A program made the position numbers and the translations under genes. From Candidatus Gastranaerophilales bacterium (GTDB taxonomy: Bacteria; Cyanobacteriota; Vampirovibrionia; Gastranaerophilales; Gastranaerophilaceae): a DNA stretch of 64,000 nucleotides. Position 1 is the first letter of the stretch. The number at the start of each line of letters is the position of its first letter. Shown here one piece after another: positions 1-64,000 of the stretch. A model generated the notes under the pieces. That model worked only from the letters and a program-made list of their open reading frames with translations. It was not told where the DNA came from and searched no databases. The stretch lies in contig CALUPW010000001.1 in assembly GCA_944322785.1 (NCBI GenBank), positions 62,001 through 126,000 of the forward strand, read 5' to 3'.

Positions 1-1
1 T

Positions 2-790
2 CACTATAGTGAAGTTACATGGATTCAGGGAAATTTATTTGATTTTGAAACAGTGAAAAAGATATTTGAAGAGATAAAACCGACTCATTTACTGCATCTT
101 GCCTGGCAGACAACAGGCAAATTTAATGACAATATAAATTTTGATTTTTTATCAGCGTCATTAAATCTGCTGAAAACTTTTAAGGAAAACGGCGGTGAAA
201 AAGTTGTTATTGCAGGAACTTACATTGAATATGCCGAAAGCGCAGAACTTTTAGATGAATATAAAAGCCCGCTTAATCCACAGCATATTTACGGAAAATG
301 CAAAAACTATTTACGGGAGATAGCCGAACTGTACTGTAAATCTAACGGAATAAGCTTTGCGTGGGGAAGAATTTTTTCCGCCTTCGGTCTGGAAAGCGAT
401 TTACGAAGACTGACAGGTGATGTTATGAACTCGCTTTTTAACGATAAAACAGTTGAAATCAGAAGCGGAAGTTTAATAAGAGATTATATTTATTCAAAAG
501 ATGTTGCAAGTGCTTTTGTTGAGATTCTGGATTCTGATAAGCAGGGCATATTTAACATTTCAACAGGAATTGCAACCAGCATAAAAGACTATGTTTTAAC
601 AATCGCAAAATTGATGAAAAAAGAAAATCTTGTGGTATTTAATGAACAGGCAAGTAACCAGTATAAATTTGTTGTCGGAAACAACTCAAGACTACGTGAT
701 GAACTTGGCTGGAAACCAGAATACACGATAGAAACAGCACTTAACGAGATTATAATGTTTGGAAAGGAAAAATATAATGTCAAATTTTAA
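2..790 (+). CDS. NAD-dependent epimerase/dehydratase (5' end outside window)
   Basis: Extended short-chain dehydrogenase/reductase acting on a nucleotide sugar. The frame is open back to the first bases and reads like the second half of a Rossmann domain (GNLFDFETVKKIFEEIKPTH, then LLHLAW), so the N-terminal GxxGxxG part lies upstream of the window. An internal GTG at 53 is not the real start. The YxxxK catalytic pair is visible in YGKCK, followed by a substrate-binding C-terminal half with RDYIYSKDVASAF and a terminal GWKPEYTIETAL. It is the first gene of a tightly packed sugar operon and is followed directly by a CDP-glucose dehydratase. A role as a CDP- or dTDP-deoxyhexose reductase/epimerase is therefore likely, but the exact sugar cannot be told. 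Confidence 0.85.
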   Translation, partial: HYSEVTWIQGNLFDFETVKKIFEEIKPTHLLHLAWQTTGKFNDNINFDFLSASLNLLKTFKENGGEKVVIAGTYIEYAESAELLDEYKSPLNPQHIYGKCKNYLREIAELYCKSNGISFAWGRIFSAFGLESDLRRLTGDVMNSLFNDKTVEIRSGSLIRDYIYSKDVASAFVEILDSDKQGIFNISTGIATSIKDYVLTIAKLMKKENLVVFNEQASNQYKFVVGNNSRLRDELGWKPEYTIETALNEIIMFGKEKYNVKF

Positions 791-1871
791 TAATGTTTAT
801 AACGGTAAAACTGTTCTGGTAACAGGTCATACTGGTTTTAAAGGAAGCTGGCTTTCCATCTGGCTTACGATGCTGGGTGCAAAAGTTGTCGGATATGCGC
901 TGGAACCGTACAGTGAACGTGGCAACTACAGGGCTTCACATCTTGAAAAACATTTATTTGCAGATGTTAAAGGTGACGTCCGTGACAGTGAAAAGTTAGA
1001 AGAAACAATTGCAAAATATCAACCTGAAATTATTTTTCATCTGGCAGCGCAGGCGTTAGTCAGAACAGCTTATGCAAAGCCGAAATACACATACGAAACC
1101 AACGTTATGGGTTCATTAAATATTATGGAAGCTGTCAGAAAATTTGACTACATTAAAACAGTTGTAATGATTACATCGGACAAGTGCTACGAAAATGTAG
1201 AGCAAATCTGGGGTTACAAAGAAACCGACAGAATGGGCGGTTATGATCCGTATTCATCATCTAAAGGCTGTGCGGAATTAATGATTTCATCTTACAGAAA
1301 TTCCTACTTTAATCCGAAAGATTACGCAAAACATGGAAAAGCTGTAGCCTCTGTCCGTGCCGGCAATGTAATCGGCGGAGGAGACTGGTCAGATAATCGT
1401 CTAATCCCTGATTGTATAAGATTTATTGAAGAAGACAAAGATATTGAAATTAGAAGTCCTAAAGCAACACGCCCATGGGAACATGTGCTTGAGCCGTTGA
1501 GCGGATATTTGCGAGTAGGACAAAAATTGATGGAAGAACCGGTTAAATATTCCGAAGGTTTCAATTTCGGTCCTCCGATAGAGTGCAACAAGACTGTTTG
1601 GGAAGTTGTAGAATATCTGGTAAAATATTACGGCAAAGGCAAGGTAGTTGATGTATCAGGAAAAGAAATGGTGCATGAAAATACACTGTTGAGTCTTGAT
1701 GTCACAAAAGCATACAGAATGCTTCAATGGAAAGCTATGTTTAATTTAAAAGAGGCAATAGAATTTACGGTTGACTGGTACAAGGAAGCTCTGCACTCGG
1801 ACGACATGTTTGAATTCTGTAAAAAACAAATAAATGCACACATGAATAAAGGATATTTATGGGAACAGTAA
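777..1871 (+). CDS. rfbG: CDP-glucose 4,6-dehydratase
   Basis: Converts CDP-D-glucose to CDP-4-keto-6-deoxyglucose, the entry step to CDP-linked dideoxy- and deoxyhexoses of O-antigen or capsule. The N-terminal Rossmann motif is VTGHTGFKGSWL, typical of RfbG, and YDPYSSSKGCAEL carries the YxxxK catalytic pair. The length (364 aa) fits the family. I start at ATG 777, which has GGAAAGGAA just upstream; a TTG at 759 in the same frame lies inside the previous gene and lacks a ribosome site. The start overlaps the end of the preceding epimerase gene by 14 bases. The cytidylyltransferase RfbF is not in the window and may lie upstream. Confidence 0.93.
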   Translation: MSNFNNVYNGKTVLVTGHTGFKGSWLSIWLTMLGAKVVGYALEPYSERGNYRASHLEKHLFADVKGDVRDSEKLEETIAKYQPEIIFHLAAQALVRTAYAKPKYTYETNVMGSLNIMEAVRKFDYIKTVVMITSDKCYENVEQIWGYKETDRMGGYDPYSSSKGCAELMISSYRNSYFNPKDYAKHGKAVASVRAGNVIGGGDWSDNRLIPDCIRFIEEDKDIEIRSPKATRPWEHVLEPLSGYLRVGQKLMEEPVKYSEGFNFGPPIECNKTVWEVVEYLVKYYGKGKVVDVSGKEMVHENTLLSLDVTKAYRMLQWKAMFNLKEAIEFTVDWYKEALHSDDMFEFCKKQINAHMNKGYLWEQ

Positions 1872-3259
1872 TTTTAGGAAGCGGAATAGCGGGTATTTCT
1901 GCAGGTTATCATCTGGAAAAGTCAGGAGAGCCTGCGGTTATTTATGAAAAAAATAATGATTGGGGCGGTCTTTGCGGAAATTTCACAATAAACGGTTTTC
2001 GTTTTGACAAATTTGTTCATTTCAGTTTTGCGCCTGATGAATATACCGCAAATATATTTAAAGAATCTGTTGAAATGCTTGAACATGTTCCGTTTCCGTC
2101 GAATTATTACAAAGGAATATGGCTTAGACATCCTGCACAAAACAATTTGGCGCCTTTGCCGTCAGATGAAAAAACTGAAATCATTTACGATTTTGTAAAC
2201 AGAATTGAAAAGCCTGTTGATGAAATACAAGATTATGGTGAATGGCTAAGGGTGCAATACGGAAATTATTTTGCGGAAAATTTTCCGTATAAATACACAA
2301 GAAAATACTGGGGAGTTGAACCGGAAGAATTGGAAACAAAATGGATCGGACAAAGGATGTACACTCCTGATTTAAAACAGGTTTTAAAAGGTGCATTTGA
2401 AACTCAGGATGAATGTTTTTACTATTCAAAAGTGATGAAATACCCTAAAAAAGGCGGGTTCCGTTCAATCCTCAACAAATGCCGTGAAGGTTTGGATATA
2501 CGTTTTAACAAAGAAGTAGTAAAAATCAATCCGCAGGAAAAAACTGTAACATTTAAAGACGGAACAAGTGCAAAATATTCAAGATTAATTTCAACGCTTC
2601 CGCTTCCTGAAATTATAAAAATGTTGGATAATGTTCCTCAAGATGTAAAATCTGCTGCGGAAAATTTGATGTTTACATCTGGTTATATGGTTTCATTAGG
2701 TTTTAACCGGCCGGACGTTGCAAAATATTTGTGGTTTTATATTTATGATGAAGATATTTTGACGGCCAGAGTTTATTCACCTAACTTGAAATCACCGGAC
2801 AATGTACCTGAAGGCTGCAGTTCATTGCAGGCGGAGATATTCTTTGCAAACAGGGGCGGAGCAGATATTGATATAACGCCAAGAACAAGAAATGCTATCG
2901 GAAAAACAGCAAATTCAACCGGCGCCCTCGCCCTACGGGAGAGGGATGGGGAGAGGGGGCAAAATCCTCTATCCGGAGAAGAAATACTGGAACATACAAT
3001 CGAAAAACTCGTTGGAATGGGATTGTTTAAAGAAGATGATATTGTTGTCAAAGATATTCGATTTGAAAAGTATGCAAATATAATTTTTGATAAAGATATT
3101 TATAAAAACCGTAAAATTGTTCTGGATTATATCGAAGGTACAGGTATTGAAAGTATCGGAAGATTTGGCCGATGGGAATATTTTTGGACGCATCAGGCGT
3201 TTGAAGACGGGCGGAAAGTTTGTAATACACCGGTTAATTTAAGAGGAGAAAACTTATGA
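1859..3259 (+). CDS. FAD-dependent oxidoreductase, UDP-galactopyranose mutase / protoporphyrinogen oxidase-like
   Basis: A flavoprotein of the amine-oxidase/UDP-galactopyranose-mutase group. The N-terminus has the dinucleotide-binding motif ILGSGIAGISAGYHL followed by YEKN and the flavin-contacting GGLCGN. The C-terminus closes with GIESIGRFGRWEYFWTHQA, which resembles the FAD-binding end of this class. It overlaps rfbG by 13 bases and the next gene by 4, so it belongs to the sugar operon and probably acts on a nucleotide or lipid-linked sugar. One oddity: about residues 355-369 (GALALRERDGERGQNP) are encoded by a GC-rich palindromic element unlike the surrounding AT-rich sequence. It keeps the frame and looks like an insertion. 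The substrate cannot be assigned. Confidence 0.8.
   Translation: MGTVILGSGIAGISAGYHLEKSGEPAVIYEKNNDWGGLCGNFTINGFRFDKFVHFSFAPDEYTANIFKESVEMLEHVPFPSNYYKGIWLRHPAQNNLAPLPSDEKTEIIYDFVNRIEKPVDEIQDYGEWLRVQYGNYFAENFPYKYTRKYWGVEPEELETKWIGQRMYTPDLKQVLKGAFETQDECFYYSKVMKYPKKGGFRSILNKCREGLDIRFNKEVVKINPQEKTVTFKDGTSAKYSRLISTLPLPEIIKMLDNVPQDVKSAAENLMFTSGYMVSLGFNRPDVAKYLWFYIYDEDILTARVYSPNLKSPDNVPEGCSSLQAEIFFANRGGADIDITPRTRNAIGKTANSTGALALRERDGERGQNPLSGEEILEHTIEKLVGMGLFKEDDIVVKDIRFEKYANIIFDKDIYKNRKIVLDYIEGTGIESIGRFGRWEYFWTHQAFEDGRKVCNTPVNLRGENL
2921..2960. repeat. GC-rich palindromic element inserted in frame
   Basis: About 40 bases inside the FAD-enzyme gene are made of CCCTCGCCCT ... GGGAGAGGG and a second GGGGAGAGGGGGC arm, a purine/pyrimidine palindrome in a region otherwise near 35% GC. 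It resembles the dispersed CCCTC/GAGGG-type repeats found in intergenic DNA of many bacteria. It adds a charged RERDGERG stretch without breaking the reading frame. Confidence 0.6.
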
Positions 3260-4371
3260 ATATAGAAACAAAAAATATAATAAATCCGATTTGGGATGAT
3301 AATTACACTGCAATATTTACAGCATCAAGTAATGAGTATGTACCCTATTTATCCGTTTATTTACAGTCAATAATTGAAAATTCTAATAAAAAACATAATT
3401 ATGATATTGTTGTGTTTGAGTGCTCTATAACAAAAGAGAACAAAGAAATGTTAAAAGAATTTATAAAAGAAGAAAATATTTCTTTAAGGTTTTTTGATCC
3501 ATCAGAATATTTTGAAGGTTATGATTTAGTAACACCGCATAAATACATTTCAAAAGAATCTTATTTTAGATTATGTGCACCTATAGTTTTTCAAAATTAT
3601 AAAAGAATTATATATACAGATATTGATTTGATTTTTAATGAAGATCCACAAAAATTGTACAATTTGGATATGCATGGTGCTCCAATGTGTGCAGCATTGG
3701 ATTTGGGATGGAATGTATGGATTGTAGATGATGCTGTTATTAAGTGCATTAATATTCGAGATTATACCAGGAATACTTTGAATTTAAAAAATATTAACAG
3801 ATATTACAATGCCGGAGTTTTACTGTTAGATATTGAAAAATTAAATAAAGAAAATATTGCAGACAAATTCTTTGAGCAATTAGGAAGCGGCACATTTTTC
3901 TTATATCAGGATCAATGTATAATAAATAAAGTTTTAAATAATAAAATTGGTAGCTTGCCATTTAGTTGGAATCATATGTTATTGCAAGAAGAACATTATT
4001 TAAAAGCAGATGAAGAGTTAATAAATTATGCAGCCGATGAGCCAAAATATATTATTCATTGGATTAATCCTAACAAGCCATGGGTAACACCGGAGAGGGA
4101 ATATTCATATATATGGTGGCAATTTGCAAGAAAATCTCCTTTTTATGAAATTATTCTTAAAAGAATGTGTAATCCATTAAATAATTCAGAAATAGTATCA
4201 AGGTATGACTTAAAAGAAGTATTAGAATATAATAAAAACATATTCAAATACAGATTTTATAAAATAATGTCAAAAATAACAGTCGGTAAAGCTAAAGAGC
4301 GTTATAAATCAAAAATTTCCAAATGGAAAAATAAGTTAAATATAGTAAGAAGGATCAAAAGAGGCTGGTAA
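3256..4371 (+). CDS. Glycosyltransferase family 8 protein
   Basis: Transfers a hexose (galactose or glucose in most GT8 enzymes) onto a growing surface glycan. The retaining GT-A fold is indicated by YTAIFTASSNEYVPYLSVYL at the N-terminus, the metal-binding DxD as TDID at residues 121-124, and the family sequence RYYNAGVLLLDIEKL near residue 190. HWINPNKPW around residue 275 supplies the usual C-terminal histidine region. AGAGGAG precedes the ATG, which overlaps the upstream stop as ATGA. The gene is clearly more AT-rich than rfbG, as is common for transferred capsule genes. Confidence 0.9.
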   Translation: MNIETKNIINPIWDDNYTAIFTASSNEYVPYLSVYLQSIIENSNKKHNYDIVVFECSITKENKEMLKEFIKEENISLRFFDPSEYFEGYDLVTPHKYISKESYFRLCAPIVFQNYKRIIYTDIDLIFNEDPQKLYNLDMHGAPMCAALDLGWNVWIVDDAVIKCINIRDYTRNTLNLKNINRYYNAGVLLLDIEKLNKENIADKFFEQLGSGTFFLYQDQCIINKVLNNKIGSLPFSWNHMLLQEEHYLKADEELINYAADEPKYIIHWINPNKPWVTPEREYSYIWWQFARKSPFYEIILKRMCNPLNNSEIVSRYDLKEVLEYNKNIFKYRFYKIMSKITVGKAKERYKSKISKWKNKLNIVRRIKRGW

Positions 4372-6872
4372 TGACAATGAATACTGAACCCAAAATTTCT
4401 ATAATTATACCTGTATATAATGTCGAAAAATATTTGCAAAAATGTTTGGACAGTGTAATTAATCAGACATACAAGAATTTGGAGATAATTTGTATAAATG
4501 ACGGTTCTCCTGATAATTCAGGAAAAATATTAGACGAATATGCTAAAAAAGATGGGCGTGTTATAGTCATTCATCAAGAAAATGCGGGGGTGTCAGTTGC
4601 AAGAAATAAAGGTTTGGAAATCGCAACAGGCGAGTATATCGCTTTTGTTGATTCAGATGACTGGCTGGAACCTGAATGTTATGAACTTGCGCTAAATGTA
4701 TTGGAAAATGATAAAGAAGTTGATTTGGTTGGATATAATGCAGATATTATAAATTCAAGAAACGACACAAATCAGGATCTTCAGCGAAATAAAAATTGGT
4801 TTACTTTGCCATTTGTGGGGAAATTTGAATTATCGCAAAAAATTGCTATCCGAATGTGTGGTGCATGTTGGATATACCTTTTTAAAGCTTCAATAATAAA
4901 AAATAATAAATTAAAATTTTCTAATTATAAATTTTCAGAAGATTTTCTTTTTATATTTGAATATTTCGCATTTGTAAAAAACATATATTTTCTGGATAAA
5001 AATTTATATAATTATAATTTGGCTCCGTATTCTGCGATGACTAAATATTCTTCTACACAAAATCCGGAATATGCACTTGATGTATATATAGAGATTTTTA
5101 AAGAAGCTTGTAAATTTTATAAAAAAGCGGAAAAAATTGACTTTTTCAGAGAAATATTAATGTGTAGATTTTTGAACAGTATATTATATACTTTAAATTT
5201 TATACCGCCGCAGAGATCTGCATTTGCTATATCTAAGCTTGAAAAGATTGTAGATTTTCTTGAAGCTGACTTTGATTACGGAAAAGAGATTGACTGGATT
5301 CGTAAAAAAGAATTTTACAGAATTAAACAGTTAAGAATACCTTATTTCAGTATAGGAAATAAACTTTTTGGTTTTGAAATTTACAGAACGGAAAAACCGC
5401 ATGCTGTTTTAAAATTTTGCGGTTTAAAAGTTAGTGCAAATTACCAAAAATTATTTTCTATACGAAATGACAGGTTTAAAAACCACAAAGTCATAAATAT
5501 TTTCGGAGTAAAATTTAAAATTTCAAAAACTAAAAAATTCAAAGAATACTTGAAAAGTCTGCCGCAAAAAATTCTTTATATAGGAAATTCCTATAAAGGT
5601 TCAACAAAATTTAAAGTTGTCCGGATTTGCGGAATTACGTTTAAACATAAAGTTAATCTGGATAAAAAAGTTAAAAAATTTGTTCGATTGAATAATCAAT
5701 TTTTAAATCGAAAAAATAAATCAATAAAACGGCGCCTTTTTTTAACAACAGGAAACATATCTTTGTTGAATAATTTGACTATAATAAAACAGTTAAATGA
5801 ACCAAATTGTGAAGATGTTTTGTTTATATTTTCAATTATGAAAAATCCCGCATTTGATGAAAGCTGTCAAAAAATGGCAAGTCTTCATAATTTTAAAAAG
5901 ATTTATTCATTTAATTCAAGTTCTTCAGATCTAAGAGAATATTTTATAAAAAATAAGTTATATAATTTTGATGAAATATATTTTTCAAATCAATACCATT
6001 TCCATCTTTTATCAAAAGAACTATACCCTAATACAGACTGGATATTAACAGATGAAGGCGCAGTCGGAAAACTCGCCCGACCTCATTATTGCGATTATGA
6101 TAAAGTTAAAAAAATAATGATGTTAAATTATCTTGATAAACTTGATTTCTTTGGAATTGATGAACAGAACATGAAAAAAATAGTTACTTTAGACAAGAAA
6201 TTATTTTTGGAAATCGGGAAAAAATGTGCTGCAATTTATCCGGTTAACTTGGATTTAAAACCGGATGAAAAAGCCGTTATTTTCTGTGGAACATGGTGGG
6301 AAGGTTCAGGACTTACTAAAGAACAATATTTTGAACTGCAGGACGGTACACTGGAAAGATTAATCTCTTTGGGATACAAAGTATTTTTTAAACCGCACCC
6401 AAGAGATCCGAGAAATTATATAAATAATCCGAATATTTCTATTTTAAAAACTGCACTTCCGTTAGAGTGTTACAATTTTGATGTTGAAGCAGTAGTATCT
6501 TTATGCTCGCTTGCAACTTTGCATATTCCGTATTTACAAAATACCCCGGGATTTACGGTTCCTATTTGTGACAGACTTAATATAGGATTTGAATTTAAGT
6601 GGCTGGGGATGTTAATGAAAAAATTGACAGAAGAATATACAACTCCGGTAGATGAGCTGTTGTCTGTCAACCCGAAATTATATACAAAACAGGAACTGAA
6701 AAATTTGTTAATGACAAAATGTGAGAATTATATAAATTCAAAGCCTTTATTGTCACAAAATAAAGACCTTATTGAATATGCAAGAATAAACGGATATTTT
6801 GATGATTTAGAAACCGAAAATAATATAAAAACAAATAAAAAAGAATTGGTATTATCAGGAGGCAAAAAATGA
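4371..6872 (+). CDS. Bifunctional glycosyltransferase: GT2 domain fused to a polysialyltransferase-like domain
   Basis: An 833-residue fusion. Residues 1-110 are a clear GT2 domain: ISIIIPVYNVEKYLQKCLDS, the DGSPDNS nucleotide site, and the DSDDWL metal/acceptor site. A linker of about residues 330-470 holds repeated short hydrophobic strands of the type FCGLKV, FGVKFKI and ICGITFK, a pattern seen in other capsule transferases. Residues ~470-790 resemble the alpha-2,8-polysialyltransferase family, with DEGAVGKLARPHY, FCGTWWEGSG, the diagnostic KPHPRD and a later CSLATLHIPYL. The gene starts on the last base of the preceding stop codon and overlaps the next gene by 4 bases. The polysialyltransferase label is a family resemblance; the acceptor and donor are unknown. 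Confidence 0.8.
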   Translation: MTMNTEPKISIIIPVYNVEKYLQKCLDSVINQTYKNLEIICINDGSPDNSGKILDEYAKKDGRVIVIHQENAGVSVARNKGLEIATGEYIAFVDSDDWLEPECYELALNVLENDKEVDLVGYNADIINSRNDTNQDLQRNKNWFTLPFVGKFELSQKIAIRMCGACWIYLFKASIIKNNKLKFSNYKFSEDFLFIFEYFAFVKNIYFLDKNLYNYNLAPYSAMTKYSSTQNPEYALDVYIEIFKEACKFYKKAEKIDFFREILMCRFLNSILYTLNFIPPQRSAFAISKLEKIVDFLEADFDYGKEIDWIRKKEFYRIKQLRIPYFSIGNKLFGFEIYRTEKPHAVLKFCGLKVSANYQKLFSIRNDRFKNHKVINIFGVKFKISKTKKFKEYLKSLPQKILYIGNSYKGSTKFKVVRICGITFKHKVNLDKKVKKFVRLNNQFLNRKNKSIKRRLFLTTGNISLLNNLTIIKQLNEPNCEDVLFIFSIMKNPAFDESCQKMASLHNFKKIYSFNSSSSDLREYFIKNKLYNFDEIYFSNQYHFHLLSKELYPNTDWILTDEGAVGKLARPHYCDYDKVKKIMMLNYLDKLDFFGIDEQNMKKIVTLDKKLFLEIGKKCAAIYPVNLDLKPDEKAVIFCGTWWEGSGLTKEQYFELQDGTLERLISLGYKVFFKPHPRDPRNYINNPNISILKTALPLECYNFDVEAVVSLCSLATLHIPYLQNTPGFTVPICDRLNIGFEFKWLGMLMKKLTEEYTTPVDELLSVNPKLYTKQELKNLLMTKCENYINSKPLLSQNKDLIEYARINGYFDDLETENNIKTNKKELVLSGGKK

Positions 6873-7612
6873 GTGATAAAAAGATTATAGGGATTATACC
6901 GTCAAGATACAGTTCATCCAGACTGCCGGGCAAACCGCTTGTAGATATTTGCGGCAAGCCTATGATTTGGTGGGTGTATAATCAGGTTAAAAAAGTAAAA
7001 CAATTTGATGATATTTATGTTGCAACAGATGATGAAAGGATTGAAAAAGTCTGCAAAGAGTACGGCATGAATGTAATAATGACATCAAACAATCATCCGA
7101 CTCATATTCACAGACTTCATGAAGTTTCGAATAAAGTTGATGCGGACTTATATGTTTGTGTTTGCGGTGATGAACCTTTGATTAAGCCCGAAGTTATAGA
7201 AAAAGTTATACCCGAAAAAGTTGAACCGGTAACAATTTCTATTTTGATGCGAGAATTTACAGAACCGACTGAAGTTATAGATCCGGGCAACATTAAAATA
7301 ACAACAAATGCAGAAGGTTATTGTGTAGCTTTATCAAGAAGTCCGATACCATTTCCTTATAAAACAATTCAATTTAAGTATAAAAAGATAGTCGGTGTTG
7401 AATGTTATAATAAAAAAGCACTTGAATATTTTGTGTCTACCGAGCCCGGTTGTATTGAAAAGATTGAAGATATTACATTAATGAGATATCTTGAAAACAG
7501 AATTCCTATGAAATTTACGTTGGTCGAAACTAATGCTTTGTCAGTTGATACGCAGAGAGATTTGGAAAAAGTACGTAAAATAATTTCAGAAAGGAATGAA
7601 AATGACAATTAA
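6869..7612 (+). CDS. KdsB-like CMP-sugar-acid cytidylyltransferase
   Basis: Activates a 2-keto-3-deoxy sugar acid as its CMP ester. The family pattern is clear: IIPSRYSSSRLPGKPL at the N-terminus, IYVATDDERI, and CGDEPLIKPEVIE near residue 98. It differs from ordinary KdsB at the position usually reading SGTDR: here the sequence is HPTHIHRLHEV, which suggests a substrate other than Kdo. A strong AGGAGG precedes the ATG. It lies between a transferase with a polysialyltransferase-like domain and an aldolase, so the activated sugar is probably used by the operon's own transferases. I leave the symbol empty because the substrate is uncertain. Confidence 0.82.
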   Translation: MSDKKIIGIIPSRYSSSRLPGKPLVDICGKPMIWWVYNQVKKVKQFDDIYVATDDERIEKVCKEYGMNVIMTSNNHPTHIHRLHEVSNKVDADLYVCVCGDEPLIKPEVIEKVIPEKVEPVTISILMREFTEPTEVIDPGNIKITTNAEGYCVALSRSPIPFPYKTIQFKYKKIVGVECYNKKALEYFVSTEPGCIEKIEDITLMRYLENRIPMKFTLVETNALSVDTQRDLEKVRKIISERNENDN

Positions 7613-9215
7613 ACTTCTTGATTGCACATTACGAGACGGCGGATATGTGAATGACTGGAATTTTGGATATAATTCTATTTTGAGTATATATAGAAGATTG
7701 GTGAAATCGAATATTGATATTATAGAAATTGGTTTTATTGATGCCAGATATAAATTTGATAAAGACAGAACAATAAATCCGAATACTCAGGCATATAACG
7801 AAATTTTTAAAGATGAAACTAAAGGGGAATCGTTACTTGTTGGAATGATTGATTTTGGTACATGTCCTATTGAAAATATTCAAAACAGTGACGAATCTTT
7901 TTTGGATGGAATAAGAGTAATTTTTAAAAAAAAGGATATGCAGCAGGCAATAGAATTTTGTAAAAAATTAAAATCAAAAGGATACTTTGTTTTTGTTCAG
8001 CCAGTGTCAATTACAACCTATTCAGATCGTGAAATGTTAGATTTGATAGACATCGTTAATGAGTTGAATCCGTATGGAATGTCTCTTGTAGATACTTATG
8101 GATTACTGCATAAAGATAGGTTGTTCAGATATTTTTATTTGCTTGATAATAATCTCAATAAAGATATTAGAATAGGGTATCATGCGCATAATAATTTTCA
8201 ACTTGCATATTCGAATGCAATAGAGTTAGCCAATATAAAAACTGATAGAAATTTAATATTGGACAGTTCTTTATATGGAATGGGCAAAAGTGCAGGAAAT
8301 TGTAATACTGAATTGCTTGCAGATTATTTAAATCATAATTTTCACAAAAATTATGACCTTTTAGAAATTTTAAATATAATCGAGTTAGAAATATTAAAAT
8401 ATTTGAAGGTTGCGACATGGGGATATCAAATGACATATAGTCTTGCTGCATTATATGAATGTCATCCGAATTATGTAAAATATCTAGAACAGAAAAATAC
8501 TTTACCGATTCGGGAGATAGCGGAAATCCTTGGTATGATAACTCCGCAAAAGAAACTTAGTTTTGATGAAGCTCATGTTGAGACTTTATATGCAAAATAT
8601 AAAAATAGAAAATTAGATGATGCCTCAGTATATGATAAGTTACATCAAGATATGAACGATACGACAATACTTCTTTTAGGACCGGGACAATCTATTAAGA
8701 AAGAATATGAAAAGATAAAAGATTATATTTTAAATAATAAAGTAAAAATATTTTCAGTTAATCACATAAATTCTTATTTTAATGCAGATTATATTTTTAT
8801 TAGCAATGCCAAAAGATACGATCAATTTATTGATTTCTATTCCAAACATACTAATAAGAGCAAATTAATCATAACGAATAATATAATACAAAATCATGAA
8901 AAGGCTGATTATGTTTTGAATTTTTCAAAACTAAATGATAAGAATTGTATAATAGGAGAATCATCCTTATATTTGTTAATGAAAGTTTTGGTAAAATTAC
9001 AGGCAAAGGAAGTTATACTTGCCGGATTTGATGGTTTTTCTAAATATAAAAATAACTATTATGATACAAATTTTCAATTCTATAATGATTCCAAAAATAC
9101 TGATGAAATCACTAAAGCCGTAAATCAAGAGTTAGCAAAATTTCAAAAACAAATTAACATAAAAATTTTAACTAAATCTCAATACAAACAGTTGGAGGAT
9201 TTAAAGCGTGTATAG
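7602..9215 (+). CDS. HMGL-like (DRE-TIM) pyruvate aldolase fused to a DUF115/MptE-like domain
   Basis: Residues 1-290 are an HMG-CoA-lyase-like TIM barrel: DCTLRDGGYVNDW at the N-terminus, the HxH metal site in GYHAHNNFQLAY, and GMGKSAGN. This is the subgroup of 4-hydroxy-2-oxovalerate aldolase-type proteins that join or split pyruvate and an aldehyde. Residues ~345-535 form a second domain with LLLGPGQSIKKEYEKI and VILAGFDGF, resembling the DUF115/MptE-like fold. ATG 7602 is chosen over ATG 7596 because AAAGG at 7590 is correctly spaced only from 7602. It overlaps the cytidylyltransferase gene by 11 bases. Aldol addition of pyruvate to a sugar aldehyde would give a 2-keto-3-deoxy acid for the neighbouring KdsB-like enzyme; this role is inferred. 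Confidence 0.8.
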   Translation: MTIKLLDCTLRDGGYVNDWNFGYNSILSIYRRLVKSNIDIIEIGFIDARYKFDKDRTINPNTQAYNEIFKDETKGESLLVGMIDFGTCPIENIQNSDESFLDGIRVIFKKKDMQQAIEFCKKLKSKGYFVFVQPVSITTYSDREMLDLIDIVNELNPYGMSLVDTYGLLHKDRLFRYFYLLDNNLNKDIRIGYHAHNNFQLAYSNAIELANIKTDRNLILDSSLYGMGKSAGNCNTELLADYLNHNFHKNYDLLEILNIIELEILKYLKVATWGYQMTYSLAALYECHPNYVKYLEQKNTLPIREIAEILGMITPQKKLSFDEAHVETLYAKYKNRKLDDASVYDKLHQDMNDTTILLLGPGQSIKKEYEKIKDYILNNKVKIFSVNHINSYFNADYIFISNAKRYDQFIDFYSKHTNKSKLIITNNIIQNHEKADYVLNFSKLNDKNCIIGESSLYLLMKVLVKLQAKEVILAGFDGFSKYKNNYYDTNFQFYNDSKNTDEITKAVNQELAKFQKQINIKILTKSQYKQLEDLKRV

Positions 9216-9873
9216 TGCCATAATTTTTGATATAGATGGAACTTTATTAGATGCATCAGAGGGAATAATAAAATCAATAATTTATACAATGAATAAATAT
9301 AATTTAATGCTTCCAGATAATTATTCAATTACCGAATTTGTAGGTCCATCAATTCAGGATTCATGTAAAAGAATATTTAATATGAATGAAGTTGATGCTC
9401 AATCTTTTGCGAACTGTTTTAGAAACAAATATTCACAAGGCGATGTTTTTTATGCACAGCCTTATGACAATATTTATAAGCTTCTGGAAAATCTGAAGGA
9501 AAAAAATATTTTGTTAGGTGTTGCAACTTATAAACGAGAAGATAATGCAAGAGATTTGATGAAACACTTCGGTTTTGACAAATATTTCGACTCAATCTGC
9601 GGGGCTGATAACGAAAATAAATTGACAAAAACCGATATTCTTAAAAAATGTTTAAAAGAATTGTCCTGTGAAAATCAATCTGCTGTTTTGATAGGCGACA
9701 GCTGCCATGACGGCAGGGCTGCAAATGAAGCGGGAATTGATTTTATCGGTGTTACTTACGGTTTCGGATTTAAAACAAAAGATGAGATTAAAGAATTCAA
9801 TCCTGTACTGTGTGCAGAAAATATTAATGATATTGTCGAATTTTTTGACAATAAAAATTCTCTAATACCTTAA
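9208..9873 (+). CDS. HAD-family phosphatase (phosphoglycolate phosphatase-like)
   Basis: A class IA haloacid-dehalogenase hydrolase of about 220 residues. The motifs are visible in order: FDIDGTLLD (nucleophile and acid/base aspartates), GVATYKRED for motif II, a lysine in KLTKTDILKK, and IGDSCHDGRAANEAG for motif IV. The GTG start has GGAGG nine bases upstream and overlaps the aldolase stop by 8 bases. Its place at the end of the operon suggests it removes the phosphate from a sugar-acid phosphate, the task done by KdsC-type enzymes in the standard pathway. Similarity alone would also allow a general sugar phosphatase. Confidence 0.88.
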   Translation: MYSAIIFDIDGTLLDASEGIIKSIIYTMNKYNLMLPDNYSITEFVGPSIQDSCKRIFNMNEVDAQSFANCFRNKYSQGDVFYAQPYDNIYKLLENLKEKNILLGVATYKREDNARDLMKHFGFDKYFDSICGADNENKLTKTDILKKCLKELSCENQSAVLIGDSCHDGRAANEAGIDFIGVTYGFGFKTKDEIKEFNPVLCAENINDIVEFFDNKNSLIP

Positions 9874-10779
9874 AGGAATTTTCGACCTGTTGATTGTTTT
9901 TTTTTCATATCCGAAATTGGAAAGCATCCGACAGGTACTTGTATAAAAAATATTTTCATCCAGTGTCGGTCCGATATTTATTGAACTTACAGTGCGTTTT
10001 AAAAATTTGTATTCTATATAAGGAATAAAAAGACCGTTTTTTTCAAATATTTTTGTCTGTTTATATGAATTCGGACTGAAATTGCTTATAAAAATTATTC
10101 TGTACTCTTTTTCATCTTTGAAATGAGGATTTTTAAAGAATAAACTGATAATACTCAGTATATCAATAAGTTCAAACAAAATATCCTGTTGTTTTTCAAT
10201 ATTTTTCTGTGTGTTTTTGGCAGCCGTCAGTTTTTCAAACTGTTTGTTCCATTTTTCAAAAATCAGTTTTAAAATAGTAATCTGCGATTCACGATTGTAA
10301 ATTATGTTGCCGTAAACAGAATGAAATCCCTGTTTTTCCATATCGGCAATCAAATCTTTTTTGCAAAATCCTATATTGTAACCGGTATAGGTCTGTCCTT
10401 TTGAATAGTTGTTCCAGAGAGTTAAATTGTCGCTGTCTGTTGAAAATGAAATTGTATAATATTCGTATTTATTTAAAAAATTGTCGTTGCCGTCAACAAT
10501 ATTTTTGTATTTTTTATAAAAATGTTCTTTTATTTTTGAAAACAACTTTGTATTAAGCTGCGGCATTTCATCAACAAGTTTTACGATAAGTTTGTAGGAA
10601 TAGGTTACTTCTTCTTTATCATTAAGATAAAGTGCATTGGAAAATCTTATTGTGCCTGACTCCAGAATGCTCAAAAGTTTTTCGGGTTTTGTATAATGGT
10701 AAAGGTTGCTGTTTGAACCGTCATCAAGTATTTTTTTTACCTTTGGAATTTTTTTCAACAAGCCGTCATAATCAATCAT
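9862..10779 (-). CDS. DUF2971 domain-containing protein
   Basis: A 305-residue protein of unknown function with the DUF2971 pattern: NLYHYTKPEKLLSILESGTI near residue 25, RFSNALYLNDKEEVTY just after, LTLWNNYSKG in the middle and EKEYRIIF toward the end. Proteins with this domain are scattered in accessory regions. The resemblance of the N-terminal YHYT segment to ADP-ribosyl-transferase-like folds is suggestive but not established. It converges with the polysaccharide operon, the two stops overlapping by 12 bases, and has its own promoter region above 10,780. No clear Shine-Dalgarno is visible. Confidence 0.75.
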   Translation of the reverse strand: MIDYDGLLKKIPKVKKILDDGSNSNLYHYTKPEKLLSILESGTIRFSNALYLNDKEEVTYSYKLIVKLVDEMPQLNTKLFSKIKEHFYKKYKNIVDGNDNFLNKYEYYTISFSTDSDNLTLWNNYSKGQTYTGYNIGFCKKDLIADMEKQGFHSVYGNIIYNRESQITILKLIFEKWNKQFEKLTAAKNTQKNIEKQQDILFELIDILSIISLFFKNPHFKDEKEYRIIFISNFSPNSYKQTKIFEKNGLFIPYIEYKFLKRTVSSINIGPTLDENIFYTSTCRMLSNFGYEKKTINRSKIPLRY

Positions 10780-10883
10780 CTTTCAAAACTCCGCCAAAAA
10801 ATATTTGTAAACCTGTATTCCGTAAAACATTTTTATAATTATATTATAACATATTTTTGAAAAAATAATTCCGATAAAAATAT

Positions 10884-10954
10884 AAACCCGTTATTTTGTT
10901 TCAATTTGTCATTCTGAACTTGATTCAGAATCTAATTGATAAAATAACGGGTTT
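10884..10954 (-). terminator. pgi terminator with a nested palindrome in its loop
   Basis: A perfect 14-base inverted repeat (AAACCCGTTATTTT at 10884-10897; AAAATAACGGGTTT at 10941-10954) lies downstream of pgi and between two minus-strand genes. The 43-base loop contains a second perfect hairpin, ATTCTGAA/TTCAGAAT at 10911-10931. The outer arm carries U-rich tails on both sides, so it can terminate in either direction. Confidence 0.7.
10909..10933. repeat. Short dispersed palindrome (GTCA-hairpin family)
   Basis: GTC followed by ATTCTGAA, a five-base loop CTTGA, TTCAGAAT and CT. Several palindromes of the same plan (near 32,928, 33,069, 33,117, 37,282 and in other pilin loci) keep the GTCA start and TCT end while both arms change together. 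This copy sits in the loop of the pgi terminator. Confidence 0.75.
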
Positions 10955-11001
10955 TTGTAAATTGAACCTGCCTTTATACAAATTGACAGGAAAAAGTATG
11001 A

Positions 11002-12312
11002 TTATTTAGAAATTCTTCCCGGAACAACAACTCCGCCTTTTAAATTCTTTTTATAGAATTCTACGTGCGGCTGCAATACGCTGTCAAGAACTTCAGGAAA
11101 ATCAATCCCTTTTGTGATTTTTTCAACGATTTCCTGATAAACAGTTGCATAAGCTCTCAACTGCGTCATTGCACCCGCAGCTTCGGGAGTCAATCCCATA
11201 CCTTCTGTTTCAACTTTTTCCGTAAAGAATGCGCCGCTTACTTCATACGATTTGCAAAGCGCATCAATATAGCTTTCTGCATTTTCTCTGCATTCACCAT
11301 GGTCGTTCGGAACAGTAAGTGCAAATACAAGTTTGTTTGCAGGGTTAAAGTGTGCTTCTGCGCTGTGGTGCATTGCATCAGGAACTTTTGCAACCTGTTT
11401 TAAAGTATCTTTTACGGATTCATTCTGCATTTGTGCATGCCAGTAAACCGTGTTTTCAAAAATTGCACCCATATATTGATGAACAGAAGCTTCAATTCCT
11501 TTCAATTTTGCATCAGCCCAGAAAATGCCTTCTTTTAATGCTGTGTTGTTTTCCAAATCGGCAGTCAGAGAAATTTTTGAAATTTCTTGAGCAGCTTGAA
11601 GCATTTTAATCATATTTTCTTTTTTCATGCCTGCATAAGCCAGAGCAAAAAGCGCATGATCATCAAATGCTGAAAATCTTCCGCCGACATCATCATGAAT
11701 ATACAAATCGCCGAGCCAGCCGTTTTCGTTTGAAGTTCTTCTCAATTCGCTTTTTTCTTTGTTTGCATCCGTTACGGCAATAAAATGTTTTGCCGCAAGT
11801 TTTTCGGCTTCAGCCTGAGAATTGCCTTGAGATTTGTATTCGTCAATCAACATCTGTTGTATTCTTAAAAATCCGTCTTTTGTTTCAAAAGTTGAACCTG
11901 ATTTTGAAGCAATCATGTAGTTTGAGCTTGTCACTTTGTTGCCTGTCCTGTACAAAAATCTTGCAAAACTTGCAGAGTCAACATCTGAATAGAATGCGAT
12001 CTTGTCACCGCAAACATTTAAGCCGTTAATACTTAACATATGTTCAACAGTATGTTTTGAGCCGCCGATTCCCATAACGCTCAATCTTTCGCATCCGGTT
12101 TGCGCTTTTAATTTTTCAGCAAGTGAATAAATTCCATCCACACGTTTGATTTGTTCCTGCGGTAAATTTACCCAGTTTAAAAATTGGCCTTTTTGATTTG
12201 CTCTTTTTGCAAATTCATTTACAAATTTTGATACATTGTTCTCATATTTGGAAAAATCAAAGCCGTAAAAGTTGCTTGATATTCCTGATTTTGACATACA
12301 TGCTTGAGTCAT
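11002..12312 (-). CDS. pgi: Glucose-6-phosphate isomerase
   Basis: Interconverts glucose-6-phosphate and fructose-6-phosphate in glycolysis and gluconeogenesis. It has the two SIS phosphosugar folds of the family: VMGIGGSKHTVEHML near residue 80 and IASKSGSTFETKDGFLRI near residue 135. GGRFSAFDDHALFALA and HSAEAHFNPANKLVF follow. At 436 residues it is the short bacterial/thermophile type rather than the ~550-residue enterobacterial form. AAGGAGAG precedes the ATG. It is a single-gene unit ended by the nested terminator described at 10,884. Confidence 0.93.
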   Translation of the reverse strand: MTQACMSKSGISSNFYGFDFSKYENNVSKFVNEFAKRANQKGQFLNWVNLPQEQIKRVDGIYSLAEKLKAQTGCERLSVMGIGGSKHTVEHMLSINGLNVCGDKIAFYSDVDSASFARFLYRTGNKVTSSNYMIASKSGSTFETKDGFLRIQQMLIDEYKSQGNSQAEAEKLAAKHFIAVTDANKEKSELRRTSNENGWLGDLYIHDDVGGRFSAFDDHALFALAYAGMKKENMIKMLQAAQEISKISLTADLENNTALKEGIFWADAKLKGIEASVHQYMGAIFENTVYWHAQMQNESVKDTLKQVAKVPDAMHHSAEAHFNPANKLVFALTVPNDHGECRENAESYIDALCKSYEVSGAFFTEKVETEGMGLTPEAAGAMTQLRAYATVYQEIVEKITKGIDFPEVLDSVLQPHVEFYKKNLKGGVVVPGRISK

Positions 12313-12401
12313 TTTATACTCTCCTTTTCCTTCACAAAATATCTCAATTATACTTTATCATAGAAAAGAATTTTTAAAAATAAATTTATCCGGCAAAATT
12401 T

Positions 12402-12884
12402 TTAAACAATATATTTTTGAAGAATCAATTTTTTTAATGCTCTTGCATGGACTGCATCGGGTTCAATTTCGATTAATTTTTCAAGATATTCCAGAGCTTT
12501 ATGATAATTCCCCAGTTTTTTCTGTGCTGCAGCCATGGCAAACATGGCATCAACAAATTTGTTATCCAATTCCAGAGCTTTTTCTAAATCTTTTATGGCC
12601 TTTTCAATATCCGGATTTTCAATATCTTTGCGTGTCAAAATTATTCTTGCACGGTTATAATATGCATCGGTCATTTTATCATTCAATTGAATTGACTTCG
12701 TATAATCAAGCATCGCTTCATCAAAATTTTCAAGCGCCTGATTTGCCACAGCACGGTAAAAATACGGGATTTCCCGGTCTTTTTTAAGTTCTAAAGATTT
12801 GTTGATATCATCAATTGCCTCTTTAAATCTGCCATTTTGAATATTGAAAATTCCGTTATCAAGATAATATTTATAATCGTTCAT
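12402..12884 (-). CDS. TPR repeat protein
   Basis: 160 residues made almost wholly of tetratricopeptide repeats. At least four helix-turn-helix units can be read, for example GIFNIQNGRFKEAIDDINKS, then YFYRAVANQALENFDEAM, AYYNRARIILTRKD and AMAAAQKKLGNYHKALEYL. There is no signal peptide or membrane segment, so it is probably a cytoplasmic scaffold for protein contacts. It lies upstream of pgi in the same direction with an 89-base gap, but shows no functional tie to it. The partner is unknown. Confidence 0.85.
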   Translation of the reverse strand: MNDYKYYLDNGIFNIQNGRFKEAIDDINKSLELKKDREIPYFYRAVANQALENFDEAMLDYTKSIQLNDKMTDAYYNRARIILTRKDIENPDIEKAIKDLEKALELDNKFVDAMFAMAAAQKKLGNYHKALEYLEKLIEIEPDAVHARALKKLILQKYIV

Positions 12885-12921
12885 TTTTAAACCTTAGAAA
12901 TTTTCTCCAAATCAATTATAT

Positions 12922-13065
12922 ATGATTTATGAAATTAAATCTATAGTTAATTTTCATATAATTGTCAGGCAAGCATTAAATGAGGAACTATGCAAACTCG
13001 CAGAAATCTTTGCAAACGCTAAGGTAACATTCACCAATTCTATCCTAGCTAACATTGAATGCTAA
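12922..13065 (+). CDS. Possible small ORF of 47 codons
   Basis: The frame from ATG 12922 to TAA 13065 encodes a peptide with a protein-like middle (VRQALNEELCKLAEIFANA) that is richer in Ala, Leu and Glu than expected from AT-rich spacer. No Shine-Dalgarno is present and I recognise no family. It may be a remnant of a longer gene or chance. Confidence 0.22.
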   Translation: MIYEIKSIVNFHIIVRQALNEELCKLAEIFANAKVTFTNSILANIEC

Positions 13066-13079
13066 TGGTACAAATTTAC

Positions 13080-13201
13080 TCAGCTAATTTTTTCTATAAT
13101 CTCCAAAAGGTAGGAATTTGAGCTATTATGCAGTTTGACAAAATCATAGTACGCTTGAAGTTTGTTGGCAGCTTTAGGGCGAAATTCTTGCCATTTGCGG
13201 A
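13080..13201 (-). pseudogene. Possible out-of-frame tail of the XRE regulator
   Basis: Directly after the stop of the XRE gene, another frame stays open for 40 codons and encodes protein-like sequence (RKWQEFRPKAANKLQAYYDF, ending SYLLEIIEKIS). One extra A in the A-run at the end of the regulator (coding strand caaaaaatg) would join the two frames. Either the tail is lost in this strain, or a slip or sequencing error splits one gene. No start codon with a ribosome site serves it alone. Confidence 0.4.
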
Positions 13202-13588
13202 TTAAATCAAGTTTTGCATTTTTTGCAATTTTTCGAGTCCCGAAATAAAATAAATAGCCTGAGTAATATTATCAGAATTAAGCGATGTTTTAGTTGCCAG
13301 CAGTTCTCTTAATTCGTCTTCAAACGATTTATCTGGCATGTTTTGGTCTTTGACCTCAAACAAAATATCCGCCAGCACAAACAATTCATCATTAAATTTT
13401 AAAGCATCACTAAGCTGTTTAATAGTAATAGCTTTCGGGAAATTAGCCATTTTACCGTTTTCAAGTTTAGTTATTAAAGCAGCACTAACACTTGAAAGTT
13501 TTTCTAACTCTCTTAAGCTTAATTTCAAAGCCAGACGTCTTTGCTTTAAAACAGTACCGAATTTAATTAGTTGTGTATGTTTATCCAT
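13202..13588 (-). CDS. XRE-family helix-turn-helix transcriptional regulator
   Basis: A Cro/C1-type DNA-binding protein. Residues ~8-65 give the HTH: FGTVLKQRRLALKLSLRELE, then VSAALITKLENGKMANFP. A variable C-terminal part of about 60 residues follows. I start at ATG 13588, preceded by GAGGTGG; a longer frame to TTG 13645 would add an implausible hydrophobic leader that overlaps the promoter. It is divergent from the gene at 13734, and the 145 bases between them hold repeats that look like its operators, so it probably represses both. See the entry at 13,080 for the possible frameshifted tail. Confidence 0.82.
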   Translation of the reverse strand: MDKHTQLIKFGTVLKQRRLALKLSLRELEKLSSVSAALITKLENGKMANFPKAITIKQLSDALKFNDELFVLADILFEVKDQNMPDKSFEDELRELLATKTSLNSDNITQAIYFISGLEKLQKMQNLI

Positions 13589-13626
13589 AATCCACCTCAA
13601 AAGAATAATAACAAAAACAAGACAAT

Positions 13627-13667
13627 AAATCAACAGAGTTGACAAATCAACAGAATAATGTTATACT
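13627..13667 (+). promoter_or_regulatory. Divergent promoter with operator-like repeats
   Basis: A near-consensus promoter faces the gene at 13734: TTGACA (13639-13644), 17 bases, TATACT (13662-13667). On the other strand TTGATT, 17 bases, TATTAT faces the XRE gene. Overlapping both are two direct copies of AAATCAACAGA (13627-13637 and 13644-13654, period 17) and an inverted repeat GTTGA-N4-TCAAC (13638-13651) covering the -35 box. This is the layout expected for autoregulation by the adjacent XRE protein. Confidence 0.65.
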
Positions 13668-13733
13668 TAATATAATTCAACACATATTGACAAATATAAA
13701 ACAATTTAACACCCGAGCAAAGGAGATATATAA

Positions 13734-14489
13734 ATGGCAAGTTTAAGAAATTTTATCAATGCAATCACCAACGACAACAGAGTTTACACAGCAGAAGACA
13801 TCGGTGGTATGTCAGGAGATGAATTTATGGAAAATGAAAAAGCAATAGATTATCAAATGGCAAATTTAGGTATTCCACGTAATGCAGACTTGATTGGTAA
13901 TCCTGACGTAGTTTATGTTCATGCATACACCCGTGATGACGGAACGGAGGTAAGAGCGCATTATCGTTCCAAGCCTGACGGGGTTGGTGGGAATAATTAT
14001 GAACATAGTGGAACTTCTACCGGTGCTGCTGCTGGTATTAATCATGTAGATGATGGATTTGATAGACCTTTAAATATTTATATTAAAGGTCATGAGACGG
14101 GAATTCCTGATTTAAAGAATTATTTTTATTATAATAATTTAAATAAAAAGTTAGATTATGAAGTAGGGGATTTTTTAGAGAAACATACGAATTCTCCGAA
14201 GTTATATTCAAATGATATAAGACATCAATATGTAAGTGCATTATATGCAAGAAATCTAGGAGAAGAAAAGGCAAAATTGTTAGGTGATTTAAACGAGCAA
14301 TTAAACTTTGGTACTGGTTATGGAACATATGATACAGAGTTAGATAAATTAAATAATGAGATAGGCAGGAATTACGCTAGGCAATATCCGAATATTTCAA
14401 AAGAAGAACTTTTACAAATCTTATTAAATGATTGGGAAAAAAATTCAAACTATACAAGAAATATATTAAAAAATACAAATAAAAAATAA
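13734..14489 (+). CDS. Hypothetical protein with DUF6973-like C-terminal domain, possibly toxin-like
   Basis: 251 residues, no signal peptide. The N-terminal ~110 residues include MANLGIPRNADLIGNPDVVY and VHAYTRDDGTEVRAHYRSKP, which I do not recognise. A Gly/Ala-rich hinge (GTSTGAAAGI) follows. Residues ~165-245 (SNDIRHQYVSALYARNLG, then EEKAKLLGDLNEQ, KLNNEIGRNYARQYP, KEELLQILLNDW) resemble the DUF6973 pattern, a domain often found at the C-terminus of polymorphic toxin-like proteins. AAGGAGATATATAA precedes the ATG, and a strong promoter controlled by the divergent XRE gene lies 65 bases upstream. The domain call is tentative; an unrelated phage- or conjugation-type protein is possible. Confidence 0.5.
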   Translation: MASLRNFINAITNDNRVYTAEDIGGMSGDEFMENEKAIDYQMANLGIPRNADLIGNPDVVYVHAYTRDDGTEVRAHYRSKPDGVGGNNYEHSGTSTGAAAGINHVDDGFDRPLNIYIKGHETGIPDLKNYFYYNNLNKKLDYEVGDFLEKHTNSPKLYSNDIRHQYVSALYARNLGEEKAKLLGDLNEQLNFGTGYGTYDTELDKLNNEIGRNYARQYPNISKEELLQILLNDWEKNSNYTRNILKNTNKK

Positions 14490-14491
14490 AT

Positions 14492-14779
14492 TTATTTTTT
14501 ATTTGTATAATAAAAAGTAATTAAGCATATTGTTAAAAAGCAAAGAAAAATCCAATCAGAAATTTTTACAAAGAAACGTAAATAATCCGTTAATAGGTTA
14601 TATCCGATCTTATCAGTTAAAGAGCAGTACACATTAAAAATAACATTGCTAGATATACCGATTATTACGATAGAGAACAATGAAAATACAATGCAAAATA
14701 ATATTTTATAAAAAAATTTTATATTTAAAATTTTATAAAATATTAAAGCAGTAATAATAGTAGCGCAATAATAAAACAT
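14492..14779 (-). CDS. Small membrane protein, unknown
   Basis: 95 residues with three predicted membrane segments: TIITALIFYKILNI, FCIVFSLFSIVIIGISS and IFLCFLTICLITFYY. It converges with the toxin-like gene, leaving two bases between stops. There is no Shine-Dalgarno, but TATAAT ends six bases before the ATG, so the transcript may be leaderless. A role as immunity partner of the neighbouring gene is possible by position only. Confidence 0.45.
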   Translation of the reverse strand: MFYYCATIITALIFYKILNIKFFYKILFCIVFSLFSIVIIGISSNVIFNVYCSLTDKIGYNLLTDYLRFFVKISDWIFLCFLTICLITFYYTNKK

Positions 14780-14874
14780 ATGTTAATTATACATCAAGTA
14801 AAATAAAAATATGATAAAAAACAAAAAGATTTACAACAAATCAAATAGGCATAGGATTTAGCGAAGATAAAAAT

Positions 14875-15099
14875 TTGAACTATTCAATAGGGCACGGAAC
14901 AATCCTAAATCCCCGCATAGAAAATGGAGAATTTAAGGGGATATTATTTGATAAATATGACTATAAATGGTTAAGTAAAGAAGAATTACCAAATGCAGAA
15001 ATGCGAAAACTAAATAATAGTGCTTATGCACTTCAAAATACTCCTTTACTAACAAATTACTATGTTATAATACCAGTAAGATTTAGATTAGGGAAATAA
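14875..15099 (+). pseudogene. Probable C-terminal gene fragment
   Basis: The frame is open from 14818 but has no ATG or ribosome site; TTG 14875 is the only start-like codon. The encoded segment (IGHGTILNPRIENGEFKG, then LFDKYDYKWLSKEEL and LLTNYYVIIPVRF) reads like a folded domain, not like random sequence. It probably is the 3' remnant of a larger secreted or toxin-type gene whose front part has been replaced. It ends two bases before the next gene, as toxin and immunity genes often do. Confidence 0.4.
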
Positions 15100-15101
15100 C
15101 T

Positions 15102-15566
15102 ATGTACAATTTATTTAAAAATATAATTTGTTTATTACTTATTAATACTTTTGCAAATGCAAGTCCATTGGAAGGCTGTTTAATTTTAATATTAATGTAT
15201 TATAAATTTACGGATGATATTTCAGTATTACAGCTTAATTGGTTGACAATACTTGTAATCATAATGTATTTATTACTTATTTTGCGTTTATTAGTTTTGC
15301 CTATTGCGTATAAAAAATTAGAGAACTCTGAAAATTATAAATTGATATCTAAATTTATCCACAAATTAAAACAATCAAATTATTTAAAATTAACAGTTCT
15401 TGTAATAGCGTATTTTTGTTATTGTCCAACAGGTTTACCATACTTTAGCGGAGATTTTTATGGTCAGCTAATTCAGGGTTTAATTTTTGGATTGTTAGGC
15501 AGTTATATAGTATTATATATCTACTGGTACATAGAGGACAAAATAAAAAACAGGATAAAAATTTAA
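15102..15566 (+). CDS. Polytopic membrane protein, unknown
   Basis: 154 residues with about four membrane segments: IICLLLINTFANA at the N-terminus, a long pair WLTILVIIMYLLLILRLLVL, LTVLVIAYFCYCPTG, and GLIFGLLGSYIVLYIYWYI. It starts two bases after the preceding fragment, which suggests translational coupling, but no good ribosome site is seen. It has the size and shape of an immunity protein to a membrane-active toxin; this is inferred from position only. I know no named family for it. Confidence 0.5.
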   Translation: MYNLFKNIICLLLINTFANASPLEGCLILILMYYKFTDDISVLQLNWLTILVIIMYLLLILRLLVLPIAYKKLENSENYKLISKFIHKLKQSNYLKLTVLVIAYFCYCPTGLPYFSGDFYGQLIQGLIFGLLGSYIVLYIYWYIEDKIKNRIKI

Positions 15567-15634
15567 AATAATAAAAAGGGCAAAAAAAAATTATCACGGA
15601 TTTTATTTTCATATAATACAGTCCGGAGAATATA

Positions 15635-15961
15635 ATGAATTCCAAAATACATCCTGCGCAAAATATAAATTTTAACGGTTTTGCAAAATTCAGATTAAAA
15701 TCCAAAAATATAGATAAAATCAAAGGAAAAATAATTGAAAAATGCCCTGATAGTACGGTCTTTTCAGACAAAGGACTTCACGGCAAAAAATGGTACTATA
15801 TCTTAACAGGCAAGCATTATGATAAATTTTTTGATTTGTTTGGCCAAGTTGAAATTTTTGACCTTAAAGTCAATATAGAAAAATATATGGGTAAAAAAGC
15901 AAAGAAAATTGATGTTCACAAACTGGAAAAAATGTTAAAAAAGGATAAGTTTAAGATCTAA
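15635..15961 (+). CDS. Lineage-specific small protein with N-terminal NFNG motif
   Basis: 108 residues, lysine-rich (predicted basic), no membrane segment. The N-terminus HPAQNINFNGFAKFRLKSKN has the short NF-x-G/A motif seen again in the protein at 56,842. The rest (SDKGLHGKKWYYILTGKHYD, DKFFDLFGQVEIFDLKV) may be a compact alpha/beta domain. No known family is recognised. Confidence 0.55.
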   Translation: MNSKIHPAQNINFNGFAKFRLKSKNIDKIKGKIIEKCPDSTVFSDKGLHGKKWYYILTGKHYDKFFDLFGQVEIFDLKVNIEKYMGKKAKKIDVHKLEKMLKKDKFKI

Positions 15962-16026
15962 TTTGAAAAAATATTATATTTTGTTTAACTTTTAAATAAT
16001 ATAAAATAAGAGGAGTTTTAAAAATT

Positions 16027-16272
16027 ATGTCAATATCGCCGCTAAATTCAGTAAATCCGAATACATCCGCAAGACAAAAAATGAAAATCAATACCGTAAC
16101 AGCAACGGGTTATGCAGCTCTCGGCGCAGGAGCCGCAAGTGCAATTGCGGGTTTTAATAAAAAAATTAAACCGCATAAATATCTTGCATACCTTGCCGGT
16201 ATTTTTGCGGTTGCTCATACTGGCATAATTGAGTTTTATAAGTTCAGCAGCAAAAAGAATAAACAAGTGTGA
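16027..16272 (+). CDS. Small two-helix membrane protein, unknown
   Basis: 81 residues. After a polar Ser/Asn-rich start (SPLNSVNPNTSARQ) come two hydrophobic, glycine/alanine-rich segments, TGYAALGAGAASAIAGF and YLAYLAGIFAVAHTGIIEF, separated by a basic KKIKPHK loop. AGAGGAG lies nine bases before the ATG. It recalls the glycine-rich membrane parts of the larger protein at 55,702. Function unknown. Confidence 0.55.
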   Translation: MSISPLNSVNPNTSARQKMKINTVTATGYAALGAGAASAIAGFNKKIKPHKYLAYLAGIFAVAHTGIIEFYKFSSKKNKQV

Positions 16273-16328
16273 TTGCGCCGTTAGTAATTAAAAAGCTTTC
16301 CGGATTGTATAATAAATTCCGAAACTTT

Positions 16329-18683
16329 TTAAACTAAAGCAAGTTCGCTTTCATCATCTTCAAGAAGCGATTTTTGAAACATGTCGCACTCCTCCGCCAT
16401 ATCGCAAATTTGTGCGTATTTTGAACTTTTTAAAACTTTTTCAAAATCAGAAACTCCCAAAAATTCGATTTTATAATAATTTTGGTCATGTTCAAGAATT
16501 TTTATGAAATCTGCTTCCTCAAACAATTCAAACATCAATTCAATTAATTTTACGGATTTGCCGAGATAACTTGCACATCTTAGAATTTCAACCAATCCGC
16601 CGTTGTTGTTGTGCGCAAATTTGAGCATTCCAGAAAAAGTTTTCAAAAATTCATGTTCATCAAAATATTTAATTTCATAATTCATCAGATGAATATATTT
16701 TGGCGAGGTTTCCTCCAAAATCCTTTCAAAAGTTTCACGGTCTGCAGGATAATCAAAAAACATAACAGCGTCGCAATTTTCAAGATTTTCTCTTGAAACG
16801 CACCTTTCATTCAGTGCAGAATAAGTTTTTAATTTGTCCCTGACTGCTTTGCTTTCCGCAAAAATAAGAATTTTTTGTTTTGAATTTTTCACATAATCGT
16901 TAACCTGCGGTAATATATCTGTTTTTTTACGGTGGTCATATATTTTCAGGTTGGAGTTTTCAACAGCTTCATCATCTTTTAAATACGGTGAATGAATATC
17001 GTCAAGAATCAATTGTACGGTGGTATTTCCCTGATATTCATTTATTTGTGGATGGAATGCAATATCAAGAGGGTCACCTGCCACAAGTGAAATGTCACCT
17101 TCTCCCCATCGTATGCAGGTAAATTCATTATTGCCGGAGTTTACCGTAATACGCAGGTGGTCTTTGTTTTCTCCCATAAGACGTTTTTCTTTAACTTTCA
17201 GATTTTTCATTGCAAAAATCGGATTGGGATTGGATTGTCCGAACGGCTCAAGACGTGCAATTTCTTCTGTCAAATCAACCGTGATATCATCGGGTGTTAC
17301 GGCTATATCAATATTTATAAACGGTTTTAAATCTTTTCCGCTTGTCATTTCTTTAACAACACGGTTCAGGTTTTCTTTTACGAGTTTAAACGGTGTTTTG
17401 TCAGGCGAAAACGATAGTCCCGCAGCAAGTGAATGTCCGCCGTAACCGTCAAGGAGATCTCCGATTGTATTTATGGCATCATAAAGATTGACACCTTCAA
17501 TACTTCTTGCCGAACATCTTATTTGTTTTGCTTCCTCGTAATACGTCATCAAAAACGTTGGTTTGTAGTATTTTTCAACAAGTTTAGAGGCAACGATACC
17601 TATAATTCCGACTTTCCATTCGGGATTAAACAGAATAATTGCAGGGTTTTTGTTCCCTTCTTTTTTAACCATCTCATCAGCCTGCAAAAATGTTTCCTGA
17701 CACAGGGTCTGGCGGACTTTATTGAACTCGTTAAGCGTCATAACAGCCATTTTTATTTCTTGCGGATTGTCCGAAAGCATAACTTTCAAAGCTGCTTCCA
17801 CCGTATCAAGCCGTCCGGAAGCGTTTATTCTCGGTGCAACGCCGAATGCAATCTGTTCTGATGTAACACCTTTTGAAACGTTGTATCCAGCACTTTCAAG
17901 AAGCTGTTTTATACCTTCATGGCGTCCTTTTGAAATTAAATCAAGTCCTTTAAGAACGATGTGGCGGTTTTCGCCGATTAAAGGCACAACGTCAGCAACG
18001 GTTCCGACTGCAGCGTATGGAAGAATGTCAAATACAAAATCGGATTTTTCATAATGTGCAAGGAGCGCCTGTGCGGTTTTAAATGCTACTCCGACGCCTG
18101 CAAGAGAAGTTAAACTTTCGATTTCTTTTGCGGAAAGCTTTTCATCCAAAGCATCAGGGGCTTTTGGATTTATTATTGCATAAGCGTTTGGAAGTTCTTC
18201 CGGTGCTTCGTGGTGGTCGGTTATAATCACGTCAATTTTAAAACTGTTCAGAAAATTTACGGCTTCGTTATTTGATATACCGCAGTCAACCGTAATCAAC
18301 ACTTTGGGTTTTACGGTGGTCATTATTTTCACCAGTACTTTTGTATCAAGTCCGTGCCCCTGCTTTTCTCGGTCGGGAATAAAATAATTAACGTCGGCAC
18401 CCAGATGTGTAAGGGTTCTGTATAGAAGTGATGTTGATGTTACACCGTCTGCGTCAAAATCGCCGTAAATAATTATTTTTTCTTTGTTATCAATTGCAGA
18501 GGAAAGCCGTTCAATGCATTTTTTCATATCCGTAAAAACGTAAGGGTCTGAAAGCTTTGTTTGAAGCGGGTTGAGGAAATCTTCAATATCTTTTTCATTT
18601 TTGACACCTCTTGTTGCAAGAAGCCGTTTGATTAATGAAGTTTCATTTGTATCACAATTTTTTATTATCCACTCTTTATGCAT
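16329..18683 (-). CDS. recJ: Single-stranded-DNA-specific exonuclease RecJ
   Basis: A 5'-3' exonuclease in RecF recombination and in mismatch and base-excision repair. The DHH/DHHA1 architecture is complete: IIYGDFDADGVTSTSLLYRT near residue 73, VDCGISNNEAV, the signature TDHHEAPEELP, and later GYGGHSLAAGLSF for DHHA1. An OB domain follows (LRITVNSGNNEFTCIRWGEG). At 784 residues it is longer than E. coli RecJ (~577); the extra ~200 C-terminal residues match the extended RecJ of Gram-positive and cyanobacterial lineages. It is a single gene on this strand, with AGAGGGG just before the ATG. Confidence 0.95.
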   Translation of the reverse strand: MHKEWIIKNCDTNETSLIKRLLATRGVKNEKDIEDFLNPLQTKLSDPYVFTDMKKCIERLSSAIDNKEKIIIYGDFDADGVTSTSLLYRTLTHLGADVNYFIPDREKQGHGLDTKVLVKIMTTVKPKVLITVDCGISNNEAVNFLNSFKIDVIITDHHEAPEELPNAYAIINPKAPDALDEKLSAKEIESLTSLAGVGVAFKTAQALLAHYEKSDFVFDILPYAAVGTVADVVPLIGENRHIVLKGLDLISKGRHEGIKQLLESAGYNVSKGVTSEQIAFGVAPRINASGRLDTVEAALKVMLSDNPQEIKMAVMTLNEFNKVRQTLCQETFLQADEMVKKEGNKNPAIILFNPEWKVGIIGIVASKLVEKYYKPTFLMTYYEEAKQIRCSARSIEGVNLYDAINTIGDLLDGYGGHSLAAGLSFSPDKTPFKLVKENLNRVVKEMTSGKDLKPFINIDIAVTPDDITVDLTEEIARLEPFGQSNPNPIFAMKNLKVKEKRLMGENKDHLRITVNSGNNEFTCIRWGEGDISLVAGDPLDIAFHPQINEYQGNTTVQLILDDIHSPYLKDDEAVENSNLKIYDHRKKTDILPQVNDYVKNSKQKILIFAESKAVRDKLKTYSALNERCVSRENLENCDAVMFFDYPADRETFERILEETSPKYIHLMNYEIKYFDEHEFLKTFSGMLKFAHNNNGGLVEILRCASYLGKSVKLIELMFELFEEADFIKILEHDQNYYKIEFLGVSDFEKVLKSSKYAQICDMAEECDMFQKSLLEDDESELALV

Positions 18684-18950
18684 ATTTATCCCCTCTGGTA
18701 ATTAAATAATAGCATGAAAAAAGAACTTGTATAAAAAATTCTGTCATATTACTGTTATGCAAAAAAGTCAGGAATTTTTCTCACTTTACAAAAGTTTACA
18801 TTTGTGTTATGGTGTTAAAATCCTTGCGGTACAAGGGTGTTTAGAAATGATACATAAAAAATATGGAAATTAAATTTAAGTTTCAATAGATTTGTGCCGT
18901 AAACGGGTATATAGATAGTAAGTAAGTTTTAATAGGAAGGATGTTTTATT

Positions 18951-19310
18951 ATGTCTCTCGACCCCATTAACAAAGACGTGAAAATTACCTCTGCGGATTT
19001 GCCTGAATTTGATTTTGATTTGAGCGATTCCGAGCAGAAAAAACTTGAGGAAAAGGCCAGTATCTTTGTAAACAAAAAGTTTGTTCCTGCAGATGATGAC
19101 ACAACAATAAGACTTGTCGGTGTCGGAAAAGACGCTGAAAGAATTATTTATGAAAATGTAAAAGACGGGGAAGTCCATCTTGCAAAAAGCCAGACTGAGC
19201 TTGCTGAGGATGTAATCAATGATGAGGCTAAAGTTTCTCAATTTTTCGGCGGATTTTTCGGCAATTCCAAAAGTATTTTCGGCAAGAAAAAAGGCGACAC
19301 TATGGCTTAA
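18951..19310 (+). CDS. Conserved hypothetical acidic protein
   Basis: 119 residues, soluble. The N-terminus is acidic (DLPEFDFDLSDSEQKKLEEK) and the middle predicts a short beta domain (KKFVPADDDTTIRLVGVG). The C-terminus is glycine/phenylalanine-rich (FFGGFFGNSKSIFGKKKG). A clear AGGAAGG precedes the ATG, a 267-base spacer upstream gives room for its own promoter, and a strong terminator follows, so it forms a single-gene transcript. I recognise no family. Confidence 0.6.
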   Translation: MSLDPINKDVKITSADLPEFDFDLSDSEQKKLEEKASIFVNKKFVPADDDTTIRLVGVGKDAERIIYENVKDGEVHLAKSQTELAEDVINDEAKVSQFFGGFFGNSKSIFGKKKGDTMA

Positions 19311-19371
19311 TTCGTATGAAAAAGATTTGAATGCGCCCGAAAAATTTTGGCGGGCGCATTGTGTAGGTTTT

Positions 19372-19401
19372 AAAAAAAGCGGGAATTTTCCCGCTTTTTT
19401 T
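19372..19401. terminator. Bidirectional intrinsic terminator
   Basis: AAAAAAAGCGGGAA and TTCCCGCTTTTTTT form a perfect 14-base stem with A- and U-runs on both flanks. It lies between the plus-strand gene ending at 19,310 and minus-strand ctpA ending at 19,426, so it can serve both. A second hairpin without a U-run (TGCGCCC/GGGCGCA, 19332-19359) precedes it. Confidence 0.9.
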
Positions 19402-19425
19402 GTTTAATTTTTATTTCTGCATCAA

Positions 19426-20646
19426 TTATTGAATTGCAACTGACTGCCCGTTTGTCATTTGATTAAGAACATCAATTGCTTTTAAAAGCTGAACGTCTTT
19501 TTTGTTTTTGACGTCTTCTTCAGTCAATTCAACAACGATATCGGGTGTTATGCCTTTTTTGTTGATATCTGTTCCGTTCGGTGTGAGGTATTTTTGGATT
19601 GTGATATTGATACCTGCTTCATAGGGAAGTTTGTTGATTTCCTGAACAAGCCCTTTTCCGAAAGATTGTTCGCCGATAATTACGGCTCTATGGTTGTCTT
19701 TCATTGCTCCTGAAAAGATTTCGCTGGCAGAAGCCGAACCTTTGTTAATCAAAACAACAACCGGTTTGCTTGTTATAACTCCACGGTTTGCACGTGAAGT
19801 TTCTTTGTAGCCGTCACGGTCAACCGTTGAAACTATTGTGCCGCCGTCAAGAAACATATCTGATATATAAAGCGCATTGCTTAAAAGACCGCCGGGGTTT
19901 GAGCGAAGGTCAATAATGTAGCCTTTTTTGTTTTGTCCCTGTTCAAGAATTGTTCTAAACTCTGCAGCTGCGTTGCGGCTGATGAACGAACTAAGTCTGA
20001 TATAGGAAATATCTTCCGGAACTTTTGTTTCAAGAGGAGTTTTAAGAGATATTGATTTTACCTCAATTTCGGCACGGGTAATGGTGTAGTTTTTAGGTTC
20101 CATATCTTTGCGTTTGATAAGAAGCGTTACCTGAGTGCCTTCTTTGCCGCGGATTTTATCGGCGGCTTTATCTACCGTGATACCTTTTGTTGAAACACCG
20201 TCAATTTCGAGGATTTCATCATCTGCCTTTAACCCTGCTTTTTCAGCCGGTGTGTCCTCAATCGGTGCAATTACCATCAACTTGCCGTCTTTAACTCCGA
20301 TTTGAATACCGATGCCTTTTAAAGAACCTTTGATTGAATTTGTTTCTTCCGCAAACTCTTTTGGATCCATAAATTTGGTGTAAGGGTCATTCAAACTTGC
20401 AACCATTGTGTTAATCGCAACATAGGCATCTTCGTTTGTTGTTATATAATTGTCATATTTGTGGCGCCATTTGCTCCAGTCCTGCTCATTGTTTGTCTGG
20501 TCAACAAATTTTGTATTAATCAGCCTCCAGACATTGTCATACAATTCCACGGGAGTATAGGCAAATACGTTATCTCTGATAATCCAGCCGAACAGGATTA
20601 CGAAAACGCCCATAAAGATAAAACTTTTTTTCATAATGTTTCTCAT
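19426..20646 (-). CDS. ctpA: Carboxyl-terminal processing protease (S41 family)
   Basis: A serine protease acting outside the cytoplasmic membrane on the C-termini of envelope proteins. An N-terminal signal anchor (KKSFIFMGVFVILFGWII) is followed by a Ctp N-domain, a PDZ domain (KGIGIQIGVKDGKLMVIAPI near residue 110) and the S41 core. The catalytic Ser lies in INKGSASASEIFSGAM and the Lys in GEQSFGKGLVQ. At 406 residues it is the usual length. The first ATG (20646) has GGAGG 13 bases upstream; the ATG four codons later is an alternative. It is monocistronic and faces the bidirectional terminator. Confidence 0.94.
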   Translation of the reverse strand: MRNIMKKSFIFMGVFVILFGWIIRDNVFAYTPVELYDNVWRLINTKFVDQTNNEQDWSKWRHKYDNYITTNEDAYVAINTMVASLNDPYTKFMDPKEFAEETNSIKGSLKGIGIQIGVKDGKLMVIAPIEDTPAEKAGLKADDEILEIDGVSTKGITVDKAADKIRGKEGTQVTLLIKRKDMEPKNYTITRAEIEVKSISLKTPLETKVPEDISYIRLSSFISRNAAAEFRTILEQGQNKKGYIIDLRSNPGGLLSNALYISDMFLDGGTIVSTVDRDGYKETSRANRGVITSKPVVVLINKGSASASEIFSGAMKDNHRAVIIGEQSFGKGLVQEINKLPYEAGINITIQKYLTPNGTDINKKGITPDIVVELTEEDVKNKKDVQLLKAIDVLNQMTNGQSVAIQ

Positions 20647-20806
20647 TCTTTAACTTTTTCCTCCAAATTACTCATAATTTCATTACCTGTTATATAACCT
20701 GTATTTACCATGATGTTTTTTATTAAAATTTGTTTCATCTTTTGTAAAACAGTCGGATATTGAACTTATAAGTATATGAATATTATATCATAGTTGTATT
20801 TAAAAA

Positions 20807-21889
20807 TCAGTTTCCGTCAAAATATTTTAAAATTTCGTTATCAAACATTTTGTATTCTTTTACAACCGCACAGTCAACCGGCAGTATGAAGATGATGTTT
20901 TCCGCCGTTGCTTTTTTATCCGTTTTCATAACAGAGATTACTTTTTTAATGTCAAAATCGGGAATTTTTTTGAAATTGTATTTTTTAATTAAATCTTCTG
21001 CAATATATTTGTAACTTTCGACAATAATTCCCATTTTTTGAGCCATGTCAAAAGCAAATTCCATTCCTTTTACAACGGCTTCACCGTGAGTGTATTTTTT
21101 GTATTTAGTAAGTTTTTCGACTGCATGAGCGTATGTATGTCCAAAATTCAGAATTTTGCGCAACCCGCCTTCTTTTTCATCCTTTTCCACAACAGATTTT
21201 TTAAGAGAAATGCATATATTTATTAAATATTCAAGGGTTTTGTTGTCTTTAGCAAGGATTTTATCAGAATTCAGCGAAAGAAAATTGATAAGATTAAATT
21301 CTTCATCACATTTACAGCTTTTTTCAATAAAGGCGTATTTGACAACCTCGCCGAGTCCTGTTTTAAGCTGTCTTTCATCGAGTGTTTTTAAAAAATTGGT
21401 ATTAATGAAAACGGCATCCGGCTGATAGAATGCTCCGATTAAATTTTTGCCGTAGCCGGTGTCAATACCTGTTTTGCCGCCGACAGAGCTGTCTACGCAT
21501 GCAAGAAGGGTTGTCGGAATCTGGATTAAATGAATTCCCCGCATATAAGTTGCCGCAGCAAAACCCGCTATGTCGCCGCAAACTCCGCCGCCTATTGCAA
21601 TTATAAAATCATTTCGTGTAAGTTTTAGTTTCAGTGCGGCGGCGAGAATTTTTTGATAGGTTTTGAAATTCTTTTCTTTTTCACCGTCTTTAAGAATAAA
21701 AATCCGTTCTTTCGGCAGGTTCAAAAAATTTCCGTAAAGTTTAAAGACTTTTTGGCTTATTACCGCAAGTATATTGTTTTTGCCTGTTATTTCAAGGACT
21801 TCATTATAAAGTTCAGGAATGTCGTTATTGTTTATTTTTATCGGATAATTTTTTTCGGATGCATTAATTTTTACGTTCAAATTAATCAT
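20807..21889 (-). CDS. aroB: 3-dehydroquinate synthase
   Basis: Second step of the shikimate pathway, converting DAHP to 3-dehydroquinate with NAD+ and a divalent metal. Typical elements are FIAIGGGVCGDIAGFAAATY, QIPTTLLACVDSSVGGKTGI, LGEVVKYAFI and the metal-binding histidines in ILNFGHTYAHAVEKL and THGEAVVKGM. The length (360 aa) is standard. The ATG overlaps the stop of aroK by 4 bases, so the two are one operon and probably coupled in translation. aroC lies 5 kb away on the other strand. Confidence 0.95.
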   Translation of the reverse strand: MINLNVKINASEKNYPIKINNNDIPELYNEVLEITGKNNILAVISQKVFKLYGNFLNLPKERIFILKDGEKEKNFKTYQKILAAALKLKLTRNDFIIAIGGGVCGDIAGFAAATYMRGIHLIQIPTTLLACVDSSVGGKTGIDTGYGKNLIGAFYQPDAVFINTNFLKTLDERQLKTGLGEVVKYAFIEKSCKCDEEFNLINFLSLNSDKILAKDNKTLEYLINICISLKKSVVEKDEKEGGLRKILNFGHTYAHAVEKLTKYKKYTHGEAVVKGMEFAFDMAQKMGIIVESYKYIAEDLIKKYNFKKIPDFDIKKVISVMKTDKKATAENIIFILPVDCAVVKEYKMFDNEILKYFDGN

Positions 21890-22392
21890 TTGCAGCTCCT
21901 GAGGATTTCCTGCGCAACATCATAAGGTGTTTTGTTGTCGGTTTCAACGGTATAGTTTGCAAGTTTGTAATTCTTTTCTCTGAGAGAAAGAATATGTTGG
22001 ATTTTTTCAAGTGAAAAATGCTTTTTTAAAAGCGGTCTGTGAGTTTCTGCCTTTATTCGTTCAAAAATAGTTTCAGGTGAAGCTTTTAAAAATATTACGG
22101 TCGAATTTTCAAGAAAACGTCGTCTGTTATCGGGGTTTTCAAATGCGCCGCCGCCTGCGGAAATTATTTGAAAATCAAATGCTGTAAATTGTTTGATTTT
22201 ATGGATTTCCAGCTCTCTAAAATGCGGTTCGCCGTATTTTAGAAAAATTTCCGAAATTTTTTTCCCCGTACTTTTTTCAATCTCATCGTCAATGTCGACA
22301 AGCCGGTATTCAGGCAGAAGTTTTGAAAGCTCTTTTGCCGTGGTCGTTTTGCCGCACCCCATCATTCCGATAAGCGTAATATTTTTCTTCAT
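21886..22392 (-). CDS. aroK: Shikimate kinase
   Basis: Phosphorylates shikimate at the 3-hydroxyl with ATP. The P-loop is GMMGCGKTTTAKEL near the N-terminus. The shikimate-binding DIDDEIE and FRELE follow, then the GGGAFENP loop and the lid RPLL. I take ATG 22392 (MKKNITLIG) as the start; an upstream ATG at 22407 would add five residues, and neither has a convincing Shine-Dalgarno. First gene of the aroK-aroB pair. Confidence 0.93.
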   Translation of the reverse strand: MKKNITLIGMMGCGKTTTAKELSKLLPEYRLVDIDDEIEKSTGKKISEIFLKYGEPHFRELEIHKIKQFTAFDFQIISAGGGAFENPDNRRRFLENSTVIFLKASPETIFERIKAETHRPLLKKHFSLEKIQHILSLREKNYKLANYTVETDNKTPYDVAQEILRSCK

Positions 22393-22570
22393 AAAATAAT
22401 TGTACATTAAAAAAATTAAATACGTCCGTATTGTTAAAAAATCTCAATAGGCTGTTAATCCCGATTAATAATCTCACGTTTTTGTAGGATTGAACAAATT
22501 AATAAATCCGTATAATTATATATAAACGGAATTATCCGCAAATATTTGAGCCGGATTATCGGATGCAGGT

Positions 22571-25315
22571 ATGGAAGAATTTTCAGTCTTCACACCGGAT
22601 AACATAAGGGCAGAAAATATACCGGAACAGATAATTCTAAAAAAATTAAGGAATTTTATGTTTCTTTCAGAACACGTTCAGGCACTTTTTAAAGCTGCAA
22701 AAACCTATGTAGTTGCACGTAACTATCGGGAACTTGAAGTTCAGCATATTATGCTGGCGCTTTTTCTGGATCAGAATGATTTGCCCGTAATTCTTCTGGA
22801 TAGAGTCGGTCTGGGCGGTGATTTTAAAGACAGATTTAACAGGTTTGTAAAAAAATACCCTTATTTTCCCCGCGGGCAGTTTGAACCGATAAAGTTTTCG
22901 TCAGGTGTAATCAATCTTACAAAAATCGCAGAACGTGAAGCCGCTGATTTGTGTGATGAAGAAGTTGATGTAGAACATTTGTTTCTTGCTCTTTTCAAAA
23001 TCAACAACCCTGAAATGGATTTGTTTTTTGCGGAAAACAGGGTTAATAAAACCGTGCTTTACGAAAAAATGCTAGCGGAAGTAAAGAACATAATAAGCGT
23101 TGACGAAAACGGCAACGAAACCCGCAAACACGGGGCGGATAAAGCAATTATATTAAACAAAGATGAAGGAAGCGGAAGTATGGATAATAACGAAAATTCT
23201 TCACAAAATCAAAAAGAAACGCCTGAGGAGGCACTTAAAAAATATACAATTGACCTTACGGAGCTTGCAAAAGAAGGAAAACTTGATCCCGTTCTCGGGA
23301 GGGATGATGAAATCCGCCGCACAATACAGATTTTGAACAGACGCTCCAAAAACAATCCGGTTATAATAGGTGAACCGGGGGTGGGTAAAACCGCAATTAT
23401 AGAAGGGCTTGCACAAAGAATAATTACAGGGGATGTTCCTGAAAGTTTAAAGAATGACAAAATTTATTCTCTTGATTTGGGAGCACTTCTTGCCGGCGCA
23501 TCCTTTAGAGGTCAGTTTGAGGAAAGATTTAAGACAGTTTTAAAGGCAATCGAGGAGAATAGCGATGATATAATGCTTTTCATAGATGAAATCCATTCAA
23601 TTATGGGGACAGGCTCGGCTGACGGCTCGGCTGATGCCGGAAACCTTTTAAAACCTATGCTTGCCCGCGGCACAATAAGAGTTCTCGGGGCAACGACAAT
23701 TGATGAATACAGAAAATATATTGAAAAAGACAAAGCTCTTGAACGCCGTTTTCAGCCGGTTATTGCGGATGAACCTTCAATTGAAACCACGGTAAGTATT
23801 TTAAGAGGATTGAAAGAAAAGTATGAAGGGTTTCATTGTGTCGGGATTACCGATGATGCAATCGTTGCAGCTGTAACGCTTTCCGACAGATATATTTCGG
23901 ACAGATGTCTGCCAGACAAAGCAATAGACTTGATTGACGAAGCTGCATCTGCGCTCCGTATTGAAATCGACACAATGCCGGAGGAAATTGATACTTATAT
24001 AAGAGAAAAAATGCAGCTTGAAATGGATAAAAAAGCACTTGAAAAAGAAACTTCGGCAGATACAGGCAAAAAGCTGGAAAAAATTAATAAAAAAATCGAT
24101 GATTTGGACGGAAAAATTGCAAAATTGAAGGAACAGTGGCTTAAGGAAAAGAAAGTCATAGAATCAAGTGCTGCCGTAAAACGAAACATTGAAAAACTGA
24201 AAATTCAGATTGAGCAATTTAAGAAAAACCCCACAATGAGTGCGGCTTTGGAGGCAAAATATTCGCAAATGCTTGATATGCAGACAAAACTTAAAGCTCT
24301 TTCAAATTCAAACAGAAAATGTCTTTTAAAAGAACAAATTGACGGGGATGATATTGCTGCAATTGTTGCAAAGTGGACGGGAATTCCGGTAAACAGGCTT
24401 CAGGAGGATGAGAGCAAAAAACTTATCGGAATGGAGGAAGTCATGCATAAACGGGTAATCGGGCAGGATGAAGCCGTTAAAAAGATTGCAAATGCAATTC
24501 GTCTTGCACGTTCCGGCTTGAAGGATCCAAAACGTCCGATTGGAACATTTTTATTTTTAGGGCCGACAGGTGTCGGAAAAACAGAGCTTGGCAAAACTCT
24601 GGCGGAAATACTTTTTAATGATGAGGATGCGCTTATCAGGATTGATATGAGCGAATTTATGGACAAACACAATATTTCCCGTCTGACCGGTGCAACAGCA
24701 GGGTTTGTCGGATATGAAGAAGGCGGTCAGCTGACGGAAGCGGTTAGACGCAAACCTTATTCCGTTGTGCTTTTTGACGAAGTTGAGAAGGCGCATCCCG
24801 ATATTTTCAATATAATGCTGCAGATGTTTGATGACGGAAGGCTTACGGACGGTCAGGGGCGGCTTATTGACTTTAAAAATACGGTTTTAATCATGACAAG
24901 CAATTTGGGAAGCAGTATTATTCTGGACGAAAACCTTGATGAAACACAAAAACGTGAGGGTTTGGACAGAGCATTAAAGGAAAAGTTTAAGCCTGAATTT
25001 ATCAATAGAATTGATGAAATTATAATGTTTAAGGCATTGACGCATGACGAACTTGCACAAATCGTTGATATTCAAACGGCTTCATTGAAAAAGCGTCTTG
25101 CTGTACAGGATATTGAACTTGTAATAAACGATGATGCGAAAAAGTTTCTTGCAGATGAAGGGTATGAGCCGCTTTACGGCGCACGTCCGCTTCGCCGTGT
25201 AATCAGGAATTATCTTGAGATTCCGCTTTCCATGAAAATTCTTGAAGGCGGGTTTGTTAAAGGCGACAAGATTACAGCCGGCTGTGATAACGGAAAGATT
25301 GTTTTCACAAAATAA
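22571..25315 (+). CDS. clpB: ClpB-type AAA+ disaggregase
   Basis: A two-ring Hsp100 chaperone that threads aggregated proteins with DnaK. Two Clp N repeats occupy residues ~30-170. The first AAA+ domain has [16 protein letters not shown] and [10 protein letters not shown]; the second has [16 protein letters not shown] and [13 protein letters not shown]. Between them, about 140 residues of charged coiled coil (starting at [12 protein letters not shown]) give the long M domain of ClpB rather than the short one of ClpC. No ClpP-docking IGF-type loop is seen after TSNLGS, which supports disaggregase over protease partner. At 914 residues it is slightly long, with a ~40-residue polar insert after the N domain ([18 protein letters not shown]). 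The call is ClpB by the M domain; a ClpC variant is less likely. Confidence 0.85.
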
Positions 25316-25386
25316 TCGTCCCGTTATCTTAAAGTCCGACCCGAAATTCGGAATGACCTTTTCTGTTATCCGGATACTTCCGTCAA

Positions 25387-26112
25387 TTAGTACGAAAGAT
25401 AATCAACGACTGCTTTTGCAAAGTTTTTTGCAGACTGAAAGTTCTGTCCCGTAATCAGGTTTCCGTCCGTGATAATATTTACCGCACCGGGTTCATCCTC
25501 AATAAAATCGGCGCCTTCATCCATCAAAGCATCCTGCAGAAAAAACGGAGTCAAGTTATCTTTTTTGTAAACTCTTTCTTCTTCATTTGTAAAGGATGTA
25601 AGTTTTCTCCCGCTGACAAAAGGAATTCCGTCTGATTTTGCGGGCAGAAATCCGGCAGGACCATGGCAAATAGCTGCAATAAGTTTTCCGTCACGGTTAA
25701 ATTCGGTTATTATTTTTCCTAAAGTTTCGCTTTTTGCAAGGTCAAACATAGGCCCGTGTCCTCCGGGAAGCACAATTGCATCAAATTCGCCGTAATCAAT
25801 CGTATCAAGGGCATCTGTATCATTAAGCGCTTTTTTCGCATCATTCCATATTATATCCTCAAAAAGATTTTCACTCTCCGGATCAATCGGTGCAATTTCG
25901 CCGGTCAATGTTGCAACTTTTACCTCAAATCCGTTTTTCACAAATTCATTATAAGGTACCGCAAATTCCTCAAACCAGACCCCTGTTTTCGTATGGTTTT
26001 TGTCGTTAAATTCACAAACGTTTGTTACAACCATTAAAATCTTCGAAGGTTTTTCTGGTGTTACTTCCGCAATCATTTCCTCCTCAATCGTCAAATTTTC
26101 CTGTTCTGTCAT
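25387..26112 (-). CDS. DJ-1/PfpI family protein (type 1 glutamine amidotransferase-like)
   Basis: 241 residues of the class with a nucleophilic cysteine in AAICHGPAGFLPA and the Glu-bearing segments KTGVWFEEFAVPYNEF and VKVATLTG. This matches the subgroup of Hsp31-like or ThiJ/PfpI proteins that act as glyoxalase III or protein deglycases. LPGGHGPMFDLA is the conserved elbow before the nucleophile. The N-terminal ~20 residues (TIEEEMIAEVTPEKP) look like an extension. GGAGG lies upstream of the ATG. The gene stands alone between clpB and a divergent secreted protein gene. Confidence 0.88.
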   Translation of the reverse strand: MTEQENLTIEEEMIAEVTPEKPSKILMVVTNVCEFNDKNHTKTGVWFEEFAVPYNEFVKNGFEVKVATLTGEIAPIDPESENLFEDIIWNDAKKALNDTDALDTIDYGEFDAIVLPGGHGPMFDLAKSETLGKIITEFNRDGKLIAAICHGPAGFLPAKSDGIPFVSGRKLTSFTNEEERVYKKDNLTPFFLQDALMDEGADFIEDEPGAVNIITDGNLITGQNFQSAKNFAKAVVDYLSY

Positions 26113-26297
26113 AAAGTCCTCCTTTTTTATTATTAATATTTACCGGTGGAAAAATTTTATTAATAAGTTAATCAGGCAATTTTTCCGATACGTTTGTTTA
26201 ATGCAGCATAGAAATTTTTATGGTATGATTTGGGAAACAAAATGAACTTTTATTTATCAAAATTCGTTTCATTTTTGTAGGAGACAGGAGTAAACTT

Positions 26298-26780
26298 ATG
26301 AAAAAAATTTTATCTTTAATTATGCTTTTCGGAGTATTTTTAGCAACGGGAATACAGGCTTTTGCAGACGATTCGGCTGCGGCAAAGGCGTTTTTTGAAA
26401 GTTATGTAAATGCCGCAAACACATACAGTCCGACAATTGAAAAAATGTATTCGCCAAATGCCAAAATAATCCGTCAGGTGGTAAAACCCGATGGTACACT
26501 TGTTGATGTTACAACCGATACGGCAACTTATATCAAACAAATGAAACTGGGTCAGGCAGGCGCAAAACTCCGTAATTATAAAAACACATACACTGATATA
26601 ACAGTTGCAAAAGCCGGCGACGGTTACAAGGTAAGTTCTCTCCGCCAGCCATCCGGTGAAAATTACAAGCTTAAAACATACATGATTGTTAAAAAACAGC
26701 CGGACGGGAAATGGCTTATAACAGAGGAAATGATGCAGACAAAACAGCAGATTTTCTTAAAATATGCAAATAAAAAATAA
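26298..26780 (+). CDS. Secreted NTF2/SnoaL-like protein, unknown
   Basis: 160 residues with a clear cleavable signal peptide (KKILSLIMLFGVFLATGIQA, then FADD). The mature part, with AKAFFESYVNAANTYSPTIE at its start, a tyrosine/asparagine-rich beta middle and PDGKWLITEEMMQTKQQIFL at the end, has the order of an NTF2-like cone fold (helix, then curved sheet). That suggests a small-molecule-binding or scaffold role in the periplasm. AGGAGACAGGAG precedes the ATG. The fold call is by eye only. aroC follows after 29 bases, so the two may be co-transcribed. Confidence 0.6.
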   Translation: MKKILSLIMLFGVFLATGIQAFADDSAAAKAFFESYVNAANTYSPTIEKMYSPNAKIIRQVVKPDGTLVDVTTDTATYIKQMKLGQAGAKLRNYKNTYTDITVAKAGDGYKVSSLRQPSGENYKLKTYMIVKKQPDGKWLITEEMMQTKQQIFLKYANKK

Positions 26781-26809
26781 GATTACATTTCAAATTCGGG
26801 GAAAAGAAT

Positions 26810-27868
26810 ATGTATGAAAAATTCAGATTTTTAACAGCCGGCGAAAGCCATGGCAAATGTTTAACCGCAATAATTGAAGGTTTGCCGTCAGGGTTTATCA
26901 TAGACCCTGACTTTATTAATGGGGAACTTAAACGGCGTCAGGGCGGATACGGTCGTGGAGGGCGCATGCAGATTGAATCCGACACAGTTGAAATCACATC
27001 AGGAGTCAGATTTGGCAAAACAACCGGTGCTCCTTTGACGCTTGTAATTTATAACAGAGATTTTGAAAACTGGGAAAAAATTATGAGCATTCACCCCGAA
27101 GATGAAACAGATGAAAAATCTTTCACAAAATACCGCCCCGGTCATGCGGATTATGCGGGTTCTGTCAAATACAACCATAAAGATTTGCGTAATGTTCTTG
27201 AACGCTCAAGCGCCCGAAAAACCGCAATTGAAACAGCCGTTGGTGCTGTTGCAAAACAAATTCTTGAACAATTCAATATTCGTGGTTATTCAAGAATTTT
27301 GCAAATCGGAAATACAAAAAATAAAGACGAATTCCACACGGAAATCGACAGAGCAAAAGAAGAAGGCGACACTCTCGGCGGAAAATTCGTTGTAATTTAT
27401 GAAAATATGCCGGTCGGTCTTGGTTCATACGTGCACTGGGACAGAATGCTTGACGGACGGATTGCGCAGGCCGTAATGAGTATTCCGGCTGTCAAAACCG
27501 TTTCAATCGGCAATCATCATTCCTACAAACTGAAGGGAAGCGAGTTTCATGACGAAATGTTCATCGAAAACGGTAAAATTGTGCGTGAAACCAACAATGC
27601 AGGCGGAATTGAAGGCGGAATGACAAACGGTGAAAATCTGCAGATTTTTGCCTCTATGAAACCAATTCCGACACTGCGAAAACCGCTCCGTACGGTTGAC
27701 GCAGCTGATATGAGCGAAACCGAAGCTCATTTTGAACGCTCTGACACATGTGCTGTTGAAGCCTGTGCGGTTGTTGCAGAAGCAAGAATTGCCGCTGTTC
27801 TTTTAAACGAAATTCTTTTAAAATACGGCGGTGACAATTTTGATGAAATTATGAGAAATTTTAAATAA
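26810..27868 (+). CDS. aroC: Chorismate synthase
   Basis: Last step of the shikimate pathway: converts EPSP to chorismate using reduced FMN. The signatures are GESHGKCLTAIIEGLPSG at the N-terminus, GHADYAGSVKYNHKDLRNVL and ERSSARKTAIETAVGA in the middle, and RSDTCAVEACAVVAEA near the end. The length is 352 residues. It ends in a strong terminator at 27,901. Confidence 0.96.
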   Translation: MYEKFRFLTAGESHGKCLTAIIEGLPSGFIIDPDFINGELKRRQGGYGRGGRMQIESDTVEITSGVRFGKTTGAPLTLVIYNRDFENWEKIMSIHPEDETDEKSFTKYRPGHADYAGSVKYNHKDLRNVLERSSARKTAIETAVGAVAKQILEQFNIRGYSRILQIGNTKNKDEFHTEIDRAKEEGDTLGGKFVVIYENMPVGLGSYVHWDRMLDGRIAQAVMSIPAVKTVSIGNHHSYKLKGSEFHDEMFIENGKIVRETNNAGGIEGGMTNGENLQIFASMKPIPTLRKPLRTVDAADMSETEAHFERSDTCAVEACAVVAEARIAAVLLNEILLKYGGDNFDEIMRNFK

Positions 27869-27900
27869 TATAATCATTAATAATAAATATACAATCAATT

Positions 27901-27931
27901 TCCGGTATTGTCTGACATACCGGATTTTTTA
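27901..27931 (+). terminator. aroC intrinsic terminator
   Basis: TCCGGTAT (27901-27908), an 8-base loop and ATACCGGA (27917-27924), followed directly by TTTTTTAT. Confidence 0.9.
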
Positions 27932-27997
27932 TTTGTTTAAAATGTAACAAAATGTAAATATAAATTTCAAAATGGCTGAAATCCTATCCTAATGTTC

Positions 27998-28020
27998 GGT
28001 ATGGTATGGTATGGTATGGT
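27998..28020. repeat. Pentanucleotide tandem repeat (GGTAT)n
   Basis: Four full copies and a partial copy of GGTAT lie 111 bases upstream of the next gene. Short tandem repeats of this kind change copy number by slippage, so the spacing of an upstream promoter element could vary between cells. Confidence 0.85.
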
Positions 28021-28130
28021 GCAGGCAGAGCAACTTTTTTAGCCTTTTTGTGTTTATAAATGGGTAAGGGGAATTTCAATTATACAAAGTATGGAAAAAT
28101 TTAGGAAAAAACAAAAAGGAGTAAAGAATT

Positions 28131-29444
28131 ATGGTTTCAATTCCAAAAATTATCAATGCAATTTCAAAATTACAGGGAAGTAAAACTAAGGTTACACTTG
28201 GTGCTAAACAATTAAAAATGCTTGCACAAAAAGAAAAAGGCGTTGCATTTGTTCTGGACAACATGAAACTGAAAGATCCGAAGTTAGATTTGGCATATCA
28301 GGCAAAATCCAATTATAATGTTGCGACATTCAGACTTCGTGACGGAAAAGAATCAGTAGTAAACGGCGCTGTTTCAGTTCAAAATCCCGGAACAACGGAA
28401 AGCATTATCAAATACCGCTTGAATGTCGGCGAAAATGGCAATGCTCTTCGTACAAGCGGATTTGCGGATTTTGGCAAAGAACTTGATATTGATGATCAAC
28501 TTGTATCAATCTTAAGAAAAAACAAAAGAATATCAACTGAAACAAAGTCAGGCTCTGCAGCCAGACATACCATGGAACTTAACGAAGATGAATTAACAAA
28601 ACTTGCAAGCCAATATACCGGAACATCGGAGGAAACAATAAAAGGTACACTTCAGGGTTGGCAATCAACGGGCTGGCACATGTTAAGAAATTTCTTTGCA
28701 GGCAAACCGAAAGGTGCTGTCATTATGGAGGCAGCAGATGAACTTCCGCAAATGAAATATTTTGATAAAGAGGCATTTAAGAGTCTTTTCGGTATTGGCA
28801 GAAAGGGAAAAGATTTAGAACCCGGCAAACTTATAAACAAAGTTGGCGATTCTAAAATGTCAGGCAGCGTGTCTAAAAACATACATGCAGACGTGTCAGA
28901 TATTGATGATTTTTTAGCGAAAAATTCTTCAAAGCTTAGAGAAAGTGATATTAAAAGTTTAGAGGATTGGATTCAAGAACTTAACGGAGATTTGATTAGG
29001 GTTAAAGATCAATTTGCCGCAGCAACAGATGAGATTGAAAAAGTTCAGCTTGCGCGTGAATATAAAAACATTGAACGTAGACTTCAAAATAGTGAAATGG
29101 AGTTAAAGTGCTTAAATGCCACTATAAACAAAGTTGACGATTCTAAGTCTATAAACATACATGCAGACGTGTCAGATATGGATGATTTTATAGCGCACAA
29201 TTCTTCAAAGATTGAAGGAGGTGTATTTAGAAAAACGGATGGTTTTATTCAAAAAACTAAAATACGTTTGACTGAGATTAAAGAAAAATTTGCCGCAGCA
29301 ACAGATGACGTTGAAAAAGCTAAGCTTGTGTTTGATTATCAACTGGAGATGCATAATCTTAAAAAGTTTGAGGAGTCTATGAATCTCATAAAAGAAGGTA
29401 ATTTTGAGAAAGCTTTCGAAAAATTGGGTTTAGTAATCGGCTAG
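28131..29444 (+). CDS. Lineage-specific protein with an internal tandem duplication
   Basis: 437 residues, soluble, no recognised family. The N-terminal ~220 residues include KVTLGAKQLKMLAQKEKGVA, a beta-like RLRDGKESVVNGAVSV and a Trp-rich LQGWQSTGWHMLRNFFAGKP. From about residue 245 the protein repeats itself: NIHADVSDIDDFLAKNSSKL ... FAAATDEIEKVQLA and, ~95 residues later, NIHADVSDMDDFIAHNSSKI ... FAAATDDVEKAKLV. The DNA of these units is also nearly identical in places, so the duplication is recent. Each unit is helical and probably coiled. AAAGGAG precedes the ATG. Confidence 0.6.
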   Translation: MVSIPKIINAISKLQGSKTKVTLGAKQLKMLAQKEKGVAFVLDNMKLKDPKLDLAYQAKSNYNVATFRLRDGKESVVNGAVSVQNPGTTESIIKYRLNVGENGNALRTSGFADFGKELDIDDQLVSILRKNKRISTETKSGSAARHTMELNEDELTKLASQYTGTSEETIKGTLQGWQSTGWHMLRNFFAGKPKGAVIMEAADELPQMKYFDKEAFKSLFGIGRKGKDLEPGKLINKVGDSKMSGSVSKNIHADVSDIDDFLAKNSSKLRESDIKSLEDWIQELNGDLIRVKDQFAAATDEIEKVQLAREYKNIERRLQNSEMELKCLNATINKVDDSKSINIHADVSDMDDFIAHNSSKIEGGVFRKTDGFIQKTKIRLTEIKEKFAAATDDVEKAKLVFDYQLEMHNLKKFEESMNLIKEGNFEKAFEKLGLVIG

Positions 29445-29466
29445 ATTTCCTGTAAAGATAATAAAA

Positions 29467-29505
29467 AACATTGTCGGGTGAACAAAACCCGACATTGTTT
29501 TTTTT
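29467..29505 (+). terminator. Intrinsic terminator
   Basis: TGTCGGGT (29472-29479), a 7-base loop and ACCCGACA (29487-29494), followed by TTGTTTTTTTT. It ends transcription of the duplicated-repeat gene. Confidence 0.9.
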
Positions 29506-29522
29506 AGGATTTTATCAACGGG

Positions 29523-29550
29523 TTGAAATTTTTGAAAGATAAGTTATAAT
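29523..29550 (+). promoter_or_regulatory. Promoter for antisense RNA
   Basis: TTGAAA (29523-29528), 16 bases, TATAAT (29545-29550). It points right, away from the terminator at 29,467 and into the toxin-like ORF from its 3' side. No plus-strand ORF follows before lepA, so the product is probably an untranslated RNA. Confidence 0.65.
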
Positions 29551-29556
29551 AATAAA

Positions 29557-29660
29557 TAAGGGCGAGAGGATTGCCGTCCTCTCTTTAAAAGCCCCCTAGT
29601 TGTTTTTGAGAACTAGCATAATCAATAAGATTATAGCTAGTTCTTGTGTGTTAACAACCA
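29557..29660 (+). ncRNA. Candidate antisense (antitoxin) RNA
   Basis: Predicted from the promoter at 29,523. The RNA would begin near 29,557 with a hairpin GAGAGGA/TCCTCTC (29564-29583). It would then run through the full complement of the peptide ORF on the other strand, including a long hairpin GAACTAGC-ATAATC ... GATTAT-AGCTAGTTC (about 29610-29643). The end is a guess: U-rich sequence follows that second hairpin. The layout matches antisense RNAs of type I systems that overlap the 3' end of the toxin mRNA. Confidence 0.5.
29564..29583 (-). terminator. Hairpin at the end of the toxin-like transcript
   Basis: Perfect 7-base stem GAGAGGA/TCCTCTC with a 6-base loop, 13 bases beyond the peptide stop on the minus strand. 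Outer GGGC/GCCC pairs flank a 7-base bulge. The following minus-strand sequence is T/A-rich (CCTTATTTATTATTA). Confidence 0.5.
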
Positions 29661-29661
29661 T
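29596..29661 (-). CDS. Candidate type I toxin: 21-residue hydrophobic peptide
   Basis: The minus strand carries ATG at 29661 and TAG at 29596, encoding MVVNTQE followed by a short membrane-like core (LAIILLIMLVL) and KNN. The ribosome site is exceptional: AAGGGGGTGA, one mismatch from the full anti-16S complement, four bases before the ATG. A promoter (29741-29769) precedes a leader of about 73 bases, and CCCTT in that leader could pair with AAGGG of the ribosome site, as in type I toxin mRNAs that need processing. A promoter on the other strand gives a complementary RNA. Length, hydrophobic core with polar ends, ribosome site and antisense promoter all fit a membrane-active type I toxin. I know no named family with this sequence. 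Confidence 0.6.
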   Translation of the reverse strand: MVVNTQELAIILLIMLVLKNN

Positions 29662-29740
29662 TTTATCACCCCCTTCCCTGGTATTCAAATTTGCAGTTTG
29701 TGCCATGAAGTAAGATGAACAAGGGCTTACCCTAAGTATT

Positions 29741-29769
29741 ATTATATAAAAATAAATATTTCCGGTCAA
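29741..29769 (-). promoter_or_regulatory. Promoter for the toxin-like peptide
   Basis: On the minus strand TTGACC (29769-29764), 17 bases, TATAAT (29746-29741). The predicted transcript starts near 29,734 and leads to the peptide ATG at 29,661. It lies back-to-back with the start of lepA. Confidence 0.7.
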
Positions 29770-29848
29770 TATTTATGGAAATATTATTAATTTATCAAGC
29801 TTTTATTCAATCTCTTGCAGTTCGGGATTTTCTCAATATAATAAAATT

Positions 29849-31651
29849 ATGAAATACAGAGATAACGTGCGCAATTTTTGTATTATTGCCCACATAGACC
29901 ACGGAAAATCAACACTTGCCGACAGACTGCTGGAATTTACAGGTACAGTAGCCCAGCGGGATATGCAGGATCAAATTCTTGACAGTATGGATATCGAGCG
30001 TGAAAGAGGAATTACTATCAAACTTAACGCCGCCCGCATGAATTACAAGGCAAAAGACGGCAAAGATTATATTCTCAACCTTATCGATACCCCCGGACAC
30101 GTTGATTTTTCCTATGAAGTTTCCCGCTCTCTTGCAGCATGCGAAGGTGCTCTGCTGATTGTTGACGCAACTCAGGGGGTTGAAGCGCAGACTCTGGCAA
30201 ACGTTTATCTTGCAATTGAACAAAATCTTGAAATAATTCCCGTTATTAATAAAATTGACCTTCCGTCCGCGGATGTCGAACGTGTAAAAGCTGAAATTGA
30301 GGAAGTCTTGGGAATTGATGCCTCTTATGCAATTCCGGTCAGCGCAAAGGCGGGTATCGGTATTGAAGATGTACTGGAAGCCGTTGTGGATTTGATTCCG
30401 CCGCCTGCGGATACAACAGAAAAACCGTTGCGGGCGCTGGTTTTTGACAGTGCTTATGACCAGTATCTCGGGACGCTTTGTTTCTTCAAAATTATTGACG
30501 GCAAAATGCGCCTCGGTGATAAAGTCAAATTTATGGCATCAGGCAAAGAATATGAAATTGTGGAACTGGGGTATCTAACGCCTTCCAGAGTGCAGGTTGA
30601 TGAACTTGTGTGCGGAGATGTAGGATATTTTGCGGGTTCAATCAAAGAACTGACACGTTTTGTCGGCGATACGATTACAACCGTGGAAAGTCCTGCAAAA
30701 GAACCGCTTCCGGGGTATAAGGAAGCACTTCCTATGGTATTTTCAGGCATGTATCCGGTTGATAATGACGATTACCACAACTTAAAAGAGGCTCTGGAAA
30801 AACTTAAACTGAATGACAGCAGTATTACCTTTGAACCCGAAACATCGAGCGCTCTCGGTTTTGGTTTCCGCTGCGGATTTTTGGGAATGCTCCACATGGA
30901 AATTGCTCAGGAGCGGCTTGAAAGAGAATACAATCTTGCGCTTGTTACAACAGCGCCTTCCGTTGTTTACCATGTTTACAAAACCAACGGCGAAATGGTT
31001 GAAATAGACAACCCTGCAAATCTTCCGCCTGCTCAGTACAGAGATTATATAGAAGAACCCTATGTAAGAGTGCAGATTATCACGCCCAACGATTATGTCG
31101 GAACTTTGATGGAACTTTCGCAGGCAAAACGGGGAATTTTTGTAAATATGCACTACATTGACAAAGTTCGTGCAAGTCTTGAATATCAAATTCCTTTGAG
31201 TGAAGTTATCACAGACTTTTATGACCAGCTTAAATCCCGTTCAAAAGGGTATGCAAGTATGGATTACGAATTTTGCGACTACAAACGTTCAAAACTGGTA
31301 AAACTTGATATTCTTCTTGCAAATGAAGTTGTTGATGCGCTTTCGGTCATCTGCCATGAGGACAGCGCATATTATATAGGTCAAAAACTTACTGCAAAAT
31401 TAAAAGATATAATCCCCAGACAGCTTTTTGAAGTACCAATTCAGGCGGCTATTGGCGGGAGAGTAATTGCAAGAACAAATATTAAGGCAATGCGCAAAAA
31501 CGTTCTGGACAAATGTTACGGAGGCGATATTTCCCGTAAACGCAAGCTTCTTGAAAAACAAAAGAAAGGTAAAAAACGGATGAAATCTGTCGGCCGTGTT
31601 GAAGTTCCGCAGGAAGCCTTTATGGCAGTTTTAAGCCTTGATGAGGATTAA
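29849..31651 (+). CDS. lepA: Elongation factor 4 (LepA)
   Basis: A translational GTPase that acts on the ribosome to aid initiation and back-translocation. GTP-binding motifs in order: [16 protein letters not shown] (G1), RERGITIK (G2), [14 protein letters not shown] (G3), NKIDLPSAD (G4), SAKAGIG (G5). The LepA-specific C-terminal domain ends in [20 protein letters not shown]. The length (600 aa) is standard. No Shine-Dalgarno is obvious upstream of ATG 29849; TATAAT-like AATATAATAAAAT ends just before it, so a very short leader is possible. Confidence 0.96.
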
Positions 31652-31870
31652 TTAATCCAGTAAACCTCTTTTCATGGCTTCCCGTGTTACATCTATTCTT
31701 GTTTTAACGTCAAATTTTTTGATGATAGCACTTACATGCGCCTTTGCAGTTGACAGAGAAACCGATAAAGTTTCGGCTATATGCGGATTTGAATAGCCCG
31801 CAATCATTAATTTTAAAACTTCCCTCTGTCTTTTTGTCAAATATATTATTCTATCATCATTATTTGCCAC
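31652..31870 (-). CDS. LuxR/GerE-type HTH-only regulator
   Basis: 72 residues forming nothing but a GerE DNA-binding domain: LTKRQREVLKLMIAGYSNPH, then IAETLSVSLSTAKAHVSAII and KKFDVKTRIDVTREA. There is no receiver or ligand domain, so it either forms a constitutive regulator or needs a partner. Its stop abuts the lepA stop on the other strand without a spacer. A related HTH-only protein lies at 60,192. Confidence 0.85.
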   Translation of the reverse strand: MANNDDRIIYLTKRQREVLKLMIAGYSNPHIAETLSVSLSTAKAHVSAIIKKFDVKTRIDVTREAMKRGLLD

Positions 31871-31937
31871 AGCTGATTCTACTCCTCAAATTTGTAAATT
31901 GTTAAGTTTATACTATCAAAACATAATCAAATTAATA

Positions 31938-31964
31938 TTAGTCATTGGTCTAATTTTTGACTAA
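31938..31964. promoter_or_regulatory. Inverted repeat upstream of the HTH-only gene
   Basis: TTAGTCA and TGACTAA, 13 bases apart, about 70 bases upstream of the LuxR-type gene. It could be an operator or a small hairpin. The spacer 31,871-32,232 otherwise holds only the promoter at 32,058 and AT-rich sequence. Confidence 0.35.
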
Positions 31965-32057
31965 ACAGCTCTTTTAGCCTGAAATTTAGTTCTAATGACC
32001 GGTATCTATTGTTAAAAAATGTTACGAATTTTAAAAAATATATAAAGAACACGCAAT

Positions 32058-32085
32058 TTGTATATAAAAAAATACTTTATATAAA
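32058..32085 (+). promoter_or_regulatory. Possible promoter
   Basis: TTGTAT, 16 bases, TATAAA, leaving a leader of about 140 bases before the gene at 32,233. No structured element was recognised in that leader. Confidence 0.35.
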
Positions 32086-32232
32086 CAAGAGATGAAAGTT
32101 AATTAATAGGAATGAGTATAAAAATATGTAAACATTTGTAACGAGGATGGATAATTTCTTAAAGATAATTAAAGACTATACCGATTAGATGTATGTGAGT
32201 AATTAAGAAAAAGAAAAGAAAAGGAGAATGAG

Positions 32233-32595
32233 ATGACAGGTATCTACGGAGATTACAACAACTTTAACAACAGCATTTACCAATCAAACAGTAAAAAAGA
32301 TGTTGAAAAGAAGACTGTTGAACACAAGTCAAATGAACCGATTGATTTTGGCACCAAAAAAGAAGTCGGCAAAGAATTGGGATTTGACGCATTAAATACA
32401 AGCGCTTCTGTATACGGAAAAGCAATTCAATTGTCAGGCAACTTCACGATTGACAAAGGATTTTTCAACGGACTTTCTAAAAAAGAACAGGCTGCGTTGG
32501 AAAAAGAATTGAATACACCGGGAGTTGCATCAAGAGTAAGCAATTCAGCTGTAAAATACTTTGCTGCAATTGAAGGCATTCATGAATTTGTATAA
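32233..32595 (+). CDS. Hypothetical protein
   Basis: 120 residues, soluble, no family recognised. The start is Asn/Tyr-rich (TGIYGDYNNFNNSIYQSN). A charged linker follows, then a probable helical domain (GKELGFDALNTSASVYGKAI, KKEQAALEKELNTPGVASR). AAAAGGAGAATGAG gives a strong ribosome site, and an intrinsic terminator follows at 32,709, so it is a single-gene unit. The Asn-rich front resembles other lineage-specific proteins in this window. Confidence 0.55.
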   Translation: MTGIYGDYNNFNNSIYQSNSKKDVEKKTVEHKSNEPIDFGTKKEVGKELGFDALNTSASVYGKAIQLSGNFTIDKGFFNGLSKKEQAALEKELNTPGVASRVSNSAVKYFAAIEGIHEFV

Positions 32596-32708
32596 ACACA
32601 AAATTTAGAAAGATTTTATAATCCTGCGGGCGATTTGCCTGATAAAGGATACCGTATCTCATTTTTACTGCAAAACTTATAATAATGCATTTACTCACAC
32701 TATTTTCA

Positions 32709-32733
32709 GGCACTTTTCAAAAAAGTGCCTTTT
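32709..32733 (+). terminator. Intrinsic terminator
   Basis: GGCACTTTT (32709-32717), CAA, AAAAGTGCC (32721-32729), then TTTTAATTT. Confidence 0.85.
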
Positions 32734-32793
32734 AATTTGCAAAAATTTATGTTATTATAGTTATGAAAATATTTTAAGCAAGAGGAGCAAAAA

Positions 32794-32847
32794 ATGGTAA
32801 AAAAGCAGACTATGATTGAAATTCAGGGGGGGGGGGGCAACCCGTAA
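32794..32847 (+). CDS. Leader ORF 1 of poly-G pilin locus (17 codons)
   Basis: ATG 32794, preceded by AGAGGAG at correct spacing, encodes MVKKQTMIEIQ and then enters a run of 12 G (32826-32837). It ends GGGGNP and stops at 32845. The same ending occurs in all four pilin loci. The pilin-bearing frame that opens at the G run is one base out of phase: one G fewer (11) or two more (14) would fuse it to this start. Confidence 0.6.
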   Translation: MVKKQTMIEIQGGGGNP

Positions 32848-34096
32848 AACAGGCTCCTGTTGTGATTTAGACTTATGTCATAATCTCAAAATGACATGTC
32901 ATAGCTCTTTTGACGAAAAAATAGAGTGTCACCCTGAACTTGATTCAGGGTCTATTAAGATAGGAAAAGATTCCGGCTCGGGAGCCGGAATGACGGGTAT
33001 AGAGTCAAACATCCTTCGCCCCGCAATCCGGAGTGACGAAGGCAGCCGGATGTCACGCACTCCGTCCCGTCACTCTGACGAAAGTCAGAGTCTATCAATG
33101 CCGGTTAATTCAATATGTCATTCTGAACTTGTTTCAGAATCTCTAAATAAAGAAATAGATTCCGGCTCGGGGGCCGGAATGACGAAACCGTTACCTGTGT
33201 ATTTGCCATGTCATTCAGAGCTGGCTGCAAAATCCGTTGAGACAGGGTCGAAACGTGATTTTATGCCCCTACCTGGTGACTCAGAATCTATCAATGCTGA
33301 TAGAAACAACCTACGCCGCATAGACCGGACTGACCAATCAAGCCGCAATGCAGCCTTTACACTTGCAGAAGTCCTGATAACCCTCGGCATAATCGGAATA
33401 GTCGCCGCAATAACTCTGCCGTCACTGATTGGCAGATGGCAGGAAAAAGTTCGTCAGGCACAATTCAAAAAAGCCTTCAATATAATTAATGTAGCCACTC
33501 AAAAAACTACTGCGGATCTTGGCTATGTTCCCGGATGTTATTACTGGGCTAAAGGTGATAGCCCTTATCCTGCTCTGGAGTGCGAAAGACAGGAGGACGG
33601 CAATTGTATTTACAAATATCCTGATGGTGATACACCTTCGGATTATCACGGCCCTAATGTTGATTGTAAGGCGTTTTATGATGCTTTTGAAAAGAATTTA
33701 AACATCATCCAGCGCTGTGAGCATGCGGAAGAAGACGGCTGTACAGTGCATTATAAAGGTTCGGATACAATTTTAAAAGAAAGTGATGACTCTCTTACGG
33801 AGGAAGAAATAAACGCTGCAACAACCGGAGACCCTGCAAAACGTGAGGAAAATTTTAACAAACTAAAAGCTATTGTTTTGATTGACGGTATAACAATATT
33901 AGATTATCGCAACTACCATCCTTTTGTTGATATAAACGGCAAAAAAGGCCCGAACAAATGGGGATATGACCTGTTCAGGTTCGTACGGCGAGGTTCATCT
34001 AAAAAAGGAATTTTTATTGATACGGATGTAGGTCAAACTGTTGATAAAGGCGGGAAAACAGCAGCAGAAATGTATGAGCAGTCATTTTTGCATTGA
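32816..34096 (+). CDS. Type IV pilin-like protein behind a repeat-encoded N-terminal region (locus 1)
   Basis: The frame is open from the codon after a TGA at 32813 to 34096. Its last ~246 residues are a pilin-type protein. The class III signal AAFTLAEVLITLGIIG begins at residue 179 (33350), with Phe +1 and Glu +5 followed by a hydrophobic helix and a Cys-containing globular part (YVPGCYYWAKG, NIIQRCEHAEEDGCTVHY). The preceding ~178 codons are repeat sequence. TTG 32816 has no ribosome site, so the true start is unknown. ATG 33263 would leave a 31-residue leader. Alternatively, translation from ATG 32794 could shift frame at the G run. dapB follows after 87 bases. Confidence 0.65.
   Translation: MKFRGGGATRKTGSCCDLDLCHNLKMTCHSSFDEKIECHPELDSGSIKIGKDSGSGAGMTGIESNILRPAIRSDEGSRMSRTPSRHSDESQSLSMPVNSICHSELVSESLNKEIDSGSGAGMTKPLPVYLPCHSELAAKSVETGSKRDFMPLPGDSESINADRNNLRRIDRTDQSSRNAAFTLAEVLITLGIIGIVAAITLPSLIGRWQEKVRQAQFKKAFNIINVATQKTTADLGYVPGCYYWAKGDSPYPALECERQEDGNCIYKYPDGDTPSDYHGPNVDCKAFYDAFEKNLNIIQRCEHAEEDGCTVHYKGSDTILKESDDSLTEEEINAATTGDPAKREENFNKLKAIVLIDGITILDYRNYHPFVDINGKKGPNKWGYDLFRFVRRGSSKKGIFIDTDVGQTVDKGGKTAAEMYEQSFLH
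32826..33348. repeat. Composite repeat block of poly-G pilin locus 1
   Basis: The block begins with 12 G and CAACCCGTAAAACAGGCTCC, shared by all four loci. It then strings together palindromes of the plan GTCA-arm-loop-arm-TCT: arms ACCCTGAA/TTCAGGGT (32931-32951), ACTCTGAC/GTCAGAGT (33072-33091), ATTCTGAA/TTCAGAAT (33120-33140). Inverted versions ending CCGGAATGACG occur at 32,990 and 33,180. The last ~140 bases (33207-33348) are almost identical to 47998-48138. Different loci contain different mixtures of these modules. Confidence 0.8.
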
Positions 34097-34183
34097 TTTA
34101 CAAAATTGATTTTTTGATTTATTCTTTGATTGAGCCGTTAGTTATTCCGGCTGATTAAAAAAACTCAAAAAGGAGAGAAATTT

Positions 34184-34933
34184 ATGATAAAAGTTGCTGT
34201 CTGCGGAGCTTTAGGCAAAATGGGAAAAGAAGTCGTCAATGCAGTTGAGGCGGCTGATGACATGGAACTTGTTGCAAAAATTGATATTGCGGCGGATGAT
34301 ATGTACAGAACCATTGAGGAAGCACAAAGAGTTGAAGATATTGACATTTTGATAGATTTTACCCAGCCAAAATCAATTTATCAAAATGCTCAATTCTGCC
34401 TGAACAACAACATAAAAATGATTATCGGAACCACAGGTTTGACCGATGAGCAGGTTGAAAATCTCCGTAAACTTTCAAATGAAAAAAATACAGGCTGCCT
34501 GATTGCACCGAATTTTTCAACAGGAGCGGTTTTGATGATGATGTTCGCAAAACAGGCGGCAAAGTATTTTGATAATGCGGAAATTATTGAGCTTCACCAC
34601 AATCAGAAAAAAGATGCTCCATCAGGAACTTCAATTAAAACAGCTCAGATGATGGCGGAAGTTAAACCTGATTTTGCTTTGAACAATTCTGATGAAGTTG
34701 AAACAATTGAAGGCGCCAGAGGCGGAAATTCATATTCAAATATTCAGATACATTCAGTCAGAATGCCCGGCTATATTGCTTCTCAGGAAGTCATTTTCGG
34801 CTCCTCCGGACAGATTTTAACAGTGCGCCATGATACAATGGACAGAAAATGTTATATGCAGGGCGTTCTTCTTGCTGCAAGACATATTTATAAAAACAAT
34901 GATTTCGTTTACGGGCTTGAAAATATAATGTAA
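34184..34933 (+). CDS. dapB: 4-hydroxy-tetrahydrodipicolinate reductase
   Basis: NAD(P)H-dependent step of lysine and diaminopimelate synthesis. N-terminal VAVCGALGKMGKEVV is the nucleotide-binding motif, IIGTTGLTDEQ and APNFSTGAVLMM follow, and the catalytic segment is ELHHNQKKDAPSGTS with the HH-x3-K-x2-PSGT pattern. The length (249 aa) is standard. AAAGGAGAG precedes the ATG. No other lysine-pathway gene is nearby. Confidence 0.95.
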   Translation: MIKVAVCGALGKMGKEVVNAVEAADDMELVAKIDIAADDMYRTIEEAQRVEDIDILIDFTQPKSIYQNAQFCLNNNIKMIIGTTGLTDEQVENLRKLSNEKNTGCLIAPNFSTGAVLMMMFAKQAAKYFDNAEIIELHHNQKKDAPSGTSIKTAQMMAEVKPDFALNNSDEVETIEGARGGNSYSNIQIHSVRMPGYIASQEVIFGSSGQILTVRHDTMDRKCYMQGVLLAARHIYKNNDFVYGLENIM

Positions 34934-34991
34934 ATGTATGACATCAAAAAACTCTTTTCAAAGTAAAATATAGCTTTGAAAGGAGTTTTTT

Positions 34992-35540
34992 ATGCCTGAA
35001 TTTATGAATGTAACCAATATGTTTTTATCGGTCGGTATTTTTGCAACCGTGTTTTATATTTTGAAAATATGTTTGTTTTTATTTACCGGAGGAGATGTTG
35101 AAGTCCATTCGGATTTTACATCGCTTTCTGATACCGATACCTCATTCGATTTTATTTCAATCCAGTCTATTCTTGCATTTTTAATGGGATTTGGCTGGGC
35201 AGGACTTGCATGTTATACCCAGTTCCATTTAGGTACTGTAATTTCATGTATTTTTGCATTTACATTCGGTCTGATTTTTATGTTTCTGTCTGCGTATCTG
35301 ATGTTCTTAATCAAAAAACTTGATAAAAAAGAGAAAATTGACCTTCAGAATTTTGTCGGAACAGTAGGACGTGCATACACCTCATTCAAACCACAAAGTC
35401 AGGGGCAGATTGAAATTACGCTTAATGAACAGCTTACGGTTGTTGACGCATTCAACATGACTGATGAGGAAATTAATGCGTTTATGCCGGTAAAAATCGA
35501 AAAAATAGAAGATAACAAAATTTATATTGTACGAGTTTAA
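34992..35540 (+). CDS. NfeD-like membrane protein
   Basis: 182 residues: a membrane segment at the N-terminus (NMFLSVGIFATVFYILKICL), two more in the middle (ILAFLMGFGWAGLACY and VISCIFAFTFGLIFMFLSAY), then a soluble C-terminal domain of about 75 residues. In it LQNFVGTVGRAYTSFKPQSQ and QIEITLNEQLTVV suggest the small OB fold of NfeD/YuaF proteins. It lies 17 bases before a flotillin gene, the usual partner in membrane microdomain organisation. AAAGGAG precedes the ATG. Confidence 0.75.
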   Translation: MPEFMNVTNMFLSVGIFATVFYILKICLFLFTGGDVEVHSDFTSLSDTDTSFDFISIQSILAFLMGFGWAGLACYTQFHLGTVISCIFAFTFGLIFMFLSAYLMFLIKKLDKKEKIDLQNFVGTVGRAYTSFKPQSQGQIEITLNEQLTVVDAFNMTDEEINAFMPVKIEKIEDNKIYIVRV

Positions 35541-35557
35541 ATAAAAGGAGATGAAAA

Positions 35558-37018
35558 ATGTTTTTAGACCCGAGTTTTATGGCATTTGTGGCGGTGCCGG
35601 CGCTGATTTTGATTGCGGCACTAATATTCGTTGCCAATCAGTACAAAAGATGTCCGTCAAACAAAGTTATCGTAGTTTACGGTAAAACAGGCGGAACTTC
35701 AACCGCAAAATGTGTTCACGGCGGCGGAACTTTTATAATCCCGTTAATTCAGGATTACGGCGTTCTTTCACTTGAACCAATGACAACAGATATAGATTTG
35801 AAAGGGGCGCTTTCAAAAGGAAATATCCGTGTAGCAGTTCCTTCAACCTTTACATTCGGAATTTCTACAAAAGAGAACATAATGATTAATGCAGCCGAAC
35901 GTCTTCTTGGATTAACCAAACCGGATATTATAGTTCAGGCTAGCGATATTATTTTAGGTCAACTGCGTCTTGCAATTGCGACTCTTTCAATTGAAGAAAT
36001 CAATCAGGACAGAGAAAAATTCCTTGAACAAATTAACGCAAACGTAAATACAGAACTTAATAAAATCGGTCTTGAAATTATTAACGTAAACATTAAAGAT
36101 ATTACTGATGAATCAGGCTATATCGATGCAATCGGAAGAAAAGCCGCAGCAGAAGCAATAAACAAAGCAAAAGTTGAAGTTGCACAACAGGAAAAACTCG
36201 GTGCAATCGGTGAAGCTGAAGCAAATAAAGAAAAAGAAGTTCAGGTGGCAGAACAAACCGCTCAAACCGAAATCGGTAAAACAAACGCTGAAAAAGAACA
36301 GCGTATAAAAACAGCAAGTCTTGAAGCTGAAGCGGTTGACGGTGAAAACATTGCAAAAGCAAACATTGCCGATTCAAATGCAAACCTTGCCGTTAAACAG
36401 GCTGATGCTTTAAAACTCGGTGAAGTTGCAAAAGCAAACGCTGAACGTGACGTTTTGATGGCGCAAAAGGAACGGGAAGAAGCAAGACTTAAAAAAGAAG
36501 AACTTGCACGTCAGGAAGTTGAAAAACTCAAAATTCAGGTAGAAGCTGATGCCGAAGCCGAAAAATTAAGACGTATTGCAAACGGTGAAGCCGACGCAAT
36601 CAAAGCAAAATATTTTGCGGAAGCCGAAGGTGTCCGTGCAGTTCTTGAAGCAAAGGCAAAAGGTTACGACCAACTTGTTAAAATCAGTAATAACAAACCT
36701 GAAATTGCAACAAGTTTCTTAATGATTGAAAAAATCGAAGATATTGTCGCAAAACAGGTTGAAGCAATTAAAAATATCAAATTTGACAAAATTACTGTTT
36801 GGGACGGCGGTGCCGGCTCCAAAGGCGGAAGTACAACCGCAAACTTTATGAGAGATTTAATAAAAGCACTTCCCGCAATGCATGATCTTGCAGGTCAAGC
36901 AGGAATAGAACTGCCTCAAATTTTGGGAAAAGTCGCTTCTCAAGAAGACATTGAAGCAGAACCTGCAGCTGTTCAGGCACCTGCACCTGTTAAAAAGCAA
37001 GAAAAAGAACAAAAATAA
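35558..37018 (+). CDS. floT: Flotillin-like SPFH domain protein
   Basis: Organises membrane microdomains and affects envelope proteins. An N-terminal membrane segment (MAFVAVPALILIAALIFVAN) leads into the SPFH domain (VIVVYGKTGGTSTAKCVHGG, FIIPLIQDYGVLSLEPM, NIKDITDESGYIDAIGRKAA). A long Ala/Glu/Lys coiled coil with EAEA/AEAE repeats (residues ~200-370) follows, as in flotillins. The C-terminal segment includes GGSTTANFMRDLIKALPAMH. AAAGGAG precedes the ATG. It forms an operon with the NfeD-like gene and ends in the terminator at 37,040. Confidence 0.9.
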   Translation: MFLDPSFMAFVAVPALILIAALIFVANQYKRCPSNKVIVVYGKTGGTSTAKCVHGGGTFIIPLIQDYGVLSLEPMTTDIDLKGALSKGNIRVAVPSTFTFGISTKENIMINAAERLLGLTKPDIIVQASDIILGQLRLAIATLSIEEINQDREKFLEQINANVNTELNKIGLEIINVNIKDITDESGYIDAIGRKAAAEAINKAKVEVAQQEKLGAIGEAEANKEKEVQVAEQTAQTEIGKTNAEKEQRIKTASLEAEAVDGENIAKANIADSNANLAVKQADALKLGEVAKANAERDVLMAQKEREEARLKKEELARQEVEKLKIQVEADAEAEKLRRIANGEADAIKAKYFAEAEGVRAVLEAKAKGYDQLVKISNNKPEIATSFLMIEKIEDIVAKQVEAIKNIKFDKITVWDGGAGSKGGSTTANFMRDLIKALPAMHDLAGQAGIELPQILGKVASQEDIEAEPAAVQAPAPVKKQEKEQK

Positions 37019-37039
37019 TTTCTACTGTAAAAGCAATCG

Positions 37040-37068
37040 GCGGCTGAAAATTCAGCCGCTTTTTTTTT
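37040..37068 (+). terminator. floT intrinsic terminator
   Basis: GCGGCTGAA, two bases, TTCAGCCGC, then eight to nine T. Confidence 0.92.
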
Positions 37069-37138
37069 ATAAAATACTTGAATTTAATATCAAAAAATGA
37101 TAAACTGGAATTAAAGAAAACAAGAGGAGCAAGAAAAG

Positions 37139-37189
37139 GTGAAAAAGCAGACTATGATTGAAATTCGGGGGGGGGGGGGCAACCCGTAA
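37139..37189 (+). CDS. Leader ORF 2 of poly-G pilin locus (16 codons)
   Basis: GTG 37139, nine bases after AGGAG, encodes MKKQTMIEIR and enters a run of 13 G (37167-37179), again ending GGGGNP and a stop at 37187. Compared with leader 1, one A before the run has become G, which lengthens the run but keeps the total length and frame. Confidence 0.55.
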   Translation: MKKQTMIEIRGGGGNP

Positions 37190-37410
37190 AACAGCTCCTG
37201 ACAGCGATTTAACAATTAGTCATTCTGAGGACAAGGACAATTTAAGTCCAAAGATTGAAGAATTTTACGAAAAAATGATCCGTCATTCCGGACCAGATCC
37301 GGAATCTATCAATGCGGATAAAAACAGACTCCGGCTCGGAGGCCGGAATGACGGGCACAAAGCCAAACATCCTTCAATCCAAAAAGTGGCGTGCCAAATC
37401 AAGCAGCAAA
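37167..37410. repeat. Composite repeat block of poly-G pilin locus 2
   Basis: The shortest of the four blocks: poly-G, the shared CAACCCGTAAAACAGCTCCTG start (one G lost), the ACAATTTAAGTCCAAAG module shared with loci 3 and 4, a palindrome with arms ATTCCGGA/TCCGGAAT (37285-37305), and the inverted CCGGCTCGGAGGCCGGAATG unit. The frame that opens at the G run continues to 37541 but is not the pilin frame. Confidence 0.75.
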
Positions 37411-38166
37411 GCCGCCTTTACGCTTGCAGAAGTTCTGATAACGCTTGGAATAATCGGAATAGTTGCGGCCATGACATTACCGACGTTAATAGTCAACCAC
37501 CGCAAACAGGTAGCTTTAACCAAAATCAAACACACTTATAATATTTTAAGCAACGCTCTTGAACGTGCAAAGGTTGATTACGATACCGAAGTTAACAGCT
37601 GGTATATACCCACATCAGGCAGTCAGCTTGAAAAAAGTATGTTTTTTGTGGAAACATATATGCTTCCTTATTTGCAGGTGTTACATTATTGTAAAGATGA
37701 GCCGACAGAGCCGTATTGTTTGATTTGGTATGGCGATTTGAATGGTGCTGGGAAACAAACTTTGGGACCACGAAACAGCAACTTTGGTACAGCATTTGTT
37801 CTTAATAACGGTGCGGTGGTCGAGGTTACTGTTGGAGCGCTTTCAGCAGCCAATGAAGGTGATTCGTTAGATGAAACAATCAGCAGGGTAAAAATTACAT
37901 TTGATATAGACGGACCACAAGGGTACAACAAAAAAGGCTACGATGTATTTATGATAGAACTCGGCGGGGCAGAAGGTCCAAATAAAAAAAATAATGCGGA
38001 TAGAAATAAATTTCTTCCCTATATTTATGACACCTCAAAAGATTGTGATTATTATGTATCAAAAGTAAACCACGGCTGCAACAAAGATGCCACATACGGA
38101 GGAAGTATGTGTCTTGCCTATATCGTGTGCAACGGCTGGGATTTTGGCGACAAATACCCGTGGTAA
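37312..38166 (+). CDS. Type IV pilin-like protein (locus 2)
   Basis: 284 residues counted from ATG 37312, which lies inside a palindromic repeat and has no ribosome site. The signal AAFTLAEVLITLGIIG is at residues 34-49, followed by AAMTLPTLIVNHRKQ and a globular region ending VCNGWDFGDKYPW. Segments such as LNNGAVVEVTVGAL and VKITFDIDGPQGYNKKGYDV match the other pilins in this window. Unlike loci 1, 3 and 4, the pilin frame is closed upstream by a stop at 37210, so it cannot be joined to the leader at the G run alone. Confidence 0.75.
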   Translation: MRIKTDSGSEAGMTGTKPNILQSKKWRAKSSSKAAFTLAEVLITLGIIGIVAAMTLPTLIVNHRKQVALTKIKHTYNILSNALERAKVDYDTEVNSWYIPTSGSQLEKSMFFVETYMLPYLQVLHYCKDEPTEPYCLIWYGDLNGAGKQTLGPRNSNFGTAFVLNNGAVVEVTVGALSAANEGDSLDETISRVKITFDIDGPQGYNKKGYDVFMIELGGAEGPNKKNNADRNKFLPYIYDTSKDCDYYVSKVNHGCNKDATYGGSMCLAYIVCNGWDFGDKYPW

Positions 38167-38215
38167 ATTGGAGTGTCACAACAAATAGGAGTTTTCCCTT
38201 AATTTTCGGGCAACG

Positions 38216-39658
38216 CTATTTAATAACTTCAATAAATTCATAATCCTGCAGATACGGCAGATGCGCCTCTGTTATAAGTTCTCCGGGCAGCAAAATCGCA
38301 ATCCCCGGCGGGCATTCGGCAATTACTTCACCGGAAATCCGCCCGATTGCCTGTGATTTCGGTATGGTTTCTTTAGGTGCATAAAAACTGTCCTGAAGAT
38401 TCATCTTGATTATCGGAGTCAGCATCGGCATGTGTTTTTTGTTTTCAAGATAGCAGATATCCGAATAATTCGTTCTGTCAATCTTGTAAAGACAATCAAC
38501 AAGATATTTGATGTCATTTCTCGAATTGCCGAGATTGGACAAAATCAAAAGTCCAGCATCAGAGGCACTCTCAACTTCAATATTAAAGTCAATTTCAAGA
38601 ATGGATTCCAATCTCTTTCCGGACAAACCGTCAGCTTTTATGAATACTTTTGTAATATCCGTTTTGTAGCCGAAATCCGGTTTTAAATGATGAATATGTT
38701 CCATATTATCGATTTCACGGCGTAAATATTTTGCATTTTCTACCGCCCGCTCAAGCTGTCTTTTCCCTCTTGAGCTTTCAAGATTTGCACGTGCGGCATC
38801 AAGGCTTGCAAGAAGAAGAAGCGATGGGCTTGTTGTATGTAAAAGTTTCAAAGCTTTTTCAACAGCATCCACGTCAAGCATTGAGTTTTCCGCAATATGA
38901 AGCATTGAACTCTGGCTCATTGAGCCGCCTGTTTTGTGAAGCGAATGAACAACCGCATCAGCGCCTAGTTGTAATGCAGGTGTCGGGAGATGTTTGTTGA
39001 AATTCCACAGACACGCATGAGCCTCGTCAACAATCAGCGGAACCTTATATTTTTTGCAAACAGATGAAATTGCCTTAATATCAGACACAACACCTTCATA
39101 AGTAGGATTTGTAATCCATACCATTGAAATGTCACCGTGTAGTTTCAATTGTTCTTCGACATTTTCAGGAGTTATATTTCCCCAGATACCCCAATCGTCA
39201 AAGCGTTCTGGTATAAGCCATAAAGGTTCTGCGCCGGAGATAATCATTCCGGTTAAAACAGAGCGGTGGCAGTTGCGGTTGGTTAAAATTCTTTGACCTT
39301 TCTTTGTCAATCCCATTGCAAGTGCAAGGTTGCCGGCAGTTGAGCCGTTTAAAAGAAAGAAAGTTCTTTTTGCTCCGAATGCTTTTGCTGCAAGTTCCTG
39401 AGCTTCTTTTATGGGGCCTGTTGCAGGGTGAAGTGTTCCAAGACCGTCGAATTCATCAGTCGTATCAATCATTAACGCTTTTTTGCCGATAAGTTTGCGA
39501 AAATCGGGCAGTGTGCCGTTTCCTTTTGTGTGACCGGGGATATGAAACTGATAGGTGGGGTTTTCATATGCCTTTTTTAAGGCTTCTACAATCGGGGCTT
39601 TTATTTTGACCGCACTTTTCGGGGCTGCGGTTTTTATTTTTTGTGTTACATCTGTCAT
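38216..39658 (-). CDS. PLP-dependent Orn/Lys/Arg decarboxylase family protein
   Basis: Fold-type I decarboxylase of the SpeA/CadA-like short group, acting on arginine, lysine or ornithine in polyamine synthesis. Clear features: YQFHIPGHTKGNG near the N-terminus, FLLNGSTAGNLALAMG for phosphate binding, VDEAHACLWNFN and the Schiff-base lysine in VVHSLHKTGGSMSQSS. The C-terminus ends GIAILLPGELITEAHLPYL. At 480 residues it matches the Bacillus SpeA/YaaO class. ATG 39658 is used; a TTG at 39694 sits in the -35 box. TTGAAA, 18 bases, TATATT ends six bases before the ATG, so the mRNA is probably leaderless. The substrate is not determined. Confidence 0.88.
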   Translation of the reverse strand: MTDVTQKIKTAAPKSAVKIKAPIVEALKKAYENPTYQFHIPGHTKGNGTLPDFRKLIGKKALMIDTTDEFDGLGTLHPATGPIKEAQELAAKAFGAKRTFFLLNGSTAGNLALAMGLTKKGQRILTNRNCHRSVLTGMIISGAEPLWLIPERFDDWGIWGNITPENVEEQLKLHGDISMVWITNPTYEGVVSDIKAISSVCKKYKVPLIVDEAHACLWNFNKHLPTPALQLGADAVVHSLHKTGGSMSQSSMLHIAENSMLDVDAVEKALKLLHTTSPSLLLLASLDAARANLESSRGKRQLERAVENAKYLRREIDNMEHIHHLKPDFGYKTDITKVFIKADGLSGKRLESILEIDFNIEVESASDAGLLILSNLGNSRNDIKYLVDCLYKIDRTNYSDICYLENKKHMPMLTPIIKMNLQDSFYAPKETIPKSQAIGRISGEVIAECPPGIAILLPGELITEAHLPYLQDYEFIEVIK

Positions 39659-39664
39659 ATTTAT

Positions 39665-39712
39665 AATATACAATAAAAAAACTATGAATTTCAATATCTT
39701 TTGTGTTATAAT
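39665..39712. promoter_or_regulatory. Divergent leaderless promoters
   Basis: Minus strand: TTGAAA (39694-39689), 18 bases, TATATT (39670-39665), with the decarboxylase ATG beginning seven bases later. Plus strand: extended -10 TGTTATAAT (39704-39712), with the porin GTG beginning eight bases later. Neither gene has a Shine-Dalgarno, so both transcripts should begin at or next to the start codon. Confidence 0.65.
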
Positions 39713-39720
39713 TAATATTT

Positions 39721-41040
39721 GTGAACAAGATTTTGCGAATAGCTCTGATAATAGTATTTTTGACCTCTTTGAACAATCTTTCCGCTTACGGCAGAACTTC
39801 TAAAAAAGCCCCGAATGATGAGGTCATTATTCTTGATGTGACGAAAAATGAAGCTTTGCCCGAGTCAAAAAACGAACAAAAAAATTCGAGTCTAATGCAA
39901 AAAATTAAAAATTACGATGCAAAAGATGTTGAAAAAGATACGGTTAACGATAACGTTGACGTTGAATTTTCAATTTTTGACAACTTGATTGATAAAGACA
40001 AAACTTCGGATCATCCGTTTAAAATAGAGGAGGAATCGCTTTTCGGGCGGATTTACAGCAAAAAACTTGAAAGAACATCAATTCCGTCATATCTTTTGCA
40101 GGATGAACTGACATTTCAGTATAAAAAGGGGCCGGTTGATAAAGTTCAATTTTACGGCGCATTTCAGGGAAATTTCAACGGACTTTTTGCCGGAAGTGAT
40201 TATGACACAACTTATGATTTGAATATTTTTGAAGCTGGTGTTGCAGGGGATTTTAAAGACAAAAATACCGATTTCAAATTACAGTTTAATTTTAAGCCGG
40301 TCGAAGGGCAGAACTTTTTTCAAGGTTTTGTAACCGATGCCTATATAATGAATACGGCACTTCCACATCATAAGATTATCGTTGGTAACTCCCGAAATCA
40401 GGTTGGCGTTGACGGCGGTGCAAGTTCATATACCCTTCCATTTGCCGCACGCTCTCAAATTGCACGCAACTTCGGCAACACACGTGCCTTAGGTGTTCGG
40501 GTTGTCGGAAACTATTCGCTGATGGACTACAGTTTGGCGTTGAACAGTTCTGACAGATTTTTTCATGAATTTTTTGCGGGGCCTGAATTTACGGGCTGGG
40601 TAAATTTTAAACCGCTCGGCAAAACGGACGGGCGTTTCGGGCATCTTGTTCTGGGAACAGGTTTAAACGCAGGCCATAGAAACGAAAATTATACAGTTGG
40701 CGGAGCTTATGTCGGATATTCATATAGAAAATTCGCCGCAAATGCCGAATATTCAATTGCCGACGGCTACAACGGACGAACTTTCAGCACAAACCGGGCA
40801 ACAGGTTTTTATACAACGGTAAGTTATCGTTTGACTCAAAAACTCCATGTGCTTGCCCGTTATGACCAGTTTGACCCAAACCGTGATATCAGCGGGGATT
40901 TGCGGCGGGAATATACGGCGGGCTTAAACTATTTTATTAAAGGTCAGGCTCTCAGGCTGATTTTAAACTACGTTTTCTGCGATAATGAAAATACCGAGGA
41001 CAGCCACAGAATTATTTTAGGTACTCAAATTATTCTCTAA
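39721..41040 (+). CDS. Outer-membrane beta-barrel porin
   Basis: 439 residues with a signal peptide (KILRIALIIVFLTSLNNLSA). A low-complexity acidic linker of ~80 residues precedes a barrel of alternating strands rich in aromatic and glycine residues, for example VQFYGAFQGNFNGLFAGSDY, YTVGGAYVGYSYRKFAANAE and LHVLARYDQFDPNRD. The last strand ends in an aliphatic residue (IILGTQIIL). The shape recalls phosphate-selective or short-chain porins. It starts with GTG and appears leaderless. It indicates an outer membrane. Confidence 0.78.
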   Translation: MNKILRIALIIVFLTSLNNLSAYGRTSKKAPNDEVIILDVTKNEALPESKNEQKNSSLMQKIKNYDAKDVEKDTVNDNVDVEFSIFDNLIDKDKTSDHPFKIEEESLFGRIYSKKLERTSIPSYLLQDELTFQYKKGPVDKVQFYGAFQGNFNGLFAGSDYDTTYDLNIFEAGVAGDFKDKNTDFKLQFNFKPVEGQNFFQGFVTDAYIMNTALPHHKIIVGNSRNQVGVDGGASSYTLPFAARSQIARNFGNTRALGVRVVGNYSLMDYSLALNSSDRFFHEFFAGPEFTGWVNFKPLGKTDGRFGHLVLGTGLNAGHRNENYTVGGAYVGYSYRKFAANAEYSIADGYNGRTFSTNRATGFYTTVSYRLTQKLHVLARYDQFDPNRDISGDLRREYTAGLNYFIKGQALRLILNYVFCDNENTEDSHRIILGTQIIL

Positions 41041-41146
41041 TTCAATCCCCATGTTGCATAAATTTGGATTATACGATATAATATGTAAGATAAGGAGAAT
41101 TTAGCAATAGATTTTTCTTTAAATGTACAAAATCAGGAGAACAACA

Positions 41147-41440
41147 ATGTACCAAGACGAAACATTAGTATGTGAAGACTGCGGAGCAGAATTTGTCTTC
41201 ACGGCGGGCGAACAGGAATTTTATGCGGAAAAAGGGCTTGTGAACAAACCCAAAAGATGTCCGGCTTGCCGCAAAACCCGCAGACAGAACAACAGAAGAA
41301 GAGGACCGAGAAAAATGTATGATGCCGTATGTTCAAAATGCGGTGCGCAAACTCAGGTTCCGTTCAAACCTATCGAAGGAAAAGAAGTCTATTGCAAAGA
41401 TTGTTTTACAGCAATGCGTCAGGAAGCAGCAGCAGAATAA
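41147..41440 (+). CDS. Double zinc-ribbon protein (zf-trcl type)
   Basis: 97 residues. Residues 1-45 match the 'probable zinc-ribbon' domain: LVCEDCGAEFVFTAGEQEFY, then GLVNKPKRCPACRKTRR. A second pair CSKCGAQ ... CKDCFTAMRQE makes a CxxC-type ribbon. The eight cysteines of the four CxxC pairs suggest two zinc sites. ATG 41147 is chosen because AGGAG lies seven bases upstream; ATG 41123 has none. It is basic between the two ribbons (RRQNNRRRGPRK), so nucleic-acid or ribosome binding is plausible but not shown. Confidence 0.85.
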   Translation: MYQDETLVCEDCGAEFVFTAGEQEFYAEKGLVNKPKRCPACRKTRRQNNRRRGPRKMYDAVCSKCGAQTQVPFKPIEGKEVYCKDCFTAMRQEAAAE

Positions 41441-41462
41441 TTTTATAATATAGATTTTTGGA

Positions 41463-41504
41463 AAAACGGAGCGCTCTTGCAACTTGCAAGAGCGCTCCGT
41501 TTTA
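41463..41504. terminator. Strong bidirectional terminator
   Basis: ACGGAGCGCTCTTGC and its perfect 15-base complement enclose a five-base loop, with A4 before and T4 after. It separates the zinc-ribbon gene from the convergent gene ending at 41,520. Confidence 0.93.
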
Positions 41505-41519
41505 GTTATGCCGGTACCT

Positions 41520-41828
41520 TCAGGCTCCGATACAGCTGTTTAAATACTCAATCGTGCTTATCTTTTCATCATAAAGATATTTGATGAAATTTAAATAAGC
41601 TGCATCATAAGATGTAATAACCAGATTTATCTCAAATCCGTCCGTACAAAAAGGTTCGTAATCATACACAACATAACTGTTATATTTACTTTTCCATTCT
41701 TTTCTTTCAATACGGCTGTTGTTCTCCTCGACAATATCTTCAAGCCAGGCAACAATATCTTTATTCACATTTTTCATTTCCATTCGATTGTATTTTCTGC
41801 AATCGTGGCAGTCATTTCCCATAAGCAT
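41520..41828 (-). CDS. Hypothetical protein with N-terminal Cys/His cluster
   Basis: 102 residues from ATG 41828, chosen because AAGGAGG precedes it; the longer frame upstream lacks a ribosome site. The start MLMGNDCHDCRKYNRMEM holds a CxxC that may bind metal or be redox-active. A probable helix (DIVAWLEDIVEENNSRIERK) and an alpha/beta part (FEINLVITSYDAAYLNFIKY) follow. No family is recognised. Confidence 0.6.
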   Translation of the reverse strand: MLMGNDCHDCRKYNRMEMKNVNKDIVAWLEDIVEENNSRIERKEWKSKYNSYVVYDYEPFCTDGFEINLVITSYDAAYLNFIKYLYDEKISTIEYLNSCIGA

Positions 41829-42030
41829 AATATGTCCTCCTTGTCTAAGGCGGGGTTTGTTATATTTGAATTGTAAATGTTTTTTAATCTTAAATAATCC
41901 CCTGCAGGTATAAGAACATATAGTATTTTTTGCTAATTTCAGCATGTTCGTGATTCTATTACAAAGTTTAACATTTTGCCCGGCAGATTTGATTATGATA
42001 TAATTTTGTAAGAATGGAGATTTTTAACGG

Positions 42031-42939
42031 ATGAACTTAGCATTTATATTTACTGATATACCTATCTTAATTGTTTTGTCTACGTTTGTAGTTTCAATTA
42101 TATTTTGTTTAAACAGGTATTTTTACGTAAGCAAGAATTTAAGAATATTCTATAAATTTTTAACAAATTTCAAAAAAACTGACTTAAACTTCAGATTTAA
42201 AGAAATTGATGAGTGGATGTCGGTAAACCCTTATGTTTCTGCCGCATGGCTGGAATTTAAAAACACTCTCGTATTTTCAGAATCCGTCGCACTAAGAGGA
42301 CAAAATAACAACCTTACTTATAAAGAAGTTTCATCAACAGTTCAAAATGTTCAAACAACAGTTGATCCGCTTTACTTTTTCAATGAAGAGTCTTTGATTA
42401 CAACAAAGTTTAACTCCAAATTTCTCCAAACGGTTCCGACAATCCTTACAGGCTGCGGTCCGTTGTTTACCTTCTTGAACATCGCAATTGCGTTCGGTAA
42501 AATCGACTTTTCATCTCAGGAAAAAACGATTTCATCAGTTGCAAACCTGATGGCATCAATGCAGGTTGCGGCTCTTGTATCAGTATTTGCGGTAGGTTCA
42601 TCTCTTTTGTTCTTGATTATTGAAAAAATTACCTACAACAATATCTGCAAAAGATACCTTCTGAAATGTCAGGATTTAATTTCAAAACTCTTCGACAACG
42701 TTTCATCAGAAAAATTCCTGTTTGAACTTTTGCGTGAAACTAAAGTTCAAAACAACAGTTTGCAGCATTTAATCGCTCAAATGCCCGAAAGCTTTAAAGT
42801 CGCACTCAACTCCGGCATTGCCGCAAACCTTGTCCCATATCTTGAAAATCTGATTTTCGGAATCAACCTGATGAACAAACAGCTTAAAGAGGTTTCGAAA
42901 AAAAGCGGCGGCGGCGATGTTGTGGATGATATATTTTAG
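42031..42939 (+). CDS. MotA/TolQ/ExbB-like membrane protein
   Basis: 302 residues. Membrane segments: IPILIVLSTFVVSIIFCLN at the N-terminus, TVPTILTGCGPLFTFLNIAI near residue 145 and MQVAALVSVFAVGSSLLFLI near residue 185. Soluble regions lie between and after them. The topology and the conserved pair of helices resemble the stator A subunits of the MotA/ExbB/ZorA superfamily. It is followed at 12 bases by a MotB-like gene, so the pair should form a proton-driven stator. There are no flagellar, Tol or Ton genes nearby, and ZorC/ZorD/ZorE-type partners of Zorya defence are absent from the window. Confidence 0.65.
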   Translation: MNLAFIFTDIPILIVLSTFVVSIIFCLNRYFYVSKNLRIFYKFLTNFKKTDLNFRFKEIDEWMSVNPYVSAAWLEFKNTLVFSESVALRGQNNNLTYKEVSSTVQNVQTTVDPLYFFNEESLITTKFNSKFLQTVPTILTGCGPLFTFLNIAIAFGKIDFSSQEKTISSVANLMASMQVAALVSVFAVGSSLLFLIIEKITYNNICKRYLLKCQDLISKLFDNVSSEKFLFELLRETKVQNNSLQHLIAQMPESFKVALNSGIAANLVPYLENLIFGINLMNKQLKEVSKKSGGGDVVDDIF

Positions 42940-42951
42940 GGGAAGTACCGG

Positions 42952-43653
42952 ATGGCAATTTTAGGCAAAAAAACGGCACAGGAAGAAGCAGCTGATAACA
43001 TATTCTGGACAACGATGGCCGACCTTATGTTAGGTCTGGCAATTATCTTTATGACGTTGTTCGTATTTGCCATGACCGGTTTCACCCAGGAAACCGTCAA
43101 GCTTCAGGAAAGCCAGATGAAAGCGACAGAGGAACTTGCCGCAAAACTTAAAGAAGCTAAAATTGACGCAGAAATTGACAGACTGACAGGTAATGTGAAA
43201 ATTTCAAACCTTGAACTGTTTGAACTTAACAGTTATACATTATCTCCTAAAGGCAAGGCTTATCTGGACAAATTTATTCCGATATATCTTGATACTATTT
43301 ATTCAAAAGAAATTTTAAGGGACAATATTGCAGATATAGTAATTCAGGGGCATACGGATTCCCAGACTTACGCAGGATTAAAAACAAAAGACGAACAATA
43401 TGCAAAAAATATGGAATTAAGTTTGTTACGTGCGAATTCTGTTGCGCAGTATGCCATATTGAAAACAAATTATGATAAACAAAACAGTGAAAAGTTCCGC
43501 AAAATGCTTGTTGTCGAGGGGAAAAGTTTTTCGGATCCTATCCTTGTTGACGGAAAAGAAGATTATGACAAAAGCCGGCGTGTTGAGTTGAAATTAAGAG
43601 TAAAAGCACGTAATTTTGCACAGGTATTCGGATTGAATTTCGGAAATGATTAA
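42952..43653 (+). CDS. MotB/OmpA-like stator protein
   Basis: 233 residues. One N-terminal membrane helix ([20 protein letters not shown]) contains the Asp expected to carry protons in MotB- and ZorB-type stators. A coiled-coil linker ([20 protein letters not shown]) is followed by an OmpA-type peptidoglycan-binding domain with [28 protein letters not shown] and [13 protein letters not shown]. It overlaps the next gene by 8 bases. It anchors the stator formed with the upstream MotA-like protein. Confidence 0.78.
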
Positions 43654-45007
43654 TGAGCATGATATATTAGAAACCATAAATATGATAAAGCTTCACAATC
43701 TTGATATAAGAACAGTGACGCTTGCATTAAGTTTGCGAGATTGTATTGACCGTGATGTAGAGAGAGTCTGCGAAAATATTTACGAAAAAATCACAAAATA
43801 CGCAAGAAATCTTGTTGAATATGCAAATGATTTGGAAAATGAGTATTCAATTCCGATAATTAATAAAAGAATCGCAGTGACTCCGATATCATTAATAGGC
43901 GAGGCTTGTAAAAGACCGGATTACGTAAAAATCGCAAAAACTCTTGATGTGGCAGGAAAAGAAGCGGGCGTAAATTTTATAGGCGGGTTTTCGGCGCTTG
44001 TCGAAAAAGGCTTTACAAAAGGTGACAGACTTTTAATTGAGAGTATTCCCGAGGCGCTTGCGGCAACGGATTTCTTGTGTTCATCGGTAAACCTTGCCTC
44101 CTCAAAAGCCGGTATAAATATGGATGCTGTTTTAAAAATGGCAGAAACAATTAAAAAATCGGCAGAACTTACGAAAGATAAAGATTGTATAGGGGCAGCA
44201 AAACTTGTTTGTTTTTGTAATTCTCCGGGTGACAATCCTTTTATGGCAGGTGCATTTTGCGGTATCGGGGAACCTGAGTGTGCTCTTAATGTAGGCGTTT
44301 CAGGACCCGGGGTAGTGAGAGCGGCAATTGAAGATTTGCCGGAGAATGCTGATATGAGTGTTCTTGCAAATAAAATTAAACAGGTTGCCTATAAAATTAC
44401 AACAACCGGTGAACTGGTCGGGCGTAAACTTGCTAAACGTCTGGATATCCCTTTCGGCGTAATTGATCTGTCACTGGCGCCTACGCCTGCAATAGGCGAC
44501 AGTGTTGCAGGAATTTTTCAGGCAATGGGGCTTGAGCATGCGGGTGCACACGGTACAACTGCCGCTCTTGCAATGCTTAATGATGCGGTTAAAAAGGGCG
44601 GTATTATGGCAAGTTCTCATGTCGGGGGACTTTCGGGCGCTTTCATTCCGGTTTCCGAGGATGCAGGCATGATTGAGGCGGCCGCACGAGGCTGTCTGAC
44701 TTTTGACAAACTTGAAGCTATGACATCTGTTTGTTCTGTCGGGCTTGATATGATTGCAATTCCGGGTGATACACCCGTTGATACAATTGCGGGCATGATA
44801 GCGGATGAAATGGCTATCGGAATGATTAACAAAAAGACGACGGCGGTCAGAATAATTCCCGCAATAGGAAAAAATGTCGGGGATAGCGTTTGCTGGGGCG
44901 GCTTGCTCGGTGAAGCGCCGATTATGAATGTAAACGGACTGTCTTCTGCCGGTTTTGTTCGTCGTGGGGGTAGAATTCCTGCGCCAATACATTCGCTTAA
45001 CAATTAA
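43646..45007 (+). CDS. PFL family protein (DUF711/UPF0210)
   Basis: 453 residues of a widely conserved family with a fold related to pyruvate-formate lyase but no known reaction. Typical parts are [79 protein letters not shown] and the C-terminal [20 protein letters not shown]. The length is standard. It overlaps the MotB-like gene by 8 bases. An ACT-domain regulatory gene, which often precedes this family, is missing here, and coupling to a stator pair is unusual. Confidence 0.9.
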
Positions 45008-45077
45008 TAACAAAGTTATATATTTTTAAAATAAACGGGTATATAAATTATATTGGTTGTGATTTTTGAGTATATCA

Positions 45078-45398
45078 ATGGCAAAATCATTTAACGAACT
45101 CGGACAGAATTTAAAAGAATATATAATTGACTGTCATTCAAACTATAAAGGTTTGAAAAACGTTGCCATGGAAAGATATAACAACCTGAAATTATCAATG
45201 GAGCTTGAGATATATCAGACATTTCATCTGGTTATCAGGATAGGAATATCCGAGGCAGTAATGATTTTGCCGGAAGCCTGTGTTTTTACTGGAACGCTCG
45301 GAATGGATGAAAGATATGTTCAACGATGGCTTCAAAATGCCTTTATACAACAGGAATTAAATTCTCACTGGCGGAACTGCCAGTTGTATTCGGCTTAG
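45078..45398 (+). CDS. Hypothetical protein, paralogue A of a tandem pair
   Basis: 106 residues from ATG 45078, the start that aligns with the neighbouring paralogue; a TTG at 45066 is also in frame. Shared segments are KSFNELGQNLKEYIIDCHSN, ERYNNLKLSM, VIRIGISEA and LGMDERYVQRWL. Predicted as a small alpha/beta domain. No known family is recognised. Confidence 0.6.
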   Translation: MAKSFNELGQNLKEYIIDCHSNYKGLKNVAMERYNNLKLSMELEIYQTFHLVIRIGISEAVMILPEACVFTGTLGMDERYVQRWLQNAFIQQELNSHWRNCQLYSA

Positions 45399-45441
45399 AA
45401 ATATGTTATAATGAAAACGTATATGAGATTGGAAGAGTAAT

Positions 45442-45771
45442 ATGGGTAAAACGTTCAACGAGCTGGCACTGGATTTAAAAGATTATATTATAGACAGGCA
45501 TTCAAACTATCGAGGTTTGAAACACATGAGTATGCAAAGGTATAACAATCTTACTGTCAGCATGAATTCAAGACGGTATGCGCAGCAGCATGTAATAATC
45601 AGAGTCGGGATTTCCGAGGCTGCATTTTCATTTCCATACGTAAACAAAATCGACGGCGGGCTTGGAATGGACGAAAGATATGTAATGCAGTGGATTGGTA
45701 ATGATGTTGTATTGCAGTCTTTGAATGACCAGTGGAAGATTATTAAACTTGCTGAATTGGATAACGCATAA
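45442..45771 (+). CDS. Hypothetical protein, paralogue B of a tandem pair
   Basis: 109 residues, clearly related to the preceding gene (KTFNELALDLKDYIIDRHSN, QRYNNLTVSM, IIRVGISEA, LGMDERYVMQWI) with a diverged middle and C-terminus. The pair arose by duplication. TTGGAAGAG lies upstream of the ATG. Converges with uvrC, leaving four bases. Confidence 0.6.
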   Translation: MGKTFNELALDLKDYIIDRHSNYRGLKHMSMQRYNNLTVSMNSRRYAQQHVIIRVGISEAAFSFPYVNKIDGGLGMDERYVMQWIGNDVVLQSLNDQWKIIKLAELDNA

Positions 45772-45775
45772 TTTT

Positions 45776-47440
45776 TTATGATTTTTTAGTCATTGATTTT
45801 GAGCGGAGTTTTCTGTGATAAGTTATGGCAAATCTGTGCGCTTCATCCCGTATTCTTTGAAAAAGAAACAGAGCACTGGAATTTTGCGGTAAAATAACGG
45901 GATTTGACTGTTTTGGAAGAAAAACTTCTTCATGTTTTTTGGCAAGGCTGACGACATCAATTCCTGTTACACCGAGTTCTTCAATAATCTCCATAACGCT
46001 TGACAATTGCCCCTTGCCGCCGTCAATAATCATCAAATCCGGTTTGTCCCAGTTTTTGTCGCCGAGATGTTTAAGCCGGCGGGTCAAAACCTCCTTCATT
46101 GAAAGGAAATCGTCGGGTTTTCCTTCTGTTGTTTTGATTTTAAAGCGTTTATATTCTGATTTTTTGCTCTGTCCGTTTATGAAAGTTATCATAGAGGCAA
46201 CGGTGTTTGTGCCTTGAATGTGTGAAATATCATAACATTCAATTCTGTGCGGAAAGTTTTTGAGCCGGAGTTTTTCGGCAAGATAGGAGCCGATTTCGTT
46301 AAAATCTTCACGGATTTTTGACATTTTTTTAAGTTTTGCATTGTCAAGAACAACTTTTGCATTTTTGTCGGCAAGCATTTGCAATTCTTTTCCTTGAGCG
46401 GATTTCCCGTAACTTATTTTAACCTTCTTTTTCGCAAGAATTTCCAGCCACTCCTCATAAAGTGCTTTTTCACCGATTTTTTCAAGTTCGTTTGATACGA
46501 TTTTGTCGGGATAACCTAATGTTAATGAGTTGTAATATTCTTTAAAAAATGTTGCGAAAAATTCGGTTTTATCTTCATCTTCCACCTCGTAAACAAAGTC
46601 TTTTTTGTCGATAAGACGACCTTCCCGCACCATAAGAATGACGATTGCAAAAATACCGTCTTCCGAAAGAAATGATATTATATCTTCATTAAGTTTAGTG
46701 TTTTCATAAACGACTTTTTGTTTTTCCAGCGTCTTTTTTAAATCCATGTAACTGTCACGAAGCCTTGCCGCTTTTTCAAACTGTTCGGCGGCAGCAAATT
46801 TTTCCATCTGAGCTTTCAACTGTTCCATTAGTTCGGATTGTTTGCCTGCAAGAAAAAGTTCTGCCTGATGAACAATTGCTTTATATTCATCGCTCGTAAC
46901 TTTGTTCTGGCAGGGCGCCATACACCGTCCGATTTGATAATACAGGCATGGACGGTCTTTAAATTTAGGATTTTTGCACTGCTTTAGAGGAAAAATTTTT
47001 TTTAAAAAATCAAGCGTTGAATACATGGCGCGAACGTCTGTGTAAGGTCCGTAATATTTACCTTTTTCCGGATTGATATTTTTTTTGCGGACAACGGAAA
47101 TCCTCGGGAAATCTTCATCTGTTATCAGGAAATACGGGTATTTTTTGTCGTCTTTTAAAAGAATATTGTATTTCGGCTTGTGTTTTTTTATCAGGTGGCT
47201 CTCTAATATCAGCGCTTCGACTTCCGTATTTGTAATAATATATTCAAGCCGCTCAATTTGAGAAACAAGAACCTGAACCTTAACACTGTCATGATGTTTT
47301 TTGTTAAAATAACTCATTACACGGCGTTTAAGAATTTTGGCTTTGCCCACATAAATAATTTCGTTGTCTTTATTGTAGTAGATATAGCACCCCGGAAGCG
47401 AGGGAAGCAATTTTAAACTCTGTTTCAAATTCTCGTTCAT
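45776..47440 (-). CDS. uvrC: UvrABC system protein C, lacking the C-terminal HhH domain
   Basis: Nucleotide-excision-repair endonuclease that makes both incisions next to DNA damage. N-terminal GIY-YIG nuclease: LPGCYIYYNKDNEIIYVGKA. Cys-rich CLYYQIGRCMAPCQ follows, then the UVR motif near residue 210 and the RNase H-like nuclease with FPHRIECYDISHIQG, LMIDGGKGQLSSV and RIRDEAHRFAITYHRKLRSK. The protein stops a few residues after the last motif, so the usual ~50-residue (HhH)2 DNA-binding tail is absent. Candidate starts are ATG 47449, 47443 and 47440. TGATATAAT overlaps the first, which favours a leaderless start at 47443 or 47440. Confidence 0.92.
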   Translation of the reverse strand: MNENLKQSLKLLPSLPGCYIYYNKDNEIIYVGKAKILKRRVMSYFNKKHHDSVKVQVLVSQIERLEYIITNTEVEALILESHLIKKHKPKYNILLKDDKKYPYFLITDEDFPRISVVRKKNINPEKGKYYGPYTDVRAMYSTLDFLKKIFPLKQCKNPKFKDRPCLYYQIGRCMAPCQNKVTSDEYKAIVHQAELFLAGKQSELMEQLKAQMEKFAAAEQFEKAARLRDSYMDLKKTLEKQKVVYENTKLNEDIISFLSEDGIFAIVILMVREGRLIDKKDFVYEVEDEDKTEFFATFFKEYYNSLTLGYPDKIVSNELEKIGEKALYEEWLEILAKKKVKISYGKSAQGKELQMLADKNAKVVLDNAKLKKMSKIREDFNEIGSYLAEKLRLKNFPHRIECYDISHIQGTNTVASMITFINGQSKKSEYKRFKIKTTEGKPDDFLSMKEVLTRRLKHLGDKNWDKPDLMIIDGGKGQLSSVMEIIEELGVTGIDVVSLAKKHEEVFLPKQSNPVILPQNSSALFLFQRIRDEAHRFAITYHRKLRSKSMTKKS

Positions 47441-47517
47441 CATTATCATTATATCATATATTGAAAAATAAAGTCTGATATGATAACATAAAATTAATAA
47501 GAAATAAGGAGCAAAAA

Positions 47518-47571
47518 ATGGTAAAAAAGCAGACTATGATTGAAATTCAGGGGGGGGGGGGCAACCCGTAA
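47518..47571 (+). CDS. Leader ORF 3 of poly-G pilin locus (17 codons)
   Basis: ATG 47518, preceded by AAGGAG, encodes the same MVKKQTMIEIQ as leader 1, enters 12 G (47550-47561), and ends GGGGNP and TAA (47569). The same one-base offset to the pilin frame as at loci 1 and 4. Confidence 0.6.
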   Translation: MVKKQTMIEIQGGGGNP

Positions 47572-48871
47572 AACAGGCTCCTGTTGTGATTTAGACTTAT
47601 GTCATTCTTCAGCCAAAGACAATTTAAGTCCAAAGCCTCTTAAAAAGACATGTCTTAATTCTTTTGACGAAAAAATAGAGTGTCACCCTGAACTTGATTC
47701 AGGGTCTATTACTGATAACAGACTCCGGCTCGGAGGCCGGAGTGACGAAGGCAGCCGGATGCCACGCACCCCATTCGGTCACTCTGACAGAAGTCAGAGT
47801 CTATCAATGCCGGTTAATTCATTATGGCACTTTTGGTGGCAAAAGTGCCTCAAAACCATCCGCCACGCTGCGTTCACTAATAATCTGCACGGCTCAACCC
47901 GAAAGCCGGCAAACTCGCTAATGCTCAGACAAAGCCGGCTTCTGTCGTATGTTTCGCCAGCAATTATTGTTCACTCCGCTATTGCGGCAAAATCATCATG
48001 TCATTCTGAGCTGGCTGCAAAATCCGTTGAGACAGGGTCAAAACGTGATTTTATGCCCCTACCTGGTGACTCAGAATCTATCAATGCTGATAGAAACAAC
48101 CTACGCCGCATAGACCGGACTGACCAATCAAGCCGCAAAGCCGCCTTCACCATGGCAGAAGTTTTAATAACCCTCGGCATAATCGGAATAGTCGCTGCAA
48201 TGACACTGCCGACATTGATACAGCGAAAACAGGAAAAAGTAACCGTAACCCGCCTTAAAAAAGCGTATTCAATACTATCGCAAACATACGACAGAATGGT
48301 TTACGAACTCGGTTCAGAGCCGAGGGACTGGGGTATGGGCGGTATGTATGAAGAAGAAACTCATATAATTCTTGCCAACAAATTTTTGCCATATCTGAAT
48401 GTCATCCAAAATTGTATAGGAAAAGATAGAGATTTTGTTGCAAAACACTGTATTGATAATGAAAAATATGCAAATCCGAAAAATTATGCAAGTGTACGTC
48501 TTATAGACGGAATGACATTAATATTCAGAAACTGGACATCGACTTGTAATTACAACTTCGGGAATGAAAAACATCTTCAAAATGTTTGCGGTTCATTAAT
48601 AGTAGACATAAACGGTCCCGGCTCGCCAAATTTAAATGGAAATGATATCTTTGTATTTTATCTGACAAATTACGGAATATATCCTGTTGGAACGCAGTTC
48701 GATACAGCTATACCCTTTAACAAATATTGTGACAAAGATACAGAATGGGGTAAGATTGTAGGCAGTTTCAATAACGGAGCTGGCTGTACCGCATGGGTAT
48801 TGTACAACGAAAATCAGGAATACCTCAGATGTTCTGATTTGGACTGGAACGGTAAAAAGAAATGCCGCTAA
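47540..48871 (+). CDS. Type IV pilin-like protein behind a repeat-encoded region (locus 3)
   Basis: The open frame runs 443 codons. The pilin signal AAFTMAEVLITLGIIG begins at residue 201 (48140), followed by AAMTLPTLIQRKQEK and a domain with Cys pairs (VIQNCIGKDRDFVAKHCIDN, CNYNFGNEKHLQNVCG). The upstream ~200 codons are repeat modules. TTG 47540 has no ribosome site; ATG 48053 would give a 31-residue leader. A frame change at the G run would join it to ATG 47518. It ends four bases from the convergent XerC/D gene. Confidence 0.65.
   Translation: MKFRGGGATRKTGSCCDLDLCHSSAKDNLSPKPLKKTCLNSFDEKIECHPELDSGSITDNRLRLGGRSDEGSRMPRTPFGHSDRSQSLSMPVNSLWHFWWQKCLKTIRHAAFTNNLHGSTRKPANSLMLRQSRLLSYVSPAIIVHSAIAAKSSCHSELAAKSVETGSKRDFMPLPGDSESINADRNNLRRIDRTDQSSRKAAFTMAEVLITLGIIGIVAAMTLPTLIQRKQEKVTVTRLKKAYSILSQTYDRMVYELGSEPRDWGMGGMYEEETHIILANKFLPYLNVIQNCIGKDRDFVAKHCIDNEKYANPKNYASVRLIDGMTLIFRNWTSTCNYNFGNEKHLQNVCGSLIVDINGPGSPNLNGNDIFVFYLTNYGIYPVGTQFDTAIPFNKYCDKDTEWGKIVGSFNNGAGCTAWVLYNENQEYLRCSDLDWNGKKKCR
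47550..48138. repeat. Composite repeat block of poly-G pilin locus 3
   Basis: Poly-G and the CAACCCGTAAAACAGGCTCC start are followed by the CAATTTAAGTCCAAAGCC module (shared with loci 2 and 4), a palindrome with arms ACCCTGAA/TTCAGGGT, an inverted CCGGCTCGGAGGCCGGAGTGAC unit, an ACTCTGAC/GTCAGAGT palindrome and a locus-specific ~160 bases. The last module (47998-48138) is shared almost base-for-base with locus 1. Confidence 0.78.
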
Positions 48872-48875
48872 AGTT

Positions 48876-49793
48876 TTATGCTCTGGGGTGCGCCTCGTTG
48901 TAAACTTCTTTTAAGTGCTGCGTTGAAACATGTGTATAAATCTGCGTGTTGGAAATGCTCGCATGACCCAGAAGCTCCTGAACAACCCTCAAATCCGCAC
49001 CGTTTTCAATCAAATGCGTTGCAAAACTGTGACGGAAAACGTGAGGCGTAACTTTTTTGGGCAGAGCAATCTTTTCAACAACATCATTTATCACATTTCT
49101 TATGGTTTTGGTTTGAAGCCTGTAGCCTGTGTTATTGATAAAAACAGGCGAGCTTTCGGAAGGCTCCTCAAGCGGAAAACCTTTCGGAATAAGCGGTCTT
49201 GCCGTTTCAATATATCTTTCAAGATAGGATTTTGCCCTGTCTGTTACAAGAATAATCCTCTCTTTTGCGCCTTTTCCGAAAACCCTTATTTCATTGTTTT
49301 CAAGGTTTAAATCCCCGAAATTCAGCCCGCTTAACTCTGAAACACGCATTCCTGTTGCCCACAACAGTTCCAGAATTGCACGGTTGCGAAAACCCGAGGG
49401 TGTATCAATTTTAACATTGTTTAAAATACTTTCAACTTCATCAGGCGTTAAAAATTTCGGCAGGGATTTTGCCCGCTTCGGCGCTGTCAAATTCATTGCA
49501 GGATTTGACTCGACCTTTCGCTCCCGATACAAATATTTATAAAATGTTCTGATTGATGCAATTTTTCTTGCAATTGTGTTTTTTTTGTAATTAAATTTTT
49601 GTATAAAATGTAAATACTCTCTCACTTTAGAAAAGTTCACATCTTCACAGGATTGTTCGCCCATCCATATCAAAAATCCTAAAACATCGGAACAGTAGGC
49701 TTTTGCGGTATGCTGCGAAAAGTTTTTTTCAACAATTATATACGATTTGAAATCTTCTAAATCCTGTTTTGAATCTGAATTTAAACCCATCAT
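48876..49793 (-). CDS. xerC: Tyrosine recombinase XerC/XerD
   Basis: Site-specific recombinase resolving chromosome dimers at dif. N-terminal SAM-like domain (FKSYIIVEKNFSQHTAKAY). The catalytic domain has Arg in LLWATGMRVSEL, Lys in FGKGAKER, HxxR in THVFRHSFATHLIENG, the GHAS histidine in LLGHASISNT and the nucleophile Tyr in QIYTHVS. 305 residues is standard. Whether this is XerC or XerD, or a single Xer, cannot be decided here. It lies next to pilin locus 3, but the motif set is that of a housekeeping Xer. Confidence 0.88.
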   Translation of the reverse strand: MMGLNSDSKQDLEDFKSYIIVEKNFSQHTAKAYCSDVLGFLIWMGEQSCEDVNFSKVREYLHFIQKFNYKKNTIARKIASIRTFYKYLYRERKVESNPAMNLTAPKRAKSLPKFLTPDEVESILNNVKIDTPSGFRNRAILELLWATGMRVSELSGLNFGDLNLENNEIRVFGKGAKERIILVTDRAKSYLERYIETARPLIPKGFPLEEPSESSPVFINNTGYRLQTKTIRNVINDVVEKIALPKKVTPHVFRHSFATHLIENGADLRVVQELLGHASISNTQIYTHVSTQHLKEVYNEAHPRA

Positions 49794-49903
49794 TTACCTT
49801 ATTGCTTTTTTCTAAAAGATATTATACAATAAGATTAAAAGTTTTAGAATAGTTAAAGTGAGATTAAAAATTAAAAATTCCAAAATGTAAAGCAGGAGAA
49901 AAG

Positions 49904-51718
49904 ATGAATTGTAAAAAGTTAGTAATTGCTTCAATGATTTTCGCAAATATCCTATGTGCATCCAACGCTTACGCTGCTCAGGAACTTCAGGCGCAAGTCG
50001 CAAAAGCTCAGAAGAATTATACAAGTATTGAAAAATTGATTGAATACAACCATTATGAAGAAGCTGATGAAAAAATCAGAGAAATGCTGAACAAAAAGCC
50101 GAATGATATTGAGCTTCTGGCATTAAGATGTATTTCACGTGCCAAACAGCACAAGCTTGCACCGGCTCAGGAAGAACTTGACAGACTGCTTCCGAAATAC
50201 CCTAACAACGCACAGCTTCACTATGCACAAGGTATAGTTTATCTGATGAGAACAACCTCATCCGATGTTACTTATATAAGAGATACAAGAAACTTAATTG
50301 AAAATGCAATAAAAGAATTTGTTGCGGCAGTAAACGCAGACAGCAATTATTATCAAGCTTATAACGCAATGGGCGTTGCAACTTTACGTCTGGGCAACAG
50401 AAGCGATGCCAGAGATTTGTTTAAAGTCGCAATGCAAATCAACCCGCAGTATGCAACAGCATACGATAACATGGGTAATCTGGAATTAATTGAAGGAAAC
50501 CTCTCCGAAGCTGAAGAATATTTTAACAAATCTCTAAAACTTAACTCTCACAACCCGACAACGATGTATCATCTGGGACAGGTAGCAGTTCGTCAGCGTG
50601 ATTTCAACAAAGCGCTTACATGGCTTAACCATTCAATCCACATGCACCCGATGTCTTCTCCTGCATTGACATTACAGGGTGAATGTTATTTAATTCAGGG
50701 CAATCAGGCTGCTGCCATAAATTCATTTAAAAAAGCAATTACCGTAAAACCTGAAAATTCCCGTCCTTACGTAAATCTTGCAAATATTTACGAAAGACGT
50801 GCGGATGAAGAATTTGCAATGGAACAATTGAAAACGGTTCTTACTATCAATCCGAATTATACTGACGGAATTATGCGTGTTGCGGATATGTCCCTGCATA
50901 CAAGAAAATACGAGCAGGCACTCGATTATTATACAAGACTTCTTGACGACAGCCAGTACGGCGATCGTGCGATTATCGGGCTTGCAAATACATATTATGA
51001 AATGTCAAAAGACCGTGCTGACAGTGACAGCATGACGACTAATAAAGAAGTTTATCTTGCGTATGACTACATAAACAAAGCAATTGAAAGAACGCCTGAT
51101 GATTTGGAACTTCACCTTGCAAAAATTAAACTTGCAAGACTTACCCATCAGCTTCCGATGTCAAAAGAAAGTCTTAATTACATTGTTCAGGCGGCTTCAA
51201 ACAGCTTGATGGACAGCGTAATCAAAGCTGAAGCTTATCTTGCACTGGGACGTGAAAAAGATGCGGTTTACACCTTTGAAAATGCGGTAAATTTTGCGGA
51301 TGAAGTTGATGACCAGCTTTATCTGGCAGAAATTCTTGTTCACAACAAACAATTCAGAACAGCACGTCTTGCGCTCAAGAAAGTTCTGATGCAGGATCCT
51401 GACAACGTAATCGCCAAAAACGGAATTGCATATATTGACCTTTGTGAAACTAAATCAAACGAATTTTTCGATGTTGCACAAAGACAATATGCAGAAAAGA
51501 ATTACGCATCAACAATTGAATACTGTAACCGTGCTATAGACTTCTACCATAACAGCGGACCGATTGCAAAACTTAAAGCAATGGCTTATGAGGCTGAGGG
51601 CAACTATCAGGGGGCAGTCAAATATTACAATCAGTACCTTGCATACAGCCCTAACGCCTCTGACAGAGAAGCTATTATGAAAAAGATAGCAAAATATCAG
51701 CAAACAAGAATGCAATAA
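49904..51718 (+). CDS. Secreted or envelope TPR repeat protein
   Basis: 604 residues. The signal peptide (KKLVIASMIFANILCASNAYA) is followed by at least ten tetratricopeptide repeats, for example AYNAMGVATLRLGNRSDARD, AYDNMGNLELIEGNLSEAEE, MYHLGQVAVRQRDFNKALTW and PYVNLANIYERRADEEFAM. Probably a periplasmic or outer-membrane scaffold; several pilus and polysaccharide export systems use such proteins. AGGAG precedes the ATG. A terminator follows at 51,726. Confidence 0.88.
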   Translation: MNCKKLVIASMIFANILCASNAYAAQELQAQVAKAQKNYTSIEKLIEYNHYEEADEKIREMLNKKPNDIELLALRCISRAKQHKLAPAQEELDRLLPKYPNNAQLHYAQGIVYLMRTTSSDVTYIRDTRNLIENAIKEFVAAVNADSNYYQAYNAMGVATLRLGNRSDARDLFKVAMQINPQYATAYDNMGNLELIEGNLSEAEEYFNKSLKLNSHNPTTMYHLGQVAVRQRDFNKALTWLNHSIHMHPMSSPALTLQGECYLIQGNQAAAINSFKKAITVKPENSRPYVNLANIYERRADEEFAMEQLKTVLTINPNYTDGIMRVADMSLHTRKYEQALDYYTRLLDDSQYGDRAIIGLANTYYEMSKDRADSDSMTTNKEVYLAYDYINKAIERTPDDLELHLAKIKLARLTHQLPMSKESLNYIVQAASNSLMDSVIKAEAYLALGREKDAVYTFENAVNFADEVDDQLYLAEILVHNKQFRTARLALKKVLMQDPDNVIAKNGIAYIDLCETKSNEFFDVAQRQYAEKNYASTIEYCNRAIDFYHNSGPIAKLKAMAYEAEGNYQGAVKYYNQYLAYSPNASDREAIMKKIAKYQQTRMQ

Positions 51719-51725
51719 ATTTTAA

Positions 51726-51760
51726 AACGGGTTTCGTAAAAGGTTGCGAAACTCGTTTTT
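51726..51760 (+). terminator. Intrinsic terminator
   Basis: AACGGGTTTCG (51726-51736) pairs with CGAAACTCGTT (51747-51757) through 11 pairs including one G-U, then TTT. Confidence 0.75.
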
Positions 51761-51823
51761 GTATTATATATTGTGATTAAAGGGATAACAAAGTGGGATT
51801 TACCTCTTTGATTTGTGATTATC

Positions 51824-52081
51824 ATGGCACAGAAATTTGATATACGAAAAACATTTGAAGTATTTTTGCGTGAACCGCTCAGCATTTTGAAAGTCGGTTT
51901 GTTTCAGATTGTGCACCTTGAAACAAATATTTTCAATCAAAAATCGGTGAACGTTGACTTTTTGGAAGATAAAACGCAGATTACTGTTGTGAACAACGAG
52001 CGTATGTACAATCTTTTCCAGACAGTGCTGTTTAAACGCCGCTTAAAAGAGCAGCAGGAAAAAGCTCTTTCCACAAAATAA
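51824..52081 (+). CDS. Small hypothetical protein upstream of engB
   Basis: 85 residues from ATG 51824 (GTG 51815 is also in frame). KFDIRKTFEVFLREPLSILK leads to a beta part (VDFLEDKTQITVVNNERM) and a basic end (LFKRRLKEQQEKAL). No ribosome site is seen and no family is recognised. It ends 18 bases before engB and is probably co-transcribed with it. Confidence 0.55.
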   Translation: MAQKFDIRKTFEVFLREPLSILKVGLFQIVHLETNIFNQKSVNVDFLEDKTQITVVNNERMYNLFQTVLFKRRLKEQQEKALSTK

Positions 52082-52099
52082 TTTAATTTGGGAGAAAAC

Positions 52100-52669
52100 A
52101 TGAAATTTTTACAGGCAAAATTTATAAAAAGTGCAGAAATGCTGAGTCAATGCCCTGACTCAATTTTGCCCGAATATCCGCTTTTAGGACGCTCTAATGT
52201 CGGAAAAAGTTCTTTTATAAACGCTCTTGCAAATCACAAGAAACTTGCCAAAACCTCCAATACTCCCGGAAAAACAAGATTGATAAACTTTTTTGATTTT
52301 TCAAATCAATTTATGATAGCTGATTTGCCGGGGTACGGTTATGCAAAAGTTTCAAAAGAAGCGCAGAACAGATGGCAAAAGTATCTGGAGGAATATCTGC
52401 TTAATCGTAAGCAAATTAAATCTCTTATTCAGCTTGTCGACGCCAGGCATGACGTTCAAAAAAACGATTTACAAATGCGGGAATGGGTTAAAATCTACAA
52501 TCTGCCTGTGATAACAGTTTTGACAAAAGCGGATTATGTTCCGAAATCAAAGGTTCAAAATATTGTAAAAAAAGTTGAAAATGAATTTGGCGGACAGGTT
52601 TTGCCGTTCAGTGCAGTTGACAACAGATATAATGAAGCTGTTCTGGAATTTTTTCTGAATGGAGAATAA
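52100..52669 (+). CDS. engB: Ribosome biogenesis GTPase EngB/YsxC
   Basis: Essential GTPase of 50S subunit assembly. G1 LLGRSNVGKSSFINAL, G2 region KTSNTPGKTRLINFF, G3 DLPGYGYAKVS, G4 TKADYVPKSK and G5-like PFSAVDN are all present in 189 residues. ATG 52100 is chosen because GGGAG precedes it; a TTG at 52088 is also in frame. Confidence 0.95.
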   Translation: MKFLQAKFIKSAEMLSQCPDSILPEYPLLGRSNVGKSSFINALANHKKLAKTSNTPGKTRLINFFDFSNQFMIADLPGYGYAKVSKEAQNRWQKYLEEYLLNRKQIKSLIQLVDARHDVQKNDLQMREWVKIYNLPVITVLTKADYVPKSKVQNIVKKVENEFGGQVLPFSAVDNRYNEAVLEFFLNGE

Positions 52670-52702
52670 GACATGAGAAGTTGTTAAATTTTCCGGAAAA
52701 TA

Positions 52703-52711
52703 TGTTATAAT
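52703..52711 (+). promoter_or_regulatory. Extended -10 promoter of poly-G pilin locus 4
   Basis: TGTTATAAT, 40 bases before the leader ATG at 52,752. Equivalent AT-rich boxes precede the other loci but are less clear. Confidence 0.45.
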
Positions 52712-52751
52712 AAAAAAGTAAAAAAATAAAAACAAAAGGAGCTTAAAAAGT

Positions 52752-52802
52752 ATGGAAACTATTGATATGACCGGATTACAGGGGGGGGGGGGCAACCCGT
52801 AA
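52752..52802 (+). CDS. Leader ORF 4 of poly-G pilin locus (16 codons)
   Basis: ATG 52752, preceded by AAAGGAG, encodes METIDMTGLQ, which differs completely from leaders 1-3. It enters the same 12-G run (52781-52792) and the same GGGGNP ending. The change of sequence exactly at the G run marks that run as the left edge of the shared element. Confidence 0.6.
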   Translation: METIDMTGLQGGGGNP

Positions 52803-53440
52803 AACAGGCTCCTGCTGCGATTTAACAATTAGTCATTCTTCAGCCAAGGACAATTTAAGTCCAAAGCCTCTCAAAAATACATGTCTTGAAGAATTTTACG
52901 AAAAAATGAAACGTCATTCCGGACCTGATCCGGAATCTATCAATGCAGATAAAAACAGACTCCGGCTCAGAGGCCGGAGTGACGAAGGCGGTAAAATCAT
53001 ACCTTCTTCTTACCGTCACCCTGAACTTGATTCAGGGTCTATTAAGATAGGAAAAGATTCCGGCTCGGGGGCCGGAATGACGAAACCGTTACCTGTGTAT
53101 TTGCCATGTCATTCAGAGCTGGCTGCAAAATCCGTTGAGACAGGGTCGAAACGAGATTTTATGCCCCTACCTTGTGACTCAGAAACAATTAATGAGCAGA
53201 AAACTTTTGTCATGCTGAATTTATTTCATCATCCCAACAAGATTCTGAATCAAGTTCAGAATGACAATGCGGACAAAAGTTTTGTGTGGTCAACAATCAA
53301 ACAGAACATCCTCCGCCCCGCAATCCGGAGTGACGAAGGCAGCCGGATGCCACGCACCACATCCCGTCACTCTGACGGAAGTCAGAGTCTATTAATGCCG
53401 ATTAATTTAATCCGGTACTTATGGCCGCAAAAGTCCCGCA
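52781..53440. repeat. Composite repeat block of poly-G pilin locus 4
   Basis: The longest block. Poly-G and the shared start are followed by the CAATTTAAGTCCAAAGCC module, a palindrome with arms ATTCCGGA/TCCGGAAT, inverted CCGG units, ACCCTGAA/TTCAGGGT, the module seen at 33,207 and 47,998 but cut short at about 53,184, an ATTCTGAA/TTCAGAAT-type pair and ACTCTGAC/GTCAGAGT. The order differs from the other loci. Confidence 0.78.
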
Positions 53441-54153
53441 AAGCCGCATTCACCATGGCAGAAGTCCTTATAACCCTCGGCATAATCGGAATTGTTGCCG
53501 CCATGACTTTGCCGACATTGATTGGCAAATATCAGAAAAAAGTAACAGTAACCCGCTTAAAACGAACATACACCGTATTATCACAGGCAGTTCAGCGCTC
53601 AATTGCCGACAACGGCGACCCCTCGGGCTGGAATACCGAAAGTTATTATTGGAGCGAAGGTTCGCAGGCAAATTTACAAAAAATTCTTGAAACTTTTTCC
53701 TCGACATATATTGTTCCTTACCTTGCAAAGATTAACAGGATTGAGTACGCTTCATTTAAAGATTTGGGCTATAAACAGGTAATAATTCCAAACGATACGT
53801 CAACAAGATACTGGGATAAGAGAGGGCAGATTATTATCTTAAATGACGGCTCTATTATACAACTAAGAATGTCAACCTCCGGCAATCTCGGAACAGAAGA
53901 AAATCGTGTTGAAAAATATATTGATATTATGATAATAGCAGATATAAACGGTTTCCGTGGACCGAATATTCTGGGGAAAGATTTTTTTCTGTTTCAGGTT
54001 GTGTCTAAGACGGGTCAATTCAGGTTTTATGGCATGGATGAGGACAAAACTCGGGAACAGGTTAAAAATCGATGTCAGTCAAAACCGATGACTTGCGGCA
54101 GACTTATTATGACAGACGGATGGGAAATAAGTGACGATTATCCCTGGTGGTAA
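52906..54153 (+). CDS. Type IV pilin-like protein behind a repeat-encoded region (locus 4)
   Basis: The frame is open from just left of the G run but has no start codon until ATG 52906, itself without a ribosome site. The pilin signal AAFTMAEVLITLGIIG starts near residue 180, followed by AAMTLPTLIGKYQKK and a globular domain ending TDGWEISDDYPWW. ATG 53395 would give an 18-residue leader, the most prepilin-like choice. The C-terminal parts of loci 2 and 4 are similar (DGW/NGW ... D-YPW). Confidence 0.65.
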   Translation: MKRHSGPDPESINADKNRLRLRGRSDEGGKIIPSSYRHPELDSGSIKIGKDSGSGAGMTKPLPVYLPCHSELAAKSVETGSKRDFMPLPCDSETINEQKTFVMLNLFHHPNKILNQVQNDNADKSFVWSTIKQNILRPAIRSDEGSRMPRTTSRHSDGSQSLLMPINLIRYLWPQKSRKAAFTMAEVLITLGIIGIVAAMTLPTLIGKYQKKVTVTRLKRTYTVLSQAVQRSIADNGDPSGWNTESYYWSEGSQANLQKILETFSSTYIVPYLAKINRIEYASFKDLGYKQVIIPNDTSTRYWDKRGQIIILNDGSIIQLRMSTSGNLGTEENRVEKYIDIMIIADINGFRGPNILGKDFFLFQVVSKTGQFRFYGMDEDKTREQVKNRCQSKPMTCGRLIMTDGWEISDDYPWW

Positions 54154-54180
54154 ATTCCGTTGAAAAGTGTAAGTTTTACA

Positions 54181-54211
54181 AATCAGGCGCCGCCGCAGGC
54201 GGCGCCTGATT
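54181..54211. terminator. GC-rich hairpin after pilin locus 4
   Basis: AATCAGGCGCCGCC, three bases and a perfect 14-base complement. It has no T-run, so it may be a Rho-type or stabilising 3' hairpin, or another dispersed palindrome. Confidence 0.5.
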
Positions 54212-54300
54212 AACATGTCTTAACAAAAATCCTTATTTTAGCAATTAACCTTTTAAAAAATACTTTATAAATTTAAGGTAGTTAGTGAAAGGTTAATGTT

Positions 54301-54657
54301 ATGTTTCCGGAATGGACTTCCAGTGTAGATATGCTTGCGGATGCGGGAATTATTGATTACGATGCCCCCGCACATATTATGGGCCTGCCTTCGCGTTATG
54401 TCGGAAATCCAAATTATCCTGTTTATAACATTCCGCCGCTCAAAATACAACCGCTCTCAAAAGACAAATATCAAAGCACACTTCCTGACAATTCTATTGT
54501 AAAAAATCCTCTCTGGAAAAAGCTGCTTTTTGGCGCAATTGCTTCAATCGGTCTTTTATGGGGAATTTCAAGACTACGTAATGCTCCGGCTTTAATAAAA
54601 AATTCATGCAGTAAAATTTCCGATTGCTTTACAAATATCTTTAAAAGAAAACCGTAA
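54301..54657 (+). CDS. Hypothetical single-pass membrane protein
   Basis: 118 residues. The first ~75 residues are polar and proline-rich (SRYVGNPNYPVYNIPPLKIQ). One membrane helix follows (LLFGAIASIGLLWGISRL), then a basic tail with two Cys. GAAAGG lies upstream of the ATG. No family is recognised. Confidence 0.5.
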   Translation: MFPEWTSSVDMLADAGIIDYDAPAHIMGLPSRYVGNPNYPVYNIPPLKIQPLSKDKYQSTLPDNSIVKNPLWKKLLFGAIASIGLLWGISRLRNAPALIKNSCSKISDCFTNIFKRKP

Positions 54658-54740
54658 TTTTTTTTATAGACTTATTTTTTAATCCGTTGTATAATAAAGA
54701 CTGTAAAAGTATATTTTAGTAACTAAGGAAATTTCTGGCC

Positions 54741-55103
54741 ATGCTTGCAAAAGAACTGCCAAAGTGCCCGGTTGAAACGACTTTAAAAATGATTGGCAAA
54801 AGGTGGAAAATCATAATTTTGCGGGAACTCTTAACGGGTACAAAACGTTTTGGAGAGCTGAAAAAGTCTGTTAGCGGAATCTCTCAAAAAGTTTTGACCT
54901 CAAATCTTCGCCAGATGGAAGATGACGGTCTTGTTATGCGAAAAGTCTTTAATGAAGTGCCGCCGAGAGTTGATTATACCCTTACTGATGTAGGGTACAG
55001 TCTTGCATCCGTTCTGGATTCCATGGCCGAATGGGGGGACGGCTACAAACGTTTTCTAAAACTTCTGGAAAAGCAGAATAAAATTTCCGAAAAAAATAAT
55101 TGA
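54741..55103 (+). CDS. HxlR-family transcriptional regulator
   Basis: 120 residues with the family's winged helix: CPVETTLKMIGKRWKIIILR at the N-terminus with the conserved Cys, LTGTKRFGELKKSVSGISQK, VLTSNLRQMEDDGLV for recognition, and RVDYTLTDVGYSL for the wing. The Cys in this place senses aldehydes or thiol stress in HxlR/HypR-type relatives. The target is unknown; a DtxR-type regulator follows 87 bases later. Confidence 0.9.
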   Translation: MLAKELPKCPVETTLKMIGKRWKIIILRELLTGTKRFGELKKSVSGISQKVLTSNLRQMEDDGLVMRKVFNEVPPRVDYTLTDVGYSLASVLDSMAEWGDGYKRFLKLLEKQNKISEKNN

Positions 55104-55190
55104 TTGATAAATTCTGCAAGTTAATATATAATTATTTAATAGTCAAATCTCCGTATGAGAAGAGGCTATTTTGAAAGGTTCTGAAAATTT

Positions 55191-55616
55191 ATGACAATAC
55201 TTTCTCGCAGTCAGGAAGACTATCTTGAAGAAATCTATAAACAGGTTTTAAAAAGCGGAGCTGCCAAGGTTACAGATATTTCAAACGCATTAAAAGTTAA
55301 AAAAGCTTCGGTAACAGGTGCTCTGATTATACTTGCCGAAAAAAAACTGATAAACTATGAACCCTATTCAAAAATTACCTTGACAAAGGAAGGTGAGAAG
55401 CTTGCACAAAAGATTTTGGACAAACATGAGAATTTGCGGGAATTTTTTGAAAGTGTTCTCGGGCTTTCAAAAGAGGAGGCGTCAGAAAATGCTTGCCGTA
55501 TGGAACATGTTGTAAGTGAAAAATTTTTTACTAATTTCGTAAAATTTTCGGATTATATAAGAGATTACTGCAGAGAAAATCCTGATTTCATTTTTAAATA
55601 CAAAAATTTGATATGA
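55191..55616 (+). CDS. DtxR/MntR-family metal-dependent regulator
   Basis: 141 residues. N-terminal winged helix (SRSQEDYLEEIYKQVLKSGA, VTDISNALKVKKASVTGALI, YSKITLTKEGEKLA) and dimerisation domain with metal-ligand candidates in LDKHENLREFFESVLGL and NACRMEHVVSEKF. No SH3-like third domain, so it is of the MntR type. It probably senses Mn or Fe. No transporter gene lies next to it. No clear ribosome site precedes the ATG. Confidence 0.88.
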   Translation: MTILSRSQEDYLEEIYKQVLKSGAAKVTDISNALKVKKASVTGALIILAEKKLINYEPYSKITLTKEGEKLAQKILDKHENLREFFESVLGLSKEEASENACRMEHVVSEKFFTNFVKFSDYIRDYCRENPDFIFKYKNLI

Positions 55617-55701
55617 GAAATATTCAGTTGGACGGGTTGACAAAAAGAAGTGCTTGTAATATTGTTAGTTATGCCTAACAAATATTTATGAGATTTACCT
55701 G

Positions 55702-56748
55702 ATGAAAATAATTACTGTTGCAAAATACATTGACCAACCCGCAGTTATAAGCAGATTACATTCTTTAATGCCCCCTGTTTTAATGACAACCGGTGCCGGA
55801 GTATGGGGATATGAAACGTTTCATAAAAATAAAAATTGTGAAAAGAAAATACAAAAAGCATTTAAAAATGCACTGACAATAGGAAGTGCAGTCGGATCCT
55901 CATACGTTGGAGCACGGGGATTAAAAATCAAAGGTAAAACTATTTTTAAAGGCTTGCTTGATTATAAACCGGTAGAAAAAGTTTTAAACAGACAATCAGA
56001 AATTATTACAGACTTTATAGGACAAAACAAATTAGAAGACGGAATTCTTGTAAAAACTTTAAACAATGCAAAAGACAGGATGTTTACGTTGAAAGAAATT
56101 GAAACGATTACGAAACGCATGCCAAAAACAAAATCTGCAAAAGAATTTTTAAACGAACTGCTTCCGGAACCGGAAAATCTTGACTCAAAAGAGATTTTTG
56201 GTGAAATAAAAAGGCTATCTTTAATTGGATTAATACCTGTTACAGGCGGTGTTGCAGGCGGAATTTTGTCTGATCTGGCGACAAATACACAAACCGGAAA
56301 AAGTATAACGGATAAGGTAAAGGAAGGTGTTTATCAATATCTTGCTAATATATTTTTATGCAATGTCGGAGCTGGTGCTGCGCTTTATGCGAGTGAAAAA
56401 ATGACTGCGGCAAAAATGATAAAACCTTTGACACCTGTTAAAAAATTAGCCGTAATATTATCCGGAATTACTGCAACAGGGATTGTTGGCGGAAGCATGA
56501 TTGCAAATTACCTTTCAAAGAAAATTATTGATCCTATTTTTGGAAAAATACACGGGAAAGATGAGGGGCTTTACAGTGAGCGAAAGCCAGAATTATTAGA
56601 TATAGCACTTCACACCGATGATATTGCTACTGCAGGAGTTTTATCAGGATTCAAGTGGATAGAGCCTGCGCTTCCAATAATGTATTTTGTTTCCGGATAT
56701 CGGGCAGGGATTGGTTACAGAAATTGCGAAAATGGTAGCAAAAAATAA
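55702..56748 (+). CDS. Multi-pass membrane protein, lineage-specific
   Basis: 348 residues with glycine-rich hydrophobic stretches (LMPPVLMTTGAGVWGYETFH, IGLIPVTGGVAGGILSDLAT, YLANIFLCNVGAGAALYASE, LAVILSGITATGIVGGSMIA) separated by basic soluble parts. AGTGMG-type small-residue packing resembles the small protein at 16,027. No recognised family and no known function; the ATG lacks a clear ribosome site. Confidence 0.5.
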   Translation: MKIITVAKYIDQPAVISRLHSLMPPVLMTTGAGVWGYETFHKNKNCEKKIQKAFKNALTIGSAVGSSYVGARGLKIKGKTIFKGLLDYKPVEKVLNRQSEIITDFIGQNKLEDGILVKTLNNAKDRMFTLKEIETITKRMPKTKSAKEFLNELLPEPENLDSKEIFGEIKRLSLIGLIPVTGGVAGGILSDLATNTQTGKSITDKVKEGVYQYLANIFLCNVGAGAALYASEKMTAAKMIKPLTPVKKLAVILSGITATGIVGGSMIANYLSKKIIDPIFGKIHGKDEGLYSERKPELLDIALHTDDIATAGVLSGFKWIEPALPIMYFVSGYRAGIGYRNCENGSKK

Positions 56749-56841
56749 TTTTTCGGGTTTTAATATTGTATAAAGGTATGAGCATACCATTTATTGATTA
56801 TTATATGAATAGCTAATACAAGCCGAAAAGGAGAAACGTAA

Positions 56842-57531
56842 ATGCATTTACAACCGATAAATACAGCTGAGCCGAATTTTAAGGCAAACTATTTAAGAAG
56901 TGTTAAAATTATAAACGGCAAAATTAATCCGCAGAAAAATGTTGTTGATATATATTCAATAAACAAAGAGGACAAAAATTTAATTGAAAAACTTTTGATA
57001 AAGATTGATTTAAAAGATAGAAAAGACAGTCTTGCCATAAAAGAAAAACCGACGGTAAACAATACAATCAGACATATTTTAGAGAAAGCGCTCAAACTCG
57101 GCAGCAAATCAAAAGACCGTGTTTATATGGCGGTAAAAGACGGGAAACATGTTGCAGGATTTTTGGATTATACAGACGGAGAAACGCCTGTGTTAAGAAA
57201 TCTTGTTGCATGGTACGGTAAAGATAAGGAAGCAAGCCGTATAAATTTATTAACCGAATTTTTACACAATATTGATAAAGCAAATCAGAGCCGTCAATGG
57301 TCTGAAAGAGCTGATATAACGGCATTAGTTGCTCCTGAATCAAAAGGAAACAGATGGTTAAAAGACGGCGGTTTTCATGCACCTGCACAGCCAAAATCAG
57401 ATAAAGAACGTCTTCAACTGGATGCAAATTTGATTCCATCAAGCATACGCCAGCTTGAAACCGGCAGTACAGATATGCGTATAACAACTGATTTGGAGCA
57501 AAACGTAAATCTGAACGATCTTGATTTATAA
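56842..57531 (+). CDS. Lineage-specific protein with N-terminal NFKAN motif
   Basis: 229 residues. The front HLQPINTAEPNFKANYLRSV has the NFKA motif shared in style with the protein at 15,635. The middle (DRVYMAVKDGKHVAGFLDYT, then NLVAWYGKDKEASRINLLTE and VAPESKGNRWLKDGGF) has the order of a GNAT acyltransferase: beta pair, long helix and a C-terminal strand. This assignment is weak. AAAAGGAG precedes the ATG. Confidence 0.5.
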   Translation: MHLQPINTAEPNFKANYLRSVKIINGKINPQKNVVDIYSINKEDKNLIEKLLIKIDLKDRKDSLAIKEKPTVNNTIRHILEKALKLGSKSKDRVYMAVKDGKHVAGFLDYTDGETPVLRNLVAWYGKDKEASRINLLTEFLHNIDKANQSRQWSERADITALVAPESKGNRWLKDGGFHAPAQPKSDKERLQLDANLIPSSIRQLETGSTDMRITTDLEQNVNLNDLDL

Positions 57532-57602
57532 TAAACATTTTTCAAAAATAATGCTTTTCCGTTTTGATAAAGTATGATATTATTTTATCGAAAGGCGGTG
57601 CA

Positions 57603-58412
57603 ATGGCTGGAATTTTAAATATACAACTAAATCCGGTTTTGTCAGATAAAGAAAAAAATCTTTTATCCGTAAACAAATATATTGAACAGTTTGCAGATAA
57701 AAATTTGGATCTGGTTGTTCTTCCGGAATTTTTCAGTACGGGCGTTCATCAGGAGTCTTTTGTAAATTCGCCTGAGGATACAAACGGCGGAATAGTTGTT
57801 GAAGCATTGAGTGAAACTGCAAGAAAATTTAATACAAATATTGTCTGCGGCTCTGTAATTGAGCGTGATGGGGACAATCTTTACAACACATCTTTTGTTC
57901 TTGACCGCAGCGGAAAAATTGTCGGAAAATACAGAAAAATTCATCTGTTTAGATTTTTCGGCGGCAATGAAAATTCATATACAACTCCCGGAAATCTCCC
58001 GCCTCTTGTTGTTGAAATGGATTTCGCACGTGTGGGAGTAAGTATTTGTTTTGATATAAAATATCCGCTTCTTTATAAAAGTCTAATTAAAAAAGGTGCG
58101 GAAATTATCGTTTCACCGAGTGCATGGATTAAATTGACATCATTGTCGGATAAACAAAAACAAGATGCAGCAACCTGCTGGAAAGCTTTGAATATTGCAA
58201 GGGCAGCAGAAAATCTTGTTTATTTTGTAACTTCAAACCTTACCGGCAATCTTTCTCCGGCACTCTATTCACTCGGAAATTCCATGATTGTAAATCCTAT
58301 GGGTGTTGTTGAATCCCTTCAAGGGCAAAATGAAGGTGCAGATTATAAAGATATTGATTTAAAACTTGTTCGTGAACTTAAAAAGACAGTTCCGGTTGCA
58401 TTTATTGATTGA
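57603..58412 (+). CDS. Carbon-nitrogen hydrolase (nitrilase superfamily)
   Basis: 269 residues. The Glu-Lys-Cys triad is visible: LVVLPEFFSTG, GKYRKIHLFRFF and VGVSICFDIKYP. It hydrolyses a non-peptide C-N bond, possibly an omega-amidase-like or carbamoyl substrate. ATG 57603 is used because AAAGGCGGTG precedes it; an upstream ATG at 57564 lacks one. It converges with the PH-domain gene, two bases apart. Confidence 0.9.
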   Translation: MAGILNIQLNPVLSDKEKNLLSVNKYIEQFADKNLDLVVLPEFFSTGVHQESFVNSPEDTNGGIVVEALSETARKFNTNIVCGSVIERDGDNLYNTSFVLDRSGKIVGKYRKIHLFRFFGGNENSYTTPGNLPPLVVEMDFARVGVSICFDIKYPLLYKSLIKKGAEIIVSPSAWIKLTSLSDKQKQDAATCWKALNIARAAENLVYFVTSNLTGNLSPALYSLGNSMIVNPMGVVESLQGQNEGADYKDIDLKLVRELKKTVPVAFID

Positions 58413-58414
58413 TT

Positions 58415-59095
58415 TTATTGTTTTAGATATTCTGCGATGTATGCTTTGGAATTGCCGAGAATAAACTGTACATCCTCCGGATTTTGAATATATCTGTAAA
58501 CAATTTCTTTGTCTGAATTTTCTTTTTCAATAATCAAATGTCCGTAATCCGCAAGACGTCCAAGATAACTTCTTCTAAGTCTTACAAGATGGATTTTCTT
58601 TAGCGGCACCGTGATTTCTTCAATGTTGAACACTCCCTGTCTTATATGAAGGTTTGAAGTTGTAATAACTGCCCTGTCTGATAAATACCGCAATATCGGA
58701 TAAATAATCGGCGCCAGAACCAGAAGTGCAATCAAAAATCCCCAGAAGGTCGGAATTTCAACATAAAAAATCCAGAAATATGCTACAAAAACAGGAGAAA
58801 AAACAACCGGCCAGAATAGTGACATATAATGTTTTTTTATTTCATAAACAACGATTTCTTCTTCATCACTGTCAGCTTCATCAGTTTGTTCGGTTTGAAT
58901 TGTATCTTCAGCTGCAGTCAGTACCTCAGATGTTTGACACTCTTCATAAAGAGAAGTTTCCGGTTTGTTGTATTCAGATTTATGGTTATCAGTATCTGAA
59001 TTTTGTAAATCTTCCGTTTCTCTTAAATCATGACCGCAAAATTTGCAGAAATTATCAATTTCGTTAACTTTTTTACCGCAGTTTGGACAAAACAT
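58415..59095 (-). CDS. Zinc-ribbon and bacterial PH domain membrane protein
   Basis: 226 residues. N-terminal double CxxC ribbon (FCPNCGKKVNEIDNFCKFCG), an acidic linker of ~70 residues, two membrane helices (LFWPVVFSPVFVAYFWIFYV and FWGFLIALLVLAPIIYPILR) and a YdbS-type PH domain (RAVITTSNLHIRQGVFNIEE, VPLKKIHLVRLRRSYLGRLA). Function unknown; such proteins are envelope-associated. Confidence 0.82.
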   Translation of the reverse strand: MFCPNCGKKVNEIDNFCKFCGHDLRETEDLQNSDTDNHKSEYNKPETSLYEECQTSEVLTAAEDTIQTEQTDEADSDEEEIVVYEIKKHYMSLFWPVVFSPVFVAYFWIFYVEIPTFWGFLIALLVLAPIIYPILRYLSDRAVITTSNLHIRQGVFNIEEITVPLKKIHLVRLRRSYLGRLADYGHLIIEKENSDKEIVYRYIQNPEDVQFILGNSKAYIAEYLKQ

Positions 59096-59176
59096 CTTAA
59101 AATCCTTTTTTTAAAATTATTTTATCATATAATATATATGCGGTCAATCAGAACAATTATAAAAGAGGCTGAAAAT

Positions 59177-60097
59177 ATGCAAACGGTTACCCTTACAAAA
59201 GAAAATCTGCTGGAATTGTATAAAAAAGATTTAGATGAACTTTTAAAGATTTCATCAAAGTATTTAAAAGATGAAGTTGAGTTTTGTTCTCTTGTAAATG
59301 CACGGAATGGCAAATGTTCGCAAAACTGCCGCTACTGTGCTCAAAGTTCTTATTATCGAACAGATATTGAAAGTTATCCACTGATTGATAAAGAAACAGT
59401 CAGAAAAGCTGCAATTGACGCTAAAAAACATCACGTTACAAGATTTGCCGTGGTCACTTCGGGCAAATCTCCTGATGAGAGCGATTTTGACGCTATTGTT
59501 GATTTGATAAAAGAATTAAATAAAATAGATGGACTTAAAAGCTGTGCGTCTATCGGAATTTTGACGGATGAGCAGGCAAAAAAACTGGCCGAAAGCGGGC
59601 TTAAGCGTTTTCATCACAACATTAATACCAGCCGTTCGTATTATCCGGAAGTTTGTACGACACACAGCTGGGATGAGCGGCTTAATACCTGCAAACTCGT
59701 TAGAAAATACGGAATGGAGCTTTGCTGCGGCGTTATTCTCGGAATGGGTGAAAGTATTGAACAGAGAGTGGAAATGGCGCTTGAACTTGCAGAAATTCAT
59801 CCTGATTCAATTCCGATAAATATTTTAATGCCGATTGAGCATACACCGTTTGAAAACTATTTTGACAAAATTGATGAGGAAAATATTTTAAGAACTCTTG
59901 CGATATTTAAAATAGCAAATCCGGAGTCCATTTTACGGTTTTGCGGCGGGCGAATGAGATTGAGTGAAGAAAATCAGATAAAGGCATTAAATTCATGTGT
60001 TGAAGGTATTTTGACCGGAAATTATCTGACAACAACAGGCAAATCTCCGGAGGAAGATATAATTTTAGTTAAAAAGTTATCAAAAAATATTAAATAA
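59177..60097 (+). CDS. bioB: Biotin synthase
   Basis: Radical-SAM enzyme that inserts sulfur into dethiobiotin. The 4Fe-4S motif is CSQNCRYC near residue 50, with AQSSYYRTDIESYPL following as in BioB. The 2Fe-2S ligands and substrate site appear in RFHHNINTSRSYYPEVCTTH and LRFCGGRMRLSEENQIKAL. 306 residues. ATG 59177 is used because AGAGG precedes it by eight bases; TATAAT at 59128 gives a leader of about 37 bases. No other biotin-synthesis gene is in the window. Confidence 0.94.
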   Translation: MQTVTLTKENLLELYKKDLDELLKISSKYLKDEVEFCSLVNARNGKCSQNCRYCAQSSYYRTDIESYPLIDKETVRKAAIDAKKHHVTRFAVVTSGKSPDESDFDAIVDLIKELNKIDGLKSCASIGILTDEQAKKLAESGLKRFHHNINTSRSYYPEVCTTHSWDERLNTCKLVRKYGMELCCGVILGMGESIEQRVEMALELAEIHPDSIPINILMPIEHTPFENYFDKIDEENILRTLAIFKIANPESILRFCGGRMRLSEENQIKALNSCVEGILTGNYLTTTGKSPEEDIILVKKLSKNIK

Positions 60098-60191
60098 ATT
60101 TTAATTTTAAACCTTCGGCTAATATCATTTTGATTATGTTTTATTTATAATAATTTTGAAAATCTTTGAAATTCAGAGAGCAGAAAATCAG

Positions 60192-60359
60192 ATGGATTTA
60201 TACAGAAACTTCAGGTATGGCTTTAACGAGCAGGAAGCAAAAGTTTGCGAATTGCTAAGAAAAAATTACGAACTTGATGAAATCGCAAGGATAATGCATG
60301 TCAGTTTGCACACTGTTAAAGCGCATGTAAGCAAAATAAAGCGGATGAATTTAAATTAA
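60192..60359 (+). CDS. LuxR/GerE-type HTH-only protein
   Basis: 55 residues (or 67 from TTG 60156). YGFNEQEAKVCELLRKNYEL and DEIARIMHVSLHTVKAHVSK form a minimal GerE domain. It is related to, but clearly different from, the HTH-only protein at 31,652. The ribosome site is weak, so the start is uncertain. Confidence 0.68.
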   Translation: MDLYRNFRYGFNEQEAKVCELLRKNYELDEIARIMHVSLHTVKAHVSKIKRMNLN

Positions 60360-60395
60360 ATTTGTGATATAATTTCTCCAAAGTGGAGATAATTT

Positions 60396-60878
60396 ATGTA
60401 TAGAATAGGTTTGGGGTACGATATTCATACGCTTTGTTCAGGACGTGATTTGATAATCGGCGGGGTCAAGATTACGCATGAAAAGGGGCTTATGGGGCAT
60501 TCGGATGCGGATGTTTTAATTCATGCAATTATTGATGCGATGTTAGGTGCACTTTCAATGAGCGATATAGGAACACTTTTCCCTGATACGGATAAAAAAT
60601 ACAAAGACATAGACAGCACTGTTCTTTTAAAGCATGTATATGAAAAGGTTCAAAATGCAGGGTATGAAATCGTAAATATAGACAGTAATATTATTGCGCA
60701 GGAGCCTAAAATGATGCCGTATATTCCAAAAATGCGGGAAACTCTTGATTCTGTTTTAAAAATAGGGCAGCATAATATAAGTATTAAGGCAAAAACTAAC
60801 GAAAAAATGGATGCTGTCGGACAAAAACTCGCAATTGAAGCGCATGCTGTTATTTTACTTGAAAGTAAGGAGAGATGA
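60396..60878 (+). CDS. ispF: 2-C-methyl-D-erythritol 2,4-cyclodiphosphate synthase
   Basis: MEP-pathway isoprenoid enzyme. Zinc-binding GYDIH at residue 8, GGVKITHEKGLMGHSDADVL, and the C-terminal NEKMDAVGQKLAIEAHAV are all diagnostic. 160 residues is standard. AGTGGAG precedes the ATG. The next gene follows at three bases. Confidence 0.96.
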   Translation: MYRIGLGYDIHTLCSGRDLIIGGVKITHEKGLMGHSDADVLIHAIIDAMLGALSMSDIGTLFPDTDKKYKDIDSTVLLKHVYEKVQNAGYEIVNIDSNIIAQEPKMMPYIPKMRETLDSVLKIGQHNISIKAKTNEKMDAVGQKLAIEAHAVILLESKER

Positions 60879-60880
60879 TT

Positions 60881-61243
60881 GTGAAAAAATTATTAGTTTT
60901 ATTAATGAGCGTTATACTGTTAAGCGGAACGGTATTTGCTGCACAATACACAGCCGAGGAAAAAAAGGTATTTTATGACAATTTTCTTTTAGGAATGTTC
61001 TGGGGCATGGAGAAAAGTCTTTCCTCAAGCAATATTCCGAAGGCAAAAGTTACAAATTATATTAATGCAATGAAAAAACGTGTTAACAGAAAAGAGCTGG
61101 AAAATCAGACATGGGCTTGTGTTTCCAAATACACACAGTCACAGCTGATTACAGAGTCTGAAAAAATTTCCGATGAATGTTTTGATAAATGGGTAAAGAA
61201 TTATTATCTTAAAAATCAGGATTTAATGAAACTGCTGAAATAA
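60881..61243 (+). CDS. Small secreted protein, unknown
   Basis: 120 residues with a signal peptide (KKLLVLLMSVILLSGTVFAA). The mature part is helical and charged with two Cys (NQTWACVSKYTQSQ, SDECFDKWVKNYY) that could form a disulphide. GTG 60881 lies eight bases after AAGGAG; an ATG at 60875 is too close to that site. Confidence 0.65.
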   Translation: MKKLLVLLMSVILLSGTVFAAQYTAEEKKVFYDNFLLGMFWGMEKSLSSSNIPKAKVTNYINAMKKRVNRKELENQTWACVSKYTQSQLITESEKISDECFDKWVKNYYLKNQDLMKLLK

Positions 61244-61276
61244 CGGACATATTTGCAGGTGTAAACCTGCAATAAG

Positions 61277-62083
61277 TTATTCTTCACAGGTCAGGCAAAA
61301 ATGTTCAACTGCAGTGACCCAGCCGTCATTTTCAACGGTGTCGGTTATATAATCTGCTGCATCTTTTAGTGCCTGTGTTGCATTTCCCATAGCAACTTTT
61401 ATACCGCCTGCTTTCAACAACTCAATGTCGTTGTCCTGATCCCCTATTGCCAGAACTTCTTCCTGTTTTATTCCCCATTTTTTGCACAGAAATTCAACGG
61501 CTGCACCTTTTGTGGCTGATTGGTTTGCAATTTCGCAAAAATACGGTGTAGATTTTACAATGTAAAGATCAGGATACAGTTTTCTTAAATCATTAACCCA
61601 TCCGGTTACTCTTTCCGGATTGTTAAAATCTATCGCAAGAATTTTATTAACATTTTTGATTTTAAGTTTGTCGAACTTGCATACATGATAATCAATAAAT
61701 CTGGCGTCTGTATATTTTCTGATAGTTTCTGTGTCTTCTTCCACATACAGAATATCGTCCATATAAAGATTAATATGAACATTATTTTCATGCGCCCAGT
61801 CAATGATTTCAAGAGCTTTATCAGAATCCATGTCGCATCGCATCAATACATCATCACATTTATAAAATTCTTTTATCATTCCGCCCTGATAAGAAACAAT
61901 GGGTTCTGTTATTCCGAGTTCTTTTGCAATTCCGAGTGCCGCACAGTGCATTCTGCCCGTCACCAGTACAACTTTAATCCCTTTTTGCTGAAGCTTTTTT
62001 ATCGCCTGTTTAACCTCAGGCGTATATTCAAAACTCCATTTTAAAATAGTTCCGTCAATATCTGTTGCAACCATTTTAATCAT
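61277..62083 (-). CDS. Cof-type HAD-IIB family hydrolase
   Basis: 268 residues. Motif I DIDGTILKW, motif II VTGRMHCAALG, motif III lysine in SATKGAAVEFLCKKWG and motif IV AIGDQDNDIELLKAG. A sugar- or nucleotide-phosphatase of broad substrate range. Its ATG overlaps the last base of the NUDIX gene, so the two are co-transcribed. Confidence 0.93.
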   Translation of the reverse strand: MIKMVATDIDGTILKWSFEYTPEVKQAIKKLQQKGIKVVLVTGRMHCAALGIAKELGITEPIVSYQGGMIKEFYKCDDVLMRCDMDSDKALEIIDWAHENNVHINLYMDDILYVEEDTETIRKYTDARFIDYHVCKFDKLKIKNVNKILAIDFNNPERVTGWVNDLRKLYPDLYIVKSTPYFCEIANQSATKGAAVEFLCKKWGIKQEEVLAIGDQDNDIELLKAGGIKVAMGNATQALKDAADYITDTVENDGWVTAVEHFCLTCEE

Positions 62084-62616
62084 TATTCAAGCCCTCTCAT
62101 AACAGCGCAAATCGTTTTGGCATCCGTGATTTCATTGTTTTTAATCATATTCTTGATTTCATCAATCGTATATTCATATTCAATAAGAATTTCGCCATCG
62201 TCGGGACATTCTCCGACAAATTCCAGATTAGCAGCTTTATAAAGATAGAGTTTTTCATCGCTGTAACCGGGGGAGGTAAAAACATAACCTAAATCCTGCC
62301 AGTTTTTTGCTATGTATCCGGTTTCCTCTTTTAATTCACGTTTTGCCGCCTCAAAAGGATTCTCATTTTTTTCAAGTTTGCCCGCAGGAAGTTCTAATAA
62401 AGCTTCTTTTAAAGGATAGCGGAACTGTTTTACCATAAGAACTTTTTCAACTCCGTCTTTTTTACATATCGCAAGAATTACGACACCGCCTGAATGTTCT
62501 ACAACTTCACGAAAAGAAGTCTTTCCGCTGACAAGCTCCACACAATCCTTGTGAACTGTAATTATTTTTCCGTCATAGACGACTTCGCCTGATAAAGTCT
62601 TTTCATTCAAATCCAT
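62083..62616 (-). CDS. NUDIX hydrolase (ADP-ribose pyrophosphatase-like)
   Basis: 177 residues. The Nudix box is GKLEKNENPFEAAKRELKEE followed by TGY, and FVFTSPGYSDEKLYLYKA fits the ADP-ribose pyrophosphatase subgroup. It cleaves ADP-ribose or related nucleoside diphosphates. First gene of a two-gene unit with the Cof-type HAD. Confidence 0.92.
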   Translation of the reverse strand: MDLNEKTLSGEVVYDGKIITVHKDCVELVSGKTSFREVVEHSGGVVILAICKKDGVEKVLMVKQFRYPLKEALLELPAGKLEKNENPFEAAKRELKEETGYIAKNWQDLGYVFTSPGYSDEKLYLYKAANLEFVGECPDDGEILIEYEYTIDEIKNMIKNNEITDAKTICAVMRGLE

Positions 62617-62727
62617 TTGATTAATCCTCTTTTTTAAATTTTATCATAAAAAGATGAGTTTTTTACATTAATTCCCGTATTTTTGTGGTATTCTTAAAAG
62701 CGTGATTAGGGAGAGGAATTAAGCAGA

Positions 62728-64000
62728 ATGTATAAAATAACAGGTTTTATAAAAAAACATCCTGAAATTTCAACTATTTTAGGACTTTTGTTTGTATTTT
62801 ATTTTATATTTTTTCACAATCTCGGCAATTATCCGCTCATGGACGTTGACGAAACAAGATATGTCGGTATTGCAAGAGAAATGTTTAACAGCAAAGATTT
62901 TTTGTCACTTTATCTGAACGGCGATTACTTTTTTGAAAAGCCTCCTTTGTATTTTTGGGGCGAATGTCTTTCATTTGCCTTGTGGGGTGTCGTAAATGAA
63001 TTTACCGCAAGATTTCCGGTTGCATTTTACGGGATGCTTACATGTTTTCTTCTTTATTTTACCGGCAAAAAAATAGTTTCAAGAAATTTCGGCATAATTT
63101 CATCTCTGATTCTTGCGACAAGTATGGAATTTGTTATTCTTGCAAAATTCGCAATTCTTGATATTGTACTTGCCACATGTTGTGCTTTTTCAATTATCAG
63201 CGGATTTATGACATATTTTTGTAAAGAAGATTATAAAAAATATTTCTGGTGGCTGTTTTATATATTTTCCGGACTTGCCGTTATGGCAAAAGGTATTCCG
63301 GGATTTGTTGTTCCGTTCGGAACAATGTTTTTCATCTCAATTATCAGCAAAAGATTTAAAGAAATTTTCAAACAGCAATATTTTCTTGTAGGATTTCTTT
63401 TGTTTTTTGTAATAACTGTTCCGTGGCATGCAATCATGCTGAAAATGCACGATCCGAGATTTTTTGATGAATATATTGTTACCCATCACCTTCAAAGATT
63501 TGTAAACTCCGAAACGGTCGGGAGAGATCAGCCGTTTATATTTATGTTTTTGACGTTTTTGTGGGGAATTTTACCATGGACGTTTTCGGCAATTGCAGCT
63601 TCATTTTGCAAACTAAAAGAAAAAATTACACAGATTGTATTTAAAAAAGATATAGCCGGAAATTTTTTCGAAAAGATTGCAAAACTCAACCCGTTTAAAA
63701 ATTTTGATTTTAACAATCTTTCAAACCCTCAGAAATTACAGCTTTTCAGCTGGGTTGCGTTTTTATTTATAATGCTTTTCTTTTCTGTTTCCAGCACCAA
63801 ACTCGTAACGTATATATTGCCGGTTTATCCTTTTTCCGCAATTCTTCTGGGATTTGTGTGGAAAGATTATCTTGAAAAAGGGATTTTTGAAAAAGAAATT
63901 AATTTTTCCGCAGCATTTTTCGGAGGTGCCTGCCTGATTGCAGGTGTTGCAACAATGTTTGAAAAATATGTTCTTCCCGCACAGATTCATGAGGACTTTC
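62728..64000 (+). CDS. ArnT-like glycosyltransferase, family 39/83 (3' end outside window)
   Basis: The frame is open from ATG 62728 to the window end (424 codons). Periplasm-facing MDVDETRYVGIAREMF and EKPPLYFWGECL match the DETRY and KPP motifs of ArnT/PMT-type transferases. Many membrane helices follow (ISTILGLLFVFYFIFFHNLG, FLVGFLLFFVITVPWH, LQLFSWVAFLFIMLFFS). It transfers a sugar such as aminoarabinose from a lipid carrier to lipid A or another acceptor. The ribosome site GAGAGG is 13 bases from the ATG. Confidence 0.88.
   Translation, partial: MYKITGFIKKHPEISTILGLLFVFYFIFFHNLGNYPLMDVDETRYVGIAREMFNSKDFLSLYLNGDYFFEKPPLYFWGECLSFALWGVVNEFTARFPVAFYGMLTCFLLYFTGKKIVSRNFGIISSLILATSMEFVILAKFAILDIVLATCCAFSIISGFMTYFCKEDYKKYFWWLFYIFSGLAVMAKGIPGFVVPFGTMFFISIISKRFKEIFKQQYFLVGFLLFFVITVPWHAIMLKMHDPRFFDEYIVTHHLQRFVNSETVGRDQPFIFMFLTFLWGILPWTFSAIAASFCKLKEKITQIVFKKDIAGNFFEKIAKLNPFKNFDFNNLSNPQKLQLFSWVAFLFIMLFFSVSSTKLVTYILPVYPFSAILLGFVWKDYLEKGIFEKEINFSAAFFGGACLIAGVATMFEKYVLPAQIHEDF

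Follow-up and report, generated by a model that had tools for sequence, protein, structure and literature searches.

CGTC-type REP palindromes in the loops of terminator-like hairpins: a composite hairpin downstream of pgi in a Gastranaerophilales genome and similar hairpins in related genera

Introduction

How does a dispersed palindrome come to lie in the loop of a hairpin that may terminate transcription, and does the hairpin itself have any part in its arrival? The question is raised by a hairpin between pgi and the next gene in a 64,000-nt stretch of the genome of a Candidatus Gastranaerophilales bacterium (hereafter the window). The initial annotation of this stretch held that the palindrome had been inserted into the loop of the pgi terminator, and it saw in this a possible choice of target by hairpin structure.

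The palindrome recalls the CGTC-tagged REP superfamily defined by Di Nocera, De Gregorio & Rocco (2013; PMC3733652), whose main text reports no dedicated transposase for these repeats and leaves their mode of movement open. In this study, we describe the composite hairpin, compare its locus with those of relatives, and survey REPs within stems in the same genus and in other genera. The window genome comprises 1.95 Mb in 18 contigs and is 99.75% complete; all of the genomes compared are drafts, and many carry MAG titles.

Results

The composite hairpin downstream of pgi

On the minus strand, the hairpin is preceded by a pgi-like glucose-6-phosphate isomerase gene (11002-12312), whose best NCBIfam matches all fall below the curated cut-off, and followed by a co-directional gene (9862-10779) without an NCBIfam match. 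Between them, two perfectly complementary 14-nt arms, AAACCCGTTATTTT (10884-10897) and AAAATAACGGGTTT (10941-10954), enclose 43 nt that contain a member of the palindrome family, so that the structure reported by the initial annotation is borne out in full. In the predicted fold, a weaker second pairing of 6 bp, TCAATT (10901-10906) with AATTGA (10934-10939), extends the outer stem nearly to the palindrome. The 81-nt sequence folds into one long hairpin of -29.2 kcal/mol on either strand (z = -9.0 for the strand of pgi, -7.6 for its complement), and none of 200 shuffles equals it. The enclosing stem scores 34; a score of 24 is reached by 10 of 11,200 shuffled flanks (single-base shuffles). In an exact search of the window genome, the 14-mer of the stem occurs only at the two arms, and two exact single matches are present in another genome, G012.

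The stem and the fold agree with those of an intrinsic terminator. The U-tract of the pgi strand, TTTATATTTTT, is imperfect, and a simple terminator scan did not call the hairpin (0 found) because it admits only loops of 3-8 nt. We describe the hairpin as a putative pgi terminator. An Rfam scan of the 64-kb window returned nothing at gathering scores.

The palindrome in the loop

We compared the palindrome (10908-10934, plus strand) with the REP family definition given in section 6 of PMC3733652. It consists of the tag (T)GTC (10908-10910), a stem arm ATTCTGAA (10911-10918), the loop CTTGA (10919-10923), a second stem arm TTCAGAAT (10924-10931), and the tail CTA (10932-10934); its core, ATTCTGAACTTGATTCAGAAT at 10911-10931, is thus preceded by GTC and followed by CTA within the loop of the pgi hairpin. 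The tag reads TGTC at 10907-10910, a form that the definition allows, and it is unpaired and present at one end; in most of the copies listed, CG or TG precedes TC. The stem of 8 bp falls within the defined 8-9 bp and has A and T in its first two positions (other tagged palindromes in the window begin with AC), and the loop of 5 nt falls within the defined 4-5 nt. The tail is CTA here and CTA, CTT, CTC or CTG in other arrays of the window, whereas the published consensus is mostly, although not always, CCA. The published family occurs predominantly as HH dimers; the pgi copy is a monomer, dimers dominate the loci of same-genus relatives, and mosaics dominate the window genome. Membership of the GTAG-REP/RAYT group does not apply, given the GTC tag and a window genome without a match to PF01797. 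With the exception of the CTA tail, the palindrome fits the published CGTC-tagged REP superfamily, which it resembles in its TGTC tag, its 8-bp stem starting with AT, its 5-nt loop and its short tail, and also in its dispersal near gene ends, the occurrence of dimers and the lack of a dedicated transposase (PMC3733652, as far as its definition of the family goes). The host group differs, as does the tail.

Two further copies of ATTCTGAACTTGATTCAGAAT lie in the window, at 33120 (plus strand, one mismatch) and at 53242 (minus strand, exact), against a shuffle mean of 0 (n = 100). In the whole genome, 39 copies were found at no more than two mismatches (control, 0), and 86 matches to a wider degenerate pattern at no more than three mismatches (reversed-pattern control, 1), the weakest of which may be chance. 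Most copies belong to mosaic arrays of tagged palindromes with differing arms and alternating orientation. Such arrays occupy 32928-33183, 47682-47800 and 52913-53388 of the window, where the arms ATTCTGAA, ACCCTGAA, ATTCCGGA, ACTCCGGC and ACTCTGAC alternate in orientation, and they resemble BIMEs or the mosaic elements of Neisseria.

No Y1 transposase (PF01797) was detected in the window genome by a search that was positive in 5 of 14 control genomes, and the absence of an associated transposase gene in the CGTC-REP definition accordingly holds as far as PF01797 goes. The domain was found in 6 of 12 genomes of the family and is absent from REP-rich G007 and G131 as well as from two genomes with REP-bearing terminators, G291 and G282. 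At eight Y1 loci of other genomes (L409-L416, 2.1-3.4 kb each), our finder detected no tagged palindrome.

The pgi and tpiA loci in relatives

Homologs of pgi are near full length in 11 of the 13 other genomes of the genus; in G008 the gene is a contig-edge fragment, and G005 has only a distant paralog. A plasmid search with pgi gave distant matches only (<60% identity). In the ten same-genus relatives with a readable downstream region, no REP (at most four mismatches) occurs in the 250 nt after pgi. The pgi loop is consequently lineage-specific, and the possibility that all relatives share the same loop, which the initial annotation named as a refutation, is excluded. None of the ten carries both arms of the pgi stem; the distant relative L058 matches one arm with three mismatches.

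The pgi tree groups the window genome with L159 (G006). On the minus strand at 10859-10877, alignment with L159 reveals a relic of the right arm of the pgi terminator of this sister species, TTATCGGAATTATTTTTTC, adjoining a promoter-like region before the next gene; the relic and the promoter-like DNA match the L159 right arm and the DNA that follows it, whereas the left arm is missing. As the window genome retains just this one arm of the sister-species terminator beside the new hairpin, the whole hairpin appears to have replaced the old one. Insertion of the REP into the loop of the ancestral pgi terminator at this locus was rejected, because a single arm of that terminator, the right one, is left and the new stem bears no relation to it. 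We likewise rejected a homology of the pgi stem with the ACACCGTTTTG-type terminators of G011, G004 and G009, which show partial arm similarity, because the tree places the window genome with G006 and the flank is of the G006 type.

The window genome has a second such case downstream of tpiA (L004:3039; gene identified by TIGR00419 above cut-off), where a REP occupies the loop of a hairpin that resembles a terminator. In 12 relatives, the 250 nt examined at tpiA contain neither a REP nor a matching stem arm. By this comparison, the REP hairpins at pgi and tpiA are both lineage-specific. As no relative has the same pair of stem arms at either locus, insertion into an existing terminator is unproven there. 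At pgi, the initial annotation is supported in part: the loop is lineage-specific, but none of the relatives with a readable pgi region offers an empty site with the same stem.

Downstream regions of pgi (260 nt each) were scanned at 75 of the 80 closest-relative loci, and two contain a REP, L202 and L205. In L205, the REP adjoins a hairpin after pgi. In L202, from another Gastranaerophilales species, pgi is followed by a REP dimer within a 19-bp stem (2870-2990); this hairpin directly adjoins a right arm that belongs to the pgi terminator of its relatives and is still intact, while the matching left arm is missing.

REPs in strong stems within the genus

A uniform rule was applied to the window and 46 fetched stretches of the same genome: an outer stem score of at least 24, with arms starting no more than 14 nt from the REP. 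Two of 102 copies satisfied it, those at pgi and tpiA, both with T-tracts, whereas the shuffle rate of 10/11,200 predicts about 0.09. The search having been prompted by the pgi copy, the tpiA copy is the sole independent case. In seven same-genus relatives (60 loci), none of 102 copies lies in a strong stem starting within 14 nt. These counts, 2/102 and 0/102, indicate that target choice by structure is not general.

An earlier survey of the window genome with wider offsets had placed 5 of 86 copies in stems at p<=0.01, three of which were left out as mosaic copies with one shared flank. With wider offsets in the same-genus relatives, strong outer stems surround REP dimers and mosaic copies, outside the 14-nt rule. 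The REPs of these relatives are mostly dimers, many of them within longer inverted repeats (e.g., AAGCCATTTTGTC...GACAAAATGGCTT) that look like parts of one element. The dimers at L087-L146 lie inside longer inverted repeats of the AAGCCATTTTGTC, CGCCCCATTTTGTC and AATCGGCTTTGTC types, which likely form a family of miniature elements with species-specific outer arms.

REP hairpins in other genera

A pattern of an A-run, a REP and a T-run matched in 16 of 288 genomes of the family (reversed control, 0), and in several matches the hairpin is clearly of terminator type and its loop consists of the REP alone. An example from G131 (genus g11) reads AAAATGTTCTGC-TTTT-REP-TCAAT-GCAGAACATTTTTT. In G249 (genus g8), scoring was possible for 51 of 52 listed copies; 31 of these are monomers, of which six have outer stems at p<=0.01 against shuffles and 25 do not. 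One of the six, a REP with a 17-bp outer stem at L269:1021, lies inside an open reading frame of 325 aa. Wider matching placed 8 of 76 copies in strong stems (shuffle rate, 5/7,600). Two of these eight pass a strict T-tract rule, but a stem that merges with its own T-run, as in L291, escapes this rule.

Of the intergenic DNA in two samples, 0.46-0.65% lies in predicted terminator loops, so that 0.14-0.2 monomers would be expected in such loops in G249, against six of 31 lodged in hairpins, not all of which are terminators. The excess persists when the loop share is tripled (P about 4e-6 for 6/31 and about 9e-4 for 4/31), but it is inflated because G249 was picked for its high pattern score. 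We rejected an extension of this excess to all genomes, as G249 was selected for its matches and the sample from the window's genus shows none. In G085, 20 stretches around 22 copies (13 monomers) yielded stems at p<=0.01 for none of the 13 monomers and for one dimer; the hairpin copies found in this genome are those at the fabG terminator and at site B, described below, plus L398, which was fetched by resemblance.

Altogether, 33 sites with a REP in a hairpin were recorded in g8, with one case from a third genus, and flank comparison reduces them to 20 loci. The REP occurs in both directions relative to the T-tract. At 28 of the 33 sites, the distance from the REP centre to the end of an open frame of 60 codons or more is no greater than 100 nt, and at 19 of the 33 such ends lie on both sides within 200 nt; both counts were made with no control for spurious frames. 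Most of the further g8 loci were fetched for their resemblance to the first ones (18 of the 21 REPs in them have strong stems, and 13 have T-tracts), and the 33 sites and 20 loci are for that reason a catalogue and not a rate.

Several g8 hairpins of the GAGGCTTTT type (L389, L394, L395, L402, L403, L329-L332) seem to be larger dispersed repeats of which stem and REP are both part: the GAGGCTTTT hairpin with its REP loop is followed by a TATATTTTTTGTTGGGTTTCACCC-like stretch, with GTTGGG downstream, and the orientation of the REP varies between copies.

Empty, filled and reversed terminators

Two orthologous positions show the states of a terminator with and without a REP. At the terminator after fabG (identified by TIGR01830 above cut-off), a REP is present in 7 of 30 orthologous loci, six detected by pattern and one in G110 (L334), whose copy is one base shorter. 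G249, G291 and G085 carry the REP in one orientation within a GAGGCTTT stem, and in G282 and G110 it is reversed within the same stem type. The CGAGAATT stem holds the REP in G301, whereas in G303 and G299 it closes an ordinary short loop and no REP is present; G290 carries its REP in another stem.

Site B follows an alcohol-dehydrogenase-like gene (matches below cut-off). Four of 29 readable loci carry the REP, in the plus orientation in G249, G085 and G110 and in the minus orientation in G291, while G282 is empty, with a similar stem, GCGGTAATT, and a 5-nt loop; at many of the other site B loci, the downstream context is not the same. Among the REP hairpins there is also a paired stem change, T-A in G249 against C-G in G085. 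In the gene trees, filled loci neighbor empty ones; support at decisive nodes is low, at 0.16 for G301 with G303-G299 and 0.39 at site B for G249 with G085, and the G282-G249-G085 group has 0.97.

The two checks suggested by the initial annotation had divided outcomes. REP-free relatives with similar stems exist at fabG and site B in g8, and none was found at pgi or tpiA. A survey of other copies did reveal REPs in hairpin loops at tpiA and at the g8 loci, although 100 of the 102 copies of the window genome lie outside strong stems; REPs in hairpins recur in g8 and are rare in the window's own genus.

Discussion

We consider that REP monomers repeatedly come to lie in the loops of terminators, invert there and are probably lost again, and that the pgi palindrome is one such monomer in a lineage-specific hairpin; we give this reading a probability of roughly 0.6. 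What can be read directly from the sequences is the existence of composite hairpins, their recurrence at many loci, the occurrence of similar-stem terminators with and without a REP, and the presence of both REP orientations at a single terminator with the outer arms fixed. A plausible course of events may be outlined as follows. A CGTC-REP, as a non-autonomous dispersed repeat, would have lodged in the loop of an intrinsic-terminator-like hairpin between pgi and the next gene. It may have entered as single-stranded DNA or as a nascent-strand hairpin, either through transposition in trans or through template switching of the polymerase at the stem; the hairpin structure would permit both entry and flipping by way of single-stranded or nascent DNA during replication. 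In the predicted structure, the REP makes a smaller hairpin at the tip of an outer stem that it does not prevent from forming, so that termination should persist. Once in the loop, the REP could invert across the stem and would probably be lost at times. We infer both that termination is retained and that the same course of events took place at pgi.

The competing account with the greatest claim overlaps with the reading that we prefer. REPs may insert anywhere, with no structural targeting, and the copies in terminator loops may survive because termination is kept. The 100 of 102 window-genome copies outside such stems favor this account, as do the 25 of 31 G249 monomers without a stem at p<=0.01. 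Against it, the G249 excess survives a tripled loop share, although that genome was selected and not all six hairpins are terminators. We regard tolerance by itself as a possible but somewhat doubtful explanation; selective tolerance of loop insertions nonetheless explains the data almost as well as structure-guided targeting does.

The stem and the REP may instead move, or be copied, as one unit, a mobile terminator that replaces the old one. The new pgi hairpin beside a relic right arm whose left partner is gone agrees with such a replacement, as does the REP-dimer hairpin of L202 directly before an intact right arm, and stems of the GAGGCTTTT and GCGGGAATTTT types recur with REPs at several g8 loci. 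Since the GAGGCTTTT hairpins resemble larger dispersed units, copying of whole hairpins probably also occurs. As a general explanation, however, it is unlikely: the 14-mer of the pgi stem recurs exactly nowhere else in its own genome (two exact single matches lie in G012), the stems at pgi and tpiA differ from each other, and orthologous terminators of similar stem are found both empty and REP-filled.

A further account reverses the order of events, the outer stem having formed around an existing REP through template switching that was primed by the REP hairpin and copied one flank onto the other. Such fold-back copying would suit stems that run almost continuously into the REP, the relatives without the stem at pgi and tpiA, and the REP dimers of own-genus relatives that also lie within long outer palindromes. 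The REP-free orthologous terminators with similar stems in g8 are at odds with it, and we consider it quite improbable. Finally, chance overlap of repeat and hairpin would suit the low count in the window genome (2/102, with one independent case), but it is highly improbable in view of the roughly 0.09 copies expected and of the up to 20 other loci, a few of them weak, at which such hairpins recur in other genera.

If monomers do enter and flip within loops, as we favor, a more specific route may be envisaged, in which hairpins direct the copying of CGTC-REPs at replication forks and thereby their spread, no dedicated transposase being needed, with terminator hairpins as landing sites and with exchange, flipping and loss in the loop. 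We offer this route as a speculation and consider it unlikely.

The basic idea of REPs inside longer palindromes is not new, as it was reported in 2013 for GTAG-23 in T. roseum, for CGTC-1 dimers in H. neapolitanus, and for GTAG-15 dimers in A. variabilis, with hundreds of copies of the target palindrome in the T. roseum genome (PMC3733652). As in our cases, the REP units there form the middle of a longer palindrome. The two sets differ in that one outer-palindrome consensus was given per species, whereas the stems described here are locus-specific, several are terminators, and empty orthologous sites exist. We found no description of monomers in terminator loops, empty sites or inversions within loops in that paper, whose main text does not contain the word "terminator". 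The Neisseria element dRS3 belongs to CGTC-1, and most elements in Neisseria occur in large clusters, interspersed with repeats of other kinds (PMC3733652). These intergenic clusters resemble the mosaic arrays of the window genome, but the stem sequence differs, and we found no description there of dRS3 in terminator loops.

Inversion in a loop has a parallel in plastid genomes, in which small inversions occur in hairpin loops, such that the loop flips between related species and the stem stays (PMC6824564). The cases reported there concern plastids and short loops, whereas the flipped loop in our study is a dispersed REP. Among the matches listed from the open-licence PMC literature, judged by titles and the beginnings of abstracts, no description of REPs in terminator loops was found. 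The terminator context, the locus-specific stems, the empty orthologous sites, the inversion and the host group thus look like new additions.

These observations suggest that terminator loops are a refuge in which repeats do little harm. The empty, filled and reversed orthologous terminators provide before-and-after pairs for the way in which CGTC-REPs move. If structure guides their entry, the hairpins would mark a hairpin-targeted route of dispersal that needs no dedicated transposase, and, should hairpin-directed copying prove true, terminator loops would be a reservoir for CGTC-REPs.

Follow-up and report, generated by a model that had tools for sequence, protein, structure and literature searches.

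The DNA that we analysed, referred to here as the window, is a stretch of 64,000 nt from Candidatus Gastranaerophilales bacterium (GCA_944322785.1, contig CALUPW010000001.1, positions 62,001-126,000 of the forward strand). It contains four cassettes in which a poly-G tract is associated with a prepilin gene (Table 1). In the first cassette the short frame that opens with an SD-preceded ATG crosses the poly-G tract and then stops, and the pilin lies in a different frame. The pilin copy matches PF07963 and TIGR02532. Within the interval 32927-33184 its leader contains five hairpin units. Four of these form two head-to-head dimers, each made of unlike units, at 32927-32995 and 33116-33184; the two dimers share 83% identity across 69 nt, and the remaining unit (33068-33093) lies between them. 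An initial annotation of this DNA had exemplified the family by four pairs of arms; three of these are present in the interval, whereas the fourth, ATTCCGGA/TCCGGAAT, is real but lies outside it, at 37281-37307. We also observed what appears to be a unit with its loop enlarged by about 50 nt at 33208-33290 (GTCATTCAGAGCT...GTGACTCAGAATCT), a form that recurs in other leaders (HSELAAKSVE...GDSES).

Table 1. Poly-G prepilin cassettes and hairpin repeat (REP) units in the window, in window coordinates.
Feature	Position	Strand
Solitary intergenic REP unit, in loop of terminator-like hairpin	10907..10933	+
Cassette start, SD-preceded ATG and short frame MVKKQTMIEIQGGGGNP ending in a stop	32794..32847	+
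Poly-G tract, 12 G, prepilin cassette	32826..32837	+
Prepilin frame: REP-built leader, then pilin; N_methyl motif at residues 169-193	32837..34096	+
REP unit ACCCTGAA/TTCAGGGT, first half of head-to-head dimer 1	32927..32953	+
REP unit ATTCCGGC/GCCGGAAT, second half of dimer 1	32968..32995	-
REP unit ACTCTGAC/GTCAGAGT, 4-nt loop	33068..33093	+
REP unit ATTCTGAA/TTCAGAAT, first half of dimer 2	33116..33142	+
REP unit, second half of dimer 2	33157..33184	-
Poly-G tract, 13 G, second prepilin cassette; leader out of frame with pilin	37167..37179	+
REP unit ATTCCGGA/TCCGGAAT (fourth example of the initial annotation)	37281..37307	+
REP unit, partner of 37281-37307	37326..37353	-
Poly-G tract, 12 G, third prepilin cassette	47550..47561	+
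REP unit, third-cassette leader	47681..47707	+
REP unit, third-cassette leader	47720..47747	-
REP unit, lower score	47777..47802	+
Poly-G tract, 12 G, fourth prepilin cassette	52781..52792	+
REP unit, fourth-cassette leader	52912..52938	+
REP unit, fourth-cassette leader	52957..52984	-
REP unit, fourth-cassette leader	53014..53040	+
REP unit, fourth-cassette leader	53055..53082	-
REP unit, fourth-cassette leader	53240..53266	-
REP unit, fourth-cassette leader	53365..53390	+

Each unit consists of an unpaired tag, [C/T]GTC, followed by the two arms of an 8-bp stem that starts with A, enclosing a loop of 4-6 nt, and a tail, CT. The ends GTCA and TCT by which the units had originally been defined are indeed seen, but the A of GTCA and the T preceding CT form the outermost stem pair, and the tag proper is [C/T]GTC. 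Using a covariance model of 27 positions and 8 pairs we found at least 147 units at E<=1 in the genome of 1.95 Mb, a lower bound because 150 of 1215 candidates were scored. The DNA collected from this genome yielded 126 distinct units, compared with one in the reversed reading of the same DNA. C or T precedes GTC in 119 of the 126 (81 C, 38 T), the loop measures 5 nt in 65, 6 nt in 41 and 4 nt in 20, and the tail CT, which had been part of the selection, is present in 121. All 37 aligned units have the 8-bp stem with an A-T first pair; the second pair is T-A in 25 and C-G in 11. Neighbouring units across the genome form 34 HH, 11 TT and 5 HT pairs. A search of Rfam gave no credible match.

The units are concentrated in one gene family. 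A cassette-pattern search located 36 G-tract sites in the genome, nearly all of them upstream of prepilin genes, and 88 of the 147 units have a poly-G tract no more than 1.1 kb upstream of them; the other 59 lie elsewhere. The distance from the tract to the first unit takes recurring values (47, 98, 110 and 127/128 nt), which would suggest that many of the copies were acquired when gene starts were duplicated. Those units away from tracts that we inspected were intergenic, in BIME-like clusters or at a pilin locus where no tract was recognised (L116). In the BIME-like clusters outside the pilin genes, units are mixed with longer repeats (L101, L102, L115 and L120, in C5, C8, C7 and C2 respectively).

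Poly-G prepilin cassettes also occur in other species and genera of Gastranaerophilales. In the contingency genes of Campylobacter and Neisseria a run of G in the early codons sets the frame of surface-structure genes, and the cassettes described here likewise carry a G run in the first codons, near the start; they differ in being prepilin genes of Gastranaerophilales, for which we deduce switching from tract and phase. We compared the frame of the SD-preceded start with that of the pilin at 94 open-leader loci drawn from 13 genomes. The two agree at 10 loci and differ by +1 at 60 and by +2 at 24, and 10 of 94 is far below the one-third expected to be ON (p ~3e-7 if the loci are independent). 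The usual offset depends on the lineage, being +1 in the genus of the window, mostly with 11-13 G, and +2 with 10 G in G034, tract lengths being taken from assemblies and possibly representing consensus values. Could the constant offset instead reflect a programmed ribosomal or transcriptional shift at the tract, with no phase variation? In the window's own genome 27 of 30 open-leader loci are at +1, also where the tract has 11 or 13 G or is interrupted, and the interrupted tracts of G008 and G012 are at +1 too (interrupted tracts that retain this offset include L057, L141 and L146). We nevertheless consider a programmed shift rather unlikely, since the usual offset in G034 is +2, with 10 G, the loci of G017 are divided, all three phases occur in G006 and 10 of the 94 loci are in frame; the species-specific tract lengths and mostly OFF phases are a better fit to slipped-strand switching. 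We rejected one universal programmed frameshift, as the usual offset differs between genera, and the lineage-specific offset favours slipped-strand switching with mostly OFF alleles. The poly-G prepilin family thus probably undergoes OFF-biased phase variation. At one locus (L256, G000:C7:24600) the G tract is interrupted by an A and the start is in frame, and this may be a prepilin locked ON. A full-text search, a weak negative, found no publication on phase variation in Gastranaerophilales.

Several observations argue that the segment between tract and pilin is translated. Its length ranges from 132 to 777 nt, and yet at 30 of 33 loci it is divisible by three (binomial p ~1e-11, assuming independent loci, which these are not fully). 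When the 30 in-frame leaders are read in the frame of the pilin, 3 stops appear, whereas the two alternative frames have 160 and 350; 27 of the 30 are stop-free with their non-REP parts also open, which bears out the earlier observation that units in pilin loci are read without stops. Sense units use only their two stop-free frames (56 and 8 units) and never the third, and antisense units keep to the frames open to them (20, 18 and 3). Two leader variants, ATRKTGSCC and ATRKTAPDS, differ by mutually cancelling shifts. A BLAST count of single indels between leaders, in which 125 of 418 were multiples of three, was uninformative because the repeats misalign, and total leader length and stop counts were used instead. 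Three leaders are out of frame with their pilin (L032, window 37167-38166; L043; L050) and three others contain a stop (L036, L040, L059); these are probably broken copies.

The units are stop-poor by themselves, with no stops in two of the three sense frames, and the majority of SD-preceded starts do not share the frame of the pilin. It could be argued on these grounds that the leaders are untranslated, that the pilin starts near the pilin domain and that the open frames are a by-product of the REPs; Di Nocera et al. warn that, in many cases, REPs located at the 5' ends of ORFs may be non-coding (PMC3733652). This seems very unlikely to us given the lengths in multiples of three in 30 of 33 loci, the openness of the non-REP parts in the 27 stop-free leaders, and the short leaders of related genomes, which are equally open from the tract onward. 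The leaders of prepilins are normally cut off by prepilin peptidase. We infer that the REP-containing leaders are translated and cleaved off, although the assembly places most starts in another frame than the pilin. A different possibility is that the leader is a functional protein module and that selection acts on the amino-acid sequence of the peptides encoded by REPs, as the strong constraint on frame and recurring peptides such as RHSELDSES and DSGSEAGMT might indicate. We give this little credence, however, as the two sense frames and up to three antisense frames produce unrelated peptides, leaders may be as short as 43 or as long as about 260 residues, and the leaders of relatives are short.

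Related genomes contain between 0 and 103 units, compared with 128 in the genome studied here (E<=5e-4). A search with the pilin of another locus of this genome, L038, gave matches in two Candidatus Gastranaerophilales MAGs, CALVEL010000002.1 and CALVAS010000001.1; with the window pilin as query against the genome contigs there was no match. In G006 the cassette reaches the pilin after 16-31 residues that are free of REPs (L063 and L142), and the pilin of L142 is 85% identical to that of L038. The orthologue of L038 in G008 (L066/L141) is syntenic, with both flanks alike, and carries a different REP mosaic that is still in frame. Together, the REP-free leaders of G006 and the different mosaic in G008 suggest that leaders gained or exchanged REPs after the species split. 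The short leaders of the relatives would also suggest that REPs enlarged a leader peptide presumed to be removed by cleavage.

The units had been described as a palindrome family with co-varying arms, and genome-wide this holds. When sites were anchored on the tag and left arm, which provides the unbiased test because the alternative set of 37 distinct units was preselected for at least 7 of 8 pairs, a perfect right arm was present at 124 of 168 sites and a 7/8 match at 22, compared with 16.4 perfect partners expected after shuffling. In the preselected set the covariation score was 0.545 against 0.223 for shuffled partners (0 of 500 shuffles reached it) and at most 0.137 when the partner was slid, with compensated changes at five of the eight stem positions. 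The 101 perfect stems fall into eight types: ATTCTGAA, ACTCCGGC, ACTCTGAC, ATTCCGGC, ATTCCGGA, ATTCTGAG, ACCCTGAA and ATGCTGAA. Uncompensated changes are found in 25 of the 126 units, seven of which join arms of two stem types, and private compensated changes in none. The covariation is therefore between eight discrete subfamilies and not within single copies. The further claim that paired changes preserve each hairpin is not supported: in single copies the arms vary independently, which the initial annotation had itself named as counter-evidence, and private changes break the pairing, and it is between subfamilies that the arms co-vary. Such a pattern is expected of a mobile hairpin whose pairing is kept in its source copies, and not of a hairpin guarded in place. 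Another reading would be that the hairpins act in cis in the RNA of the pilin genes, affecting mRNA stability or attenuation between tract and pilin, and are selected for structure at each site. In its favour, nearly all loci of this genome have stable stems between the start and the pilin, and REPs have often been proposed to act in RNA (PMC3733652). We consider it highly improbable, because the private changes break pairs and never compensate in our sample (25 against 0), unit number, order and orientation vary among paralogues and orthologues, REP-free leaders occur and 59 units are located elsewhere.

A RAYT-type transposase had been put forward as a possible mover, but a search for Y1_Tnp/RAYT (PF01797) gave no match in this genome, several REP-bearing relatives likewise have no Y1_Tnp, and the Y1 genes that we inspected in relatives have no such units alongside. 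We rejected a resident RAYT/Y1 transposase on this basis; the lack of any recognisable Y1 transposase in a REP-rich genome speaks against a resident RAYT moving the units today. Solitary units are found in the loops of terminator-like hairpins at window 10885-10953 (L096) and at L098 1480-1560, and after tpiA, where this genome has a unit in the terminator loop, the hairpin is unit-free in G003, G006, G008 and G009, which suggests that hairpin loops are possible insertion targets. This one clean empty site and the copy number point to past mobility through a single-stranded DNA hairpin. As for in-frame units inside other genes, only prepilin leaders contained them among the loci inspected. The one candidate, in hydF (L012 1502, minus strand), matches a unit at 26 of 27 nt and encodes EILKQVRND, but is native coding sequence and not an insertion, because 12 orthologues align nearly full-length and the four displayed sites encode similar residues.

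The units are a Gastranaerophilales branch of the CGTC-tagged REP superfamily, an extension of a known kind of repeat. Di Nocera, De Gregorio and Rocco (2013) described this superfamily, including the families CGTC-1 and CGTC-2 (PMC3733652); it takes in Neisseria dRS3 and the Rickettsia elements RPE-4 (CGTC-4) and RPE-6 (CGTC-1), so that the earlier comparison with in-frame Rickettsia palindromic elements was apt. Its consensus comprises an unpaired CGTC/TGTC tag, an 8-9-bp stem with A-T first and second pairs, a loop of 4 or 5 nt (other loops being allowed in some species) and a short, unpaired tail, mostly CCA; dimers are mostly HH, with TT rare and HT negligible, and no dedicated transposase is reported (PMC3733652). 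Our units resemble CGTC-1 and CGTC-2 in the CGTC/TGTC tag, the 8-bp stem starting with A-T, the 4-5-nt loop of most units, the unpaired tail, the mostly head-to-head heterotypic dimers, the high copy number and the absence of a dedicated transposase. They differ in many 6-nt loops, a CT tail in place of CCA, a frequent C-G second pair and a host phylum absent from the five listed for CGTC REPs (PMC3733652), and in that 60% of those identified lie in the leader-coding regions of one gene family. The Rickettsia palindromic elements (RPE-4, RPE-6 and also RPE-1) are likewise repeats translated in frame, whose clusters add peptides, with REP-encoded regions of 43 to 82 residues (PMC3733652). Rickettsia-type elements, however, enter many unrelated genes, whereas here only prepilin leaders are occupied among the loci inspected, and, ahead of the pilin domain of a paralogous family, the units account for most of the length of leaders that can reach about 260 residues. 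GTAG REP/RAYT systems (REPtrons) share short tagged hairpins, high copy number, dimers and clusters, but the tag here is [C/T]GTC and this genome has no Y1/RAYT gene. The unusual aspect, and the one that would be new to specialists, is location: in-frame copies concentrated in the leaders of probable phase-variable prepilins.

Taken as a whole, the evidence makes it very probable that these REPs are non-autonomous mobile hairpins that built up in frame in tolerated prepilin leaders. Small hairpins would have been copied from a few source copies by an enzyme for which the stem-loop and its unpaired tag were the necessary recognition features, most likely as single-stranded DNA. A mobiliser that reads the hairpin of the source copies would explain why changes are compensated between subfamilies and private changes are not. 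REPs would have entered between the poly-G tract and the pilin domain by insertion, with duplication and shuffling of pilin gene starts, duplication being the likely chief amplifier, then mainly responsible for their spread. They may be tolerated there because the only product of this segment is a leader, expected to be cut away by prepilin peptidase, and survival of the copies that keep the frame would account for the present REP arrays, which code for leaders 43 to about 260 residues long.

This extends CGTC REPs to the Gastranaerophilales, and provides a natural example, complete with REP-free relatives, of repeats accumulating in frame where the encoded protein segment is probably discarded. 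In these common gut bacteria the host genes resemble an extensive set of phase-variable prepilins, of which our literature search found no published description for Gastranaerophilales. A tentative and, we think, doubtful extension is that a selfish hairpin has been turned into coding material, the shuffled REP leaders of some 35 poly-G prepilins diversifying pilus expression through turnover and switching. In G014, which belongs to another genus, the locus L138 (~2000-2520) has an open prepilin leader of 174 residues with peptides like SFAVAQDD. It is apparently built from a different repeat, and would represent a parallel invasion of a leader.
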